NCBI RefSeq assembly: GCF_018118585.1
Contig: NZ_CP069421.1
Location: 3,100,001-3,164,000 of the forward strand
Direction of reading: 5' to 3'
DNA length: 64,000 nt
Source: Aristaeella lactis
Lineage (GTDB): Bacteria > Bacillota > Clostridia > Christensenellales > Aristaeellaceae
Made by a program: the position numbers and the translations under genes. Below are positions 1 to 64,000 of this stretch, piece after piece (position 1 is the first letter of the stretch; each line of letters starts with the position of its first letter). A model generated the notes under the pieces. It was not told where the DNA came from. It ran no database searches and saw nothing but the letters and a program-made list of their open reading frames with translations.

Positions 1-17
1 GGCAGTTTGTCACTGCC
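1..17 (-). terminator. Possible terminator hairpin, cut by window edge
   Basis: GGCAGT and ACTGCC form a 6-bp stem with a 5-nt loop, 20 bases beyond the stop codon of the nucleotidase gene. Any T-run would lie outside the window, so this is only a candidate. Confidence 0.3.
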
Positions 18-37
18 CGGCCTGGAGCGCCTGGTAA

Positions 38-1726
38 TTATTTGATCTGGGTTTCGGAACCGCGGGGCTGGCCATAGGCTTCCGCAGTGACCTTGCCCTG
101 GAGCACTTCAGCGACGTAAGCCATAACCGCTTCGTCCATCGGGATACCGGTGTCGAAGCTGGCGCTGGAACGGGCAAATACATTGTAGGTATCGCCGCCG
201 GCAGCGCAGAAGTTGTTGGTCACAACCGCATAGGTGGCTTCCGGATTGAAGGGCTCACCGTTGATCTTGGTGATGGTGACACGGTTGATGGAAGCGGGAG
301 CAAAGTAGCTGCTTTCCTTGCCGTCAAGCGTGTATACATTTCCCTGGTCGAAGGCTTTGGTGGTGTCGAGGGTCCACTCGATACCGGAGGTCTGGGGATA
401 ACCGCCGATCGCGTCAGGTGTGCAGAAGGTGGAAGCTTCGAGAGCTTCAAGCAATTCGGCACCGGTGACATAAACCACGGCAACGGTGTTGCCAAAGGGC
501 AGCACGGTGTTGATATCCTTCTTGGTGATATCGCCCGCCGCGATGGCAGCACGGATGCCGCCGCCGTTGGTGATACCAACAACCGCATTGGGTTCAACCT
601 GTTCAATGCCGCCTTCCTTCACAACAGACCAGACCATGGCGTCGGTGATCAGGTCGCCCAGGTTGGTTTCTTCAGTACGGTTTCCGGGAGCTTTATCACC
701 GTTGAGCAGGACATCGGTGGCAGCGAATACAGTGTTGTATTCCTCATCTACTTTAGCGGTGATCTCCTGGGCAGCAGCCAGGACTGTCTGGTCAATGTAC
801 TTAAAGCTGTACAGCTTGGAACCGATGTAGGTCGGGATCAGGAAATTGCTTTCGATTCCCTTGGATTCGTTGTCAATGACCACGACGCCGATGTTGGCGA
901 ACTTGGTGCCGGTGGACTGGATGGACTGGCCGTCCTGGCCGGCGGTCATGACGGTGTGGCTGTGGCCGTCGAGTACCATATCGATGCCGGTCACCCTGGC
1001 CAGCGCGTCAACGGAACGGTAGCCGTTTACCTTGGATTCAGCGTCAACACCCAGGTGGAACAGACCGATCACGAGGTCCGCGTCAGCACGGATCGCATCC
1101 ACGGCATTCTGGGTGGTTTCATAAAGCTTGTCAAAGGCGGCAAAGGTGATCATGTTGATCAGACCGGGATTGACCTTGGTGACGGTTTCGGGAGTCTCCA
1201 CGCCGACGAAGCCGATCTTCAGGCCGCTTTCAGTGGTGATGATGGTGGAAGCGGGGAGGATGGTCTCACCGGTCTCATCCAGCGTGACGCTGGCGCAGAT
1301 CACCGGGAAGCTGGCTTTGGACAGGTTTTCCATCAGCTGGGCATAACCGAAGTCGAATTCGTGGTTGCCCAGGGTGACGACGGAGTAGCCGGCGGCATTC
1401 ATCATGTCAATGGCGGAAGCGCCCTTGCTGGAACTGACATAAACGGTGCCCTGGCTGAAGTCGCCGGAGTCGGCCAGGATCACTTCAGCGCCCAGGGATT
1501 TGAAGTAATCGCGCAGGCCGGCGATATAGGCATAACCGTCGATCTGACCGTGTACGTCGTTGGAATGCAGGATGACGGTCTTGCCGGTGTAGTCCTTGGC
1601 CAGTTCATACTGGATGTTCGCTTTCGCGGCGTAATCCGCGGAAGACCAGTCAGCTTCCTCCGCAAAGCCGGCGCAGCAACCCAGCAGAAGACACAGGGAC
1701 AACAGAATACCAAGAAGTTTCCTCAT
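38..1726 (-). CDS. Secreted 5'-nucleotidase / UshA-like metallophosphoesterase
   Basis: A 562-residue protein of the 5'-nucleotidase/UshA family, which hydrolyses nucleotides or related phosphoesters outside the cell. The N-terminal metallophosphatase domain shows the dimetal motifs HSNDVHG (54-60), DSGDF (86-90), GNHEFDFG (120-127) and GHSHT (254-258). The C-terminal substrate domain has NGGGIRAA and a late AAGGDTYN motif. The signal peptide MRKLLGILLSLCLLLGCCAGFAEE could be cut by signal peptidase I after GFA or processed as a lipoprotein at LLGC. The start at 1726 is chosen because AAGGAGG lies just upstream; a longer frame reaches 1789 but lacks such a site. It reads away from the uronate operon. 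The exact substrate cannot be told. Confidence 0.9.
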   Translation of the reverse strand: MRKLLGILLSLCLLLGCCAGFAEEADWSSADYAAKANIQYELAKDYTGKTVILHSNDVHGQIDGYAYIAGLRDYFKSLGAEVILADSGDFSQGTVYVSSSKGASAIDMMNAAGYSVVTLGNHEFDFGYAQLMENLSKASFPVICASVTLDETGETILPASTIITTESGLKIGFVGVETPETVTKVNPGLINMITFAAFDKLYETTQNAVDAIRADADLVIGLFHLGVDAESKVNGYRSVDALARVTGIDMVLDGHSHTVMTAGQDGQSIQSTGTKFANIGVVVIDNESKGIESNFLIPTYIGSKLYSFKYIDQTVLAAAQEITAKVDEEYNTVFAATDVLLNGDKAPGNRTEETNLGDLITDAMVWSVVKEGGIEQVEPNAVVGITNGGGIRAAIAAGDITKKDINTVLPFGNTVAVVYVTGAELLEALEASTFCTPDAIGGYPQTSGIEWTLDTTKAFDQGNVYTLDGKESSYFAPASINRVTITKINGEPFNPEATYAVVTNNFCAAGGDTYNVFARSSASFDTGIPMDEAVMAYVAEVLQGKVTAEAYGQPRGSETQIK

Positions 1727-2020
1727 GCAAAATACCCTCCTTAGATGCATGGTTGATATGAATATGTAGGTCTTCGAAAAGTATAGCAAAGGAACCAGGG
1801 AAAATCAATGACCCGGGGAAAAACATTTTTCTCCGAAAACACACAAAGAATATCCGTTTTGTCCATATAAGAGGCCCTTGTTTGAAAGCCCTTGATTTTC
1901 CTTGCTTTCCGGACGAATATTCCTTTTTGTACACCGGATGGAGAGATGTATGAATCCTTGACGAAAAGCCGTTTTGTAGTGTAAATTAGTATTAGAAATT
2001 CCATGTCGGAGGGCAGGAAA
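1727..2020. other. Divergent intergenic region, nucleotidase / uxa operon
   Basis: About 290 bases separate the two divergent start codons. I see no convincing gene. The right part holds a candidate promoter for the uxa operon; the left part must hold the nucleotidase promoter, which I could not place. Confidence 0.6.
1958..1987 (+). promoter_or_regulatory. Candidate promoter of uxa operon
   Basis: TTGACG (1958-1963) followed after 18 bases by TAAATT (1982-1987), about 30 bases upstream of the uxaB start. The -35 matches the sigma-A consensus at 5 of 6 positions, the -10 only at 4 of 6. The weak -10 would fit an activator-dependent promoter, but that is inference. Confidence 0.45.
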
Positions 2021-3511
2021 ATGGCACAGTTGAATTACAGGGTCCTGGAACAGTCCGGATATGACGGATTTATCCTGAAAAACGCGCCGGAAAAGGTGAT
2101 GCAGTTCGGTGAAGGAAACTTCCTGCGCGCTTTTGCGGACAACTTTTTTGACATTGCGAATGAAAAAGCGGGATTTAACGGCAAGGTGGCGCTTATACAG
2201 CCCATCGCCCAGGGACTGACTGACCTGATCAACAAACAGGAAGGCCTTTATACGCTGTATCTGCGCGGCAGCGACAAGGGTGTGAAGGTAGATGAAAAAC
2301 GGGTCATTTCCGCGGTAAGCCGTTGTATCAATCCCTACGGAGACTGGGATAAAGTGCTTGAACTGGCCCGGAGCGCGGACCTGGAGATTGTTGTATCCAA
2401 TACAACGGAAGCGGGCATTGTCCATGATACGGAGAGCGCCTTTGACCAGGAACCGCCGGTCAGTTTCCCGGCGAAGCTGACCCGTGTGCTGTATGAAAGG
2501 TATACGGCGGGACAAAAAGGAGTTGTGGTGCTCAGCTGTGAACTGATCGACAACAACGGCAGGGAACTGCAGAAATGCGTGAATCAGTACATAGATGACT
2601 GGAAGCTGGACAGCGGTTTCCGCACCTGGGTAAATGAGGAAAACCTGTTCTGCTCCACACTGGTGGACCGGATCGTTCCGGGACGGATCCGTGATCCGAA
2701 GGAAGCGGAGGCGCTGGCTGCTGCCAATGGATACGAGGATCCGCTGACGGATGTGGGAGAGTTTTTCGGCATCTGGGTCATCGAAGGTCCGCAGGAACTG
2801 GAAGAGCGGCTTCCTTTCAGGAAGGCCGGCGTTCCTGTGATCGTGGTACCGGACGTGACACCGTACAAGAAACGGAAAGTCCGTATCCTGAACGGCGCGC
2901 ACACAGGATTTGTGCCCGGCGCTTACCTGGCCGGATATGATATTGTTCGGGACTGCATGCATGATGAAACCATACTGGGATATATGAACCGGATGCTCTA
3001 TGACGAAGTGATCCCCACCCTTCCGCTGGAGAAGAAAGACCTGGAGGATTTTGCCCGGGCGGTACAGGACCGGTTTAACAATCCCTTTGTCAACCATGAG
3101 CTGATGAGTATCAGCCTGAACAGTACCAGCAAGTGGCGGGCACGGAATATGCCATCCTTCCTGGACTATGTACAGGGAAAGGGGACACTGCCGCCCTGCC
3201 TGACCACCAGCTTTGCCGCCTATGTGGCGTTTTATTCCAGCGAATCGCAGGCTCTGACGGAACAGGGGCTTATCTGCCGCCGGCCGAAGGGAAATGAGTA
3301 CACGGTGAATGATGACCGGTCTGTGCTGGAGTTCTACTGGCAGCACAGGAATGACAGCCCTGAGGAGCTGATTCATGCCGTGATGACAAATGAAGACATG
3401 TGGGGAACAGACCTGACGAAAGTGAACGGGTTTGAGGCTGCGGCGGCCGGAATCCTGAAAACCATCCGCACGGAGGGCGCCCTGAAGGCGTTTGAAAACT
3501 GCCTGGCCTGA
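2021..3511 (+). CDS. uxaB: Tagaturonate reductase (altronate oxidoreductase)
   Basis: NADH-dependent reduction of D-tagaturonate to D-altronate, the second step of galacturonate catabolism. The 496-residue protein belongs to the long-chain mannitol dehydrogenase family: an N-terminal nucleotide-binding segment with MQFGEGNFLRAFADNF, which is typical of UxaB, and a C-terminal catalytic half with KVRILNGAHTG near residue 286. The start at 2021 has GGAGGG 7 bases upstream; an earlier in-frame ATG at 2003 has none. It is the first gene of uxaB-uxaA-eda-kdgK-uxaC. UxaB is preferred over the fructuronate reductase UxuB because uxaA follows directly and a better UxuB candidate lies at 9267. Confidence 0.9.
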   Translation: MAQLNYRVLEQSGYDGFILKNAPEKVMQFGEGNFLRAFADNFFDIANEKAGFNGKVALIQPIAQGLTDLINKQEGLYTLYLRGSDKGVKVDEKRVISAVSRCINPYGDWDKVLELARSADLEIVVSNTTEAGIVHDTESAFDQEPPVSFPAKLTRVLYERYTAGQKGVVVLSCELIDNNGRELQKCVNQYIDDWKLDSGFRTWVNEENLFCSTLVDRIVPGRIRDPKEAEALAAANGYEDPLTDVGEFFGIWVIEGPQELEERLPFRKAGVPVIVVPDVTPYKKRKVRILNGAHTGFVPGAYLAGYDIVRDCMHDETILGYMNRMLYDEVIPTLPLEKKDLEDFARAVQDRFNNPFVNHELMSISLNSTSKWRARNMPSFLDYVQGKGTLPPCLTTSFAAYVAFYSSESQALTEQGLICRRPKGNEYTVNDDRSVLEFYWQHRNDSPEELIHAVMTNEDMWGTDLTKVNGFEAAAAGILKTIRTEGALKAFENCLA

Positions 3512-3524
3512 CGGGAGGAAGAAC

Positions 3525-5009
3525 ATGAACGAAATGGTGCGCATCAATCCCGCGGATACGGTGGCGGTGGCACTGGCACCCCTGGAAGCCGGGAAAACGG
3601 TCTCTTTCGGGGATGGAACGGTCACCCTGCGGGATGACCTGCCCATGGGCCATAAGGCTGCCCTGCGGGATATCCGAAAAGGAGAAGCAGTCATCAAGTA
3701 CGGCTATCCGATCGGGGAAGCGACAGAGGATATCCCGGTCGGCGGACATGTACATGTCCACAACCTGCATACTCTGCTGTCCGGGGAAAAGGAATATGAG
3801 TGGCATCCTGTGTATCCGACACAGGAGGAGAAATGCCGTCCGGCAGCCTTTATGGGCTATCCGCGGAAGGCGGGCCGGCCCGGAGTGCGGAACGAGTTGT
3901 GGATTCTGCCGACTGTGGGCTGCGTGAACGACGCGGCAAAGGCACTTGCCCGGGAAGCACAGGCGCTGGCGGGCGGCGCGGTGGAGGGAATATACGCGTT
4001 CCCGCATCCTTACGGCTGCAGTCAGCTGGGGGATGACCAGGAGAACACCCGTAAAGCACTGGCCGCACTGGCAACGCATCCCAACGCCGGCGGTGTTCTG
4101 CTGCTGGGACTGGGATGTGAGAACAGCGGCATAGAACAGATCCGGCCCTATATGGGCAGCTTTGATGAAAGCCGGGTTCGTTTCCTGGTCTGCCAGGAGT
4201 GCGGGGACGAGCAGGAAGAGGGAATGCGGCTGCTGGAAGAACTGGCGCAGCGTATGCGGCAGGACGAACGGGTCCCCTGTACTGCTGATCAGCTGACGGT
4301 GGGACTCAAGTGCGGCGGTTCCGACGGGCTTTCAGGCATTACGGCGAATCCGGTGATCGGGGTGTTCAGCGATCTGCTGACAGCTATGGGCGGCTCAACG
4401 ATCCTGACGGAAGTGCCGGAAATGTTCGGTGCGGAAACGATCCTGATGGACCGCTGCGAGAACGAGGAGCTGTTCCGGAAGACTGTGGATCTGATCAACG
4501 GGTTCAAGGCGTATTTCGAGAGCTATCATATGCCGGTGTATGAAAACCCGTCTCCCGGCAACAAGGCCGGCGGTATTACAACACTCGAGGACAAGGCGCT
4601 GGGCTGCACCCAGAAGAGCGGACACTCCGCAGTGAAGGGTGTGCTGGCTTACGGAGAGAGGGCGGAAGCAGCGGGGCTGAACCTGCTGTCCGCTCCGGGA
4701 AATGACCTGGTTGCGTCCACCGCGCTGGCGGTTTCCGGCGCACAGCTGGTGCTTTTTTCCACCGGAAGGGGAACACCCTTCGGATGCCCGGTACCAACGG
4801 TGAAGATTGCTTCCAATACACCGCTGGCGGAAAAGAAACGGAACTGGATCGACTTTGATGCCGGAAGGCTGCTGGCAGGCAGGACGATGAAGGAAATGGG
4901 AGAAGAACTGCTGGACCTGGTGCTGCGGACTGCTTCCGGGGAACAGACCCGCGGTGAACGGAACGGATTCCATGATATGGCCATTTTCAAACAGGGTGTT
5001 ACGCTGTGA
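3525..5009 (+). CDS. uxaA: Altronate dehydratase
   Basis: Dehydrates D-altronate to 2-keto-3-deoxygluconate (KDG). The 494-residue protein has the two-part UxaA architecture: an N-terminal SAF-type domain (about 1-95, ending in VGGHVHVHNL) and a large UxaA domain beginning with FMGYPRKAGRPGVRNELWI. Cysteine-containing segments (TVGCVND, GLGCENSG, LVCQECGDEQ, LKCGGSDG) fit the metal-dependent family. The start at 3525 has GGGAGGAAG directly upstream; the 13-base gap from uxaB implies co-transcription. No frame damage is seen. Confidence 0.92.
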   Translation: MNEMVRINPADTVAVALAPLEAGKTVSFGDGTVTLRDDLPMGHKAALRDIRKGEAVIKYGYPIGEATEDIPVGGHVHVHNLHTLLSGEKEYEWHPVYPTQEEKCRPAAFMGYPRKAGRPGVRNELWILPTVGCVNDAAKALAREAQALAGGAVEGIYAFPHPYGCSQLGDDQENTRKALAALATHPNAGGVLLLGLGCENSGIEQIRPYMGSFDESRVRFLVCQECGDEQEEGMRLLEELAQRMRQDERVPCTADQLTVGLKCGGSDGLSGITANPVIGVFSDLLTAMGGSTILTEVPEMFGAETILMDRCENEELFRKTVDLINGFKAYFESYHMPVYENPSPGNKAGGITTLEDKALGCTQKSGHSAVKGVLAYGERAEAAGLNLLSAPGNDLVASTALAVSGAQLVLFSTGRGTPFGCPVPTVKIASNTPLAEKKRNWIDFDAGRLLAGRTMKEMGEELLDLVLRTASGEQTRGERNGFHDMAIFKQGVTL

Positions 5010-5043
5010 TGAATAAATACAATGAACTGTGGAGGACAGGAAA

Positions 5044-5682
5044 ATGACGGATATGATGAAAAAACTGCAGGGAATCGGCATTGTGCCGGTGGTGGTACTG
5101 GAAAACGCGGATGACGCGGTTCCGCTGGCTGAACGGCTGATGGCCGGCGGACTGCCCTGCGCGGAAGTGACCTTCCGGACCGCGGCGGCGGAGGAATCGA
5201 TCCGCCGGATGGCCAAGGCTTTTCCGGAAATGATCATCGGCGCGGGAACCGTGCTGACAACAGAGCAGGCGGATCGGGCTATCGACGCCGGTGCGACATT
5301 TATTGTCAGCCCCGGCTTTAATCCGAAGGTGACAGAGCATGTGCTGAAGAAGGGCGTTCCCATGACACCCGGCGTATGCACCCCGACGGAGATCGAAGCG
5401 GCGCTGCAGTTTGACCTGGATGTGCTGAAGTTCTTCCCTGCGGAACCGGCCGGCGGCCTGAAGATGATCAAAGCCCTGGCGGCACCGTATGTGGGCCTTC
5501 ACTTTATGCCCACCGGCGGCATCAACGCGGCAAATGTCCGGGATTACCTGGCCTATGACAGGATTGTGGCCTGCGGCGGAAGCTGGATGGTCAGCGGAAA
5601 GCTGGTCAAAGAAGGCAAGTTTGATGAAATTGAGAAACTGGTGCGGGAAGCCGCAGATATTGTTAAGGAAATCAGGGGGTAA
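5044..5682 (+). CDS. eda: KDPG/KHG aldolase
   Basis: Cleaves 2-keto-3-deoxy-6-phosphogluconate to pyruvate and glyceraldehyde-3-phosphate, the last step of the uronate route. The 212-residue TIM barrel is the usual length. The Schiff-base lysine is K129 in DVLKFFPAE, with the catalytic glutamate E41 in CAEVTFRT; MPTGGIN supplies the phosphate-binding loop. ATG 5044 has GGAGG upstream at good spacing. It lies 34 bases after uxaA and 5 bases before kdgK, so it is in the same operon. Confidence 0.94.
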   Translation: MTDMMKKLQGIGIVPVVVLENADDAVPLAERLMAGGLPCAEVTFRTAAAEESIRRMAKAFPEMIIGAGTVLTTEQADRAIDAGATFIVSPGFNPKVTEHVLKKGVPMTPGVCTPTEIEAALQFDLDVLKFFPAEPAGGLKMIKALAAPYVGLHFMPTGGINAANVRDYLAYDRIVACGGSWMVSGKLVKEGKFDEIEKLVREAADIVKEIRG

Positions 5683-5687
5683 GAAAA

Positions 5688-6785
5688 ATGGAACTGAATC
5701 TGAAAGCCGCCGAAGAGTGCCGTTATGACGCGGTATCCCTGGGTGAGATCATGCTGCGCCTGGATCCCGGTGAAGGCCGGATCCGTACCGCACGGGAATT
5801 TAAAGTGTGGGAAGGCGGCGGCGAATACAACGTGGTTCGGGGGCTGCACAAGTGCTTCGGCCTGAGGACCGGTGTCATGACTGCCTTTGCGGATAACGAG
5901 GTCGGCAAGCTGATGAAGGACCTGATCGAGCAGGGCGGCGTGGACACCAGCCTGATCTGCTGGAAAAAGACAGACGGTATCGGCAGGGTCTGCCGGAACG
6001 GCCTGAATTTCACCGAGCGCGGCTTTGGTATCCGGGGAGCGGTAGGCTGCTCCGACCGTGCCAACACCGCTATTTCCAAAGCTACCCCTGATGACTTTGA
6101 CTTTGACTACATCTTCGGTAAACTCGGCGTACGGTGGCTGCATACAGGCGGCATTTACGCGGCACTGTCCGAGCAGAGCTGTGAGACAGTCATTGCCGCC
6201 TGCAAGGCTGCAAAGAAATACGGCACGCTGGTCTCCTATGACCTGAATTACCGTCCCTCCATGTGGTCAGCCATCGGCGGCCTGGAGAAGGCCCGTGAAG
6301 TCAACCGGGAGGTTGCCGGGTATGTGGATGTGATGATCGGCAATGAAGAAGACTTTACAGCGTGCCTGGGTCTGCAGGTGGAAGGCAATGACGAAAACCT
6401 GAAGGAGCTGAACCTGGACGGATACTATAAAATGATCGCGGAAGCTGCGAAGCAGTATCCCAACTTCAAGGCGATCGCCACTACACTGCGCACGGTCCGT
6501 ACAGCGACAGTGAATGACTGGAAAGCCATCTGCTGGGCGGATGGGAAAGTATATATGTCTAAGGCTTTTGACGGACTGGAGATCCTGGACCGTGTCGGCG
6601 GCGGCGATTCCTTTGCTTCCGGTCTGATCTACGGCCTGATGACCACCGGCGATCCGGAACAGGCTGTGAACTACGGTGCCGCCCACGGCGCACTGGCCAT
6701 GACCACGCCCGGGGATACCAGCATGGCCAGCAAGGAAGAAGTCGAATCCATTATCAGGAATGGCAGCGCCCGTGTGAAACGGTAA
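5688..6785 (+). CDS. kdgK: 2-keto-3-deoxygluconate kinase (PfkB family)
   Basis: Phosphorylates KDG to KDPG, linking the altronate and mannonate dehydratase products to Eda. The 365-residue protein is a ribokinase/PfkB sugar kinase: N-terminal substrate loop WEGGGEYNVVRGL and C-terminal signature DRVGGGDSFASGLIYG with the catalytic base aspartate in GGGD. It is slightly longer than many KdgK proteins but has no obvious extra domain. AGGGGGT just upstream overlaps the end of eda. The assignment as KDG kinase rather than another sugar kinase rests mainly on the operon. Confidence 0.88.
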   Translation: MELNLKAAEECRYDAVSLGEIMLRLDPGEGRIRTAREFKVWEGGGEYNVVRGLHKCFGLRTGVMTAFADNEVGKLMKDLIEQGGVDTSLICWKKTDGIGRVCRNGLNFTERGFGIRGAVGCSDRANTAISKATPDDFDFDYIFGKLGVRWLHTGGIYAALSEQSCETVIAACKAAKKYGTLVSYDLNYRPSMWSAIGGLEKAREVNREVAGYVDVMIGNEEDFTACLGLQVEGNDENLKELNLDGYYKMIAEAAKQYPNFKAIATTLRTVRTATVNDWKAICWADGKVYMSKAFDGLEILDRVGGGDSFASGLIYGLMTTGDPEQAVNYGAAHGALAMTTPGDTSMASKEEVESIIRNGSARVKR

Positions 6786-6857
6786 TCGGTTTCTGTTCGG
6801 AAGATTACAGAAACAGGCACTATATAAAAATCTGAGCAAGGGGAAGGAAGAGAGATT

Positions 6858-8273
6858 ATGGGAGCATTTATGGACCGGGATTTCCTGCTGAACACGGAAG
6901 CGGCGAAAAAGCTTTACCACGAAGCGGCGGATGGGATGCCGATTATTGATTACCACTGTCACCTGAGCCCGAAGGAAATCTGGGAGGATATCCGGTACGA
7001 AAATATCACCCAGGTGTGGCTGGGCGGCGATCACTATAAGTGGCGTCTGATGCGGTCTGCGGGAGTGCCGGAGAAATATGTTACCGGCAATGCCCCGGAC
7101 CGGGAAAAGTTCGAGAAATACGCTGAGGTTCTTGGAAAAGCGGTCGGCAATCCCCTGCATCACTGGAGTCATCTGGAGCTTCGGCGCTTCTTCGGCTATG
7201 AGGGGATCCTGAACAGGGAAACAGCCGGAGAAGTGTGGGATCTGGCTAACGCGAAACTGCAGGAAGAAGGTTATTCCGCCCGCGGACTCATCATAAGGAG
7301 CAATGTAAAAATCATCTGCACAACGGATGATCCGGTGGACAGCCTGGAATGGCATGAAAAGCTGGCCGCGGATAAATCCTTCCCTGTGACGGTGCTGCCT
7401 GCCTGGCGACCGGACAAAGCCATGAACCTGGAAAAGCCGGATTATCCGGAATATATAGCCCGGCTGGAAAAAACGGCGGGAATGAAGGTGAACAGCTTTG
7501 CGGATCTGAAGAAGGCCCTGCATGTGCGTCTGGACTTCTTCGCTGACCATGGATGCAAACTGAGTGACCACGGACTGAACTATGTGATGTTCGCCCCGGC
7601 GGCGGAGGATGAGATCGAGGCGATCTTTGCTGAACGGATGAACGGCATCCTGCCTGACGCGGAAAAGGAAGCCAAATTCAAGTATGCCTTCATGGCGGCT
7701 ATGGCAGCGGAATACAGTGAACGGAACTGGGTGATGCAGCTGCACTACGGCTGCCGCCGCGACAATAATCCGGTAACTTTTCGCGCAATGGGACCGGATA
7801 CCGGTTTTGACTGCGTGGACAATTCCGCTCCCAGCGGGCAGACCGCCGCGTTTCTCGGAGCACTGGAGGAAGCCGGAAGCCTGCCGAAAACAATCCTTTA
7901 CAGCCTGAATACCAATGACAATGCCGCTATTGACACCATCCTGGGCTGCTTCCAGAATGATACCGCGATCGGACGGATCCAGCATGGTTCCGCCTGGTGG
8001 TTTAATGACCACTTTGACGGTATGGTTGAGCAGATGAAGAGCCTGGCTTCCCTGGGCTACCTGGCCGGCTTTGTGGGGATGCTGACAGACAGCCGGAGCT
8101 TCCTGAGCTATCCGCGGCATGAGTATTTCCGCCGCATCCTGTGCAGGATCCTCGGCGAGTGGGTTGAGGAAGGATTCTATCCGGAGGATTATGACACACT
8201 GAAGGAGATCGTGGCGGATATCAGCTATAATAATGCCAAACGTTACTTCAGTTTTGAAGAGAAAAAGATCTGA
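6858..8273 (+). CDS. uxaC: Glucuronate/galacturonate isomerase
   Basis: Isomerises D-galacturonate to D-tagaturonate and D-glucuronate to D-fructuronate, so it feeds both the uxa and uxu branches. The 471-residue protein matches the usual UxaC length. It has IIDYHCHLSPKEIWED with the HxH metal-ligand pair near residue 37, and MQLHYGCRRDNN in the centre. AAGGGGAAGGA lies upstream of ATG 6858. It is the last gene of the forward operon and is followed by a strong terminator at 8286. Confidence 0.94.
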   Translation: MGAFMDRDFLLNTEAAKKLYHEAADGMPIIDYHCHLSPKEIWEDIRYENITQVWLGGDHYKWRLMRSAGVPEKYVTGNAPDREKFEKYAEVLGKAVGNPLHHWSHLELRRFFGYEGILNRETAGEVWDLANAKLQEEGYSARGLIIRSNVKIICTTDDPVDSLEWHEKLAADKSFPVTVLPAWRPDKAMNLEKPDYPEYIARLEKTAGMKVNSFADLKKALHVRLDFFADHGCKLSDHGLNYVMFAPAAEDEIEAIFAERMNGILPDAEKEAKFKYAFMAAMAAEYSERNWVMQLHYGCRRDNNPVTFRAMGPDTGFDCVDNSAPSGQTAAFLGALEEAGSLPKTILYSLNTNDNAAIDTILGCFQNDTAIGRIQHGSAWWFNDHFDGMVEQMKSLASLGYLAGFVGMLTDSRSFLSYPRHEYFRRILCRILGEWVEEGFYPEDYDTLKEIVADISYNNAKRYFSFEEKKI

Positions 8274-8285
8274 GCATGACAGACG

Positions 8286-8320
8286 AACGGCGCCGGGATG
8301 ATGACCCGGCGCCGTTTTTG
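8286..8320 (+). terminator. Rho-independent terminator after uxaC
   Basis: AACGGCGCCGGG and CCCGGCGCCGTT form a 12-bp stem with a 7-nt loop, followed by a T-run. It lies between the converging uxaC and AraC genes and probably serves uxaC. Confidence 0.88.
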
Positions 8321-8322
8321 TA

Positions 8323-9114
8323 TTACAAATCATAATCCACCCGGCTGCTGTCCAGGGCGGGGACAGGCCTGCGGGGCCGGGATTCCAGGTAATCCCGCGG
8401 TGCAGTGCCGTATTTTTTCCGGAACATCTTGGAGAAATACAGGGGATCATGGAAACCGCAAAGCGCCGCGATGTCCGCGATGGTACGGGTGCCGGCACTG
8501 GCATCCCCGGCCAGGAGTTCCGCCGCCATTTTCAGCCTCTTGTCCACTAGGTACCGGTGGGGCGTAACGCCCAATTCCTTCTGGAACAGTTTACGCAGGT
8601 AATCGTAGCTGAAGGGCAGGGAATGAAGATAGGTATCCAGTTCATAGGCGCTGTCCGCATAATTGGAGATGATGTTGTTTTCAATCTGCGCCACGATGGG
8701 CGTCAGAACGGTTCCGGTCCGGTAGGCGGCAAGATAGCAGACGATCAGGTCGCCGTAGATGAACAGCAGGCGGGAAGATTCCTTCCGGTCGGAATAGAAA
8801 TGGAAGGAGGCTGCACTGAAAGCATCCAGCAGGAAATGGTTGGGATCATCGGAGACGACCAGGGGGGCGGAAAAGGAAAGAGCCGGGGACACCATGTTGA
8901 TATGGATGTTCTGGAAGCCGTCCGTGCAGGCGTTGGCATGTGGTGTCATAGGCGGAATGATGACAACGTCTCCTTCTTTATAATCCAGGCTCCTGTTGTC
9001 AAACAGGAAGGTGCCCGAACCCTGGGTGCAGTAAACAAACTCCCAGCTTTCATGGGCGTGCCGGGAAACGGTATAGACGGCGGTATGCCTGCCGACGTAG
9101 GTAATATCATTCAT
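8323..9114 (-). CDS. AraC-family transcriptional regulator with cupin sensor domain
   Basis: A 263-residue regulator. The N-terminal half is a cupin-like sugar-sensing domain (HAHESWEFVYCTQGSGTF, YKEGDVVIIPPMTPHA). The C-terminal ~100 residues are the double helix-turn-helix of AraC proteins, with the second helix region TIADIAALCGFHDPLYFSKM and the closing FRKKYGTAPRDYL. GGAGGA precedes ATG 9114 with 7-base spacing. It sits between the uxa operon and uxuB, so control of uronate genes is the likely role; the inducer cannot be read from the sequence. Confidence 0.9.
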   Translation of the reverse strand: MNDITYVGRHTAVYTVSRHAHESWEFVYCTQGSGTFLFDNRSLDYKEGDVVIIPPMTPHANACTDGFQNIHINMVSPALSFSAPLVVSDDPNHFLLDAFSAASFHFYSDRKESSRLLFIYGDLIVCYLAAYRTGTVLTPIVAQIENNIISNYADSAYELDTYLHSLPFSYDYLRKLFQKELGVTPHRYLVDKRLKMAAELLAGDASAGTRTIADIAALCGFHDPLYFSKMFRKKYGTAPRDYLESRPRRPVPALDSSRVDYDL

Positions 9115-9220
9115 GCCGGGGTCCTCCGATCAGGATAGGCTGATGATGCACACGATTTTGGTTGATTGTAACACGGGGGGTTCTGAAAGACAAGCAGGCG
9201 AAAACTGTCAGCAGGCACAG

Positions 9221-9252
9221 AAAAAGGGAAGCACGGGTTTGCCGTGCTTCCC
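9221..9252 (-). terminator. Rho-independent terminator after uxuB
   Basis: On the reverse strand GGGAAGCACGG and CCGTGCTTCCC form an 11-bp stem followed by five T. It lies 15 bases beyond the uxuB stop and ends the reverse dctP-uxuB gene cluster. Confidence 0.88.
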
Positions 9253-9266
9253 GGATACTGCTTCTG

Positions 9267-10886
9267 TCAGCAGCAGAGATATTTCTGCAGGGTGTTCCGT
9301 ACAGCTCCGGGACCGCGGATCTCCTCCAGGAAGAAAGAGGTGATCCGTTCGCCCAGCGGGCAGGCGGTGAGATCGCTTCCGAAGATCACCGGGTTGGAGA
9401 GGATGGCCTGCAGCTTGTCACCGCAGGTTTCCTGACGGCCCAACTCGATACCGGTAAGCTGTGCCCGAAGATCTTCCAGCAGCGGGTCGGAGGACAGCTG
9501 CATGGGAGCGCCTTTGTCATCCACACCCAGCAGGTAACGCAGCCAGCCCGCTATGGCAAGGGGCAGCGCGACCAGCTGATCCATGGAACGGCCTTCGGCC
9601 AGATAGCTGCGGATGGTCTCGCCGAAGCGGATACCGACTTTCTGGGAGGTATCCGTGGCGATGCGCTGGGGTGCGTCCGGCATAAAGGGATTGGGAAGAC
9701 GCTCCTCCATAACTTCGTCAATGAAGGCTTTGGGACTGAGAATGCCGGGATCTGTTACAACCGGCAGCCCTTCCTGATAGCCCAGACGCCGGATCAGCTT
9801 CACCAGGTCCGCGTCTTTCATCTCGTCACGGATGAGGGTATAGCCCAGCAGGCAGCCGTAGACCGCCAGCGCGGTATGCAGCGGGTTCAAGCAGGTGGTT
9901 ACTTTCATCCGCTCCGTCTTGTTGACGGTATCCCGGTCGGTAAAATAAACTCCTGCTTTTTCCAGGGGCGGGCGTCCGTTGGGAAACTTATCCTCCACCA
10001 CCAGGTACTGAGCCTTTTCGGCATTGACAAAAGGCGCCACAAAGGTGCCGCGGGGCGTTTCCAGGGGAGCCATATCCTCAATCCCGGCTTCCTCCAGCAT
10101 CCGCTGGACTTCCGGTGCCGGCCGGGGGGTGATCTTGTCGATCATGCTCCAGGGGAAGGATACCTGCGATTCATCGGTGAGCCAGGAAACAAAGCCGTCC
10201 GGTACGAAGCCGTTCGCGTTCCATGCCCGGGCAACCTCCAGGATGCTGCTTTGCAGCTTTTCGCCGTTATGGCTGCAGTTGTCCATGCTGACAACCGCCA
10301 GCGGAGCCTTGCCTGCCTGATAACGGTGGAAGAGCAGGGCGGTTACGATGGTCATGGCGTGACGGGCCTGCTCCGGACCGTTTGCCAGGTCTTCAGACAC
10401 CACCTTCAGGTACTGGCCGTCAATACCACGCAGTGCGTACCCTTTTTCGGTGATCGTGAAACTGATCATCTGCAGCGAAGGGGCTGCGAAAGCCCGGAGC
10501 AGACGTTCGTAATCCGCTTTTTCGCCGGGCTGGGCGACAACGGCTTCCGAAACGGAAGCGATAATCTCTTTGTCAATGGTGGCATCCGCGTTCAGCGTGA
10601 CACTCATGGTCAGATTGTCATATCCGCCGTAGATCATGCGGATGTTGTCCACATCGAAGGTGTCGGCGGCGATGATGCCCCGGTCAGACAGGCCTTCATC
10701 CAGGAGCCGCTGCTGCAGCGCCGCAATGAACGCGCGGAAGATGTTTCCGGCACCGAAATGCACCCAGAGGGGCTTTTCGTCCGTTTTTTTCCGCATAAGA
10801 TCAATGTCATAAGCCGGCAGTTTCACGCCAGCCTTTTCCCAGCCGGCACGATCCTTCAGTGCCTCCAGATTTACTTTCATATTCAT
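9267..10886 (-). CDS. uxuB: Fructuronate reductase (mannitol dehydrogenase family)
   Basis: Reduces D-fructuronate to D-mannonate with NADH. The 539-residue protein is a polyol-type long-chain dehydrogenase, with WVHFGAGNIFRAFIAAL at the N-terminal nucleotide-binding site and CLNPLHTALAVYGCLLGY in the catalytic half. UxuB is preferred over mannitol dehydrogenase because uxuA is immediately upstream on the same strand (29-base gap). The start may be ATG 10886 (AAGGA 7 bases upstream) or ATG 10880 (GAGG 7 bases upstream). It is longer than the paralogous UxaB at 2021, and the two are clearly different subfamilies. Confidence 0.88.
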   Translation of the reverse strand: MNMKVNLEALKDRAGWEKAGVKLPAYDIDLMRKKTDEKPLWVHFGAGNIFRAFIAALQQRLLDEGLSDRGIIAADTFDVDNIRMIYGGYDNLTMSVTLNADATIDKEIIASVSEAVVAQPGEKADYERLLRAFAAPSLQMISFTITEKGYALRGIDGQYLKVVSEDLANGPEQARHAMTIVTALLFHRYQAGKAPLAVVSMDNCSHNGEKLQSSILEVARAWNANGFVPDGFVSWLTDESQVSFPWSMIDKITPRPAPEVQRMLEEAGIEDMAPLETPRGTFVAPFVNAEKAQYLVVEDKFPNGRPPLEKAGVYFTDRDTVNKTERMKVTTCLNPLHTALAVYGCLLGYTLIRDEMKDADLVKLIRRLGYQEGLPVVTDPGILSPKAFIDEVMEERLPNPFMPDAPQRIATDTSQKVGIRFGETIRSYLAEGRSMDQLVALPLAIAGWLRYLLGVDDKGAPMQLSSDPLLEDLRAQLTGIELGRQETCGDKLQAILSNPVIFGSDLTACPLGERITSFFLEEIRGPGAVRNTLQKYLCC

Positions 10887-10915
10887 CCCTCGTCCTTTCC
10901 TTTGTTGCGGAAAAA

Positions 10916-11989
10916 TTAAGCGTTATTCTTTTCAAGCGCTTCCCACAGGCCGTTCAGGTAAGCCACGCCCAGGGCACGGTCATACAGGCCGTAGCCGGGA
11001 CGCCCCTGCTCATCCCAGATCATACGTCCGTGGTCAGGACGGATGTAGGTATCCGGGCAGGTCTCGTGGATTGCTTTCATGATTTCATATACATCCAGGT
11101 CGCCGGTGGAGGACAGGTGGGATGCCTCCCGGAAATGATGATAGCCAAGGTATTTGACATTGCGGACGTGCATGGCGCCGATACGGTTCATGCTTCCGAA
11201 ATGCCGGATGGCTGCCGGAATATCGTTGTCCGGGTTGGAACCCAGGGAACCGGTGCACAGGCACAGGGTGTTGGCGGGGCTGTCGTGCAGCTGCACCATT
11301 TTGTCAAAATCCTCGATGCTGTGAGTGATCCGCGGCAGACCGAAGATCGGCCAGGCAGGATCGTCCGGATGGCAGGCCATCCGCACACCGACTTCCTCGC
11401 AGACAGGGATGACAGCATCCAGGAAATACTTGAAGTTTTTCCGGAGACCGTCCGGGGTCATGCCTTCATACTGCTTCAGGGTAGTTTCCAGCAGGGCGAG
11501 ACGTTCCGGTTCCCAGCCGGGAAGGGAAAAGCCCTTGCTGCCGGCGGCAGTGCGGCGGACGATTTCCAGGGGCCCCATATCTCCGAGGTCTTTTTCATCA
11601 AAATACAGACTGTTGCTGCCGTCCTCCGGGATCACCCGGGCCAGGTCTGTGCGCAGCCAGTCAAACACCGGCATGAAGTTGTAGATGATGACCTTTACGC
11701 CGTGCTTTGCCAGCATCCGGATCGTGGAAATGTAGTTGGCAATGTATTCATCCCGCCTGCCAAGACCGGTCTTGATATCTTCATGGACGTTCACAGACTC
11801 GATGACTTCGATTTCAAGTCCTGCCTCGTTAACTTCCTTCTTCAGCGCGATGAATTCATCTTCCGGCCAGTCCACACCGGCGGGCTTTTCCAGCAGGCCC
11901 ATGAGGCCGGTCATGCCGGGAATCTGTTTGATGTACTTCAGCGGAATCGGGTCAGACTGGCTTCCATACCAGCGAAATGTCATTTTCAT
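10916..11989 (-). CDS. uxuA: Mannonate dehydratase
   Basis: Dehydrates D-mannonate to KDG, which is then used by KdgK at 5688. The 357-residue protein is a typical Uxu[17 protein letters not shown] at the start, [18 protein letters not shown] in the middle with metal-ligand His and Asp, and [12 protein letters not shown] near the end. Its ATG overlaps the stop of the upstream MFS gene by four bases (ATGA), which suggests translational coupling. GGGAG is placed 10 bases upstream. Confidence 0.94.
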
Positions 11990-13194
11990 GTTTCGGATAC
12001 TCCCTTTCTTGTTTTCATTCGGATATTGACGGCGGAAAACACCGTCAGAAGAACAATCGACACCAGGATAGCGATCATGCTCATCTCAAATCCGCCGCTT
12101 TGCGCGAGGAAGCCCACCAGGGCAGGCATCAGGATACCGCCTGTCGCTCCAAAGGCCAGCAGGGTTCCCGTCGCCAGCGGATAGGTGTTGGTATAGTGCA
12201 CGGCGTCGGAATAGATCATGGGGCAGATCCCGGCCATGCAGAATCCCATGCCCGCAATACACCCCGTCACCACCGGAACGGCTGACGCCAACAGCATTCC
12301 GGTGAAACAGGCGGCCATTCCGATCGACGCGACAAACATCAGGATCTTCTGGGATACTTTCCGGGAAAGCCAGGCACATGTCAACCGTCCCGCCAGGATC
12401 ACCGCCCACAGAAGGGTCGCCATGGACTGGCTGTAAGCGGCAATGTCTCCCTCACCCATGGCAGTGAAGAGCGACTGCTTATGCTGCAGGTAGGTAACCA
12501 GCCATCCGTTAATGGCATATTCGCTGCAGATATAGCAGAACATCATTCCGGCGAAAACCAGAAAAGCCGGCTCTTTCAGGAACGCCATTGTCCGTGCCTC
12601 TTTCTGCTTCCTGTCCGGACGGTCATCCGGCACCTGCGAACGGGAGAACAGGAATACTGCCGCTGCGCCGCATAGTACCACAAAAAAAAGTCCGGCCTGC
12701 CAGGCTGCAATGCGGCTCAGCAGAAGAAAGGCCATCGGTGCGGTAATGGCACCGACGGCAAAGCACGCATGCAGAATATTGGCTGCCGCGGGGCTGCCGT
12801 CAGTCAAGACGTTCACCGTGTGGTTGTTGAAATTCGTAACGGAGCCACGTCCAACACCCGTAAGCACAAAAGCTGCGAAAAGAAGGCCCGGAGCACCGGT
12901 AACGGCCATCAGGGTCATCCCCAGGAAAGCCAGGGAGGCCAGAAGAGCAATGGATCGGCGGCGTCCCAGCCAGAAGGGCACAATACCCGAAACAAATCCG
13001 GCAACCATGTTGCCGATTGAATGAGCGGACAGCAGCACCCCGCTGAAGGAATCTGACAGTCCCCAGCTGCGTTTGAGATCCGGCATGGCGGATCCGAGCA
13101 TCAGGGAAACCATACCGCTGCAGAAAAACGCGTAAAAGCACGTCAGCAGCAACCGGCGGCGGGAAGGATCCATTCGGCGGAGGAAAGAAAACAT
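11986..13194 (-). CDS. MFS transporter, probably sugar/uronate-related
   Basis: A 402-residue membrane protein with about 12 hydrophobic segments and the MFS loop motif [17 protein letters not shown] between helices 2 and 3. The start at 13194 has GGGAG 7 bases upstream; an in-frame ATG at 13200 is too close to that site. It is fused by a four-base overlap to uxuA, so it probably moves a uronate, an aldonate or an oligomer-derived sugar acid. Having both this carrier and a TRAP system in one cluster suggests two related substrates. The specific substrate is unknown. Confidence 0.82.
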
Positions 13195-13213
13195 CGGCAT
13201 ACTCCCTGAATAC

Positions 13214-13239
13214 ATCCCGGGCCTTTTCAGGCCCGGGAT
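13214..13239 (-). other. Intergenic hairpin between dctM and MFS gene
   Basis: ATCCCGGGCC and GGCCCGGGAT form a perfect 10-bp stem with a 6-nt loop. No T-run follows on the reverse strand, so it is more likely an mRNA processing or stability element separating the abundant transporter message from the enzyme genes than a terminator. Confidence 0.55.
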
Positions 13240-13261
13240 CATTCATCATTCAGTTTCCGGA

Positions 13262-14563
13262 TCACACACTATATCCGAACAGTTGCGGCAGCCAGAGGCT
13301 GATCTGCGGAATGAAGGTAATCAGGATCAACGCGGCAACCATGCAGAGATAGAACGGCATGGTCGCCCGGACCACATTTTCCATAGGACGTTTTGCCACG
13401 GCGGAACCGATAAACAGCACAGCTCCGACCGGCGGAGTCAGCAAGCCGATACCGCAGTTAAGCACAACCATGATACCAAACTGGATCGGGCTGAGGCCGA
13501 TAGACGTAGCTACAGGCAGCAGGATTGGTGTTGCAATCAGGATGATCGGCGCCATATCCATGATCATGCCCAGTACCAGCAGGATCACGTTCAGCAGCAG
13601 TGCAGTGATAATGGGGCTGTTGGAAATGCCGGCAATCAGCGCAGCAGCTTTTGCGGGAACATGCAGGTTGGTCAGGCAGTATCCGAAAGCGCCGGACATG
13701 GCAATCAGGATCAGCACAATGGCCAGCGTGTCGATACAGCTCTCAAAGCTCTTCCAGACGCCTTTCCAGGTCAGTCCCTTGTAAATGAACACAGATACAA
13801 ACAATGAGTAGATGACCGCGATAGCAGCGGATTCAGTAGCGGTAAACACGCCGCCCACAACGCCGACAACCACGACCAGCACCGCCAGCAGGGCCCAGAT
13901 GCTCTTGCCCAGCTGTTTGACGAAGTTTTTGATGGAGAATTTCTCCCCCTTGGGATAATTCCGCTTCACAGAAATAATATAGGATCCCACCATCAGGGCT
14001 ATAGCCAGCAGGGCGCCGGGCAGATAGCCTGCCATAAACAGCGCGCCGACCGAGATACCGCCGGCTGTAGTGGCGTAAATAACCATGTTGTGGCTGGGCG
14101 GAACCAGCAGTCCCTCGCAGGAGGAAGTGATGGTCACAGCAGTTGAAAAGTCCACGTCATAGCCTTCATCCACCATCATGGGAATCAGGATGGAGCCAAG
14201 GGAAGCGGTGTCAGCAGCAGCGGAACCGGAAATGCCGCCGAAAAAGTAGGACGCAACGATGTTCACCATTGCCAGGCCGCCGCGCATCCATCCGACAATG
14301 GAGTTGGCCAGCGCAATCAGCTTCTCCGAAATGCCTCCGGAGCCCATCAGCACGCCCATTGTGATAAAGAACGGCACAGCCATCAGGCTGAAGGACCATA
14401 CGCCGCGCACCATCTGCATGGGCAGGACGCTCAGTTTCTGGCCCATGGAAATCAGGCACAGTACCGTGGAAATACCAACAGAGTACGCAATGGGGAAGCG
14501 CAGGAAAACCATCAGCAGGAAACTGCCGAGCAGAATAATCGTGGATAAGGTTTCAGCATCCAT
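13262..14563 (-). CDS. dctM: TRAP transporter large permease (DctM)
   Basis: The 433-residue large membrane subunit of a tripartite ATP-independent periplasmic-type transporter; it carries the ion-coupled transport pathway. It has about 12 hydrophobic segments and DctM-family motifs such as FRFPIAYSVGIS near the start, FFGGISGSAAADTASLGSIL and LLTPPVGAVLFIGSAVA. Its start overlaps the dctQ stop by one base. Grouping with uxuA and uxuB suggests a uronate substrate. Confidence 0.93.
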   Translation of the reverse strand: MDAETLSTIILLGSFLLMVFLRFPIAYSVGISTVLCLISMGQKLSVLPMQMVRGVWSFSLMAVPFFITMGVLMGSGGISEKLIALANSIVGWMRGGLAMVNIVASYFFGGISGSAAADTASLGSILIPMMVDEGYDVDFSTAVTITSSCEGLLVPPSHNMVIYATTAGGISVGALFMAGYLPGALLAIALMVGSYIISVKRNYPKGEKFSIKNFVKQLGKSIWALLAVLVVVVGVVGGVFTATESAAIAVIYSLFVSVFIYKGLTWKGVWKSFESCIDTLAIVLILIAMSGAFGYCLTNLHVPAKAAALIAGISNSPIITALLLNVILLVLGMIMDMAPIILIATPILLPVATSIGLSPIQFGIMVVLNCGIGLLTPPVGAVLFIGSAVAKRPMENVVRATMPFYLCMVAALILITFIPQISLWLPQLFGYSV

Positions 14564-15111
14564 TATGCCTGCACCTCCTTCTTTTCAGTCTGGGGCACAA
14601 AGAATTCTTCTATATGCAGGAATACCTGTTCAAGTTCAAAAATAACCATACTCACACCTGCTACAGCCACGGGCAGGTACATCCAGATCTGGCTCAGGTT
14701 CGGCAGGGAGGAGTACTTGGCAAATCTTGCAATATTGCCGGTGGGTTTGATCACATCCAGCCCTTCGATCAGCAGTACCACGCCAAGCGCCATCACCGCA
14801 ATGTCTGCCAGCAGGTCCAGCGTGAGCAGCACTTTCTTTGGCAGGTACTTATCAAAAGCCGTCATGCGGATGTGGCTGCGCTTGCGGATTGCCAGCGTAG
14901 CGGAAAGGACCGCCATGTAGACCATCAGAGTCAGGACCATTTCTTCACCCCAGTGCGGGGCTGTAAAGAAGGGGAAATAGCGGCCGGCTACAGTAACAGA
15001 GGTAATGATGATATCTCCGATCAGGAGAAGCTTGCAGATAAACAGCATGATCTTGTAAGTCCAGTCATAGACGGGCTTGATCTTTTCCAGCTTCTTAAAA
15101 ATGGTTGGCAT
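14563..15111 (-). CDS. dctQ: TRAP transporter small permease (DctQ)
   Basis: A 182-residue four-helix membrane protein. It has the DctQ features VTVAGRYFPFFTAPHWGEE (conserved R-Y-F and W-x-E-E) and ATLAIRKRSHIRMTAFD. AGGAGGC lies just upstream of ATG 15111. It pairs with DctM at 13262 and the binding protein at 15237. Length is ordinary for the family. Confidence 0.9.
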   Translation of the reverse strand: MPTIFKKLEKIKPVYDWTYKIMLFICKLLLIGDIIITSVTVAGRYFPFFTAPHWGEEMVLTLMVYMAVLSATLAIRKRSHIRMTAFDKYLPKKVLLTLDLLADIAVMALGVVLLIEGLDVIKPTGNIARFAKYSSLPNLSQIWMYLPVAVAGVSMVIFELEQVFLHIEEFFVPQTEKKEVQA

Positions 15112-15171
15112 TCAGAAGCCTCCTTGGTATCATGTGTGAACGGACAGTGTCTCTCAGCAAAAATACGAATC

Positions 15172-15201
15172 GGGGGCGCAGGAGTTGGGCCCTGCACCCC
15201 C
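15172..15201 (-). other. Hairpin between dctP and dctQ
   Basis: GGGGGTGCAGG and CCTGCGCCCCC on the reverse strand form an 11-bp stem with one G-T pair and an 8-nt loop. No T-run follows. Such hairpins after a binding-protein gene commonly stabilise its mRNA and lower downstream expression; here that is inference. Confidence 0.55.
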
Positions 15202-15236
15202 AACGGGTTCATTGTTTAATCGTCTTTTTCAGATCA

Positions 15237-16250
15237 TTACTGCAGCGCCATGATCGCTTCATAGATTTCTTCCATGCCAGCGATATTCGCTTCCAGAACA
15301 GCCTTGGTAGCTTCCTGCCAGACGCTCTTGTCTTCCACTTCGTTGACAGTGCAGCCCATTTCGATCAGCTTGTTGTAAGCATCTTCCTGACGGGCCATAA
15401 CGGACTTCTCGCATTCAGCCATCGCGTAATCGGCAGCTTCCTGAACCATAGCCTTCTGCTCATCGCTCAGCTTGTCGAAGCAGGAATCGGTAGCGATCAG
15501 TTCGATGGTGCCCAGGGTGTGGCCGTCACGGAGCATGTAGGGAGCAACTTCCTGGAAGGAGTTGGACAGGTAGTTGGTGATGGGCTGTTCAGCGCAGTCC
15601 ACAACACCGGTCTGAAGCGCGCTGTACAGTTCACCGAAGGAAACGGGAGTGAAAGAGGCGCCCAGGCCCTGCAGCAGGCCGGTCATGATCGGGTCGTCAG
15701 ACACGCGGATCTTCAGGCCCTTCAGGTCTTCGATGGTCTTGATGTCGACCTTGGAGAAGAAGTGACGATAGCCTTCTTCACCATAGGCCAGGCCGGTCCA
15801 GGGCTGACCAACTTCTTTGGCTTCAGCCAGCATTTCCTTGGCCAGGTCGCTCTTAACGAACTTCCAGTAGTGCTCTTCGCTGCCGAAGACGTAGGGCAGG
15901 GTCAGGAACACGCTCTTCTTTGCGCCATACTGATTCAGTGCGAAAGCGGAGATACGGACGATGTCAGCGGAAGTGTCGCCGCCCAGGATGTTGGCCAGGA
16001 CTTCTTTTTCGCTGCCCAGAACGCCGCCGCCCTGGAGATCAACAACGATTTCACCGGCGGAAAGCTCTTCCAGCTTCGTCTTGAAAGCCCAGGCCACGTC
16101 GCTGACGACAGAGCCCTTCTCAGCGTTCTCTTCCAGAGTAGCGGGAACGGGGTTCACTTCAGCATAGGTCAGGGTAATCGGATCCGCAAAAGCGGCGGTG
16201 CAGCCCAGCAGCAGAGCCAGGGCCAGCAGGATACCAAAGAGTTTCTTCAT
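15237..16250 (-). CDS. dctP: TRAP transporter solute-binding protein (DctP)
   Basis: A 337-residue secreted binding protein that captures the substrate for DctQM. The N-terminus MKKLFGILLALALLLGCTAAFADP has both a lipobox (LLGC) and a signal peptidase I site (AFA); retention as a lipoprotein is expected in a Gram-positive. The body has the DctP pattern: KTKLEELSAGEIVVDLQGGG, GLKIRVSDDPI (Arg that binds the substrate carboxylate) and GVVDCAEQPITNYL. AGGAGGAC lies upstream of ATG 16250. It is first in the reverse operon and diverges from an AraC gene. Confidence 0.93.
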   Translation of the reverse strand: MKKLFGILLALALLLGCTAAFADPITLTYAEVNPVPATLEENAEKGSVVSDVAWAFKTKLEELSAGEIVVDLQGGGVLGSEKEVLANILGGDTSADIVRISAFALNQYGAKKSVFLTLPYVFGSEEHYWKFVKSDLAKEMLAEAKEVGQPWTGLAYGEEGYRHFFSKVDIKTIEDLKGLKIRVSDDPIMTGLLQGLGASFTPVSFGELYSALQTGVVDCAEQPITNYLSNSFQEVAPYMLRDGHTLGTIELIATDSCFDKLSDEQKAMVQEAADYAMAECEKSVMARQEDAYNKLIEMGCTVNEVEDKSVWQEATKAVLEANIAGMEEIYEAIMALQ

Positions 16251-16353
16251 GGGGTAGTCCTCCTTATGAAATTTCGGATGATCTCATCCTTCTGATGGCA
16301 ATATCTAATCATATTCTCTCCATATTGTACATGGTATGAAAAAACATTATATA

Positions 16354-16381
16354 TTGCAAAAAACGTCAATTTCAGTATAAT
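16354..16381 (+). promoter_or_regulatory. Candidate promoter for AraC gene at 16397
   Basis: TTGCAA (16354-16359), 16-base spacer, TATAAT (16376-16381). Transcription would begin only about 9 bases before the TTG start, so either the leader is very short or translation starts further in. Confidence 0.5.
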
Positions 16382-16396
16382 GAGAGCAGGAAAAGA

Positions 16397-17314
16397 TTGC
16401 GATTTGGGGTGATAAATATAGACGGCGCCTATGTTTCCGCGTTCAACGTATTGCAAGAAATGAGCAGGGACGACATAGAGGTCTATCATTACAACGACAG
16501 CGCAACCTATCATGTGCCGCCGCACCAGCATGACTTTTATGAGCTCTACTGCCTGCTGAACGGACCCTTTACCTTTCATGTGGAGAACAACCGATATGCC
16601 CTGAAACCGGGATCCCTGCTGCTGGTACAGCCGGGGGAAGTTCACTGGCCTGAACTGGAACAGCCGCCCCGGGATATCGAACGTATTGTACTATGGCTGA
16701 ATCCGCAGTTCATTTCATCCCTGTCCATCTTTCTGCCCCAGACGCTGGGCACCTTTGGTGAAAACCTGCAGAAAGAGCAGCTGATCATTCCGGAGGAAAA
16801 AACCTACCAGGTGATCCTGGGCCTTTTGTATTCCCTGTTATATGAAAAGAACAGGGCGGATGCTGACAGTCCGTACCTGTGCCATCTGATCCTCTCACAG
16901 CTGCTGGTCTACCTGGGCAGGGCTATGAACGAGAGGGAAATGCCCCCGGAAAGACTGGGAGCAAGATACAGGGAGATCATGCTGGTTCATGAATATATCA
17001 ACGCCCATTTTAAAGAGGAACTGACTGTCAATGATCTTGCGGAACATTTTTACATGGACAAAAACACATTGACGAGGCAGTTCAAACGGATCATCGGAAT
17101 GACACCCGGGGATTATATCCGGCGGAAGCGGCTGGAAACCGCCCACGCGTTGATCCGTCAGGGCTACAGCGTACTGAATGCCGGTTATTCGAGCGGGTTC
17201 TCGGACTACAGTGCTTTTTACCGGGCATTCTGCCACCTGTACGGCCAGGCTCCCAGCACTTTTTCCAGCCAGACCAGAAAAAACAGGACGGCGGCGTACC
17301 GCAACGGAAAGTGA
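16397..17314 (+). CDS. AraC-family transcriptional regulator, divergent from TRAP operon
   Basis: A 305-residue regulator with an N-terminal cupin sensor (HVPPHQHDFYELYCLLNGPF, KPGSLLLVQPGEVHWPE) and a C-terminal AraC DNA-binding domain (LTVNDLAEHFYMDKNTLTRQ, PGDYIRRKRLETAHALI, GFSDYSAFYRAFCHLYG). No ATG start fits well: TTG 16397 has AGCAGGAAAAG upstream and is chosen, while ATG 16460 would give a protein 21 residues shorter but lacks a ribosome site. Divergence from dctP is the usual arrangement for a local activator of uptake. It is different from the AraC protein at 8323. Confidence 0.85.
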   Translation: MRFGVINIDGAYVSAFNVLQEMSRDDIEVYHYNDSATYHVPPHQHDFYELYCLLNGPFTFHVENNRYALKPGSLLLVQPGEVHWPELEQPPRDIERIVLWLNPQFISSLSIFLPQTLGTFGENLQKEQLIIPEEKTYQVILGLLYSLLYEKNRADADSPYLCHLILSQLLVYLGRAMNEREMPPERLGARYREIMLVHEYINAHFKEELTVNDLAEHFYMDKNTLTRQFKRIIGMTPGDYIRRKRLETAHALIRQGYSVLNAGYSSGFSDYSAFYRAFCHLYGQAPSTFSSQTRKNRTAAYRNGK

Positions 17315-17323
17315 GGAATAAAA

Positions 17324-17860
17324 ATGGAAACAAACCCGGAGATGATTACCATTCCGGTAAAACTGGATGAGAAAACCTTCAGACACTTTGCATATTTCGA
17401 TATGTTTATCCTGCGGAAGAAATGGATCAGGCCGGTCGTGTTTTTTCTGATCATGACCGCCTTTGCCTTTGCTGCACTGCTGATCAGGAAGGAGCAGTCC
17501 GGCATGATTGCTGCGGTGCTGCTGGTCATCGGGATCGGACTGCCGCTTGTGTATGCCGGAAGCTTCCTCAGCCAGGTGAACATGCAGGCGGTCAGCCGCA
17601 AACTGAAGCCGGCCAGGTATGTTTATACAGTGACACTCGGCGGGGAAGGCGTTACAGCAAAAGATAACGGAAAGAACGAAGAAACGCCGGTTATCCCCTG
17701 GGAGAAGGTTCAAAGGGCTTTCCGGAGGAAAGGGTGCATCTATCTGTATGTGACCGCGGCAAAGGCGTTTCTGCTCCCGGCGGGACAGGCGGATGCTCCG
17801 GATCACGAAGTATGGGACTTTATACAGGACCATCTTGGCGCGGATAAATGCAAGGGATAA
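17324..17860 (+). CDS. YcxB-like membrane protein
   Basis: A 178-residue protein with two transmembrane segments (about 35-52 and 60-80) between a short cytoplasmic N-terminus and a basic, soluble C-terminal domain. The C-terminal pattern VIPWEKVQRAFRRKGCIYLY ... AFLLPAGQA resembles the YcxB-like family, whose function is not established. It starts 9 bases after the AraC gene, with GAGGAA upstream, and may be co-transcribed with it. Confidence 0.7.
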   Translation: METNPEMITIPVKLDEKTFRHFAYFDMFILRKKWIRPVVFFLIMTAFAFAALLIRKEQSGMIAAVLLVIGIGLPLVYAGSFLSQVNMQAVSRKLKPARYVYTVTLGGEGVTAKDNGKNEETPVIPWEKVQRAFRRKGCIYLYVTAAKAFLLPAGQADAPDHEVWDFIQDHLGADKCKG

Positions 17861-17880
17861 TAAAGAAGGAGAAAACAGAA

Positions 17881-18216
17881 ATGAAAGGATCGGTTATGCA
17901 TCGCAGCGATATCACGCCCATTCCGCTGGGGGGAGGCGTGGAGCGGAGGATCCTGGCGTATGAGGATCCGTTGATGGCGGTGGAGGTCAGCTTTGAGGCG
18001 GGCGCGGAGGGAGCACCTCATGTGCATCCGCATACCCAGCTGAGTTATGTGCTTTCGGGGTCTTTCCGATATGATGTGGAGGGGGAATCCACGGTCCTGA
18101 ACCAGGGGGATTCCATTGTGGTTCCGGGCGGCCTGGAGCACGGGACACTGTGTCTGGAAAAGGGAGTCCTGCTGGATGTGTTTACGCCGAAACGGGATGA
18201 TTTCCTGGCTCGATAA
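17881..18216 (+). CDS. Small cupin-domain protein
   Basis: A 111-residue single-domain cupin. The two metal-binding motifs are visible: GAPHVHPHTQLSYVLSGSF (three His) and GDSIVVPGGLEHGT (His). AAGGAG lies 9 bases before ATG 17881; a frame opening at 17848 lacks that site. Such proteins often bind a sugar or metal, or act as isomerases; the function here is unknown. It follows the YcxB-like gene by 20 bases and ends at a terminator. Confidence 0.82.
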   Translation: MKGSVMHRSDITPIPLGGGVERRILAYEDPLMAVEVSFEAGAEGAPHVHPHTQLSYVLSGSFRYDVEGESTVLNQGDSIVVPGGLEHGTLCLEKGVLLDVFTPKRDDFLAR

Positions 18217-18241
18217 TTTTCCCGAACATACCATCCTGACC

Positions 18242-18275
18242 CGCAGCCGGTTTTTATCTGCCGGCTGCGTTTTTT
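18242..18275 (+). terminator. Rho-independent terminator after cupin gene
   Basis: CGCAGCCGG and CCGGCTGCG form a 9-bp stem with a 10-nt T-rich loop followed by six T. It separates the regulator cluster from gyrB. Confidence 0.9.
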
Positions 18276-18332
18276 ATGCGTAAAACAGACAGGACGTCTA
18301 TATATATAGGAAAGAAAAATTCACGAAAAAGC

Positions 18333-18361
18333 TTTCTTTTTGGGCAAAAAAGTGGTATAAT
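18333..18361 (+). promoter_or_regulatory. Candidate gyrB promoter (extended -10)
   Basis: TGGTATAAT gives an extended -10 with TATAAT at 18356-18361. The -35 region 17 bases upstream (TTTCTT) is poor, as is common with extended -10 promoters. The leader to gyrB would be about 115 bases. Confidence 0.6.
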
Positions 18362-18373
18362 AAATTGATTTGA

Positions 18374-20449
<2,076 letters not shown>

Positions 20450-20552
20450 TTCAGGTTGGAGGTAGGAAGTAGGAGGCAGGAGGTTTTTAACCGACAACCT
20501 TCAGCTTCTGATAAACGAGTTTTCTGATTAATGAGTGTTTGAGGATTGAGAA
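20450..20552 (+). repeat. Purine-rich GGAGG repeat in the gyrB-gyrA gap
   Basis: GGAGGTAGGAAGTAGGAGGC at 20458-20477 is a GGAGGYAGGAAG-type tract whose relative lies at 53688-53708 after an unrelated gene. It looks like a dispersed intergenic repeat that has entered the gyr operon. It provides several false Shine-Dalgarno-like motifs well upstream of gyrA. Confidence 0.55.
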
Positions 20553-23111
20553 ATGATTCAAGACAAGCTGATTCCCGTCAATCTGGAACAGGAAATGAAA
20601 AAAAGCTTCATCGCCTATGCCATGGCGGTGATTGTGGACCGGGCCCTGCCGGACGTACGCGACGGTCTGAAGCCGGTCCACCGCCGGATCCTGTACGACA
20701 TGTCCGAAGAGCTGGGGATGACCCCGGACAAACCGACCCGCAAAAGTGCCCGTGTGGTCGGTGACGTTCTGGGTAAATTCCATCCCCACGGCGACTCTTC
20801 CGTTTACGACGCCATGGTCCGCCTGGCCCAGCCCTTCAACATCCGCTATCCGCTGATTGAAGGCCAGGGTAACTTCGGTTCCGTCGACGGTGACGGTGCT
20901 GCAGCCATGCGTTATACCGAAGCCCGCCTGCAGAAGCTGACCATGCACCTGCTGGATGGTATCGATAAGGATACCGTGGACTTTTACCCCAACTTTGACG
21001 AAACCCTGCAGCAGCCCTCTGTGCTGCCGGCCCGGTTCCCGAACCTGCTTGTGAACGGTTCCAGCGGTATTGCCGTCGGTATGGCAACGAACATTCCGCC
21101 GCATAACCTCACCGAGGTGATCAACGGCGTTATCTGCATGATCGACAATCCGGAATGCACAATTGACGATCTGATGCAGCACATCAAGGGACCTGATTTC
21201 CCCACGGGCGGCCTGATCATGGGCCGCAGCGGTATCCGGGCGGCGTACCATACAGGCCACGGCCGGATTACCGTCCGGGCCAAGACCAATGTGGAGGAAA
21301 TGGGCGGCAACCGCAGCCGCATCATTGTGACGGAGATCCCCTACCAGGTGAACAAGTCTGTCCTGGTCAAGAAGATTGCCGACCTGGTGCACGAGAAGAA
21401 GATCGAGGGCATCAGCGACATCCGGGATGAGTCCAACGACCGCCAGGGCATGCGCATCGTGATTGAACTGAAGCGGGATGTTCAGCCGCAGGTTGTGCTG
21501 AACATGCTGTACAAGCATACTCCCATGCAGGAGAACTTCGGCGCCAATATGCTGGCCCTGGTGGACGGCAAGCCCCAGGTGCTGAACCTGCGGGAGATGA
21601 TCTACTACTACCTGGAGCACCAGAAGGACGTAGTCACCCGCCGGACAAGGTTTGAGCTGAACAAGGCCCAGAACCGGGCTCATATTTTGGAAGGCCTGCT
21701 GAAGGCACTGGATCACATTGATGAGATCGTTGCCATCATCCGGGCCAGCAAGGATACCAACACCGCGAAGGAAGCCCTGATGCTCCGTTTCGAGTTTTCC
21801 GAGAAGCAGGCCCAGGCAATCCTGGACATGCGCCTGGCCCGTCTGACCGGCCTGGAACGGGAACGCCTGCAGGAGGAATACGAAGAACTGGAAAGAACCA
21901 TTGAACGGCTGACCGCGATCCTGGGTGACGAACACCTGCTCATGGACGTGATCAAGACCGAAATCAGTGAGATCCGGGATAAATTCGGCGATGAACGCCG
22001 CAGTGAGCTGACCATCGCGGAGGATGACATTGACATCGAAGACCTGATCCAGGAAGAAAACATGGTGGTCACCCTGACCCATGAAGGGTATGTGAAGCGT
22101 GTTTCCTCCTCTGTGTACCGTGCACAGCACCGCGGCGGACGCGGTGTCTCCGGTATGAACGTGAAGGAAACCGACTACACGACCCAGATGTTCGTGGTCA
22201 GCACGCATCAGGAGATTATGTTCTTCACGAACATGGGCCGGGTATACAGCCTGAAGTGCTACCAGATTCCGGAAGCCGGACGCCAGGCCCGCGGCACGGC
22301 GATCATCAACCTGCTGCACATTGTCAGCGGGGAGAAGGTTTCCACCATGCTGCCCATGCCGAAGGAGACTGAGGAAGAGCACAACCTGGTGATGGCAACC
22401 CGGAACGGTATGATCAAGAAGACCGCCCTGGAAGAGTTCCGGAACCTGCGCAAAAACGGCCTGATCGCCATTGCCCTGAGAGAGGGCGATGAGCTGATCG
22501 GCGTCCGGCTGAGCAACGGTGACGATGAGATGCTGGTTTCCACCCGTAAGGGCAAGTGCATCCGCTTCAATGAGCGGCACGTGCGCAACGTGGGCCGTAA
22601 CTCCATCGGTGTACGTTCCATGAGGGTGGCGGAAGGCGATGAAGTGATCGACATCGCGGCGGTTGAACCGGAAACGACAGTACTGGCCATTACCACCAAG
22701 GGCTATGGCAAACGGACCGATCCGGAAGAATACCGTGAACAGGGCCGCGGCGGCATGGGCGTTAAGGCCATGCAGCTGACCGACAAGACCGGCGACCTGG
22801 CTGCCCTGATGTTCGTGCACGAGGATGAAGACATCCTGCTGATCACGGACGACGGCACCATTATCCGGGCCAGGGCTGCGGATGTTCGCCTGTGCGGTCG
22901 TTCCACCCAGGGCGTCCGTATCATGAGGCTGGCGGAAGGCAGCACCGTGGTGGGCGTCTGCCGGGCTGAAAAAGAAGAGGAAGAAATTCCGGAAGAAATC
23001 CCCGCCGAAGGCGCGGAAGCAACGGAAGCGGCGGAAACCTCGGAAGGCGCTGAAAAGCCTGAAACGGAAGGAACCTCCGGGGACGCTCAGGAAAAGAATC
23101 CGCAGGAATAA
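20553..23111 (+). CDS. gyrA: DNA gyrase subunit A
   Basis: The DNA-cutting subunit of gyrase, 852 residues. The active-site tyrosine is Y121 in [11 protein letters not shown]. The quinolone-determining segment reads [10 protein letters not shown], with Ser82 and Asp86 at the E. coli S83 and D87 positions, that is the susceptible-type residues. The C-terminal beta-pinwheel has a GyrA box variant QHRGGRG, separating it from ParC. The last 40 residues are a Glu-rich tail ([20 protein letters not shown]), longer than in many GyrA proteins. ATG 20553 is preceded by GAGGATTGAGAA. Confidence 0.97.
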
Positions 23112-23123
23112 AACACCATAAAG

Positions 23124-23162
23124 AAATCTCCGGCTTTCGAGAATGAAAGCCGGAGATTTTTT
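23124..23162 (+). terminator. Bidirectional terminator between gyrA and HTH gene
   Basis: AAATCTCCGGCTTTC and GAAAGCCGGAGATTT form a 15-bp stem with a 6-nt loop and T-runs on both sides. It can end gyrA and the converging HTH operon. Confidence 0.92.
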
Positions 23163-23211
23163 CATGCCGGGGTTTGCGGGACGGAATACTGGGGACCGTT
23201 CCCGGCAAAGC

Positions 23212-23418
23212 TCAGAAATAGAAGATGTCTTCAAATTTCTTGTCCAGGGCGACACACAGGATCAGCGCCAGTTTGGCGGTCGGGCAGAACTGACCGGTCT
23301 CGATGGAGCTGATGGTATTGCGGGAAACACCGACCAGCTCTGCCAAGCCTGCCTGGGACATGCCTTTTTCTGTACGGATCTCCTTCAGCCTGTTTTTCAG
23401 AATCAGTTGATCGTTCAT
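23212..23418 (-). CDS. Small XRE-family helix-turn-helix regulator
   Basis: A 68-residue protein that is almost only a Cro/C1-type helix-turn-helix: LKEIRTEKGMSQAGLAELVGVSRNTISSIETG, with the YozG-like ending ALDKKFEDIFYF. TAAGGAGG is placed correctly before ATG 23418; a longer frame to 23466 runs back into the upstream gene. It is the second gene of a two-gene operon with the membrane protein at 23430 (gap 11 bases). It probably represses its own promoter at the palindromes at 23771 and 23806. Confidence 0.85.
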   Translation of the reverse strand: MNDQLILKNRLKEIRTEKGMSQAGLAELVGVSRNTISSIETGQFCPTAKLALILCVALDKKFEDIFYF

Positions 23419-23429
23419 AGGCTGCCTCC

Positions 23430-23750
23430 TTATTTGGTCAGCTGGATGATCCAGCCGGCCAGACACGCCAGCGCGCCCAGACCGTAGAGGATTGTGAAGA
23501 CCAGCTCGTGCCTTTTATGCAGTTTCATGTACTTGTAGCCGAAGACAGCTGCAGACCCCGCAAGAATGGCAAAGCAGATATCAAAGCTCATTTTTTCCTT
23601 CGTGATCGCGGTGACAACCATTACAGCGGACAGCAGCAGGATGACAACGACCCAGCCAACCTGCATGCTGTTTCTGGACACTTCCAGATTGACCATATCC
23701 ATACCGCGGTTCTCAAGTTTGCTCTTTGCAAGGATCTCTTCCTTATTCAT
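23430..23750 (-). CDS. Small membrane protein, DUF6442-like
   Basis: A 106-residue protein with three predicted membrane segments (about 32-50, 57-72 and 85-102) and the N-terminus MNKEEILAKSKLENRGMDM, which I associate with the DUF6442 family. In Bacillota such proteins are often paired with a small XRE regulator, as here; the function is unknown. GGAGG precedes the start. It is the first gene after a promoter flanked by two operators. Confidence 0.72.
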   Translation of the reverse strand: MNKEEILAKSKLENRGMDMVNLEVSRNSMQVGWVVVILLLSAVMVVTAITKEKMSFDICFAILAGSAAVFGYKYMKLHKRHELVFTILYGLGALACLAGWIIQLTK

Positions 23751-23770
23751 CTGTAAAACCTCCTCTCAAT

Positions 23771-23788
23771 TGCCAAGTACACTTGGCA
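23771..23788 (-). promoter_or_regulatory. Operator 1 of the XRE/DUF6442 operon
   Basis: TGCCAAGTACACTTGGCA has 8-bp inverted arms around a 2-base centre. It lies at the predicted transcription start, where bound protein would block initiation. Confidence 0.75.
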
Positions 23789-23795
23789 CGGTAAA

Positions 23796-23824
23796 AGCAT
23801 ATCATTGCCAAGTGTACTTGTCAA
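23796..23824 (-). promoter_or_regulatory. Sigma-A promoter of the XRE/DUF6442 operon
   Basis: On the reverse strand TTGACA (23824-23819), 17-base spacer, TATGCT (23801-23796). It fits the consensus well and sits exactly between the two operators. Confidence 0.8.
23806..23823 (-). promoter_or_regulatory. Operator 2 of the XRE/DUF6442 operon
   Basis: TGCCAAGTGTACTTGTCA is operator 1 with one mismatch in the right arm and a different centre. It covers the -35 box. The two centres are 35 bases apart. Confidence 0.75.
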
Positions 23825-24066
23825 GCACTTTTGTAAATTTTTTTCCGGATTGGTTCTCGTGTCTACAGAAGCAATGGTTTTCCATCAGATGCTTTTCATA
23901 ACAGACAGAAAAACAGGAAACCGGAGACGGATTCCTGTATAATTTGCACTCTGCCGGGAAATATACACCCATATTTTTCGGGGACCATCCTGTTTTATTT
24001 ACAGCGTTCCTGTTATGCTTTAATCACAGTGAAGCTTATCATGATGACGGGAAGGAGTGCCAAATA

Positions 24067-24285
24067 ATGAGAGGATACTCATACATGAAAATGCTGATGG
24101 CCAATGAAGAGGCGTTGAACAACGAATACAAATGGTCAATGCTTATTCTGCTGGCAGTGGTTGCGGCTGTCTGCCTGCTTGTACACCGGCGCAACGTCCA
24201 TGACAGGGAAAGCGATGAAACTTCCCGGGAAATCATGAGAAACTGTGGAATGGATGAAGAATACAAGGACAGGTTTTCCGACTGA
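24067..24285 (+). CDS. Small single-pass membrane protein, unknown
   Basis: A 72-residue protein that I do not recognise. It has an acidic/polar N-terminus (about 1-20), one hydrophobic helix WSMLILLAVVAAVCLLV (about 21-37), then a charged tail rich in Arg, Asp and Glu. GGAAGGAG lies 9 bases before ATG 24067; the open frame continues back to 23944 without support. It stands alone between the XRE operon and the MacAB-like operon and is followed by a terminator. Confidence 0.6.
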   Translation: MRGYSYMKMLMANEEALNNEYKWSMLILLAVVAAVCLLVHRRNVHDRESDETSREIMRNCGMDEEYKDRFSD

Positions 24286-24334
24286 TAACCGGAAAAAGCA
24301 AAAGGGTGAATCCCTGCCTTTTCAGCATATCAAC

Positions 24335-24372
24335 CCCCGCGGAGATGTGAATTCCGCGGGGAGAATTTTTTC
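24335..24372 (+). terminator. Rho-independent terminator
   Basis: CCCCGCGGA and TCCGCGGGG form a 9-bp stem with a 9-nt loop, then AGAATTTTTTCTTT. It ends the small membrane protein gene. Confidence 0.85.
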
Positions 24373-24405
24373 TTTAAGACTCATTTAAGGTTCATCCGAT
24401 ATGAT
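24373..24405 (+). promoter_or_regulatory. Activator-type promoter of MacAB-like operon
   Basis: Two direct TTTAAG repeats (24373-24378 and 24384-24389), 11 bases apart, sit upstream of TATGAT (24400-24405). No -35 box is present at the right distance. Direct repeats at one helical turn are typical sites for OmpR-type response regulators; no such gene lies in the window. Confidence 0.5.
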
Positions 24406-24444
24406 GCATCCGGAATCCAGGGAAAAGGAAAGGATGGCCGAAAG

Positions 24445-25566
24445 ATGACAGACATACTGGAAAACAGGACCGCAGAAACCGAAGCGTTGAAAGCGGCTGA
24501 AAAAACGGAAGGAAAGAAGAAAAAGAGAAGCCGGAAAAAGAAGACTCTGAAGCGGCTTTTCTGGCTTGTAATCATCCTGCTGGTGCTGGGTGTGGCCCTC
24601 TGGTCCGTGATCAGCAAACTGCAGGCGGAATACAGGGTGACCTACGATCCCTATACCGCCACAACAGGAAGTATCTCCAATTCATTGTCCTTTACGGGCA
24701 GCATGCAGCTGGTCAACAGCGCTTCCTATACTGCTTCCTCGGACGCAAAGATCCGGGAAATCTATGTGGCTGAAGGGGATAGTGTCAAAGACGGCGACAA
24801 GCTGATACGCCTGTCGAACGGACAGCTGGTTGAGGCGGAGTTTGACGGAATAGTCAATACCATTGACGTGGAAAAGGGCGACGAGGTGAAGGCCGGGGAA
24901 AGCCTTATAACCGTAGCGGACTTTGATCATATGAAGGTTTCGGTCCGCATCGGTGAGAGTAATATCAGCGAGGTCACGGCAGGCCAGAACTGCCGCGTGA
25001 CGGTTTCTTCCGCAGGTGCGACCTTTGACACGGTGATCGACAAGATCGATTATGTATCCTATACAGGCAACAACGTGGCCTATTACACAGGGACGGTGCT
25101 GGTGGATACCACCGGCACAGAGAATATATGGCCCGGGATGCAGGCAACCGTCACTGTGCCGCAGGAAGAGGCGCAGAACGTGACCGTGCTGAAGATGGAA
25201 GCCCTGAGCACCGCACGGGACAACACTGCTTATGTTTATAAGGAAAACGAAGACGGTGAAATGGAGCAGGTCGCTGTGACGGTAGGCGTGAGCAACGGCA
25301 ACTATGTGGAGATCAGGGAAGGCGTTGCTGCCGGTGAGACTGTTTACAAGATCGCCGAGAAGGAAGAAGAACTTACGGGTCTGGCCGGACTGTTCTCAGG
25401 CATGTTCTCCAGCACACAGGTAAACCGGAACACCAACCGGAACCGCAACAACCAGGGCGGAAGCTGGAATTCCGAATTCGGCGGCATGCCGGATATGGGC
25501 AATGCTCCGGGCAGAGATTATGCGCCAGGCGGTAATGGCAGCAACGGCGGATCACGGGGGAACTGA
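24445..25566 (+). CDS. MacA/HlyD-type membrane fusion protein
   Basis: A 373-residue adaptor for an ABC exporter. Charged N-terminus (KKKKRSRKKKT), one membrane helix at about 37-55, then a periplasmic-type body with a lipoyl-like barrel-sandwich (IREIYVAEGDSVKDGDKLIR, GDEVKAGESLITVADF) and beta-barrel segments. The last 50 residues are a Gly/Asn/Arg-rich low-complexity tail. It is followed by the ATPase gene after two bases. In Gram-positives such proteins work with MacB-like permeases, without an outer-membrane channel. The substrate is unknown. Confidence 0.88.
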   Translation: MTDILENRTAETEALKAAEKTEGKKKKRSRKKKTLKRLFWLVIILLVLGVALWSVISKLQAEYRVTYDPYTATTGSISNSLSFTGSMQLVNSASYTASSDAKIREIYVAEGDSVKDGDKLIRLSNGQLVEAEFDGIVNTIDVEKGDEVKAGESLITVADFDHMKVSVRIGESNISEVTAGQNCRVTVSSAGATFDTVIDKIDYVSYTGNNVAYYTGTVLVDTTGTENIWPGMQATVTVPQEEAQNVTVLKMEALSTARDNTAYVYKENEDGEMEQVAVTVGVSNGNYVEIREGVAAGETVYKIAEKEEELTGLAGLFSGMFSSTQVNRNTNRNRNNQGGSWNSEFGGMPDMGNAPGRDYAPGGNGSNGGSRGN

Positions 25567-25568
25567 CG

Positions 25569-26267
25569 ATGGCTGGAGAAGTATTCTTCCGCATGCGGGA
25601 GATTGACAAGATCTATCCGCTGGAGGGGGAGAATGTCCATGCTCTGAAAAAGGTATCCCTTACCGTGGAGGAAGGGGACTACCTTTCAGTGCTGGGGCCC
25701 TCCGGCAGCGGAAAGACAACACTGATGAATATTATCGGCTGCCTGGACACCCCAACTTCCGGAGAGTATACCCTGCGGGGCCGGGAAGTGGAGGAGCTGG
25801 ATGAGCGGGAACTGGCTGAGCTGCGGAACCGGGAAATCGGATTTATTTTCCAGAATTCCCAGCTGCTGCCCAGGCTGACAGCCAGAAAGAACGTGGAACT
25901 GCCCCTGATCTATGCGGGTGTCCGGCCGAAGGAACGACGGGAACGGGCGGAAGCTATGCTGGAACGGGTAGGATTGAAGGACCGGATGGATCACCTGCCC
26001 AATCAGCTTTCCGGCGGTCAGCAGCAGCGCGTGGCGATAGCCCGGGCAATGGTGGGCAATCCCTCTATCCTGCTGGCGGACGAACCGACGGGCGCCCTGG
26101 ACCAGAAGACGGGCGCCCAGATCATGCAGCTGTTCCGGGAACTGAATGAGGAAAAGCGTACGGTGATCATGATCACCCATGACCTGAAGATCGCCTCGAA
26201 TGCCCGGAGAGTGGTGCATATCATCGACGGGGAACTGTCGGATGGAGGAGGTGTGGTCAATGCTTAA
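25569..26267 (+). CDS. ABC transporter ATPase, MacB/LolD type
   Basis: A 232-residue ATPase driving the MacB-like permease at 26260. Walker A GPSGSGKTTLMNII, Q-loop FIFQNSQLLPRLTA, signature LSGGQQQRVAIARAM, Walker B ILLADEPTGALD and the H-loop VIMITHD are all intact. The family-typical LDTPTSGEY follows Walker A. Its stop lies inside the first codons of the permease gene (8-base overlap), so the two are translated together. Confidence 0.94.
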   Translation: MAGEVFFRMREIDKIYPLEGENVHALKKVSLTVEEGDYLSVLGPSGSGKTTLMNIIGCLDTPTSGEYTLRGREVEELDERELAELRNREIGFIFQNSQLLPRLTARKNVELPLIYAGVRPKERRERAEAMLERVGLKDRMDHLPNQLSGGQQQRVAIARAMVGNPSILLADEPTGALDQKTGAQIMQLFRELNEEKRTVIMITHDLKIASNARRVVHIIDGELSDGGGVVNA

Positions 26268-27471
26268 AACCCTCCGGAAGAAACTGATCACCATCCGGGA
26301 AAGCGCAGCGATGGCGCTGGATAACATCCGGAGCAACAAGGTTCGTTCTTTCCTGACCCTGCTGGGCATCATGATCGGCGTTATGGCGGTCATTACCCTG
26401 ATATCCACGGTGTCCGGCGTGTCCGGAACGATCTCTTCCTCCTTTTCCGACATGGGTGTCGGCACCCTGACAGTGAGCGTGACCGGCAGTGACCTGAAGA
26501 CCGGTATGACGCCGGAGGATCTGCAGGTGATCACGGAGCTGGAAAACGTGGACGGTGTGGTGCCGAGCATCAGCCTGAACGGACGGGTTTCCTACGGAAA
26601 CAACGTACAGACAGGGATGTCCGTTTCCGGCAAGAACGCCTATTACTTTGACCTGAACGGGGAAATGATTATTCAGGGACGTACCCTGAACTTCATTGAC
26701 GACGATAACCGCAGTTATGTGTGCGTGATCAGCCAGAAGATTGTGGATGAATTCTTTCTGGGGATTAACCCGGTTGGGGAAACCCTGTATGTGTCCGGAC
26801 TGCCCTTTACTATCGTGGGACGGTATGAGGAAGACAGCGGCGGAGGAATCGCCTCGATTTTCATGGGATCCCCGGATGTGATGATCCCCTATACCACAGC
26901 TATGAAGGTGAACAACTCCAACGAGGTGACTTCCTTTACCGTATACCTGAAGGACGGTGCGGATTCCGCAGCGGCGAAGGAAGAAATTGAAGATGCAATG
27001 GATGTGCTGTTTGACTTCGAGGAGGACTGCTACACCGTGGCCTCAATGGAAAGCATTGAGGAAACCATGAACACGATGACCACCATGCTGAGTTCTCTGC
27101 TGGCGGGCATCGCCTCCATTGCTCTGCTGGTCGGCGGCATCGGCATTATGAACATGATGCTGACCACGGTAACGGAGCGGACGACGGAGATCGGCCTGAA
27201 GAAGGCCCTGGGCGCCGTGCCCGGACAGATCCAGATGCAGTTCCTGCTGGAAAGCTTCCTGCTTTCCATGATCGGAGGCCTGCTGGGAGTTGCATTCGGT
27301 CTGGCATTGTCCTACTGGCTGTGCCAGCTGCTGGGAACAAACTTCGTACTGAACATGGGAGCCATTGCCCTGGGCGTAGGCTTCTCCGCGGCAGTCGGTA
27401 TCATCTTCGGATGGGCTCCCGCAAGAAAGGCAAGCCGGCTCAATCCCATTGACGCACTGAGAGCGGTGTAA
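26260..27471 (+). CDS. ABC transporter permease, MacB type
   Basis: A 403-residue permease with the MacB topology: one N-terminal helix (about 22-45), a large extracytoplasmic domain (about 60-270) and three C-terminal helices. The FtsX-like C-terminus has IGIMNMMLTTVTERTTEIGL followed by KKALGAVPGQIQMQFLLES, and ends with ASRLNPIDALRAV, a hallmark of the family. GGAGGAGGTG lies before ATG 26260; an earlier in-frame start at 26200 lies inside the ATPase gene. Likely role: export of a peptide, toxin or antibiotic. Confidence 0.93.
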   Translation: MLKTLRKKLITIRESAAMALDNIRSNKVRSFLTLLGIMIGVMAVITLISTVSGVSGTISSSFSDMGVGTLTVSVTGSDLKTGMTPEDLQVITELENVDGVVPSISLNGRVSYGNNVQTGMSVSGKNAYYFDLNGEMIIQGRTLNFIDDDNRSYVCVISQKIVDEFFLGINPVGETLYVSGLPFTIVGRYEEDSGGGIASIFMGSPDVMIPYTTAMKVNNSNEVTSFTVYLKDGADSAAAKEEIEDAMDVLFDFEEDCYTVASMESIEETMNTMTTMLSSLLAGIASIALLVGGIGIMNMMLTTVTERTTEIGLKKALGAVPGQIQMQFLLESFLLSMIGGLLGVAFGLALSYWLCQLLGTNFVLNMGAIALGVGFSAAVGIIFGWAPARKASRLNPIDALRAV

Positions 27472-27529
27472 AATCAATGCATAATTCATAATGCATAAAG
27501 CATCATTTAATAAACGGAGGTCATATAAA

Positions 27530-28588
27530 ATGAGAACCATGAAGCGGGCAGCGGCTATGCTCTTTGCACTGGCACTGGTACTGGGATCCGCCGGAGCGGA
27601 AACCATGAGCCTGAACGGAACCGTGGAAGCCGGGGTGACGGTACCGGTATACGCACCCATCGGCGGGACCGTGGACAATGTGGCCCTGGAACAGGGTATG
27701 CATGTGAACGCGGGAGATGTCCTGTTTACTTATAAAACCGAAAAAACCTATGCCTCGGAGGACGGCACCGTGACCGGCGTGTTTGTGCAGGCCGGGGATG
27801 ACGCGGAAACCGTCGCCGGCCGTTACGGCGCGGACCTGTATATTGAGGGGACCATCCTGTATACCGTTTCCTCAAGTACTTCCAAAGCGTATCCTTCTGT
27901 GGACACAACCATCGTCCATACCGGTGAGACAGTCTACCTGGTCTGCAGAACCGACTCCACCCGTAAGGGAACCGGTATTATTACAGGAGTGGAAGGTTCC
28001 AATTACTCCGTGCTGGTGTCGGAAGGCAATTTCGTGATTGGGGATTCCGTGACGATTTACCGGGATGAAGCACACACGGAAAAGCTGCGGATCGGCCGGG
28101 GCAATGTGGAACGGGTCAGCCCTGAGGCTGTGACCGCTTCCGGTGCCGTGGTCAGCGTAGCGGTGAATGACGGGGATAAGGTAAAACGCGGCGACCTGCT
28201 GCTGGAAACCCTGAGCGGCACCTTTGAAGGATATGAGATGACCGGAACCGCAGTGACAGCCGCGGAGGACGGTGTGATCATGTCTGTTTCCGCGGAAGCT
28301 GGAGCGGCGGTGAACAAGGGAGATGTGACGGCACGTATCGCGCCGGTGAGCGGTATGCGTGTGGAAGCGGACGTGACCGCGGACGACCGGAAGCTGCTGA
28401 AAGCCGGCGACAAGGTGACGATCGAGCTGGAATCCGATGAAAGCAAGAGCTATGAAGGCACGGTAAGGTATATCACCGAAACACCGGAGGAAGACGTGGA
28501 GGAGGTTACCTATAAGGCAGTGATCGACTTTACGCCGGATGAAAGCGTGTATTTCGGAATGAAAGTCGTTGTAACCTCGGCTGAGTAA
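27530..28588 (+). CDS. Secreted HlyD-like accessory protein of the MacAB operon
   Basis: A 352-residue protein with a signal peptide (MRTMKRAAAMLFALALVLGSAGA) and no C-terminal anchor. The body has two lipoyl-like barrel-sandwich segments (GTVDNVALEQGMHVNAGDVL; VAVNDGDKVKRGDLLLETLSG) and a beta-barrel ending similar to membrane fusion proteins. A second adaptor-like protein in a MacAB operon is unusual, since the fusion protein at 24445 is complete. It may replace or cap the adaptor outside the membrane. CGGAGG lies upstream; the 58-base gap holds an AT-rich repeat of the kind seen elsewhere in the window. Confidence 0.7.
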   Translation: MRTMKRAAAMLFALALVLGSAGAETMSLNGTVEAGVTVPVYAPIGGTVDNVALEQGMHVNAGDVLFTYKTEKTYASEDGTVTGVFVQAGDDAETVAGRYGADLYIEGTILYTVSSSTSKAYPSVDTTIVHTGETVYLVCRTDSTRKGTGIITGVEGSNYSVLVSEGNFVIGDSVTIYRDEAHTEKLRIGRGNVERVSPEAVTASGAVVSVAVNDGDKVKRGDLLLETLSGTFEGYEMTGTAVTAAEDGVIMSVSAEAGAAVNKGDVTARIAPVSGMRVEADVTADDRKLLKAGDKVTIELESDESKSYEGTVRYITETPEEDVEEVTYKAVIDFTPDESVYFGMKVVVTSAE

Positions 28589-28623
28589 GAGTTGTTTTTC
28601 TTCTGCATCCGGAAAAGCTCTTC

Positions 28624-28652
28624 TTGCCAGACGGAGAAACAGGTGATAGAAT
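28624..28652 (+). promoter_or_regulatory. Promoter of the aromatic amino acid operon
   Basis: TTGCCA (28624-28629), 17-base spacer, TAGAAT (28647-28652); each hexamer has one mismatch to consensus. Transcription would start near 28659, giving a leader of about 190 bases before aroF. Confidence 0.75.
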
Positions 28653-28698
28653 ACCCGTGATTCAATCACTGCGCTTCAGGCGCGGAAAGGGAAGTACC

Positions 28699-28752
28699 AT
28701 GCGGCAGGTTTACGGGTTTTATTACTACTATTACTTTACCAACTGTATTTGA
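28699..28752 (+). CDS. Aromatic operon leader peptide (Phe/Tyr attenuator)
   Basis: A 17-codon ORF encoding MRQVYGFYYYYYFTNCI, preceded by GGAAAGGGAAG at normal spacing. Six of its codons are Tyr and two are Phe, with five Tyr in a row, directly before genes making Tyr and Phe. Leader peptides rich in the regulated amino acid are the sensor of ribosome-mediated attenuation. The Tyr run overlaps the left arm of a hairpin (28731-28740 with 28753-28762), and a terminator hairpin follows at 28799. Too short for ordinary gene finders. Function is inferred from these features; no experiment is implied. Confidence 0.85.
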   Translation: MRQVYGFYYYYYFTNCI

Positions 28753-28762
28753 GGTAAGGTAA
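28731..28762 (+). promoter_or_regulatory. Pause/anti-antiterminator hairpin of the aro leader
   Basis: TTACTTTACC (28731-28740) pairs with GGTAAGGTAA (28753-28762), ten base pairs with one G-T, looping out the end of the leader ORF. A ribosome stalled in the Tyr run would prevent this stem. Confidence 0.65.
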
Positions 28763-28779
28763 TTTTGCCGCGCAGGTTT

Positions 28780-28833
28780 CCCTGGTAAGGGTGAACATCA
28801 GGGCCCGCAGAATTACTGCGGGCCCTGTTTATT
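28780..28833 (+). terminator. Attenuator terminator with candidate antiterminator
   Basis: CAGGGCCCGCAG (28799-28810) and CTGCGGGCCCTG (28816-28827) form a perfect 12-bp stem with a 5-nt loop, then TTTATT. An alternative stem, CCCTGGT (28780-28786) with ATCAGGG (28797-28803), would consume the left arm and relieve termination. The T-run is short, so termination efficiency is uncertain. Confidence 0.78.
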
Positions 28834-28851
28834 CGGGAAGGAGCAGAAAAC

Positions 28852-29856
28852 ATGATTATCGCGCTGAAAAAAGACGTCCGGAAAGAAGAAAAAGAGCACC
28901 TGATTGAGTGGCTGGAAAGCTACGGGGTACGGACGCATATATCAGAAGGTGAATTCCAGACGGTGATCGGACTGGTGGGTGATACCACCCGGATCGATAC
29001 AGACCTGATCAGCGGACTGGACATTGTCCAGAGCGTGACCCGGATTTCGGAGCCTTTCAAGAAGGCGAACCGGAAGTTCCATCCGGATGACACCGTGGTC
29101 CGGGTAACGGACCAGGTGGCCTTCGGCGGCGGTCATTTCCAGATTATTGCAGGACCCTGCTCCGTGGAGACGGAGGATCAGGTGGAGACCATCGCCAAAG
29201 CGGTCCAGGCCAGCGGAGCGGGCATGCTCCGGGGCGGCGCTTTCAAACCCCGTACTTCCCCCTATGATTTCCAGGGGCTGCACGGGGAAGGCATCCGGAT
29301 CCTGCTGGAGGTCAAAAAGCGGACCGGCATGCCGATCATTACCGAGATCATGGACATCGGTCACCTGCCGCTGTTTGAACAGGTGGACGTGATCCAGGTG
29401 GGCGCACGGAACATGCAGAACTTTGAGCTGCTCAAGGAACTGGGCCGGATCAGGAAACCGATCCTGCTCAAGCGCGGCCTGGCGAACAACATCAAGGAGC
29501 TGCTGATGAGCGCCGAGTACATCATGGCCGGCGGCAATGAGCAGATCATCCTGTGCGAGCGGGGCGTCCGTACATTCGAGACCTATACCAGGAACACATT
29601 GGATCTCTCCGCTGTGGCGGTGCTGCATGAACTGAGCCACCTGCCGGTGGTGGTGGACCCGAGCCACGCGACCGGCGCGGCGCGGTATGTGAAACCCATG
29701 GCGATGGCTGCCGCAGCTTGCGGGGCGGACGGCCTGATGATCGAGGTACACAACGATCCGCGGCATGCCCTGTGCGACGGACCCCAGAGCCTGACGCCGG
29801 AACAGTTTGACGATGTGGCGAAGGCTGTCATGAAGATCCGTGCCGCAGTGGTATAA
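28852..29856 (+). CDS. aroF: DAHP synthase (type I beta)
   Basis: 3-deoxy-7-phosphoheptulonate synthase, the first step of the shikimate pathway: phosphoenolpyruvate plus erythrose-4-phosphate. The 334-residue protein has an N-terminal ferredoxin-like regulatory domain (1 to about 65), which in relatives binds Tyr or Phe, and a TIM-barrel catalytic domain with GPCSVE (101-106), RGGAFKPRTSPYDFQG and DPSHATG. GGGAAGGAG lies upstream of ATG 28852. It is the first structural gene behind the attenuator, so it may be controlled both at transcription and by feedback. Confidence 0.95.
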   Translation: MIIALKKDVRKEEKEHLIEWLESYGVRTHISEGEFQTVIGLVGDTTRIDTDLISGLDIVQSVTRISEPFKKANRKFHPDDTVVRVTDQVAFGGGHFQIIAGPCSVETEDQVETIAKAVQASGAGMLRGGAFKPRTSPYDFQGLHGEGIRILLEVKKRTGMPIITEIMDIGHLPLFEQVDVIQVGARNMQNFELLKELGRIRKPILLKRGLANNIKELLMSAEYIMAGGNEQIILCERGVRTFETYTRNTLDLSAVAVLHELSHLPVVVDPSHATGAARYVKPMAMAAAACGADGLMIEVHNDPRHALCDGPQSLTPEQFDDVAKAVMKIRAAVV

Positions 29857-29882
29857 TGCCGGCAGGAGAGGAAAGAGAAGAT

Positions 29883-30737
29883 ATGGAAAGCAAAACGATC
29901 GGCGTGATCGGCCTTGGGCTGATGGGCGCTTCCCTGTGCAAGGCGCTGGGTGCCTGCGGACATACGATCCTGGGCAGGGATACGGATGAACACGTACAGA
30001 AATACGCCCTGTTGACGGAAACCATCAAGGGAGAACTGACGGAAGAGAAGATCCCGGAATGCGATTATCTGTTCCTGGCGGTATATCCCGGCGCGGCGGT
30101 GGAGGCACTGGAGAAGATGGCCTCCCTGATCCGGAAGGACACCATTGTATGTGACCTGTGCGGCGTGAAGCAGGCTGTTTGCGAACCCTGCTTTACCCTG
30201 GCGCAGCAGTACGGCTTCACCTTCATCGGAGGCCACCCCATGGCCGGCAAACAGTTTTCCGGCATCAAATACGCGGACGGGAACCTGTACCAGGGTGCGA
30301 CCATGATCCTGGTGCCCCGGCAGCAGGAAGACCTGTTCCTGGTCAGCCGGCTGAGCGATCTGCTGCGGGGAGCGGGCTTCCGTTCTGTAACCGTGACAAC
30401 GCCGGAGAAGCACGATGAGATGATAGCCTTTACCTCCCAGCTGGCCCATGTGGTCTCCAACGCCTATATCAAATCCCCCACGGCAGCGGAGCACCTGGCG
30501 TTCTCCGCCGGCAGCTACCGGGACCTGACCCGGGTGGCCAAGCTAAATGAGGATATGTGGACCGAGCTTTTCCTGGACAATGCGGAACACCTGGGCTTTG
30601 AACTGGACTGCCTGATCCGTTCCCTGCAGGAATACAGGGACGCCATCGCGGCGGATGACGCGAAGACGCTGAAACGGCTCCTGAAGGAAGGCCGTGAGCG
30701 CAAGGAAGCCATCGACACGGAGTGGAAGGATAAGTAA
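29883..30737 (+). CDS. tyrA: Prephenate dehydrogenase
   Basis: Oxidative decarboxylation of prephenate to 4-hydroxyphenylpyruvate, the tyrosine branch. The 284-residue protein has a Rossmann fold (TIGVIGLGLMGASLCKAL) and the family motif GGHPMAGKQFSGIKYA with a conserved His; HDEMIAFTSQLAHV provides the helical-domain motif. It has no ACT domain, so feedback inhibition by Tyr through such a domain is not expected. ATG 29883 has AGGAGAGG 9 bases upstream; another in-frame ATG at 29856 overlaps the aroF stop but has no ribosome site. Confidence 0.93.
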   Translation: MESKTIGVIGLGLMGASLCKALGACGHTILGRDTDEHVQKYALLTETIKGELTEEKIPECDYLFLAVYPGAAVEALEKMASLIRKDTIVCDLCGVKQAVCEPCFTLAQQYGFTFIGGHPMAGKQFSGIKYADGNLYQGATMILVPRQQEDLFLVSRLSDLLRGAGFRSVTVTTPEKHDEMIAFTSQLAHVVSNAYIKSPTAAEHLAFSAGSYRDLTRVAKLNEDMWTELFLDNAEHLGFELDCLIRSLQEYRDAIAADDAKTLKRLLKEGRERKEAIDTEWKDK

Positions 30738-30766
30738 CATACCGATCCCGGAAAGGATGAAGAGCC

Positions 30767-31909
30767 ATGACCATTGAGGAACTGAGGGCGCGGATTGACC
30801 GGATTGACAGTGGCCTGATCCGGCTTTATGCAGAGCGCCTGGAGACAGCGGCCGAGATCGGCAAATACAAACAGGAACATAACCTGCCTGTTTTTGATCC
30901 TGCCCGGGAGCGGGAAGTGCTCAACAAGGTCGGGGCAGAAGCCGGTGAAGCGAATGAGAACGGCGTACGGGCTCTGTTTTCCTTCCTGATGGCCCAGAGC
31001 CGGACCAGCCAGATGCTGGACCGGAAGCAGGAGAGCGAATTGGGCAAACTGATCCGCCGGAGCGTGGAGGAGACACCGAAGCTTTTCCCTGAAAAGGCAA
31101 AGGTGGCCTGCCAGGGCGTGGAAGGCGCCTATTCCCAGCAGGCCTGCGAAAAGATGTTCAGGTCGCCGGCCATCACATACTGCAAAACCTTTGGAGATGT
31201 GTTTTCCGCCATCGAAAGCGGGGAATGTGAATACGGTGTACTGCCGATCGAGAACAGCCTGGCCGGATCCGTGAACAGCGTATATGACAAGCTGCTCAGC
31301 CGGAAATGCTATATTGTCCGTTCCGCCCGGGTGAAGATCGATCATACCCTTCTGGTGAAGCCCGGAACGAAGCCGGAAGATATCCGGGAGATCTGGTCCC
31401 ACGAGCAGGCGATTCAGCAGTGCTCTGATTTCCTTTCGAAAAACAAACAGTGGCAGGTCAACGTCAGCAGCAACACCGCCGCCGCTGCCCGGATGGTGGC
31501 GGAAAGCGGCCGGAAGGACGTGGCTGCCATCTCATCCGGACGCTGCGCGCAGCTGTACGGCCTGGAGATCCTGAAGACGGATATCCAGAACAACAGCAAT
31601 AACCATACCCGGTTTATCTGCATTTCCCGGAAACCGGAGATTTATCCCGGGGCGGACCGCACCAGCCTGATGCTGGCACTGCCCGACAGGCCCGGTGCGT
31701 TGTACCAGCTGCTGGGACGATTCAATGCCCAGGGGATCAACCTGACCAAGCTGGAAAGCCGTCCTGTGCCCGGGAAGGATTTCGAGTTCATGTTCTGCTT
31801 TGATATTGACGCGTCTGTCTATTCCCCCGCCTTTACCCGGCTGATCGAGGAACTGGATGTGACGCTGGAGAAATGCGTGTATTTGGGAAGCTATTCCGAA
31901 TTGGCCTGA
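30767..31909 (+). CDS. pheA: Bifunctional chorismate mutase / prephenate dehydratase (P-protein)
   Basis: Converts chorismate to prephenate, then to phenylpyruvate. Three parts in 380 residues: an AroQ chorismate mutase helix bundle (1-90; RIDRIDSGLIRLYAERLETA), a prephenate dehydratase domain (about 105-285; CQGVEGAYSQQAC, and NHTRFICIS with the catalytic Thr-Arg-Phe), and a C-terminal ACT domain (about 295-375; GALYQLLGRFNAQGINLTKL followed by ESRP) that binds Phe for feedback. AAAGGATGAAG lies upstream. It supplies prephenate for both pheA and tyrA branches, which explains its place in one operon. Confidence 0.95.
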   Translation: MTIEELRARIDRIDSGLIRLYAERLETAAEIGKYKQEHNLPVFDPAREREVLNKVGAEAGEANENGVRALFSFLMAQSRTSQMLDRKQESELGKLIRRSVEETPKLFPEKAKVACQGVEGAYSQQACEKMFRSPAITYCKTFGDVFSAIESGECEYGVLPIENSLAGSVNSVYDKLLSRKCYIVRSARVKIDHTLLVKPGTKPEDIREIWSHEQAIQQCSDFLSKNKQWQVNVSSNTAAAARMVAESGRKDVAAISSGRCAQLYGLEILKTDIQNNSNNHTRFICISRKPEIYPGADRTSLMLALPDRPGALYQLLGRFNAQGINLTKLESRPVPGKDFEFMFCFDIDASVYSPAFTRLIEELDVTLEKCVYLGSYSELA

Positions 31910-31979
31910 ACTCAATGCGCAGAGCACATTGAGAATGAATAATGAAGACTGAAAACTGAAAAATGAATAATGGCGGAGG

Positions 31980-32016
31980 AAACAGCTTTCGGAAACGAAA
32001 GCTGTTTCTTTGATTT
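31980..32016 (+). terminator. Terminator of the aromatic operon
   Basis: AAACAGCTTTC (31980-31990) and GAAAGCTGTTT (31997-32007) form an 11-bp stem with a 6-nt loop, then CTTTGATTT. The hairpin is attached to a conserved linker (GAAAAATGAATAATGGCGGA) that occurs elsewhere before different hairpins. Confidence 0.7.
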
Positions 32017-32051
32017 CAATAGAATTATTGTACACTACCCCCTTTTCGGGA

Positions 32052-32071
32052 ACACAAGGTTTGTGTATACT
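32052..32071 (+). promoter_or_regulatory. Promoter -10 and overlapping palindrome of GH5 gene
   Basis: ACACAAGGTTTGTGT (32052-32066) is a perfect 6-3-6 inverted repeat whose last base begins the -10 box TATACT (32066-32071). A repressor bound there would block RNA polymerase. No -35 box is clear. Confidence 0.5.
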
Positions 32072-32097
32072 GATGAAAAGAAAGGACGTGCGAATAG

Positions 32098-33054
32098 ATG
32101 AAGATGAAGGATTTCGGATTCTACCGGGGCGTGAACCTGGGCGGCTGGTTCTCCCAGTGTGATTATTCCAAAGAACGCCTGGATCATTTTATTACAGAGC
32201 CGGACATTGACGTGATTGCCGGCTGGGGACTGGATCATGTACGGATCCCCATGGACTATAACGTGCTGGAAACCGCGGAGGGCGGGCTCAGCACAGAAGG
32301 TTTTGACAGGATCGCCAAGGCGGTGGAATGGTGCAAAAAGCGCGGCCTGAAGGTGGTGCTGGACCTGCACAAGACTGCCGGTTATTCCTTTGACGCGGCG
32401 CATCAGGAAAGCGGCTTCTTCGGCAGTGCTTTATACCAGGAACGGTTTTACAGGCTGTGGGAAGGGTTGGCGGAACGCTTCAATGATCCGGAGAATATCG
32501 CCTTTGAACTGCTGAACGAGGTGACGGACGCTTCGGTGATCGGGGAGTGGAACCGGATCGTGGCGGAAGCGATCGCCCGCATCCGGAAGATAGCTCCCCG
32601 GAGCCTGATCCTGGTGGGCAGCTACTGGAACAACAGCCCGGAGGCGGTCAAGGACCTGGATATGCCGGCGGATGACCGGGTGATCTACAATTTCCACTGC
32701 TATGATCCGCTGATCTTTACGCACCAGGGCGCCACCTGGATTCCGGATCCCGCCTTCGATATTGACCGGCGGGTGTCCTTTGAGGAAGCGGATATCACAC
32801 CGGAATACTTTGAGAAGCAGTTCGCTTCCGCCATTGAGACCGCGAAGGCCCGGGGGACGACCCTGTACTGCGGCGAGTACGGCGTGATCGACCGGGCGAC
32901 GCCGGAAGATACCGTGAAATGGTTCAGAACCATCAATGAAGTGTTTGAGAAACACGGAATTGCCCGCAGCGCCTGGTCCTACCGCCAGATGGACTTCGGC
33001 CTGAGTGACACGCGCCTGGACGGTGTCCGGGACGAACTGGTCAAATACCTGTAA
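32098..33054 (+). CDS. Glycoside hydrolase family 5 (endoglucanase-like), intracellular
   Basis: A 318-residue (beta/alpha)8 glycosidase. It shows the GH5 pattern GVNLGGWFSQCDY near the start, the acid/base Glu in FELLNEVTD (near 140) and the nucleophile Glu in YCGEYGVID (near 260), with RIPMDYNVLE between. There is no signal peptide, binding module or membrane segment, so it probably cleaves imported beta-glucan, mannan or xylan oligosaccharides. AAAGGACG lies upstream. It converges with the GH43 pair at a shared terminator. Confidence 0.88.
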   Translation: MKMKDFGFYRGVNLGGWFSQCDYSKERLDHFITEPDIDVIAGWGLDHVRIPMDYNVLETAEGGLSTEGFDRIAKAVEWCKKRGLKVVLDLHKTAGYSFDAAHQESGFFGSALYQERFYRLWEGLAERFNDPENIAFELLNEVTDASVIGEWNRIVAEAIARIRKIAPRSLILVGSYWNNSPEAVKDLDMPADDRVIYNFHCYDPLIFTHQGATWIPDPAFDIDRRVSFEEADITPEYFEKQFASAIETAKARGTTLYCGEYGVIDRATPEDTVKWFRTINEVFEKHGIARSAWSYRQMDFGLSDTRLDGVRDELVKYL

Positions 33055-33069
33055 TCCGGGAGAAAAAGC

Positions 33070-33099
33070 AAAGCCCGCGGCAGATGCCGCGGGCTTTTG
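33070..33099 (+). terminator. Bidirectional terminator, GH5 / GH43
   Basis: AAAGCCCGCGGC and GCCGCGGGCTTT form a 12-bp stem with a 4-nt loop, flanked by A-rich and T-rich runs, between converging genes. Confidence 0.9.
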
Positions 33100-33111
33100 T
33101 CATCTCACAGT

Positions 33112-34602
33112 TTATTCCCTGACAGTCCAGGAATAGATCTTCATATCCCCGTCAGAGATCAGGTACAGGTCATGGACGCCTTCCGCCTGGATCGGTGCGC
33201 TGATCACCAGGGCTTTTCCGTCTTCCGGGATCTCCATACGGACTTTGGCAGCGACCGGGCCCTTGGGATCATCCAGCACCGCGTAAAGCGTGCAGCTGGT
33301 GGGCGGCATGGCGGTGACGGCCAGCGTGGAGGCATTCTTTCCGAAATCCACTCCGGTGATCCGGACCCAGCTTCCGGTACCGCCTTCAATCCAGGTCTTG
33401 CCGTCCGCACCGTTGACCGTGATGCCGGCCTGGTGGGACATGGTGGCGGCAGGAACCGTACGGAAGGGATCCAGCGGCTTCAGCTGGCTGAGGCCCTTCA
33501 TGGTTCCCCTGACCTGCTTCAGCAGGCCGTCCTCGCCGATCTCAATGCGGTTCGCCTGCGGGCTCCGGTAGTTGCCGGTGATGCCCATGGCTTTCTCAAC
33601 GGGACGGTTATGATAGAACAGGTACCATTCACCTTTGAAAGAAGCGATGGAATGATGATTGTTGCCGTACAGGCCGAAGAAATGACCTTCATTGGGGAAC
33701 AGCTCTCCCACATAGGTGTAGGGCCCCAGGGGATTATCCGCGATCATGTACTGGATCGCGCCGTCAGTCAGCTTCAGGCTGTTGCCTTTGGTCATGAAGT
33801 TGGAACAGTAGGAGTAGATGTATTTGTCACCGATCCGGTTGATACCGGAATCCTCAAACAGCCACGGTACATCGAGCCGGACAGGATCCCCGTCCAGGGA
33901 GATCATGTTGTCCGCCAGCTTAACGATGCGCCCGGTGCCGGGGGCGGCCTGCATACCTTCCGGGATACCACCGCCGAAGGCGAGGTAACCGGTGCCGTCC
34001 TCATCCACCATTACGGCGGGGTCGAACAGCCAGGTTACGTCATCGCAGTTTTTCACGGAACGGGAGACGAGCAGATGACCCAGTTCATCCCGCCAGGGGC
34101 CGGTGGGACTGTCAGCGGTCAGCACGCCGACACCGCCGCCGCCGTTGCAGAAATACAGGAAGAACTTTTCTTTTCCGTCAATGGTTTTATGGGCGGCACA
34201 GGGGGCCCAGGAGTTGGTTGCCCATTTGGCAACGCCGCCGGGACCGGCTACCCGGATCTTTCCATGGTCCGTCCAGTTGACCATATCATCTGAGGAGATG
34301 CAGTTGATCGTCCGGATCTGGCTGTAGGTATTCTCCTTCACCTTTCCCTTGCTGTCATATTCCACGAGGTCGTCGGTCATATATACATACAGCCGGCCAT
34401 CGTATTCCATGACACCGGGATCGGCACCGAAACGCTGGGTGTAAAGCGGGTTGTTTTCTCCTGCTTTTTTATAGGATTTCTGCAGCGTTACGGGAATGTT
34501 CTTCATGTCCGTCTCCTCTCCACAGGCACACAGGGGCAGCAGTACAGCGATGAGCAGCGCCGCTGTGCGAATCAGGGACTTGCCGTTCCTGCCGGATTTC
34601 AT
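33112..34602 (-). CDS. Surface lipoprotein glycoside hydrolase family 43
   Basis: A 496-residue GH43 five-bladed propeller enzyme, probably arabinofuranosidase or xylosidase acting on arabinoxylan at the cell surface. The signal peptide ends in a lipobox (LLPLCACGEE, Cys near 27). Catalytic candidates: Asp in FGADPGVMEYDG, Asp in WLFDPAVMVDEDG and Glu in WLFEDSGINRIG. Residues from about 370 form a CBM6-like carbohydrate-binding module (GITVNGADGKTWIEGGTGSW). Its start overlaps the stop of the upstream GH43 gene by four bases (ATGA). Confidence 0.88.
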   Translation of the reverse strand: MKSGRNGKSLIRTAALLIAVLLPLCACGEETDMKNIPVTLQKSYKKAGENNPLYTQRFGADPGVMEYDGRLYVYMTDDLVEYDSKGKVKENTYSQIRTINCISSDDMVNWTDHGKIRVAGPGGVAKWATNSWAPCAAHKTIDGKEKFFLYFCNGGGGVGVLTADSPTGPWRDELGHLLVSRSVKNCDDVTWLFDPAVMVDEDGTGYLAFGGGIPEGMQAAPGTGRIVKLADNMISLDGDPVRLDVPWLFEDSGINRIGDKYIYSYCSNFMTKGNSLKLTDGAIQYMIADNPLGPYTYVGELFPNEGHFFGLYGNNHHSIASFKGEWYLFYHNRPVEKAMGITGNYRSPQANRIEIGEDGLLKQVRGTMKGLSQLKPLDPFRTVPAATMSHQAGITVNGADGKTWIEGGTGSWVRITGVDFGKNASTLAVTAMPPTSCTLYAVLDDPKGPVAAKVRMEIPEDGKALVISAPIQAEGVHDLYLISDGDMKIYSWTVRE

Positions 34603-35576
34603 TTTTCTTCGTAGGGAATGATGGTATCGATCGTACCGTCTTCATGAATGGTCAGCTCTGTGAACTTGACGCAGCGGCGATGGTTAATGCCGTTGGACAG
34701 CTCGCAGTCATGATAGAACAGGTACCATTTGCCCTGGTATTCCACGATGGAGTGGTGGGTGGTCCAGCCAAGAACGGGTTCCATGATCCTTCCTTTGTAG
34801 GTGAAGGGGCCGTCCGGCTTGTCTCCTTCTGCATACACCAGGTAGTGGGTGGTGCCGGTGGAGTAGGAAAGATAATACTTTCCATTAAACTTATGCATCC
34901 AGGGACCTTCGAAATAGCGGCGGTCCTCATCAGCGGCGGTGAGGGGCTTGCCGTTTTCGTCCAGGATCTGCAGGTGCTTCGGTTCAGTCTTGAAGTGCTT
35001 CATATCCGCATCCAGTTCAGCGAACATAGGCCCAAGGGCGGGCTCATCGCCTTCCGGACGGTGGGCATTGGGGTCAAAGCTTCCGCTCTGCCACATTTCC
35101 AGCTGGCCGCCCCACAGGCCGCCGTAGTAGATATAGGCACGGCCGTCATCATCCATGAGTACGGCAGGGTCAATGCTGTAGCTTCCGGGAATGTAATTGT
35201 CTTCCGGTTTGAAGGGACCGGCAGGATCATCCGACACGGCGACGCCGAGACGGAAGATGCCGTCCTTGTCACGGGCGGGGAAATACAGGTAATATTTTCC
35301 GTCCTTGCAGGCGGCATCCGGAGCCCACATCTGCTTGCTGACCCAGGGGATATCCTTCATGTGCAGGGCGCAGCCGTTATCCACGCAGGGCGCGTCCAGG
35401 CTGTCCATGGACAGAATGTGGTAGTCTTCCATCCGGTATTCATCACCGTCGTCGTTGTCCTCACCGTCATGGGGAATATCGTGGGAAGGGTAGACATAGA
35501 TCTTTCCATTAAAAACATGGGCGGAAGGATCCGCGGTAAAGATGTGGGAGACCAGGGGCCGGCGCTGCTCACTCAT
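34599..35576 (-). CDS. Intracellular glycoside hydrolase family 43
   Basis: A 325-residue GH43 enzyme without signal peptide or binding module, probably a beta-xylosidase/alpha-L-arabinofuranosidase for imported oligosaccharides. Catalytic residues are visible: Asp in HIFTADPSAHVFNG, Asp in YSIDPAVLMDDDG and Glu in RRYFEGPWMHKFNGKYY. The start at 35576 has AAAGGAGTG upstream; the open frame continues to 36590 but overlaps tcdA on the other strand. It is the first gene of a two-gene operon with the lipoprotein GH43, pairing a cytoplasmic with a surface enzyme. Confidence 0.92.
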   Translation of the reverse strand: MSEQRRPLVSHIFTADPSAHVFNGKIYVYPSHDIPHDGEDNDDGDEYRMEDYHILSMDSLDAPCVDNGCALHMKDIPWVSKQMWAPDAACKDGKYYLYFPARDKDGIFRLGVAVSDDPAGPFKPEDNYIPGSYSIDPAVLMDDDGRAYIYYGGLWGGQLEMWQSGSFDPNAHRPEGDEPALGPMFAELDADMKHFKTEPKHLQILDENGKPLTAADEDRRYFEGPWMHKFNGKYYLSYSTGTTHYLVYAEGDKPDGPFTYKGRIMEPVLGWTTHHSIVEYQGKWYLFYHDCELSNGINHRRCVKFTELTIHEDGTIDTIIPYEEK

Positions 35577-35609
35577 GGGAATAGCACTCCTTTGTATCAG
35601 AATGGAGAT

Positions 35610-35663
35610 ATTATACAACGAAGATTGCCGAAAAGAAAGTAGTACGGACAAACATGTCTGTAC
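35610..35663 (-). promoter_or_regulatory. GH43 operon promoter and upstream palindrome
   Basis: On the reverse strand TATAAT (35615-35610) lies 34 bases before the start. Upstream, GTACGGACA (35642-35650) and TGTCTGTAC (35655-35663) form 9-bp arms with one mismatch around 4 bases. Its place upstream of a weak -35 suggests an activator site; the regulator is unknown. Confidence 0.5.
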
Positions 35664-35677
35664 AACATAGACAATCC

Positions 35678-35706
35678 TTGAAATCGCCGGAAGAACATGA
35701 GATAAT
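35678..35706 (+). promoter_or_regulatory. tcdA promoter
   Basis: TTGAAA (35678-35683), 17-base spacer, GATAAT (35701-35706), 32 bases before the start codon. Both hexamers match at 5 of 6. Confidence 0.72.
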
Positions 35707-35738
35707 ATATCGATTTTCGGATGGAACGGAGTGTCTTT

Positions 35739-36518
35739 ATGCTGAATCAGTTTTCCAGAACACAACTGCTGCTGGGTCCGGAAGCCATGGAGCATCTGGC
35801 TGAATGCCGTGTAGCAGTGTTCGGTGTCGGCGGTGTGGGCGGCTACGCAGTGGAGGCTCTGACCCGTTCCGGTATCGGATCCCTGGACCTGATCGACGAT
35901 GACAAGGTGTGCCTGACGAACCTGAACCGCCAGATCCATGCCACTCGCAGCACGGTGGGTAAGTATAAGGTGGATGTGGCTGAACAGCGGATCCACGATA
36001 TCAATCCTGACTGTAAGGTTACGACCTATAAAACCTTCTACCTGCCGGAGACACAGGATCAGTTCGATTTTACACAATATGACTATATAATAGATGCAAT
36101 TGATACGGTAAAAGGAAAACTGGCTCTGGTTGAACAGGCAAAGGCTGCCGGAACTCCTATTATCTGTGCCATGGGAGCCGGCAATAAACTGGATCCCACC
36201 GCATTCCGGGTGGCAGACATCTATAAGACCTCTGTCTGCCCTCTTGCGCGGGTGATGCGTACTGAGTGCCGCAAACGGAGGATCAAACACCTGAAGGTGG
36301 TTTATTCCACAGAAAAGCCGGTACGTCCCCTGGAGGATCCGTCCATCAGCTGCAGGAAGCACTGTATCTGTCCTCCGGGCACCCGGAAGTGTACCGTGCG
36401 CAGGGATATTCCAGGTTCCACTGCTTTTGTTCCTGCTGCCGCAGGATTGATCATCGCCGGTGAAGTGATTAAGGATCTGTGCGCGGACTATATCCGACAG
36501 AATGAAGAAAACCGGTAA
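35739..36518 (+). CDS. tcdA: tRNA threonylcarbamoyladenosine dehydratase
   Basis: An E1/ThiF-like ATP-dependent enzyme that cyclises t6A37 in tRNAs. The 259-residue protein has the nucleotide-binding motif FGVGGVGGYAVEALTRSG, the MoeB/ThiF-like DDDKVCLTNLNRQIHA and IDAIDTVKGKLAL. A Cys-rich segment SCRKHCICPPG lies near 205-215. ATG 35739 has ACGGAG 7 bases upstream and is preferred over ATG 35721, which precedes that site. It stands alone; its neighbours are unrelated. Confidence 0.9.
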   Translation: MLNQFSRTQLLLGPEAMEHLAECRVAVFGVGGVGGYAVEALTRSGIGSLDLIDDDKVCLTNLNRQIHATRSTVGKYKVDVAEQRIHDINPDCKVTTYKTFYLPETQDQFDFTQYDYIIDAIDTVKGKLALVEQAKAAGTPIICAMGAGNKLDPTAFRVADIYKTSVCPLARVMRTECRKRRIKHLKVVYSTEKPVRPLEDPSISCRKHCICPPGTRKCTVRRDIPGSTAFVPAAAGLIIAGEVIKDLCADYIRQNEENR

Positions 36519-37066
36519 AATGATCCGGGAGTCATCCATAAGGCATAAAAACTGAAAATCGCGATTGTATAAATTTTGTTTGATGAGCAAAAATGAAAAT
36601 CCATGAAAACTTTATTTTCTTATAATTTCTGGTTTCGAAATGTACGTTCATTATGCAAGAATTGCATTTATTTATGGTAAAAATATCTCTCTGGAAAACG
36701 AAACACAAAAGTGCGAAAACGGTTTAGTGAAATAAAACGTTTGCACAAAAACGGCCTCAAACGCAAGCAAAATATGGCTTTTTGAAGCGTACAACTTATT
36801 GTGTGCTGTTTATTTTTTCGAAAACGGTCACAGCAGTTTCGGAAAAGAATAGTTACATGATATAAAAACATACTATGTAACCAAATATCTGTACAAATTA
36901 CATACAATTGCACGTTTTTGCATCGTTTTTGCGGCACAAAAAGTGCAAAAAGAACGAAATCGATTACGTAAAAAGTGAAAAAAAGAGTTTCACAACGTTG
37001 AAATGCAACCAAAATGTAACTAAAAGCATGATAAAATACAATAGAAATACAAACCGGGTATATTTC
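36519..37066. other. AT-rich intergenic region before the surface-protein genes
   Basis: About 550 bases with many A- and T-tracts, visibly much poorer in GC than the flanking genes. I find no supported gene. It contains an inverted repeat GTTACAT/ATGTAAC (36852-36858, 36875-36881) and TTGCAC...GTGCAA around T-tracts (36907-36947). A weak promoter candidate is TTGAAA at 36998-37003. The composition resembles curved promoter DNA for a highly expressed or silenced surface gene; this is inference. Confidence 0.6.
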
Positions 37067-37137
37067 GGGAGGTATGGAGAAAATGGTCCGCCTCGAGCAG
37101 GAGGCAAACGTGAAAAAGTAAACGTTTCCATCGGACC
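37067..37137 (+). ncRNA. Possible structured leader with short upstream ORF
   Basis: GGTCCG (37085-37090) and CGGACC (37132-37137) can close a three-way junction holding two hairpins: GCCTC/GAGGC (37090-37105, sharing one G) and AAACGT/ACGTTT (37106-37127). The same stretch also encodes a 12-residue ORF from ATG 37083 to TAA 37121 (MVRLEQEANVKK), with GGGAGG at 37067-37072. It could be a cis-regulatory RNA or a translated leader of the gene at 37192. I know no family that matches. Confidence 0.4.
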
Positions 37138-37191
37138 GCTACCAATACGACGACCAGAATCCTTTGGCGATGAAATCAGGAGGAGACAAAC

Positions 37192-38949
37192 ATGAAGAAG
37201 ATTTTATCAGTGCTGTTGGCGATCGCTCTGTTGGCAGGAATCATGCCGCTGGCGATGGCAGATGAAAACGTACCTGAGGCTGAAACTCCCGTTCAGGCCG
37301 AAGAACAGGCTCAGGAAGAAGCCGTGGTGCCTTTCACCGGACGGCTTACGCTTTTCAACTGCAGGCCGCTGATCCACGGCGAAATGGCTTATCTGAAAGC
37401 CAATGTTGAGAACGCAAACAAGTCCTTCAGCATTTTCTGGGACAAGCTCGTCCAGGAAGAGTGGGAGAGGATCCCCGGTGCTGTGGGCGACTGCTTATCC
37501 TTTGCCGTGGACAAGACCTACGGAGACTACAGCTACCGTGCTGTACTCCGGGCTGAGGACGGAACCATCCTTACCGCGGAAATCACGGTGTCTGTGGAAC
37601 GGCCTGCTCCGCAGGAACCCGCGCAGGAAGAACCCGCTGCTTCTGAACCCGAAGGAAACGAACCTGAGGCCAGCCAGCCTGAGGTAAACGAACCTGCGGT
37701 GAATGAACCCGAAACAACGGAGCCCCAGGTAAGCGAGCCTGAGGTGAATGAGCCTGCGGCTGATGAACCCGAAACCACTGAACCCCAGGTGAATGAGCCT
37801 GAGGTGACTGAACCTGCCGCAAGCGAGCCCGAAGCGGATGAGCCGAAGGCAGACGAACCCGAAGCGGCTTCTCCCGCAGCCAGCGAATCTGAAGCAACCG
37901 AGCCGGAAACTACTGAATCCGAAGCGGCTGCTCCCGAAGCTGCAGCGCCCGAAACCACCGAGCCTGAAGTGACTGAACCTGAAGCAACAGAGCCTGAAGC
38001 TACTGAGCCTGAAGCGACTGAACCTGAAGTCACTGAGCCGGAAACTACCGAACCGGAAACCATTGAACCCGAAGCAACAGAGCCGGAAGCCGCTGAACTT
38101 GAGGCTGCCGCGCCTGAAGCTTCCGAGCCGGAAACGACTGAGCCCGAGGCTGCTGAGCCTGAAGCAACAGAACCGGAAGCGACTGAGCCTGAAGTGACTG
38201 AACCGGAAGCAACCGAGCCCGAAGCTGTCGAGCCTGAAGTGACTGAACCTGAAGTCACTGAGCCGGAAGCTGCAGAACCGGAAGCTGTTGAGCCCGAAGC
38301 GGAAGAACCTGCCGCTGAGGAACCCGAAGCAGAAGAGCCTGCGGATGAAGAACCGGCTGCCGGCGCAACAGTCCTGGATGTTGAGGACGAAATCGTCGAA
38401 GACGTCAATCTGGACGAAGAAAACGAAGAAATCGAAGATTATGAAACACCCCTGGGTGATTCTGAAGAAAATACCGCTCCGGTGTATTCCTACGAGCGGG
38501 ATGAAAACGGAGCCCTAGTTCTGGATGAAAACGGAAATCCGATCGTTACTGTGATCGAAGGCGACGAAATCCCCGTGACCTACTTGCGGAATGAGGATGG
38601 AGAGCTTATACTGGATGAAAAGGGAGATCCTATTCCCACACAGACAGTTCCTACCGATGCAGTCATCAGCAACACGATTGTGGATGCTCTGAATCCGGAC
38701 CGTACAATTGATATCTATTACTCCTGGAATAACCAGAAGCCGGCGATCGGCGGTGACGTAACGTTTATCGCGGTGCTGCATGGTTATGAGAACCTGGAAT
38801 ACTCCATCCAGTGGCAGCAGAGCAAGAACGGCAGCGACTGGGCGGATGTACCCGGATCCAACGAGACACGGTACACTGAGACCATTACACGTGACAACTA
38901 CAAAGACTTCTGGCGTGTACAGGTGAGCATCACCGGTATTGAAGAGTAA
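37192..38949 (+). CDS. Secreted dumbbell protein with Glu-Pro-Thr/Ala repeat spacer
   Basis: A 585-residue secreted protein of unknown function. Signal peptide [23 protein letters not shown]; an N-terminal Ig-like domain (about 45-138; [20 protein letters not shown]); a spacer of about 260 residues made of units like [15 protein letters not shown] and AEPEA; then a C-terminal region with [12 protein letters not shown], two DENG/DEKG-type segments and another Ig-like domain ([20 protein letters not shown] to the end). The spacer is very acidic and proline-rich, expected to be extended. There is no LPXTG or membrane anchor. AGGAGGAG lies upstream. It is followed by a giant secreted protein and probably forms part of the same surface structure. 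Confidence 0.82.
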
Positions 38950-38967
38950 ATCGACAGAGCAGGACAA

Positions 38968-38998
38968 AGCCGCAGATCGGAGAGTCTCCGATGCGGCT
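38968..38998 (+). other. Hairpin between the two surface-protein genes
   Basis: AGCCGC-AG-ATCGGAG pairs with CTCCGAT-GCGGCT, a 13-bp stem with a 2-base bulge and 3-nt loop. No real T-run follows, so it may only reduce read-through or stabilise the upstream message. Confidence 0.55.
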
Positions 38999-39066
38999 AA
39001 GCCTGTTTCCCAATAATACAGTTTGTGACCATATACACCCAACGACCAACAAGAGGGGAATTGGAT

Positions 39067-42000
39067 ATGAAGTATTCGGTTAAAAAACTCACTGCATGGA
39101 TCCTGACTTTAATGATGCTGATCAGCTCCATGCCCGTTGATGCACTGGCGTCAATCGGTACTATACGCCAGGAGAATGAGATTATAGATATCTCGGATGC
39201 AGTCCAGGTGTACGGCGACCTTGTTACGAACAAGGTTACCTCCCGGGATGGCTTCTCCGTGAAGGTTGAAAGCCACAAGAAAGACCTGCCGGTCAACGGC
39301 GAGGTCAAGTTCAGAACGCTTCGGATGGCTAAAGCGGTCACACCTGTCGCTGATGGCGGAAGACGCGAACTGGGCAGTTATGACATCGAAATCTGGAACA
39401 ATGACCTGAATGAAGAATGGCAGCCCGAAGCCGGCGAAACAGTGGATGTTACCGTTTCGCTGCCTGCGCCTCTGGATGTGAACAAGGGCGAGAAACTGTA
39501 CCTGATCCATGATCCGGAAGGCAGGAATGAAGATGTACATGCAACCTTCTATGTCAAAAACGATCAGGTGACCGGTTTTTCCTTCAAGGCAACCGGCTTC
39601 TCTGTTTATGCTGTTGTCGCGGCACCGGATCCGGATGCCCTCCTGCATGTGGTTTTCAAGTATAATGCAGAAGCCAATGCAGAACAAATCGCAGACATGT
39701 ATGTCAAACAGAGCGATAATATGAATCAGGTTCTGTTTGATCCCAGCGGTCTGATCGAAAAAGATGACGAGGCTATTTTCAAGGGCTGGACAACAGACCC
39801 GAATTATACTGTGGACACAGCAGCGCTGACTATGGACAATATCCGGGCAGCGGTTGAAGGGAAGTTCCCGCTCACTGCGGAAGATACTGAAGTTGTTTAC
39901 TATCCTATCCTGGTAAAGCAGTATACAATCAACTATCTGGATCCTAATGCTGTTTCCCTGGGAATGCATACGATAGATCTGAGAGCGGATGACAACGATC
40001 CGAAACCCTATACAATTGAAATGGCTTATACTCCGCAGGATGACACCCACAGCTTTGAGGGGTGGAATGTGGTAAGCGGAGATGAATATATAGCAGCTGC
40101 GGAAGGTGGAACTCTTCCGGAGCCGCCTTATCCGAATAAAACGAATGTAACCGTCAGCGGCAATGTAACATTCCAGGTTGAGTCTCCTGAAGGAAGCTGG
40201 CTGATCTTCCATCAGAACGGCAAAGGCGGTACTTATAACGCACCACAGTTCTTACAATACGAAGATCTCCTGGAAGACGTCTCAATTCTGCCAATGACGC
40301 GTCGCGGATATACATTCGGCGGATGGTATACAGATGCTGCCTGTACCGACGGCAATGAATTTGTATTTGAAGGAACAATAGAGACGAGAACGGAAATCTA
40401 TGCCAAATGGATTCCGAATGAGGAAGCGGCGTATACGGTTGTTTTCTGGACACAGAACCTGTCCAGAACAGGTTATGAGGTTGGCGCATCCTATGTCAAA
40501 ACTAAGGCACAGGTAGGAACCATCATCCCGTATAGCTTTGTTGATAACGTTGATGAAGATTATGTTACAAGCCCGGATTTCGGCAATTCCATGGGACATT
40601 TCACTGGTTTCTGCTTAACAGAGAACAGTAAAAACCAGCAAGTAACCATAGAGCCGGAAGGCGATACAGTTCTGAATCTGTATTATGACCGGATTGTCTA
40701 TAATTTCAAGTTTTATCTGTACAGAGATGCTGATCAGAATAACCGCTATGATTATGCTAACAATTCAGGCGGTGGATCCGATCTGAACGGCGTTGTTACC
40801 TGGCATAGTAATCAGACACAGAAGCCATCAGTGACCGGCTACACTGAACAGAGTGAAACTGTAAACGGCCGTACATATCATTATTTCGTGATGCAGGCGT
40901 ACTACGGCGAAGATATCAGCAGCAAATGGCCTACATACGATAAAATTACCGGTGCAAACGGACGTGACGCTGTCAGCTTTGTTATGATGGTCGGCACAGT
41001 GCTGAAGCCAAGTGCAACGACCAGCGGTTCCGGTACCGTCAAAGGTGTAATCTCTGTTTTGAATGAAAACATCCTTGGCGCTACAAACAATGCAAACGGT
41101 AACTATGTGGTTATCCGTTTCCCCGGCAGCTATTACAACTGGAGATATCATATCTGGTTTGAAGCTGTTGACGGTGAAGATTATACCGGAAAAACACTGC
41201 GGACTTATAACGGAAGAACCTATTATGAAGAGACGGTTATGGAGGTTCGTTCCAGCAACACAGAAGTCAGCAGTCAGAATGAACCGAAATATACTGGATT
41301 TGACTTTGTGGAAAAACGGGGACAGAACTGGAATAACAGCAATTACTGGACGACCGGTAACAATCCGACACTGTATCATCTGAACTATGTTTATAATCGT
41401 CAGGAATTCAAGATCAGTTATTTTGACGGCGAGTATGTAAATGGTGACAATGGACATATGGCAAACCATTCCGGAGTGCTTCTGCATGAAAGTCCGGATA
41501 TCGGCCAGGGTGCGACGATTGCAGATGAGTATAAAAACTACAAACCGACTCAATCCTCAGAACCCGGGTATACCTTTGATGGCTGGTACCTGGATGAAGC
41601 GTGTACTACACCATATGTATGGGGCACCATGCCGGTTGGCGGTATTAAGGTTTATGCAAAATGGAGACAGATCCAGTACCGTGTGTTCCTGCAGATGAAT
41701 CCGCCTGCAGAGGGTGTTGAGGTGGATTGGGGAAGCTCGGTAATCAATGACAATTTCCGTAAAGAGATAGGCGGAAGTGTCAGCGTATATACGGGTATCG
41801 CGGCTGGCTATGCATTCGTCGGATGGTATAACCATAAGGATGGCAGCCTGTTTGATGCGGACATCACTTCTCTGGATGACAGTATCACAGAAGAATATCC
41901 GTTGGATGAAAAAAGGGCGTATGGAGATGGAAATCGTTTCTGGATCAACCGGAAACTGGTCCTTTATCCCAAGTGGCGCGTTGCCCTGGTTGGTGCAGAC

Positions 42001-45000
42001 GGGATCAATGTCGTATATGACAGGGAAGATCCGGCTGTAGGCGGAACAGGAACCATAAAAGGCGGTAAATATGTGGATACTGCGGAGGCAAATGCCATTC
42101 CCGGTGTAGCAGCGCCGAAGGCGGGATACCAGTTCGCCTACTGGATTATGAAAAAACCTGATGGTTCAGAATATGAGGATCCTATTTATGCCGGACAGCC
42201 TTTTACAGTACTGGCGGAAAACGCTGTAGAAGAGCGTCTTGTAGATGAAAACGGAAATGCCATATATGTACAGGATGCACAGGGCCATTACCTGGATGAG
42301 AACGGCAAAATCATTGACGAAGGTGCACCGGGATGGGAAAATGACCGGATCCAAAGGCGTGAGTATACGATAACGCTCCGGGCCAAGTATATTCCTATTG
42401 AAGGTCCTGCTTCCACTCATATCAGCTGGTTCATGAATGACGGGACTGAAGCATTCCATACAGATGGTGATGAGGAACATCCGCTTCAGGTTAATGTTGG
42501 TGTGGATGTTCAGAATGCTCCTGCGAGAGACGGCTATCAGTTTATCGGATGGGCGTTTGTTCCTGAGGACGGTGCTGATTCGGAAACATGGGAGTCAAAC
42601 AGTGAAAACTGGACACAGAATCTGACAGAGCCTGATATCTATTATCAAGATGGTCATTATTATAAGAAAGATACAGAAACGGAAATTACCCAGATTGCTG
42701 CGGATGAGAACCTTCCTTATGATGCTGTGTTCGCAGTATGGCAGCCTATATTAAAGGTAGAAATTACCGGCAATAAGGACACCAAGACATATAACGGCAG
42801 TGAGCAGAGCGTAACAGGATTTACAGTCAAGTACAAAGTGGGTGATGGTGACTGGACTACAACTGCTCCCGAAGGTGTCAGCGTTGCTTTGGCTTCCGGA
42901 AAGGCTGCTGAAGCGAAGGGAACGGATGTTGATACTTATCCGATGGGTCTTGACAAGACCTTCTTCACGGTCAATCCGGGTAATAATGTGTTCAATGCTG
43001 AAGAAGATCTCACAGTGACCGACGGCGAGCTGGAGATCACCCCCGCCAGCGTGACACTGACTGCAAACAGCGATACAAAAACTTATACTGGCACAGAACA
43101 GACAGCTACAGGATATACATGCAGCGTAGAAGGTTTGTCCTTCACTGGCGTGAGTGCTAGTGGGAGTGGAACAAACGTCGGAGAATATGATGTTACCTTC
43201 GAGGGCGTGACAATTAATGAAACGAAGGATAGCACCGGCAATTATGTGGTTACAGGTACAACAGATGGTAAGTTGATAATCAATCCCGCACCGGTAACGA
43301 TCAAGACGGGATCTGACGAGAAGGAATATGACGGAACCCCGCTGACGAAGGCTGAAGCGAGCATTACCGGCCTGGTGAATAACGAGACCGCGACAGTGAC
43401 GGCCACCGGCAGCCAGACAGAAGTAGGCAGCAGCACAAATACCTACAGCATTGACTGGGGTACGACCAACAAGGACAACTACACAGTAACTGAAGATCTT
43501 GGAACGCTGACAGTTACAGCGAATACTGCCGAAGTGACCCTGACAGCGCCTTCGGATGAGAAGACGTACGACGGAACGGCACTAACCTGTGACGGAACAG
43601 GCGAGAAGAAGGTCACAGCAAGCGGCCTGCCGGAAGGCTTCACAGTGGAAGCAACGGCGAGCGGCAGCCAGACGGACGCCGGAACAAGCGCGAACGTGGT
43701 CAATGACGGCTACGTAATCAAGAACGCTGAAGGCGTGGATAAGACAGCGAACTTCACAAATGTCAAGAAGGCGGACGGCACGCTGACCGTCAATCCCGTA
43801 CCGGTAACGATCAAGACGGGATCTGACGAGAAGGAATATGACGGAACCCCGCTGACGAAGGCTGAAGCGAGCATTACCGGCCTGGTGAATAACGAGACCG
43901 CGACAGTGACGGCCACCGGCAGCCAGACAGAAGTAGGCAGCAGCACAAATACCTACAGCATTGACTGGGGTACGACCAACAAGGACAACTACACAGTAAC
44001 TGAAGATCTTGGAACGCTGACAGTTACAGCGAATACTGCCGAAGTGACCCTGACAGCGCCTTCGGATGAGAAGACGTACGACGGAACGGCACTGACCTGT
44101 GACGGAACAGGCGAGAAGAAGGTCACAGCAAGCGGCCTGCCGGAAGGCTTCACAGTGGAAGCAACGGCGAGCGGCAGCCAGACGGACGCCGGAACAAGCG
44201 CGAACGTGGTCAATGACGGCTACATCATTAAAGATGCAGACGGCAATGACAAAACCACAGATTTCACTAACGTTAAAAAGATCAACGGCACGCTGACCGT
44301 CAATCCCGCACCGGTAACGATCAAGACGGGATCTGACGAGAAGGAATATGACGGAACCCCGCTGACGAAGGCTGAAGCAAGCATTACCGGCCTGGTGAAT
44401 AACGAGACCGCGACAGTGACGGCCACCGGCAGCCAGACAGAAGTAGGCAGCAGCACAAATACCTACAGCATTGAATGGGGTACGACCAACAAGGACAACT
44501 ACACAGTAACTGAAGATCTTGGAACGCTGACAGTTACAGCGAATACTGCCGAAGTGACCCTGACAGCGCCTTCGGATGAGAAGACGTACGATGGAACGGC
44601 ACTGACCTGTGACGGAACAGGCGAGAAGAAGGTCACAGCAAGCGGCCTGCCGGAAGGCTTCACAGTGGAAGCAACGGCGAGCGGCAGCCAGACGGACGCC
44701 GGAACAAGCGCGAACGTGGTCAATGACGGCTACGTAATCAAGAACGCTGAAGGCGTGGATAAGACAGCGAACTTCACAAATGTCAAGAAGGCGGACGGCA
44801 CGCTGACCGTCAATCCCGCACCGGTAACGATCAAGACGGGATCTGACGAGAAGGAATATGACGGAACCCCGCTGACGAAGGCTGAAGCGAGCATTACCGG
44901 CCTGGTGAATAACGAGACCGCGACAGTGACGGCTACCGGCAGCCAGACAGAAGTAGGCAGCAGCACAAATACCTACAGCATTGACTGGGGTACGACCAAC

Positions 45001-48000
45001 AAGGACAACTACACAGTAACTGAAGATCTTGGAACGCTGACAGTTACAGCGAATACTGCCGAAGTGACCCTGACAGCGCCTTCGGATGAGAAGACGTACG
45101 ACGGAACGGCACTAACCTGTGACGGAACAGGCGAGAAGAAGGTCACAGCAAGCGGCCTGCCGGAAGGCTTCACAGTGGAAGCAACGGCGAGCGGCAGCCA
45201 GACGGACGCCGGAACAAGCGCGAACGTGGTCAATGACGGCTACGTAATCAAGAACGCTGAAGGCGTGGATAAGACAGCGAACTTCACAAATGTCAAGAAG
45301 GCGGACGGCACGCTGACCGTCAATCCCGCACCGGTAACGATCAAGACGGGATCTGACGAGAAGGAATATGACGGAACCCCGCTGACGAAGGCTGAAGCGA
45401 GCATTACCGGCCTGGTGAATAACGAGACCGCGACAGTGACGGCCACCGGCAGCCAGACAGAAGTAGGCAGCAGCACAAATACCTACAGCATTGACTGGGG
45501 TACGACCAACAAGGACAACTACACAGTAACTGAAGATCTTGGAACGCTGACAGTTACAGCGAATACTGCCGAAGTGACCCTGACAGCGCCTTCGGATGAG
45601 AAGACGTACGACGGAACGGCACTAACCTGTGACGGAACAGGCGAGAAGAAGGTCACAGCAAGCGGCCTGCCGGAAGGCTTCACAGTGGAAGCAACGGCGA
45701 GCGGCAGCCAGACGGACGCCGGAACAAGCGCGAACGTGGTCAATGACGGCTACGTAATCAAGAACGCTGAAGGCGTGGATAAGACAGCGAACTTCACAAA
45801 TGTCAAGAAGGCGGACGGCACGCTGACCGTCAATCCCGCACCGGTAACGATCAAGACGGGATCTGACGAGAAGGAATATGACGGAACCCCGCTGACGAAG
45901 GCTGAAGCGAGCATTACCGGCCTGGTGAATAACGAGACCGCGACAGTGACGGCCACCGGCAGCCAGACAGAAGTAGGCAGCAGCACAAATACCTACAGCA
46001 TTGACTGGGGTACGACCAACAAGGACAACTACACAGTAACTGAAGATCTTGGAACGCTGACAGTTACAGCGAATACTGCCGAAGTGACCCTGACAGCGCC
46101 TTCGGATGAGAAGACGTACGACGGAACGGCACTAACCTGTGACGGAACAGGCGAGAAGAAGGTCACAGCAAGCGGCCTGCCGGAAGGCTTCACAGTGGAA
46201 GCAACGGCGAGCGGCAGCCAGACGGACGCCGGAACAAGCGCGAACGTGGTCAATGACGGCTACGTAATCAAGAACGCTGAAGGCGTGGATAAGACAGCGA
46301 ACTTCACAAATGTCAAGAAGGCGGACGGCACGCTGACCGTCAAGGCGCGCACGGTAATCTTAACAAGTCAGGATGGAGAGAAACCGTATGACGGAACGCC
46401 TCTGACCAAGCCGAATGTGACGGTAAGCGGAGACGGATTTGTCGAAGGCGAAGCCACCGATATCAAGGCAACCGGCTCTGTTACAACAGTGGCAGAAGGT
46501 GAAGTGACCAACACAATCACCTATACGGAAGGCACGAACTTCAAGGCTGACAACTACACGATCACGAAGAACGAAGGCACGCTGAAGATCAACCCGATTA
46601 CCGATAAGGTGACCGTGACGATCACCGAAAACAGCGACGAAGCGACCTATGACGGTGTTGCACATGAGATCAAGGGCTACAAGACAATGGTGGCTGACAA
46701 TGATCTGTATGATGTGGAAACGTCCGTGAAGGAAACTGAAACCGCTGACTGGACCGTGGCGAAGACAGATGCCGGTACCTATGATATGGGTATTGTGGCC
46801 GGAGACTTCGAGAACACGAACCCGAACTTCACGACCGTTGAGTTCGTGATCATGGACGGCCAGCTGAAGATCAGCAAGCGTACAGTCATCATGACGAGCG
46901 CAACCGACAGCAAGGTGTATGACAGCACGCCTCTGACGAACGACGAAGTGAAGGAAACCGGAGACGGATTCGTCGATGGTGAAGGCGCGGATTACGATGT
47001 GACCGGCACCCAGACGCTGGTTGGTGAAAGCGACAATACCTTCACCTACACGCTGAAGGACGGCACAAAGGCTGACAACTACACCATTACAACGGCATTC
47101 GGCGTACTGACCGTAACCGATGAAAACGTACCGGATGACCTGGTGGTGAAGAAGACTGCCGACGACACCGTGTACGCACTGGGTGAAGAAGTGACCTTCG
47201 ATATCTGGGTCAAGAACATCTATGATGACACTGTGACGATCAAGCTGATCGAAATCGAGGGTGTGACCCTGGCAAAGGATACCTTCGAAGGTGTTAAACC
47301 CGGAGAAGAGATCACCACCACCGCAACCTACACCATTACGGAAGCCGATATCCTGGCCGGCAGCTTCACCAATACGGTGACAGCAAAGGTTGTGGAAAAA
47401 GAATGGAGCGCCAAGGCGGATGTTAAGGTTGAAGAACCGAACGCCAGCCTGAAGGTGACCAAGAAAACAACTTCCACACCTGCGGACGGCAAGGCCTACG
47501 TGCTGGATGAGACCATCACCTATGAGATCACCGTGGAAAACGACGGTAACCTGACGCTGACGGATGTAACGGTTATCGATGAAAAGACCGGTGACAAGTG
47601 GACGGTGGACAGCCTGGCACCCGGAGCAACCGAGACATTCACGGCGGAATATGTTGTGACCGAAACGGATATCCTGGCCGGCTCCGTAAAGAATGACGTA
47701 ACAGCAACAGGCAATCCTCCGGATGACGATATACCGGATCCGGAAGACGAGGACGAGGTTGAAGATCCGACCGAGGAACCCAAGGCGAGCCTGAAGGTGA
47801 ACAAGGAGACAACCTCCACACCCGCAGACGGTAAGGCCTACGTGCTGGACGAGAAGATCACCTACAAGATCACGGTGAAGAACGACGGCAACCTGACGCT
47901 GACGAACGTGGTGGTAACGGATGAACTGACCGGGGATGAATGGACGATCGATACCATGAAGCCCGGAGACAGCAAGGAATTCGAAGCGGAATACATCGTG

Positions 48001-48747
48001 ACCGAGGCAGATGTCCTGGCAGGATCTGTTAAGAACAGCGTGACAGCGAAGGGTAATCCTCCGGATGATGATATCCCGGATCCTGAAGAAGAGGACGAGG
48101 TTGAAGATCCGACAGAGGATCCGAACGGACACATCACCATCGAAAAAGTAACGACCTCCAAGTCTGCGAACCCGAAGGGCTATGTGGAAGGCGAGACCAT
48201 CGCTTACAAGATCACCGTAAAGAATGACGGTAACCTGACGATTACGGAAATCACGGTGACAGACGAACTGACCGGCGATGAATGGAAGATCGACAGCATG
48301 GCACCCGGTGAGGAAAAGGAATACGAAACCAGCTATACCGTAACCGCTGAGGACGTTGAGGCCGGAGAGGTCCTGAACGTGGCAACCGGTACCGGTAAGA
48401 GCCCGGATCCGAAGAATCCTGAGGTGCCTGTGACACCCGGTAAGGATCCTGAACCCACAACGGAAGACAAGTACACGCTGACGATCGAGTACATCTACCA
48501 GGATGGCCGGACAGCAGCGGAGACCTATACCGAAGTGCTCCACGCCGGAGATGCTTATGACGTACAGTCTCCCTACATCGCAGGCTACTACGCATCGCAG
48601 CATCAGGTAACCGGAACAATGCCCGCAAGGGATGTGATGGTAACGGTTATCTACGTTGAACGCAGGAACACGATCACGATTGACGACTTTGTGACACCGC
48701 TGGGCATTGGACTGGGCAGCATGAATGCCGGCGAAACAATCGAGTAA
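39067..48747 (+). CDS. Giant repeat-rich secreted surface protein (3226 residues)
   Basis: A putative adhesin or cell-surface scaffold. Order of parts: signal peptide MKYSVKKLTAWILTLMMLISS...DALA (about 1-30); N-terminal beta domain (30-190); a 190-1230 stretch with Listeria/Bacteroides-type (InlB B) repeats such as FGGWYTDAACTDG and FDGWYLDEACTTP; two YNG/YTG modules; six 170-residue repeats (1409-2428), each two YDGT modules (KEYDGTPLTKAE; KTYDGTALTCDG); three more YDG-like modules; four DUF11-like modules (2690-3110) with DDDIPDPE linkers; a MucBP-like domain (3134-3200). It ends TIDDFVTPLGIGLGSMNAGE without LPXTG, membrane helix or charged tail. AGAGGGGAA lies upstream of ATG 39067. Confidence 0.88.
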   Translation: MKYSVKKLTAWILTLMMLISSMPVDALASIGTIRQENEIIDISDAVQVYGDLVTNKVTSRDGFSVKVESHKKDLPVNGEVKFRTLRMAKAVTPVADGGRRELGSYDIEIWNNDLNEEWQPEAGETVDVTVSLPAPLDVNKGEKLYLIHDPEGRNEDVHATFYVKNDQVTGFSFKATGFSVYAVVAAPDPDALLHVVFKYNAEANAEQIADMYVKQSDNMNQVLFDPSGLIEKDDEAIFKGWTTDPNYTVDTAALTMDNIRAAVEGKFPLTAEDTEVVYYPILVKQYTINYLDPNAVSLGMHTIDLRADDNDPKPYTIEMAYTPQDDTHSFEGWNVVSGDEYIAAAEGGTLPEPPYPNKTNVTVSGNVTFQVESPEGSWLIFHQNGKGGTYNAPQFLQYEDLLEDVSILPMTRRGYTFGGWYTDAACTDGNEFVFEGTIETRTEIYAKWIPNEEAAYTVVFWTQNLSRTGYEVGASYVKTKAQVGTIIPYSFVDNVDEDYVTSPDFGNSMGHFTGFCLTENSKNQQVTIEPEGDTVLNLYYDRIVYNFKFYLYRDADQNNRYDYANNSGGGSDLNGVVTWHSNQTQKPSVTGYTEQSETVNGRTYHYFVMQAYYGEDISSKWPTYDKITGANGRDAVSFVMMVGTVLKPSATTSGSGTVKGVISVLNENILGATNNANGNYVVIRFPGSYYNWRYHIWFEAVDGEDYTGKTLRTYNGRTYYEETVMEVRSSNTEVSSQNEPKYTGFDFVEKRGQNWNNSNYWTTGNNPTLYHLNYVYNRQEFKISYFDGEYVNGDNGHMANHSGVLLHESPDIGQGATIADEYKNYKPTQSSEPGYTFDGWYLDEACTTPYVWGTMPVGGIKVYAKWRQIQYRVFLQMNPPAEGVEVDWGSSVINDNFRKEIGGSVSVYTGIAAGYAFVGWYNHKDGSLFDADITSLDDSITEEYPLDEKRAYGDGNRFWINRKLVLYPKWRVALVGADGINVVYDREDPAVGGTGTIKGGKYVDTAEANAIPGVAAPKAGYQFAYWIMKKPDGSEYEDPIYAGQPFTVLAENAVEERLVDENGNAIYVQDAQGHYLDENGKIIDEGAPGWENDRIQRREYTITLRAKYIPIEGPASTHISWFMNDGTEAFHTDGDEEHPLQVNVGVDVQNAPARDGYQFIGWAFVPEDGADSETWESNSENWTQNLTEPDIYYQDGHYYKKDTETEITQIAADENLPYDAVFAVWQPILKVEITGNKDTKTYNGSEQSVTGFTVKYKVGDGDWTTTAPEGVSVALASGKAAEAKGTDVDTYPMGLDKTFFTVNPGNNVFNAEEDLTVTDGELEITPASVTLTANSDTKTYTGTEQTATGYTCSVEGLSFTGVSASGSGTNVGEYDVTFEGVTINETKDSTGNYVVTGTTDGKLIINPAPVTIKTGSDEKEYDGTPLTKAEASITGLVNNETATVTATGSQTEVGSSTNTYSIDWGTTNKDNYTVTEDLGTLTVTANTAEVTLTAPSDEKTYDGTALTCDGTGEKKVTASGLPEGFTVEATASGSQTDAGTSANVVNDGYVIKNAEGVDKTANFTNVKKADGTLTVNPVPVTIKTGSDEKEYDGTPLTKAEASITGLVNNETATVTATGSQTEVGSSTNTYSIDWGTTNKDNYTVTEDLGTLTVTANTAEVTLTAPSDEKTYDGTALTCDGTGEKKVTASGLPEGFTVEATASGSQTDAGTSANVVNDGYIIKDADGNDKTTDFTNVKKINGTLTVNPAPVTIKTGSDEKEYDGTPLTKAEASITGLVNNETATVTATGSQTEVGSSTNTYSIEWGTTNKDNYTVTEDLGTLTVTANTAEVTLTAPSDEKTYDGTALTCDGTGEKKVTASGLPEGFTVEATASGSQTDAGTSANVVNDGYVIKNAEGVDKTANFTNVKKADGTLTVNPAPVTIKTGSDEKEYDGTPLTKAEASITGLVNNETATVTATGSQTEVGSSTNTYSIDWGTTNKDNYTVTEDLGTLTVTANTAEVTLTAPSDEKTYDGTALTCDGTGEKKVTASGLPEGFTVEATASGSQTDAGTSANVVNDGYVIKNAEGVDKTANFTNVKKADGTLTVNPAPVTIKTGSDEKEYDGTPLTKAEASITGLVNNETATVTATGSQTEVGSSTNTYSIDWGTTNKDNYTVTEDLGTLTVTANTAEVTLTAPSDEKTYDGTALTCDGTGEKKVTASGLPEGFTVEATASGSQTDAGTSANVVNDGYVIKNAEGVDKTANFTNVKKADGTLTVNPAPVTIKTGSDEKEYDGTPLTKAEASITGLVNNETATVTATGSQTEVGSSTNTYSIDWGTTNKDNYTVTEDLGTLTVTANTAEVTLTAPSDEKTYDGTALTCDGTGEKKVTASGLPEGFTVEATASGSQTDAGTSANVVNDGYVIKNAEGVDKTANFTNVKKADGTLTVKARTVILTSQDGEKPYDGTPLTKPNVTVSGDGFVEGEATDIKATGSVTTVAEGEVTNTITYTEGTNFKADNYTITKNEGTLKINPITDKVTVTITENSDEATYDGVAHEIKGYKTMVADNDLYDVETSVKETETADWTVAKTDAGTYDMGIVAGDFENTNPNFTTVEFVIMDGQLKISKRTVIMTSATDSKVYDSTPLTNDEVKETGDGFVDGEGADYDVTGTQTLVGESDNTFTYTLKDGTKADNYTITTAFGVLTVTDENVPDDLVVKKTADDTVYALGEEVTFDIWVKNIYDDTVTIKLIEIEGVTLAKDTFEGVKPGEEITTTATYTITEADILAGSFTNTVTAKVVEKEWSAKADVKVEEPNASLKVTKKTTSTPADGKAYVLDETITYEITVENDGNLTLTDVTVIDEKTGDKWTVDSLAPGATETFTAEYVVTETDILAGSVKNDVTATGNPPDDDIPDPEDEDEVEDPTEEPKASLKVNKETTSTPADGKAYVLDEKITYKITVKNDGNLTLTNVVVTDELTGDEWTIDTMKPGDSKEFEAEYIVTEADVLAGSVKNSVTAKGNPPDDDIPDPEEEDEVEDPTEDPNGHITIEKVTTSKSANPKGYVEGETIAYKITVKNDGNLTITEITVTDELTGDEWKIDSMAPGEEKEYETSYTVTAEDVEAGEVLNVATGTGKSPDPKNPEVPVTPGKDPEPTTEDKYTLTIEYIYQDGRTAAETYTEVLHAGDAYDVQSPYIAGYYASQHQVTGTMPARDVMVTVIYVERRNTITIDDFVTPLGIGLGSMNAGETIE
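43291..46350 (+). repeat. Six tandem 510-bp repeats inside the giant gene
   Basis: Copies begin at 43291, 43801, 44311, 44821, 45331 and 45841 with CCGGTAACGATCAAGACGGG, exactly 510 bases apart. Copies differ at only a few bases, except the end of the second copy (44221-44310), which encodes IIKDADGNDKTTDFTNVKKI in place of VIKNAEGVDKTANFTNVKKA. Identity at silent positions points to recent duplication or gene conversion. Copy number may vary among strains or be misassembled. Confidence 0.96.
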
Positions 48748-48776
48748 AAACACCCGAAAAAACGCACCCAATGGAT

Positions 48777-48828
48777 CCGGCCTGTGCCTCTCTTCCAACC
48801 GAAAGGAAGGAATGAGGGGCACGGCCGG
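48777..48828 (+). other. Large hairpin after the giant gene
   Basis: CCGGCC (48777-48782) and GGCCGG (48823-48828) close a long interrupted stem that includes GTGCC/GGCAC and TTCC/GGAA. No T-run follows, so it is an mRNA element or a weak terminator. Confidence 0.5.
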
Positions 48829-48898
48829 AGAAGAAAAACACCATTGGAAAAAACATTCAACTGTCAACGCTCAACGGTATACAAAGGGGGACGACTGA

Positions 48899-50902
48899 AT
48901 GAAAAAACTGCTGGCATGGCTGCTGACATTCATGATGGTGCTGACAGCATGTTCCGCCTTGGCGGAAACCGCAGCGGAGGATCCTGCGGCGGAAGAAACA
49001 CAGCAGATTACGTATGATTATGACGAAATGACGGTGGCCGTGACAACGCCGCTGACCGGCAACTTCTTCACCAACCTGTGGGGAAACGGCAGCAGCGACC
49101 TGGACGTCCGGAACATGATCCACGGTTATAACCTGGTCGAGTGGAACACGGAACAAGGCGTGTTCGTACCGGATGATTCCGTAGTGAGCGGCGTGACGGT
49201 CCAGGCCGAGGAAAACGGTGACGTGACCTTCATCGTGGCGCTGTACAGGGATCTGTTCTACAGCGACGGAACACAGATCACCGCCTGGGATTATGCTTTC
49301 TCTTTCCTGCTGACCATGGCTCCGGAAATGGCGGAGCTTGGCGGTGCTGTGCATACTCCGGAATACATTGCCGGGTATGAAGACTATATCAGCGGTAAGG
49401 CAAAGGAACTGTCCGGCGTTAAAGTGCTGAGCGACAATATGCTCCACATTACGATCGACAAGGGATACCTGCCTTTCTTCTACGAACTGGGACTGCTGGA
49501 CTGCGTGCCTTATCCCATCAGCGTGATCGCTCCCGGGGTGAAGGTTGCGGATGACGGAAAGGGTATATACCTGACCAACGCGGAAGCGGGAGATGAAGCT
49601 GTGTTTACAGCCGATCTGCTGAAGGAAACGATCCTGGATGAGACGACGGGCTACCGGACGCATCCTTCCGTGGTCAGCGGCGCATATGTGCTGACTTCCT
49701 TTGAAGACGGCGCGGCACAGTTTGAGATCAATCCACAGTACAAGGGAAACAGCAAGGGTCAGAAGCCGACCATCCAAAAGATCAAGATGGTGTCCATGCC
49801 TTCGGATGAGATGGTGCAGGCTTTCAGGGAAGGCAAAGTGACGTTGCTGAACAAGGTCAGCGAATGGAAGGCGGTCGCGGAATGCCTGAGGATGACGACT
49901 GAGGACGAAATGCTGGCCAGCGCAAACTACGCCAGGACCGGCCTGAGCTTCCTGAGCTTCAACACAGAGCGGAAACCGCTGGATGACCTGGCTGTGCGGC
50001 AGGCGATCGCCTATCTGGCGGACAGGAATACCATCACGTTCAATGCCCTGGACGGCTACGGCACAAAGGGTATGGGCTACTTCGGCGTGGGTCAGTGGAT
50101 GTATCTGATTCTGAACGGTTCAGTGCAGTATCCTGTGGAAGAGCCTGATGAAAAGGCTGACGCGAAGACCAGGGAAGAATATGAGAAGACCATTGCAAAA
50201 TGGAAGGAACTGAGCCTGGAAGAGATCGAACCTTATGACATGGATGCCGGCAAGGCAACGGAGCTGCTGGACGGCGCGGGCTGGAACCTGAATGAAAACG
50301 GTGAAGCCTTTAATCCGGAAACAGACAAGGTTCGTTATAAGCAGACAGATGACGGCCTGGTGCCGCTGCAGCTGACACTGGCTTACGGACAGGGAAGCGC
50401 GGCAGGCGCGGAACTGGAAGGCACGCTGGTTCAGAATCTGGCGGCAGGCGGAATCGACCTGAAGGTGGAAGCCATCGACGGGGATAAGCTGCTGAGTGAG
50501 TATTACCGGCTGGCTGACACGGAATACGATATGCTCTTCCTGGCAACGAACTTCGACGTGCTGTATGATCCGTCCCTGAACTTTGTTGAGACGGAAGACG
50601 GGCACCACGTCTGGAAGACTTCCGGACTGGTGGATGATGAACTGTGGCAGCTGGCGGTTGACATGCGGCAAACTGAGCCGGAAGACATCCTGACCTACTG
50701 CAGCAGGTGGCTGGAGTTCCAGAAACGGTTTATGGACCAGCTGCCGGCACTGCCGATGTACTCCAATGTGTACTTCGACTTCTATCCGCAGGTGCTTCAC
50801 GACTATGTCATCAACGAGAACATTTCCTGGCCGCAGGCCATCATCGGAGCCTACCTGGCGGATTATGTTCCCGAAGAAGCCGAGGAGACACCGGCTCCGT
50901 AA
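48899..50902 (+). CDS. Peptide/nickel-type ABC solute-binding protein (SBP family 5), orphan
   Basis: A 667-residue extracellular binding protein. The N-terminus MKKLLAWLLTFMMVLTACSALAE has a lipobox (VLTAC) and also a possible signal peptidase I site (ALA). The body carries the family 5 pattern DGTQITAWDYAFSFLL, a second-lobe VRQAIAYLADRNTI and a long C-terminal half. It is about 100 residues longer than common OppA proteins. No permease or ATPase genes are adjacent, so it must share them or act as a sensor. AGGGGGACG precedes ATG 48899. It follows the giant surface gene by 151 bases. Confidence 0.85.
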   Translation: MKKLLAWLLTFMMVLTACSALAETAAEDPAAEETQQITYDYDEMTVAVTTPLTGNFFTNLWGNGSSDLDVRNMIHGYNLVEWNTEQGVFVPDDSVVSGVTVQAEENGDVTFIVALYRDLFYSDGTQITAWDYAFSFLLTMAPEMAELGGAVHTPEYIAGYEDYISGKAKELSGVKVLSDNMLHITIDKGYLPFFYELGLLDCVPYPISVIAPGVKVADDGKGIYLTNAEAGDEAVFTADLLKETILDETTGYRTHPSVVSGAYVLTSFEDGAAQFEINPQYKGNSKGQKPTIQKIKMVSMPSDEMVQAFREGKVTLLNKVSEWKAVAECLRMTTEDEMLASANYARTGLSFLSFNTERKPLDDLAVRQAIAYLADRNTITFNALDGYGTKGMGYFGVGQWMYLILNGSVQYPVEEPDEKADAKTREEYEKTIAKWKELSLEEIEPYDMDAGKATELLDGAGWNLNENGEAFNPETDKVRYKQTDDGLVPLQLTLAYGQGSAAGAELEGTLVQNLAAGGIDLKVEAIDGDKLLSEYYRLADTEYDMLFLATNFDVLYDPSLNFVETEDGHHVWKTSGLVDDELWQLAVDMRQTEPEDILTYCSRWLEFQKRFMDQLPALPMYSNVYFDFYPQVLHDYVINENISWPQAIIGAYLADYVPEEAEETPAP

Positions 50903-50921
50903 TCTGAAAAAGAATGAATTG

Positions 50922-50953
50922 AAAAGGCCTTGCAATGCAGGGCCTTTTCCTTT
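50922..50953 (+). terminator. Probable terminator after the SBP gene
   Basis: AAAAGGCC-TTGC and GCAG-GGCCTTTT form a hairpin around AAT, followed by CCTTTA. The T-run is short. Confidence 0.6.
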
Positions 50954-50995
50954 ATGCTTGGGAAAGATTATCAGAAAGCATACAGGAGGCCCGGA

Positions 50996-51880
50996 ATGAT
51001 CAGAAAAGGGATCGCGCTGCTGCTGACGCTGGCGGCGGTGATGACGCTTTGGGGCAGTGCCCTGGCGGAGGAAACGAAGCAGGAGATCAAAGCCTGTGAG
51101 GTGCTTACAAACGCCTTTACCCTTCTGGAGGAGGGAAATCCCTTTATTGAACGGTACAACCGGATCACCGGGGAGAATGTACAGGCACGGATGAAACAGG
51201 GCGTTCCCTATTTCTGGGGCGGACGGGCGGAAAGCCACCTGTTTGCCAAGGAACCGGACTATATTGTGCAGGACGCCTGGCAGAGCAGCCCAGCCTATTA
51301 CCGGGCCGGGGTGAAATACATCTACGGGTTTGACTGTGTCGGGTTTGTGGCCTGGGTATGGAAGCAGGTTTACGGAACGTCCATGCCAAAGACCGGCAGC
51401 CTGTTCAATGATCGTGAGCACCAGATCCGGAACAAGCAGACCGGGGAAGGACCGCTTTGGGATGGCTGCGCTGAAACGCTGATTCCCGGGGATATCCTGG
51501 TGATCGATCATGACGGGCGTCACATCGCTATCTACGCGGGAACGCTGCGGATGTATGGATATACGGCGGAAGAAGTGCCGGAACTGGCGGATATGCTGGA
51601 TATGCCGCTGGTGATCCACTGCACGACGAACGCGCAGGTTTCTGACCGGTTTGCGGACCTGATCGCCAACGGCCTGCCGAAGTACAAATGCGCGACAGTG
51701 ACCGATGGAGGCGTGTGTGTTTCCCTGATGGTTCCGGACCGGAACGAGGTGCCGGGACTGGTGCATCAGCAAAACCAGGATACGCGGTACTATGCGCTGC
51801 CGGACGGAACATGGCTGACGGTGCTGGCATGCGATGACGTGACGGACTACTGCTGGCTGCGGTACGAAAAAACAACTTAA
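50996..51880 (+). CDS. Secreted NlpC/P60-like cysteine peptidase
   Basis: A 294-residue protein with a signal peptide (MIRKGIALLLTLAAVMTLWGSALA) and an NlpC/P60-type domain. The catalytic Cys is in YGFDCVGFVAWVW and the His in HDGRHIAIYAG, preceded by a VPYFWGGR motif usual for this fold. It probably cleaves cell-wall peptides. There is no SH3 or LysM module; the C-terminal 80 residues are unassigned. AGGAGG lies 6 bases before ATG 50996. It may remodel wall near the large surface proteins. Confidence 0.82.
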   Translation: MIRKGIALLLTLAAVMTLWGSALAEETKQEIKACEVLTNAFTLLEEGNPFIERYNRITGENVQARMKQGVPYFWGGRAESHLFAKEPDYIVQDAWQSSPAYYRAGVKYIYGFDCVGFVAWVWKQVYGTSMPKTGSLFNDREHQIRNKQTGEGPLWDGCAETLIPGDILVIDHDGRHIAIYAGTLRMYGYTAEEVPELADMLDMPLVIHCTTNAQVSDRFADLIANGLPKYKCATVTDGGVCVSLMVPDRNEVPGLVHQQNQDTRYYALPDGTWLTVLACDDVTDYCWLRYEKTT

Positions 51881-51921
51881 AACTGAAGACTTAAAACTGA
51901 AAAATGAATAATGGTGGAGGA

Positions 51922-52048
51922 ATGACTACGTCATTCTTTGAAATAAATACGCCTTCGGCGTGTGAAATATTCGACTGACGTCGAATGTGAAATATCCGTC
52001 TGCGACGGATGTTTAGGTTACTTGGGCTTCGGATGAAGCCCTTTTTTT
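51922..52048 (+). repeat. Modular hairpin array with TGAAATA linkers
   Basis: Five hairpins of unrelated sequence follow each other: ATGAC/GTCAT (51922-51934), ACGCC/GGCGT (51949-51961), TTCGAC/GTCGAA (51970-51985), ATCCGTC/GACGGAT (51994-52010) and GGGCTTC/GAAGCCC (52024-52041). TGAAATA(T) occurs three times between the first four. The last hairpin is followed by seven T and acts as terminator of the NlpC gene. Confidence 0.75.
52024..52048 (+). terminator. Rho-independent terminator
   Basis: GGGCTTC-GGAT-GAAGCCC followed by TTTTTTT. It ends the hairpin array downstream of the NlpC/P60 gene. Confidence 0.85.
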
Positions 52049-52098
52049 ATTGTGCTTTGGGGTATAAAAAAATATTTTACAAAATTATTAAAAAAGTG

Positions 52099-52127
52099 TT
52101 GACAAAAGAAATACAATATGTAATAAT
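52099..52127 (+). promoter_or_regulatory. Strong promoter of an orphan short transcript
   Basis: TTGACA (52099-52104), 17-base spacer, AATAAT (52122-52127); the -35 is perfect and the -10 has one mismatch. Predicted start near 52134. Confidence 0.75.
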
Positions 52128-52242
52128 GTAGTCACAAAAGAGAAGGAAAATAAAAAAGAGGGGAGATGAGAGGAGAAAGGGACTAGGCATAAAAGGTGAC
52201 AGGAAACCGTCGGAGCTGTGCGGTGACTGGCCGGAGGCGTTC

Positions 52243-52344
52243 ATGGCAAGAGGTAGATCCGGAACGGCAAAGGAGGCCCGCTGCAGCGGCTCTTCCGCGG
52301 AAGAAAAGGAAGGCGGAAGGGTAAAAACGAGACAGATGATATAG
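52243..52344 (+). CDS. Possible 33-residue basic micro-protein
   Basis: ATG 52243 follows CCGGAGG at 6-base spacing and opens 33 codons beginning MARGRSGTAKEARCSGSSAE and ending with a Lys/Arg-rich part. It lies inside the orphan transcription unit. No homologue is known to me. The palindromes inside it argue that the RNA itself may matter more than the peptide. Confidence 0.35.
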   Translation: MARGRSGTAKEARCSGSSAEEKEGGRVKTRQMI

Positions 52345-52352
52345 ATAATGTG

Positions 52353-52381
52353 CCCCTGCGAAAGCAGGGGCTGATTTTTTA
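52353..52381 (+). terminator. Terminator of the orphan transcript
   Basis: CCCCTGC-GAAA-GCAGGGG with a GNRA-type loop, then CTGA and TTTTTT. Confidence 0.88.
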
Positions 52382-52397
52382 TGGATCCTGATTCAAA

Positions 52398-52451
52398 TTC
52401 TACGAAACGTAGAATAAATATTTGACAGATTATACGAATTGGGTGTTCAAT
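52398..52451 (+). promoter_or_regulatory. Promoter and palindromic operator of XRE-TPR gene
   Basis: TTCTACGAAACGTAGAA (52398-52414) is a perfect 7-3-7 inverted repeat. TTGACA follows at 52422-52427 with TTCAAT 18 bases later (52446-52451). The palindrome touches the upstream edge of the promoter and is a candidate site for the XRE-TPR protein encoded downstream. Confidence 0.5.
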
Positions 52452-52533
52452 AGTACTCGCAGATTGGTTATTATGATTGCGGAACGAGGGAAACGGCTGA
52501 AAGACAGCCGATGAAACAAAGGAGGAAGCAATC

Positions 52534-52782
52534 ATGATGAACACAATGTGCATTAACAACAATATGGAAACCGTAATCTCCGGAGGAAAAGCATGGAAAA
52601 TAAACTGGCAGAAAATATCCGTAAGTATCGGAAAGGCTTGGGCCTCAGTCAGGAACAGCTTGCGGAAAGGCTCGGTATTACCTTGGGAACAGTCTCAAAA
52701 TGGGAAAGGGGCGCTTCTGAACCAGAGCTATGGTACATCATGCAGATCGCAGAACTTTTCCATGTCTCGGTGGATGTTATGA
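52534..52782 (+). CDS. Overlapping upstream ORF of the XRE-TPR gene
   Basis: ATG 52534 has an excellent AAAGGAGGAAG site and starts MMNTMCINNNMETVISGGKA. After 19 codons it runs into the XRE-TPR gene in another frame and ends at 52782. Because the downstream part is only a shadow frame, I regard the ORF as a possible leader affecting translation of the XRE gene, not as an independent protein. Confidence 0.35.
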   Translation: MMNTMCINNNMETVISGGKAWKINWQKISVSIGKAWASVRNSLRKGSVLPWEQSQNGKGALLNQSYGTSCRSQNFSMSRWML

Positions 52783-53678
52783 TCGGTTTCACGATGCGTG
52801 GAAACAATGCGGAAAAAGAAGCGGAACGGATCAGTGAACTGGAAAAAGAAGCATCACTCGAAGAAGCAGCTGTGGAATATGACCGGGCCCTGATGAAGTT
52901 CCCCAATCACTTTGATATTGTATACGGAGCAGCCAGATGCTATATGCAGATCGGGGTTGTTTACAAAAAGGAGCCGGAACTCCGAAAGGCGATAGAGCTG
53001 CTGCGGCACGCGATCGATCTGTTTTCCCAGAACAAGGATCCGGAACTGAACGAGCTGGACCTGAGCAATGATATCGCTCAGTGCTATGCCACCCTGAAAG
53101 AATACAAAAGGGCAATCGAAGAATACAAGAAAAACAATGTCTGCGGCATAAATGATTCCGAGATCGGTCTGCTCTTGACCGAGAATGAGAAGAATCCAAA
53201 GGAAGGGATCAAATACATAGAGCGGGCCTTCCTGAACCAGATCGGCACCACGATTACAAGTATGAGCGGGTTTGTGATCTACTACCGGGATACAGGGAAT
53301 ACCGAAAGAGTGATTCAGTCGGTTGAATGGACGCTTGAGTACCTGAAGAGCCTGAAGGAAGACCCCAAAGAGAAATGCTACCTGGATAAGATGATCTGCC
53401 TGCATTACTTCCTGCTGGCAATCGGCATGGATATGACCGGCAGGGATCAAAAGGCGGAAGACAGCCTGGTGAACGCCGTGCGGATGGCGAAAGCGTTTGA
53501 CGAGCATCCGATATATACACTTGATAATATTCTTTTCGCGGAAAAAGCAAGGGGATCCACCGTATATGACAATGCCGGACCGACCGCGATGGAGAGCCTG
53601 GTCCGGACGATGGAGAAAGACGGGCAGGGGACGAGCGAAAGGTTTAAGGAAAGGTTTTATCAGCTAATGAAGAATTAA
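52593..53678 (+). CDS. XRE-family regulator with TPR-like C-terminal region
   Basis: A 361-residue protein with an N-terminal Cro/C1 helix-turn-helix (KYRKGLGLSQEQLAERLGIT followed by LGTVSKWERGASEP; about 8-62) and a C-terminal helical region of TPR-like repeats (for example FPNHFDIVYGAARCYMQIG and LSNDIAQCYATLKEYKRAIE). In Bacillota this layout fits Rgg/RRNPP-like peptide-responsive regulators or general stress regulators; which one cannot be decided. CCGGAGG lies before ATG 52593. No processed signal peptide gene is evident except the short upstream ORF. Confidence 0.85.
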   Translation: MENKLAENIRKYRKGLGLSQEQLAERLGITLGTVSKWERGASEPELWYIMQIAELFHVSVDVMIGFTMRGNNAEKEAERISELEKEASLEEAAVEYDRALMKFPNHFDIVYGAARCYMQIGVVYKKEPELRKAIELLRHAIDLFSQNKDPELNELDLSNDIAQCYATLKEYKRAIEEYKKNNVCGINDSEIGLLLTENEKNPKEGIKYIERAFLNQIGTTITSMSGFVIYYRDTGNTERVIQSVEWTLEYLKSLKEDPKEKCYLDKMICLHYFLLAIGMDMTGRDQKAEDSLVNAVRMAKAFDEHPIYTLDNILFAEKARGSTVYDNAGPTAMESLVRTMEKDGQGTSERFKERFYQLMKN

Positions 53679-53742
53679 GTGAGAGAGGCAGGAAGCAGGA
53701 AGTAGGAGGGACGGGGACGGAGAGAGAAAAGCTCAGGACCGC

Positions 53743-53804
53743 GAACGGAGGGACGGTTCTGTCGTTCCGGGTAAACCGTAACGCACAGAACCGTCCCTCC
53801 GTTC
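53743..53804. repeat. Long inverted repeat (GAACGGAGGGACGG element)
   Basis: GAACGGAGGGACGGTTCTG (53743-53761) and CAGAACCGTCCCTCCGTTC (53786-53804) are perfect 19-bp arms 24 bases apart. It lies between converging genes, could act as a terminator in either direction, and resembles a dispersed palindromic repeat. Confidence 0.8.
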
Positions 53805-53872
53805 ACTCATTAGTTTCGGGTTAGAAATAGATGCTGAGTTTATAGTGAAAAGTGACAGGAAGAGACATCAGC

Positions 53873-55675
53873 TTAAGCTGATGGCTCTTCCTGTACCTGA
53901 GCGGTATACAGTTGATAATAGAGGCCTTTTTTGGCGATGAGTTCATCGTGGGTACCCATCTCGGCAATGCCCTTGTTACTGATATACAGGATGCGGTCAC
54001 AGTTCTTGATGGTGCTGAGACGGTGGGCCACGATGATACTGGTGCGGCCCTTGAGCATTTCCCGGATACCCTCCTGAAGGAGCTTCTCTGTCTGGGTATC
54101 GATAGAGGAAGTTGCCTCATCCAGGATGAGGATCGCGGGATCAGACAGGAGGGTTCGGGCAAAGGCGATCAGCTGCTTTTCGCCCTGGCTGAGGTTTCCG
54201 CCGCGCTCCTTGATCTCGGTCTGGTACCCCTGGGGCTTCTTCCGGATGAGTTCATCCGCGCGGACACGGCGGGCGGCCTGGATCACTTCACAATCTGTGG
54301 CGTCCAGCCGGCCGTAGCGGATATTGTCCATGATGGTTCCGGAGAAGATGAAGCTGTCCTGCAGCATGATGCCCAGCTGGCTGCGGAGGGAGTGCAGGGT
54401 CACCTGGCTGATATCGTGTTCCTTGCCGTCCTGGCTGCGCAGGAGAATCCGTCCGCCGTTCAGATTATAGAACCGGCAGAGCAGGTTGATGACCGTGCTC
54501 TTTCCTGCACCGGTGGGACCCACCAGGGCGATGCTTTCCCCGGCGTTCACATGGAGGTTCATATGCTCCAGGACGTTGATGTTCTCTTCATAGGAGAAGG
54601 TGACGTCCTGATATTCCACCTCGCCGGTGATGGGCGGGAGCTCTTCCGCACCCGGTACGTCATCCACGATAACAGGTTCATCCATGGTTTCGAAGATGCG
54701 TTCCAGGTAGGCGATGTTGTTGACGAAGGAATTATAGATGTTCGCCAGGTTGGTGATGGGCTGCCAGAAACGGCTGACATACTGGCCCATAGCCAGGATG
54801 ACACCAAAGGAAACCATTTTTCCGCCGCCCATCCAGTAGACACCCGCAATATAGAGGAAAGTCAGCACCAGCTGGGTCATGGTTTCACTGGAAAGCCAGA
54901 CGGTATTGCTGATTTTGATGGCGCGGAGCCATGCATCCCGGCAGGCGTTGGCCAGACGCTCCATGATGGAGATGTTTACTTCCTGGCGGTCAAAGAGCTG
55001 GCTGACACGGACGCCGTCGATGGACTCCGCCAGGTAGGCGTTGTAGTTGCTGTTTTTGTTGCTCTGATTCTGCCATGCACGGCGCTGGCGGGGCTTGATA
55101 AGAATAATGATACCGACAAAGACCGGCAGGCCGGCAATGATGACCAGCGCCAGGGTTGCGTTGGTGGAGAACATGAAGACTACAATAAAGACCAGGTTGA
55201 TGATCTCCAGGATCATGTTGATGATACCGTTGGAAAGAATATCCGAAACGGAGTTGACGTAGTTGATAACCCGGACCAGGATCTTGCCGGCAGGCCGGGA
55301 ATCGTAATAGCTGAAAGGCAGCTTCTGCAGGTGGGCAAACAGGTCGCTGCGGATATCATGGATGATCCGCTGACTGACATGGGCCATCATCCTGGAACGG
55401 ATGGTGGTGAAGACAATGCCCAGGGCGATGATGCCCACAAAGAGCAGGGCCATGCGGCCGATCATGGCGGTATCCTTGTTCGGTACCGCTTCATCGAGCA
55501 CCCACTGGGTGATCTTGGGGATAAAGAGGGAAGCGACGCTTGCCATGGCGCTGAGAAGCAAAGCGGCCAGCATTTTGTATTTATGACGGGCGATGTATTT
55601 TCCGGCACGCTTCAGGTGCTGCCACCGGAACGGGGATTCCAGACGCTCGTCAACGTCGAATTTGTTGCGTGCCAT
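53873..55675 (-). CDS. ABC exporter half-transporter, catalytic partner
   Basis: A 600-residue fused membrane-plus-ATPase protein: six membrane helices (about 30-320) and a C-terminal nucleotide-binding domain (about 350-590). Walker A LVGPTGAGKSTVINLL, signature NLSQGEKQLIAFARTLL, Walker B ILILDEATSSID and H-loop IIVAHRLSTI are canonical, with catalytic Glu and His. It follows a second half-transporter with a one-base gap; together they should form a heterodimer. ATG 55675 has GGGGGGAT upstream. Substrate: drug or lipid, unknown. Confidence 0.93.
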   Translation of the reverse strand: MARNKFDVDERLESPFRWQHLKRAGKYIARHKYKMLAALLLSAMASVASLFIPKITQWVLDEAVPNKDTAMIGRMALLFVGIIALGIVFTTIRSRMMAHVSQRIIHDIRSDLFAHLQKLPFSYYDSRPAGKILVRVINYVNSVSDILSNGIINMILEIINLVFIVVFMFSTNATLALVIIAGLPVFVGIIILIKPRQRRAWQNQSNKNSNYNAYLAESIDGVRVSQLFDRQEVNISIMERLANACRDAWLRAIKISNTVWLSSETMTQLVLTFLYIAGVYWMGGGKMVSFGVILAMGQYVSRFWQPITNLANIYNSFVNNIAYLERIFETMDEPVIVDDVPGAEELPPITGEVEYQDVTFSYEENINVLEHMNLHVNAGESIALVGPTGAGKSTVINLLCRFYNLNGGRILLRSQDGKEHDISQVTLHSLRSQLGIMLQDSFIFSGTIMDNIRYGRLDATDCEVIQAARRVRADELIRKKPQGYQTEIKERGGNLSQGEKQLIAFARTLLSDPAILILDEATSSIDTQTEKLLQEGIREMLKGRTSIIVAHRLSTIKNCDRILYISNKGIAEMGTHDELIAKKGLYYQLYTAQVQEEPSA

Positions 55676-55676
55676 C

Positions 55677-57428
55677 TTACATCCCCCCTTCCTGCGCCTG
55701 CATGGGAATGCCGTACTGCAGGCAGTAAGTTTGCCAGTAATAGCCGCGCTTTTCCAGCAGCTCACGGTGCGTTCCGCTTTCGGTGATCTTTCCGTCCTGA
55801 AGGACAAGGATCAGGTCGGCGTCCCGCATGGAAGAAATCCGCTGGGCAATGATGAATTTGGTGCACTCATAGGGCAGGTTCCGCAGCTGATCCTGGATAT
55901 ACCGCTCGGTTTCGCTGTCCACAGCGGAAGTGGTATCGTCCATGATGAGAATTCCGGGACGGACTGCCATGGCCCGTGCCAGAGCAATACGCTGGCGCTG
56001 GCCGCCGGAGAGGCCGACGCCGCGCTCACCGATGATAGTGTCATAACCTTCAGGCAGCTTTTCAGCGAATTCCGCGGCATCCGCCCGGCGGGCAAAGTCC
56101 TTAACCTCTTCTTCGGTAAGATCCTGATCGCCGAAAGCAATATTGCCTTCCACAGTGTCTGAGAAAAGGAAGACATCCTGGGTGGCGGTGCCGATGCCGC
56201 CACGGAGCTCGCTCAGCTTCCACTGCTTCACATCGCAGTCATCCACGCGGACGGCGCCTTCAGAAACATCATAGAAGCGGGCAAGCAGCTGAATGAGGGT
56301 GGTTTTTCCGCTGCCGGTGGGCCCCATGACAGCCACGGTCTGGCCGGGCTGAACCGTGAAGGAAACGTCTGTCAGGACGGGCTTACTGTCATAACGGAAG
56401 GAGACATGATCAAACTCGATTTTGCCCTGCAGACGCTCGTGAGAAACAGCATCGGGAGCATCCACGATAGAGGGCGTTCCGTAATACAGTTCCATGACTT
56501 TCGCCGCGGAAGTGGAAAAACGCTGCAGGTCGTTGATGAGGTTGCCCAGTTCCCGCATGGGGTTGGAAACAGCCCAGCTGAGTCCGGTGAAGATAGCCAG
56601 TTCGCCGGGAGTGAGCTCTCCCCGGATGATGAAGAGGCCGCCCACAAAAACGGTGACCAGCTGAATGGCATTGACCAGCAGCTCGATCATGGGGAAGAAG
56701 GTGAGCCAAAGCTTGTTGATGCGCAGATGGCTGTCCATGAAAGCTTTGTTCTTCTGCTCAAACCGCTCTTTTTCATACTCTTCCCGGGCAAAGGCCTTGA
56801 CGACCCGGTTGCCGGCGATGTTTTCCTGTGCCGCGGTGTTCATCTCTGACAGCTTTTCCCGCATGAAAACAAAGCGGGGACGGACATGACGGGAGAAGAA
56901 CTTGGTGATCAGCAGGAGCACAGGGGTAATGACGATGAGCAGGAGCGTCAGCTTCCAGTTCACCAGCGTCAGGTAGATTGTCGCAAAAAGAAAGGTACAG
57001 ACCGCGTCAATGATGCGGTAATCAATATAGCTCAGGAAATGACGGCACCAGTCCAGGTCGGCGCTCATGCGGGTCATGAGGTCACCAGTGCGGTGGGTGT
57101 CGAAAAACGCCATATCGTTATACTGCATTTTGCTGAACAGGCTGCGGCGGAGGTTGAAGATCACATTCTGGGAATCTTTTTCCAGGAAAATGACCATCAT
57201 ATACCGCAGGCCTTCCCGGCCCAGCTTGACCACCAGCATAACGGCCAGGATGGAAAGCAGGGGATCAGGATTGCCGGCAACGATGACGTCGTCGATCAGG
57301 CGCCGGGACAGGGCCGGGTTTACCAGCAGCAAAAGACAGGTAAAGGCACAGACGCACAGGGCGATGACATGACGGCGGCGGAAGGGTGCGTCCATGTTCT
57401 TCCACAGCCAGGCGAATTGCTTGCGCAT
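55677..57428 (-). CDS. ABC exporter half-transporter with degenerate ATP site
   Basis: A 583-residue partner of the protein at 53873. Six membrane helices precede a nucleotide-binding domain with Walker A VMGPTGSGKTTLIQLLARF and signature GLSGGQRQRIALARAM. The residue after Walker B is Asp498 (ILIMDDTTSAVD) in place of the catalytic Glu, and the H-loop has Gln529 (IIAQRISSM) in place of His. These are the changes seen in one member of heterodimeric exporters such as TM287/288 and BmrCD, leaving one consensus and one degenerate ATP site. It is the first gene of the pair. Confidence 0.93.
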   Translation of the reverse strand: MRKQFAWLWKNMDAPFRRRHVIALCVCAFTCLLLLVNPALSRRLIDDVIVAGNPDPLLSILAVMLVVKLGREGLRYMMVIFLEKDSQNVIFNLRRSLFSKMQYNDMAFFDTHRTGDLMTRMSADLDWCRHFLSYIDYRIIDAVCTFLFATIYLTLVNWKLTLLLIVITPVLLLITKFFSRHVRPRFVFMREKLSEMNTAAQENIAGNRVVKAFAREEYEKERFEQKNKAFMDSHLRINKLWLTFFPMIELLVNAIQLVTVFVGGLFIIRGELTPGELAIFTGLSWAVSNPMRELGNLINDLQRFSTSAAKVMELYYGTPSIVDAPDAVSHERLQGKIEFDHVSFRYDSKPVLTDVSFTVQPGQTVAVMGPTGSGKTTLIQLLARFYDVSEGAVRVDDCDVKQWKLSELRGGIGTATQDVFLFSDTVEGNIAFGDQDLTEEEVKDFARRADAAEFAEKLPEGYDTIIGERGVGLSGGQRQRIALARAMAVRPGILIMDDTTSAVDSETERYIQDQLRNLPYECTKFIIAQRISSMRDADLILVLQDGKITESGTHRELLEKRGYYWQTYCLQYGIPMQAQEGGM

Positions 57429-57442
57429 AGATACTCCGATTT

Positions 57443-57675
57443 GCGTCTGTAAGCAGACGCTACTTAAAACTGAAAAATGAAGACTTAAAACTTAAAAATG
57501 AAGGATAAAACAGCATCGAGGATGCTGTTTTGTTGATTAAGAGCGTCCTTCGGACGTAGTAAGGGATTCCTCCACGCGCTAACGCTTGGTCGGAATGACA
57601 AGCACCACAGTGTCATCTCGACCGAAGCCGAAGGCGAAGTGGAGAGATCTGAAAAAGAAAACAGATCAGTGATGA
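57443..57675. repeat. Composite of dispersed intergenic repeats
   Basis: This gap holds no gene. It contains hairpins GCGTCTG/CAGACGC (57443-57460), AAAACAGCATC/GATGCTGTTTT (57507-57531) and CGTCC/GGACG (57544-57556), the linker ACTTAAAACTGAAAAATGAA, and a tract TGTCATCTCGACCGAAGCCG (57610-57629) leading to GAAGTGGAGAGATCTG, a common bacterial intergenic repeat type with a relative at 60181. Confidence 0.6.
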
Positions 57676-57711
57676 GTTTCCAGTGAAGAGTGAAAAGTGA
57701 AGAGTAAACAT

Positions 57712-58887
57712 TTACAGCATCAGCTTGTAAATGTTGGCACAATCATCTTCATTGAGGGTGACGAAGCCGGAGATAGTACCGGGACGGCCGTCACCGTAGC
57801 AGAGGTTGTGAACCAGCGTCGGGATATCTTCTTCTTTGGCACCCAGCTCCGTGAAGTTGCGGGGCATGCCGATGGAGATGAAGAACTGACGCAGCTTTTC
57901 GATACCCTCCCTGGCGGTGACTTCCGGATGGGCGAAGTCCATCTGGCAGCCCCAGACACGGACGGCGACCTGGGCAAAGCGCATGACATCATGATTCATA
58001 ACATAGGTGAAGACGGCGGGCAGGGTGACAGCCAGACCGGCACCGTGGGCACAGTCGTAAAGGGCGGAAAGCTCATGCTCGATGTTGTGGCTGTTCCAGT
58101 CCTGGCTCCGGCCGACGCCGCAGGAATTGTTATGCGCCATCATACCGGCCCACATGATATTCGCCCGGGCATCATAATTGTCGGGGTTCGCAATGACACG
58201 CGGACCTTCGTGAATCATGGTCAGGAGAAGCGCTTCGATCATCCGGTCGGTGACTTCCACTTCGAGAGTATTGGTCAGGTAGCGCTCATAAAGGTGGGCC
58301 ATGATGTCCGTGATGCCTGCCGCGGTCTGATAAGGCGGCAGGGTCTGGGTCAGGGCGGGATTCAGGATGGAGAACTTCGGCCGGATCGCATCACCGCTGG
58401 CGCCGCGCTTGAACATGCCGTCCTCCAGGGTGATGACGCTGTCCGGGCTGCCTTCGCTGCCCGCGGCGGAGATGGTGAGCACCGTGCCGACGGGAAGAGC
58501 TTCATCAATATGTTTGCCACTGTAGAAATCCCAGAAGTCTCCGTCATAGATGGTTCCTGCCGCGATGGCTTTGGCGGAGTCAATGGAGGAACCGCCGCCG
58601 ACGGCAAGAATGAAATCGATCTTTTCCTTACGGCAGAGCTCAATGCCTTCATAGACCAGGCCGCTGCGGGGATTGGGCTTTACGCCGCCGAGACGGAAGC
58701 TGACAAGGCCTTCCGATTTCAGGGAAGCTTCCACCCGGTCAATCAGACCGGAACGGAGCGCACTGCCGCCGCCGAAGTGGATCAGCACCCGGCTGCCGCC
58801 GAAACGCTTAACCAGTGCGCCGGCCTGGTTTTCCGAATCTTTTCCGAAAACAAAACAGGTAGGGGAATAGAAGGTAAAGTTGTTCAT
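57712..58887 (-). CDS. Iron-containing alcohol dehydrogenase
   Basis: A 391-residue NAD(P)H-dependent group III alcohol dehydrogenase, similar in pattern to BdhA/YqhD. The nucleotide-binding motif is AVGGGSSIDSAKAIAAG (near 98-114). Metal ligands lie in MAHLYERY, the segment SQDWNSHNIEHELSALYD and DCAHGAGLAV, with the His residues expected of Fe/Zn enzymes. It reduces short-chain or sugar-derived aldehydes in fermentation. It follows the aldo/keto reductase gene at 58914 by 26 bases, so both are probably made from the MerR-type promoter at 60100-60131. Confidence 0.92.
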   Translation of the reverse strand: MNNFTFYSPTCFVFGKDSENQAGALVKRFGGSRVLIHFGGGSALRSGLIDRVEASLKSEGLVSFRLGGVKPNPRSGLVYEGIELCRKEKIDFILAVGGGSSIDSAKAIAAGTIYDGDFWDFYSGKHIDEALPVGTVLTISAAGSEGSPDSVITLEDGMFKRGASGDAIRPKFSILNPALTQTLPPYQTAAGITDIMAHLYERYLTNTLEVEVTDRMIEALLLTMIHEGPRVIANPDNYDARANIMWAGMMAHNNSCGVGRSQDWNSHNIEHELSALYDCAHGAGLAVTLPAVFTYVMNHDVMRFAQVAVRVWGCQMDFAHPEVTAREGIEKLRQFFISIGMPRNFTELGAKEEDIPTLVHNLCYGDGRPGTISGFVTLNEDDCANIYKLML

Positions 58888-58913
58888 GATCGGTCTCCTT
58901 TCAGATCCGGCGG

Positions 58914-60050
58914 TTATTCAGGCTTCAGTTCGCTCCAGGCGGCACTAAGGCTGTCGATGATGTTCAGATGCTGGGGGCAGGCGGCTTCACAGGCACCGCA
59001 TGCCAGGCATTTGTCCGCTCCGCCGTCCTTGTCCAGGATCATACGGAACTGCCAGTCTGATTTCGGATCGATGCCGTAAAGGGAAACGTTGTTCCAGACG
59101 GAGAAGAGGCCGGGAATGTTCACGCCGTTGGGGCAGGGCATGCAGTAACGGCAGCCGGTGCAGCCGATCTTTGTGCGGCTGATATAAGCAGCGCGGACAT
59201 CATCCATGAGCTTCAGCTCTTCCGCACTCATAATGCCGGTATCCACGGTGTCGAAAATACGCAGGTTTTCGTCGATCTGTTCCGCCTCATTGCATCCGGA
59301 CAGGACCACGGCAACTTCCGGATGGTTGCAGAGCCAGCGGAATGCCCATTCAACGGGGGAGCGTTTCACGGGGAACGCGTCATAGAGCGCCTGTACATTA
59401 TCCGGCGCGTTGGCGAGGCGTCCGCCCAGCAGGCCTTCCATGATGACAACAGGGATGCCCTTGCTGCCGGCCAGTTCCAGGCCTTTGGTGCCGGCCTGGT
59501 TGTTGATGTCCATGAAGTTATACTGGATCTGGCACATATCCCAGTCCCAGTCATTGAGGATATATTCAAACTCTTCATAGGGGCCGTGGAAGGAGAAGCA
59601 CTTATAGCGGATTTTCCCTTCCTTCTTCATGTCGTCAAAGAACTGCGGCGCGCCGATTTCTTTCATGTGCTCCCATTTCTGCCTGTTCATGGCGTGCATG
59701 AGATAGAAATCGATATGGTCTGTCTGCAGCTTTTTCAGCTCTTCCGCGAGAACAGCTTCCAGATCGGCACGGCTGTGCACCATATCCGGCGGTACTTTGG
59801 TGGCGATGGTCACACGGTCACGGTAACCGTCCTGCAGGGCTTTGCCCAGGACGATCTCAGAGGTCTTATCCAGGTAGACATAGGCAGTATCGATGTAGGT
59901 GACGCCGCCGTCGATGGCCCTGCGGATCAGGGAGACGGCTTTCTGTTCGTCAATGACACTGTCTCCGGAGGCAGCGCCGTTGAAACGCATGCAGCCCAGG
60001 CCGAAGGCGGAGGACTTGATTCCCAGTTTTCCCATGGTACGGTATTTCAT
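58914..60050 (-). CDS. Ferredoxin-type aldo/keto reductase
   Basis: A 378-residue oxidoreductase. Residues 1-270 form the aldo/keto reductase barrel with the catalytic tetrad visible in DTAYVYLDK (Asp, Tyr), ATKVP (Lys) and DFYLMHAM (His). The C-terminal part binds two 4Fe-4S clusters: CTGCRYCMPCPNGVNIPG and CLACGACEAACPQHLNII. This class is common in anaerobes; the electron partner is unknown. ATG 60050 has GGGAGG upstream and is preferred over ATG 60080. It reads from a MerR-like promoter, divergent from the Gfo/Idh gene. Confidence 0.93.
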   Translation of the reverse strand: MKYRTMGKLGIKSSAFGLGCMRFNGAASGDSVIDEQKAVSLIRRAIDGGVTYIDTAYVYLDKTSEIVLGKALQDGYRDRVTIATKVPPDMVHSRADLEAVLAEELKKLQTDHIDFYLMHAMNRQKWEHMKEIGAPQFFDDMKKEGKIRYKCFSFHGPYEEFEYILNDWDWDMCQIQYNFMDINNQAGTKGLELAGSKGIPVVIMEGLLGGRLANAPDNVQALYDAFPVKRSPVEWAFRWLCNHPEVAVVLSGCNEAEQIDENLRIFDTVDTGIMSAEELKLMDDVRAAYISRTKIGCTGCRYCMPCPNGVNIPGLFSVWNNVSLYGIDPKSDWQFRMILDKDGGADKCLACGACEAACPQHLNIIDSLSAAWSELKPE

Positions 60051-60099
60051 GTGCGGAACCTCCCAGAGAATATGATTCAATAATGGATTTCAGACATGA

Positions 60100-60131
60100 A
60101 TATGATAGACCTTGGAGTTAACTCTAAGTCA
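60100..60131 (-). promoter_or_regulatory. MerR-type promoter of aldo/keto reductase operon
   Basis: On the reverse strand TTGACT, a 19-base spacer and TATCAT. The overlong spacer carries TAGAGTTAACTCCA, with the palindrome GAGTTAACTC. Spacers of 19 bases are the hallmark of promoters that MerR-family activators remodel. Confidence 0.78.
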
Positions 60132-60343
60132 ACTGTTAATTCAGAAATCAGAATTCAGAATTACCCGCCGATGGCGGGAAGGACGAGATTTCTCCACTTC
60201 TTTCAGTCGGTCGAAATGACATTTGGATATGTGCCTGCGGCTGGAGTTGACTTAACGAGGCCCCGGAGGAGATCCTTCACTCCGTTCAGGATGACACGGG
60301 AGCAGGACGGTGCTTCATGAGAGATCATTCTGAATCTGATGCA

Positions 60344-60374
60344 GTTGACTTAGAGTAAACTTTAAGGTTTATGA
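60344..60374 (+). promoter_or_regulatory. MerR-type promoter of Gfo/Idh gene
   Basis: TTGACT, 19-base spacer, TATGAT. The spacer starts TAGAGTAAACTTTA, nearly the same operator as at 60100-60131. It lies about 47 bases before ATG 60421. Confidence 0.8.
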
Positions 60375-60420
60375 TTGGGGCAAAGAAAAAAACGTTCAAT
60401 ACTTTCGGGAGGATCATGAT

Positions 60421-61389
60421 ATGAAAAAAGTCAGATGGGGAGTACTTGGAACAGCGGATATAGCGCGGGGACAGACGATCCCGGGAATGCAGCTGGCGGA
60501 ACACTGTGAGCTGTACGCCATTGCGGGAAGAAAACCCGAGAAGGCGCAAAGCTATAAGGAACAGTTTGGTTTCCGGAAAGCATATGGCAGCTATGATGAA
60601 CTGCTGGCAGATCCGGAAGTGGAGGCGGTCTATATTCCGCTGCCCAATGACCTTCACTGCGAATGGTCGATCCGGGCCCTGAAGGCAAAAAAGCATGTGC
60701 TGTGTGAAAAACCGCTGGCGGTTTCGGAAACGCAGGTACAGGAAATGTTCAGGGCGGCTGAGGAAAACGGCGTGATGCTGATGGAAGCTTTTGCTTACCT
60801 CCACAGTCCCTTTGTCAAAGCTGTGAAAGCGGAGCTGGATGCCGGGACGATCGGTGAGATCCGGTACCTGGAATCCGCATTCATTACCGGCAGACGTCCG
60901 GATACGGATATCCGCCTGCGGAAGGAAACGTACGGCGGCGCTCTGTATGACCTTGGGTGTTACGCGATCAGTATGGCGATGTGGATGCTGGGGAAAGAAC
61001 CGGATACCGTACGTGCTGCGGCGCAGTTCTCGGAAAAGCAGATCGATCTGTTTACCTCTGCGCTGCTGCTGTATGACAACGGAGCAGTGGCCAATCTGGA
61101 TTGCGGCATGCTGCTTCCGGAGGGACGGCTGGACCGGTTTCGGATCCACGGTACTCTGGGCACAATCGTTTCTCCCGTGGAGTTCAACCAGGCCGGAGAG
61201 ATTCCGTATACGGTGATCCGGAACGGCGTGAAGGAAACCAAGACGGTGAACGCACCGAACAATTACTCCCTGGAGTCTGAACAGCTGAGCCGCTGTATCC
61301 TGACCGGTGAGAAGCCCCATGTGACAAAGGAGTTTTCGCTTCTCGTGGCACGGGTGACGGACAGAATACTGAAGGAAATTGGATATTGA
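60421..61389 (+). CDS. Gfo/Idh/MocA-family oxidoreductase
   Basis: A 322-residue NAD(P)-dependent sugar or polyol dehydrogenase. Rossmann motif VRWGVLGTADIARGQTIPGM, conserved CEKPLAVSE near 95-103 with the catalytic-type Lys, and the C-terminal sheet domain with GGALYDLGCYAI containing the usual Gly-Tyr/Asp pattern. The substrate is not predictable (xylose, inositol or similar). GGGAGGATC lies before ATG 60421. It is driven by a MerR-type promoter shared in sequence with the aldo/keto reductase operon. Confidence 0.92.
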   Translation: MKKVRWGVLGTADIARGQTIPGMQLAEHCELYAIAGRKPEKAQSYKEQFGFRKAYGSYDELLADPEVEAVYIPLPNDLHCEWSIRALKAKKHVLCEKPLAVSETQVQEMFRAAEENGVMLMEAFAYLHSPFVKAVKAELDAGTIGEIRYLESAFITGRRPDTDIRLRKETYGGALYDLGCYAISMAMWMLGKEPDTVRAAAQFSEKQIDLFTSALLLYDNGAVANLDCGMLLPEGRLDRFRIHGTLGTIVSPVEFNQAGEIPYTVIRNGVKETKTVNAPNNYSLESEQLSRCILTGEKPHVTKEFSLLVARVTDRILKEIGY

Positions 61390-61458
61390 AACAATATCCA
61401 ATTTCCAATGAATAATGAATAATTAACAATGAACAATTGTTTACTTCAGGCGGGATAT

Positions 61459-61519
61459 TTGACAGAAGGGATTCCTTCGAATAAAATCAGCATGAAGTTG
61501 AAGTTTACTCTAAGTTGAT
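61459..61519 (+). promoter_or_regulatory. merR-like gene promoter with downstream operator
   Basis: TTGACA (61459-61464), 17 bases, TAAAAT (61482-61487) is a normal sigma-A promoter. The operator TTTACTCTAAGTTGA (61503-61517), the reverse complement of the TAGAGTAAA core seen at the two other promoters, lies just after the transcription start, suited to self-repression. Confidence 0.72.
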
Positions 61520-61539
61520 CACAGCGGAGGATGAGATCC

Positions 61540-61929
61540 ATGTATACGATCCAGGATGTCAGCAAAAAGACAGGTTTGACTGCCCATACCCTGCGTTATT
61601 ATGAAAAGGAAGGCCTGATCACCGGGGTGGAGCGCAGCCAGGGCGGCATCCGCCAGTATACGGACGAGGACCTGGAACGGCTGGGACTGATCCGATGCCT
61701 GAAAAATACCGGGATGTCCATCCAGGAGATTGCCCGGTTTGTACAGCTGACCCACGAGGGTGACCATACGCTGGAGGAACGGGTGGAACTGCTGCGGGAG
61801 CACAGGGAACGGGTCCTGGAGCGGATGGCTGAAATGCAGGAGCATCTGGACAAGGTGACCTGGAAACTGAACTTTTTTTCGGAGAAGCTTCGGGCTTATC
61901 AGGAAAAAGAAGCCAAAAAAGCGAAATAA
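61540..61929 (+). CDS. MerR-family transcriptional regulator
   Basis: A 129-residue regulator. The N-terminal winged helix is YTIQDVSKKTGLTAHTLRYY with EKEGLITGVERSQGGIRQY; a long coiled coil follows (LEERVELLREHRERVLERMA), and the protein ends in a charged Lys-rich tail. There are no Cys residues of the metal-sensing type, so it resembles the stress/small-molecule subgroup found beside aldo/keto reductases. ATG 61540 has GGAGG 9 bases upstream; ATG 61531 touches that site. It probably activates the promoters at 60100 and 60344. Confidence 0.92.
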   Translation: MYTIQDVSKKTGLTAHTLRYYEKEGLITGVERSQGGIRQYTDEDLERLGLIRCLKNTGMSIQEIARFVQLTHEGDHTLEERVELLREHRERVLERMAEMQEHLDKVTWKLNFFSEKLRAYQEKEAKKAK

Positions 61930-61932
61930 AAT

Positions 61933-61968
61933 ACCGGCCGTCCGGAATTACCGGGCGGCCGGTTCTCT
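61933..61968 (+). terminator. Terminator between merR-like gene and GH10
   Basis: ACCGGCCGTCCGG and CCGGGCGGCCGGT form a 13-bp stem with one G-T pair and a 5-nt loop, followed by TCTCTGTT. It ends the MerR gene and may also serve the converging GH10 gene. Confidence 0.75.
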
Positions 61969-61982
61969 GTTACTTTGCGGTA

Positions 61983-63062
61983 TTACCTGACAGCGTCGAT
62001 CATCTGCTGTACGCAGGGCTTCGGCTGTTCGTTCTCATCAAAGAGCAGGGGATGCTGCTTGATGATGGGACTGCCGGGCTTGAGGCCGAAGAAGTCCAGC
62101 CAAGTGTAGTCATCAGATACACCCCAGGTGGTGACGGAGTCGATGACATCTGAATAGCTGCGGTAGATCTCAAAGAGCTTTACGTAGATCTCACTGATCT
62201 TGGCCAGCTTTTCGGGGGTGGTCTTCAGGGCATCCTTGATGTATTCATCAAACCCGGGATCGCCCGGCTTAAGGCGGTAGGAGCCCTGGTTGAAGGTGGC
62301 CATCATGGAAATATCCAGCTCGGTCACATGGATCCGCAGGCCCATGTTCGCGTAGATCTCAATGGAACGCTTGATCTCATCATAATCGGGAACAGCCATA
62401 TGGTGCTGCTGCATGCCGATGCCGTCGACGCGACAGCCTTTTTCCTGCAGGTTGCGGATCAGGCTGACGATACGGTCACGCTTGTCCGGTACGGTTTCGC
62501 TGTAATCGTTGTAGAACAGCTGGGCATCAGGCGCGGCATATTTGGCCATGGAACGGAAGGCGGCTTCAATGAAGCCTATGCCGCAGAGCTTATAGTATTC
62601 ACTGTGACGGTAAACCGGGCTTTCACCGGGATTCTTTACCGGATCGGGTATATCATCCCGGGTGGCTTCGTTAACAACGTCCCAGGCATACACATCCGGG
62701 TTGAAGTGTTCGCAGAGGGCTTTGCTGTGGGCGTCAATACGCTCATAGATCAGTTCCGGCGCGGCGGGCTTATCGCCGTCCAGATACATCCAGGCGGGGG
62801 TCTGGTTATGCCAGACAGGCGCGTGCGCCCGGATTTTAATTCCCATTTCCCGGGCCAGGGTGATGATGGGTTCCGCATGATCGAAATTGAAATGGCCTTC
62901 TTCCGGTTCGGTGGGCTCGTACTTCATTTCGTTTTCGGCGGTCAGGCTGTTGAACTGCGTCTTAAGCAGGTCACGGTGGCGGGCAATACAAAAAGGCGAA
63001 ACCGCCGCCCCGATCTTAAAATATTTCTCATAGGATTTGGCCAGAGAAATGATCTCACTCAT
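61983..63062 (-). CDS. Endo-1,4-beta-xylanase, glycoside hydrolase family 10, intracellular
   Basis: A 359-residue GH10 barrel. The family motif NSLTAENEMKYEP is near residue 38; the acid/base Glu is in YAWDVVNEATRDD and the nucleophile Glu in IHVTELDIS. No signal peptide or carbohydrate-binding module is present, so it probably cleaves short xylo-oligosaccharides inside the cell. GGGAGGAAA precedes ATG 63062; the open frame extends to 63347 without support. With the GH43 and GH5 enzymes and the uronate genes it forms a (glucurono)arabinoxylan utilisation set. Confidence 0.93.
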   Translation of the reverse strand: MSEIISLAKSYEKYFKIGAAVSPFCIARHRDLLKTQFNSLTAENEMKYEPTEPEEGHFNFDHAEPIITLAREMGIKIRAHAPVWHNQTPAWMYLDGDKPAAPELIYERIDAHSKALCEHFNPDVYAWDVVNEATRDDIPDPVKNPGESPVYRHSEYYKLCGIGFIEAAFRSMAKYAAPDAQLFYNDYSETVPDKRDRIVSLIRNLQEKGCRVDGIGMQQHHMAVPDYDEIKRSIEIYANMGLRIHVTELDISMMATFNQGSYRLKPGDPGFDEYIKDALKTTPEKLAKISEIYVKLFEIYRSYSDVIDSVTTWGVSDDYTWLDFFGLKPGSPIIKQHPLLFDENEQPKPCVQQMIDAVR

Positions 63063-63125
63063 GGTGTTTCCTCCCTGCTGATGTGGCATACCAGACACCG
63101 GCTGCGGGCCGGAAGCTATATCAAT

Positions 63126-63155
63126 ATTATGATTGTAAAACTTACATGATGTCAA
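63126..63155 (-). promoter_or_regulatory. GH10 promoter with inverted repeat
   Basis: On the reverse strand TTGACA, 18-base spacer, CATAAT. The spacer contains TGTAA-GTT-TTACA, a 5-3-5 inverted repeat that could bind a regulator. Confidence 0.65.
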
Positions 63156-63308
63156 TGAGGGCGGAGAATGGATACATCGAAAAAACAAGAAAAATGTCCT
63201 GTAACCAAAAGACTTTTGTGTTCCTTGCCAATGACCCGTAATCCCGCTACAATGGAGCCTGACAGGAGAAAATACATCCTGTGAACCGCTGAATGAACGG
63301 AAGGTTTT

Positions 63309-64000
63309 GTGATAAAAATGACAGCAAATGACACGGCGCTCCGCCACCTGCTGGATCTGTGCCGCAGGAGTGAAAAAACCGGGCGCTGGCAGTATTCCGG
63401 TTTTCTGACTCCGGCGGAGCAGGATGAGCTGCTCCGTTGCCCGGAGGCGGCCGGCTTTTCCTATGTGCTGACCGGCGGATACGAGGCGGCGGAGAGGAAG
63501 ATCCTGGCGGCGGGAAATGAAGCGGAGGCAGGACCGCCGGAGATCCCGATCAGCGTGGTGGCGGTGAAGCCGAAATCACTGAAATACGCGGAGGATCTGA
63601 GTCACCGGGATTATCTGGGCGCGATCATGAACCTGGGCATTGAGCGCAGCCTGGTAGGGGATATCCTGGTGCGGGACAAGCAAGCCTGGTTTTTCTGCCT
63701 GACAACGGCGGCGGAAATGCTGGCTTCCGCCCTTACGCAGGTGCGCAGGACTTCCGTGACCGCCGAGGTGACCGGAACGGATATCCCGGAGGTACAGCCT
63801 GTATACGCGCCGATCCGGCTGAATGTGATCTCCGAACGGCTTGACGCGGTAACGGCTGCCTTTACCGGGCTTTCCCGGGGACAGGCGGACAAGCTGTTCG
63901 CCGCGGAAAAGGTTTTTGTAAACGGACGGAATGTGACGGACCGGAGCTCAAAACTGAAGGAAGGTGACATCCTTTCGGTACGGGGCTTCGGCAAGGCTGT
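63309..64000 (+). CDS. YlmH-like S4-domain RNA-binding protein, 3' end missing
   Basis: An open frame from GTG 63309 (or ATG 63318) that is still open at the right edge, about 230 residues. The middle has SHRDYLGAIMNLGIERSLVG, a pattern of YlmH, an RNA-binding protein linked to cell division and ribosome rescue. Near the end an S4 domain is visible (VTAAFTGLSRGQADKLFAAE, VFVNGRNVTDRSSKLKEGDI). GGAAGG lies 4 bases before GTG 63309 and 13 before ATG 63318, so the start is uncertain. In many Bacillota ylmH lies near divIVA; the continuation is outside the window. Confidence 0.85.
   Translation, partial: MIKMTANDTALRHLLDLCRRSEKTGRWQYSGFLTPAEQDELLRCPEAAGFSYVLTGGYEAAERKILAAGNEAEAGPPEIPISVVAVKPKSLKYAEDLSHRDYLGAIMNLGIERSLVGDILVRDKQAWFFCLTTAAEMLASALTQVRRTSVTAEVTGTDIPEVQPVYAPIRLNVISERLDAVTAAFTGLSRGQADKLFAAEKVFVNGRNVTDRSSKLKEGDILSVRGFGKA

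Follow-up and report, generated by a model that had tools for sequence, protein, structure and literature searches.

A putative Tyr/Phe leader-peptide attenuator before aroF-tyrA-pheA in Aristaeella lactis and its recurrence among Clostridia

The Phe, Trp and His leaders of enteric bacteria carry codons for the product of the pathway, segments that pair in alternation (1:2, 2:3 and 3:4), and a terminator placed before the operon. T-box leaders sense tRNA charging, bind the tRNA directly, and contain no ORF. We know of no leader in which tyrosine codons are a main sensor. Among the published cases outside the enteric group, PMC9413887 describes His leaders from three groups of Bacillota, each comprising five or six species, and PMC2965389 reports His leaders before hisS/hisZ in Bacilli, its authors stating that they knew of no earlier amino-acid leader peptides outside Proteobacteria and Actinobacteria. 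For Staphylococcus aureus, PMC5794164 describes a Leu-rich attenuator peptide ahead of ilv-leu, with support from mutants; PMC1262725, in its excerpted part, records no Tyr or Phe leader in Actinobacteria and cites T-boxes for tyrosine. PMC8632094 presents uORFC-13-1, a candidate uORF before aroF with a promoter, a ribosome site, one or more Phe codons, and an adjacent terminator, for which attenuation is proposed; its 24 representatives, with at least one Phe residue, come from Acholeplasma and environmental sequences only, and the paper also mentions that attenuation had been hypothesized before for aroF of E. coli. Searches of a CC-licensed library gave no Tyr/Phe leader before aroF in Clostridia; while the mechanism is known, the Tyr/Phe specificity and the wide range reported below are apparently undescribed.

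The locus considered here lies in a 64-kb window (that is, the whole stretch of DNA that was analysed). We read it as a classical ribosome-mediated transcription attenuator of the trp/his/phe type that would sense charged tRNA-Tyr and tRNA-Phe, and give this reading a probability of roughly 0.87.

Parts of the leader locus

The promoter, ribosome site, Tyr/Phe-run ORF and 12-bp terminator that the first-pass annotation had described before aroF-tyrA-pheA were all recovered by reading or scanning the sequence (Table 1). In the leader ORF, the ATG (28699) is followed by a Tyr codon at 28711, a Phe codon at 28717, five consecutive Tyr codons (28720-28734), and a further Phe codon at 28735, with the stop at 28750-28752. 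In the ribosome-free fold the ribosome site of the leader is partly paired with a TTTCCC segment near 28777-28782. Scans of the leader region gave one promoter-like and one terminator-like site; since shuffled sequences average 0.6 and 0.5 such sites, these motif scans are weak evidence when taken alone. The promoter-like site 5' of the leader is kept in close relatives (alignment, by eye), and the leader fold, at -71.8 kcal/mol (z -5.2), was as low in none of 200 shuffles.

Table 1. Features of the leader locus and its surroundings in the window.
Feature	Positions	Strand	Basis
HlyD/MacB-type transporter set, 5' of leader	24445-28588	+	gene identification in the window
Sigma-70-like promoter-like site, TTGCCA-17-TAGAAT, TG before -10	28624-28652	+	motif scan
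Leader-peptide ribosome site GGAAAGGGAAG	28684-28694	+	read from sequence; AGGGA at 28688-28692
Leader peptide ORF MRQVYGFYYYYYFTNCI, 17 codons	28699-28752	+	read directly; counterparts in relatives
Region 1: first stem 5' arm, inside codons Y-Y-F-T	28730-28740	+	fold models, covariation, helix comparison
First stem 3' arm, partner of region 1	28753-28763	+	covariation, fold models, RNAalifold
Region 2 GGTAATTTTGC, pairing with region 1 (portion to 28763) or with region 3	28758-28768	+	modelled states, register-free comparison
Region 3 GCAGAATTACT: from the top of the terminator 5' arm through the loop to the second 3'-arm base; antiterminator partner of region 2	28807-28817	+	modelled states, register-free comparison
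Predicted intrinsic terminator hairpin, 12 bp, loop AATTA	28799-28827	+	scan, folding, covariation
Terminator T tract, short, TTTATT	28828-28833	+	read from sequence, scan
aroF ribosome site	28838-28843	+	read from sequence; outside terminator hairpin
aroF, DAHP synthase, PRK08673 type, N-terminal ferredoxin-like domain; putatively the first regulated gene	28852-29856	+	domain/homology identification
tyrA, prephenate dehydrogenase	29856-30737	+	domain/homology identification
pheA, chorismate mutase-prephenate dehydratase, ACT domain	30767-31909	+	domain/homology identification

No Rfam family matched anywhere in the 64 kb at the curated gathering cut-offs, and at the locus none of the amino-acid leader families (Phe_leader, Thr_leader and others) reached its cut-off; at a lax threshold the leader region gave three matches, the best being Thr_leader, whose 21.2 bits fall short of its cut-off of 55. 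Farther along, the window encodes a GH5 cellulase, two GH43 glycosidases (minus strand), and a ThiF-family gene (plus) at 32098-33054, 33112-34602, 34599-36590 and 35721-36518; the ThiF-family gene lies across the 5' portion of the minus-strand ORF 34599-36590, a long frame in which the GH43 match begins only at residue 414.

Alternative pairings between ORF and terminator

The stem noted earlier over the Tyr codons exists, as 11 bp rather than the 10 bp first given. In an alignment of 14 sequences that had itself been fitted to the first-stem/terminator structure tested on it, the covariation score of these two helices was matched by none of 500 shuffles; five pairs changed on both sides, a number that 11 of the 500 shuffles also reached. 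Helix 1 contributed two pairs with both-sided change and had 97.4% of its cells paired, and RNAalifold, run on the same alignment, recovered both the first stem and the terminator.

Region 2 overlaps the 3' arm of the first stem and can instead form an 11-bp pairing with region 3. On the fixed columns of alignment A4 no pair of this 2:3 helix changed on both sides, and the helix did not stand out from shuffles. Single-nucleotide insertions and deletions in the loop explain this at least in part: two sequences with a loop longer by 1 nt (L033, L037) and one with a 1-nt deletion (L039) are out of register. For that reason the longest helices were compared instead, with swapped partners as control. 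In this register-free comparison all 17 homologous leaders have a 2:3 pairing, 9-14 bp long, in which changes on one side are matched by changes on the other: the window pairs GGTAATTTTGC/GCAGAATTACT, L033 and L037 pair GGGTATTTT/GAAATACCT, L039 pairs GGTAATTTGCG/CGCGGATTACC, L055 pairs AGGTTAGTTTGTG/CACAGATTAACCT, and L056 pairs AGTTGTTTTGCTGC/GCAGTAAAACAGCT. When region 3 was swapped among six sequence types, 5-9 bp were left, and 11 bp only between the window type and the near-identical L038; the best-helix rule favours finding helices, and the swaps are its only control. A spacer-shuffle test covered a wider set, in which 244 loci were examined, 79 lacked a leader and 22 a usable terminator or spacer, leaving 143. 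Over these the 2:3 complementarity had a mean z of -1.8 against spacer shuffles, with p<=0.05 in 67 (about 7 expected), and the native region 3 was a better partner than the mean of swapped ones in 121. Taken singly, neither the window (z -1.3, p 0.14) nor any of the 11 loci of its genus (p 0.095-0.69) was significant in this test. Many family leaders (L069-L168, e.g. L079, L085 and L114) share an end such as FTGFxGKACCRM; the DNA of this tail resembles by eye the complement of a terminator arm, and there the antiterminator may lie inside the ORF.

The modelled states agree with a three-way switch. In RNA ending at 28818 and free of ribosomes, the first stem has a probability of 0.95 and the antiterminator of 0; masking the 5' side as far as 28744, for a ribosome on the Tyr run, raises the 2:3 antiterminator to 0.98, and masking as far as 28765, for a ribosome at the stop codon, gives the terminator 0.98. 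The masks follow an assumed ribosome footprint, and the geometry, with the stop codon beside region 2 and the Tyr codons on region 1, is that of the trp leader. In full-length RNA at equilibrium the terminator has a probability of 0.99 even with a stalled ribosome (full equilibrium energies are -26.7 kcal/mol for the terminator versus -11.3 for the antiterminator), so that the switch must be kinetic, the antiterminator acting before the 3' arm of the terminator is complete. A 7-bp stem at 28780-28786/28797-28803, put forward at first as the antiterminator, is present in the sequence but was rejected in that role: its mean probability is 0.11 or less in six modelled states, and by eye the aligned relatives have a local CCC..GGG hairpin or other sequence at this place.

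Recurrence of the leader and its codon mix

Of 45 genomes in the window's genus 26 yielded an AroF, and in 11 of these 26 loci a Tyr/Phe-rich ORF and then a terminator precede aroF. The aromatic run and hairpins expected in relatives were found, by inspection of aroF upstreams and by covariation, though 15 of the 26 loci have no such leader. The genus peptides vary and keep their aromatic run (MREAYVFYYFTFPRSV, MLRSFYFGFYYFTLVL, MAQFNGFAYYYYFTFMKK), one of them in an all-Phe form (L028, MRSGRTFGFAFTFTFFTLMAG). When 10 leaders were aligned with MAFFT, the first arm came out split in three of them, and covariance model R1 was therefore built from six of the 11 genus loci (L005, L007, L012, L018, L023, L028); it recovers the same 11 of 45 genomes at E 4.9e-9 or better. 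Another 8 of the 19 places it matched in the genus were weaker and were set aside as the same terminators on the opposite strand or unrelated hairpins. With an E-value limit of 1e-3, a second model, R2, built from 14 sequences, matches 20 of 308 genomes in the family, of which 18 are real by leader and downstream aroF (11 from the window's genus and 7 from four further genera) and two are not. Among 396 genomes of the order R2 matched 10, three belonging to the genus and seven false (no aroF, no leader). The sequence model thus stops at the family, and any wider spread rests on the ORF content before aroF. In four leaderless genus relatives (L009, L010, L011, L013) a similar promoter stands directly 5' of aroF (alignment, by eye), which looks like a clean loss of the attenuator between promoter and gene.

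For the wider comparison, aroF upstreams were taken irrespective of leader sequence, mostly best matches first and not at random: 100 from the family (AroF in 219 of 308 genomes), 48 from other families of the order (141 of 248 genomes), the best 80 of at least 583 relatives in named genomes, and 29 best plus 40 lower matches from the class (141 of 196 genomes). A leader was scored where a ribosome-site-like sequence preceded an ORF of 10-45 codons that ended at least 20 bases before aroF and had at least five Tyr/Phe in eight codons. This rule was passed by 204 of 312 distinct upstreams, from genus to class level, and failed by 108. The reverse strands of the 312 gave five passes, and their dinucleotide shuffles 2.0 on average; a recount with strands taken from the match lists gave the same totals. 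By set, the leaders number 11/26 in the genus, 72/100 in the family, 26/47 in the order, 56/71 in the named set (drawn from the best 80 of at least 583 relatives), and 19/28 of the best and 20/40 of the lower class matches. Nine of the 80 named loci were removed as contigs already sampled, to judge by length and position, and L190 (33 bases) and L318 (contig end) were excluded; three loci with less than 150 bases upstream (L136, L243, L315) count as misses, and further duplicates under other names may remain, L252 and L258 having one leader in common. A stricter ATG-only rule, applied to 227 loci, was passed by 51/100 in the family, 22/47 in the order and 58/80 in the named set (best 80 of at least 583), by none on the reverse strand, and by no more than three for any of nine other residue pairs. 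Over the 204 leaders the Tyr/Phe density is 0.32 in the ORF frame versus 0.10 and 0.11 in the other two, which argues for selection on codons rather than a T-rich stretch. Named organisms with a leader include Sporobacter termitidis, Angelakisella massiliensis, Aminicella lysinilytica, Emergencia sp. 1XD21-10 and Yanshouia hominis; one sampled AroF (L221) is 98% identical to that of the window. A five-Tyr leader had been thought unusual for a Clostridia-type genome, and with a Tyr/Phe-dense leader in 204 of 312 sampled upstreams it is not.

The gene upstream of the leader in the window is present in 7 of 33 loci and absent from 12 of the 18 leader-bearing loci among them; to judge from gene order, the leader stays with aroF though the upstream gene differs. 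An upstream Tyr/Phe-rich ORF before aroF was also seen in metagenome-assembled genomes labelled Treponema, Lentisphaerae and Oligosphaeraceae (L223, L224, L269, L296, of which L224 and L296 fail the leader rule); here either gene and leader were transferred together or the contigs are misbinned.

In the 143 leaders, which are 15-44 codons long, Phe (586) is as common as Tyr (565), and only two have no Tyr (L028 and L143). The Tyr share was compared over 57 loci with a leader, a terminator and readable downstream DNA, two of which have neither tyrA nor aroB next, the next gene being identified by tblastn and one aroB checked by Pfam. It is 0.50 before aroF-tyrA (48 loci) versus 0.25 before aroF-aroB (7 loci), with a permutation p <2e-5 (2e-5 after near copies were collapsed to 43 and 5), in small numbers uncorrected for kinship. 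L028, from the window's own genus, is aroF-aroB by Pfam and has no Tyr codon in its leader.

T-boxes (RF00230) matched 11 places in the window's own genome (L297-L307), three above the Rfam cut-off and eight below, all elsewhere than at aroF, where the window scan also gave none. By eye, the genes that follow them include trpE, a tryptophan synthase beta-like gene, transporters, cysS and thrS. When 20 of 40 class loci were scanned, picked before the leader count, two leaderless class relatives (L352, L374) had a T-box before aroF; a T-box scan of 20 of the 108 leaderless loci gave none.

Proposed mechanism, its rivals and known systems

The locus combines, as read from its sequence, a short ORF, preceded by a ribosome site, in which codons for the pathway products form a run; a first stem that overlaps these codons and shows compensatory change; an antiterminator incompatible with the first stem as well as with the terminator, as seen in 17 homologues, in the swaps and in the modelled states, as against the null results on fixed columns and at genus loci; and a predicted intrinsic terminator, with a short T tract, before the first structural gene. 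In the mechanism we infer, for which promoter use, ribosome stalling, tRNA dependence and termination are all presumed, transcription would start upstream of the leader ORF. With Tyr and Phe ample, the ribosome would reach the stop at 28750 and cover region 2, the terminator would form, and the polymerase would stop before aroF. With either amino acid short, it would stall on codons 28711-28737 and cover region 1, so that region 2 would pair with region 3, the terminator would be kept open, and aroF-tyrA-pheA would be transcribed. If translation were absent, the first stem would form, and the terminator too. Ribosome-mediated attenuation with a Tyr/Phe leader was what the first-pass annotation had proposed; the comparative data support it in this mechanism and go against it in the antiterminator stem and in rarity.

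It is unlikely that the peptide, rather than its codons, is the sensor. In a nascent-peptide arrest switch, of which TnaC is an example, the aromatic peptide, perhaps with free Tyr or Phe in the exit tunnel, would arrest the ribosome; the peptide is indeed hydrophobic and aromatic, and some leaders have a common tail after the run, such as the FTGFxGKACCRM end noted by eye. Residue order, however, is not conserved, in that Tyr and Phe interchange, 2 of 143 leaders lack Tyr and lengths span 15-44 codons, and the Tyr share tracks operon content as codon sensing explains. Our guess is that the shared tail is an RNA-pairing sequence and not a peptide signal. That the leader works through translation, RNA decay or Rho and not through intrinsic termination is very unlikely: the short T tract, and the 22 of 165 leader loci set aside because the rule applied saw no terminator or the spacer was unsuitable, would fit it, but the hairpin is 12 bp, GC-rich and covarying, and leaves the ribosome site of aroF free.

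A same-strand gene ends at 28588, and with 0.5 such terminator sites in the average shuffle the hairpin might be nothing but the terminator of the upstream transporter genes, with a chance ORF beside it and aroF on its own promoter. This is already contradicted, and we regard it as highly improbable: the single promoter-like site found precedes the leader, the 24 bases between hairpin and aroF start are too few for a promoter, 12 of the 18 loci that carry a leader do without the upstream gene, and the ORF turns up much more often than chance would allow. Least probable of all, with next to no weight, is control of the operon by a T-box or another described riboswitch; the genome does use T-boxes, one of them before a gene that reads as trpE, yet none of its 11 matches lies at aroF and the window scan had no match at gathering.

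Beyond the single locus, the attenuator reading extends, with a probability that we put somewhat above even, to a class-wide dual Tyr/Phe attenuator at the entry to aromatic synthesis in Clostridia, the first with Tyr codons as a main sensor, its Tyr:Phe mix tuned to the next gene (tyrA or aroB), absent from some lineages through loss or replacement by a T-box, and with the Trp branch of the window's own genome left to T-boxes. If this is true, textbook leader-peptide attenuation, so far known in Bacillota from a handful of isolated cases, would prove to be a common means of controlling aromatic amino acid synthesis in Clostridia, and the codon mix of a leader would read out the content of its operon. 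The ORFs of the family are very short, unmatched here by any Rfam model and easily overlooked by gene callers, and they offer a natural set in which to study the replacement of leader peptide and T-box before the same gene.

Set against known systems, the locus resembles the enteric Phe, Trp and His leaders in its codons, its alternation and the placement of its terminator; it differs in having Tyr and Phe codons together, in belonging to another phylum, in its operon (aroF-tyrA-pheA), and in matching no Rfam leader at cut-off. With T-box leaders it would share the theme of tRNA charging, here with an ORF and no T-box match. The nearest published element, compared by description only, is uORFC-13-1 (PMC8632094), which likewise has a Phe-codon uORF and a terminator before aroF and a proposed attenuation; no Tyr run and no alternating antiterminator figure in the accessible part of its description. 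The Bacillota His leaders (PMC9413887, PMC2965389) are also Gram-positive leader-peptide attenuators found by comparison, and differ in their His codons and in standing before his, hisS or hisZ genes. The S. aureus Leu leader (PMC5794164) is again a case of leader-peptide attenuation in Bacillota, distinguished from ours by its Leu codons and its branched-chain pathway.
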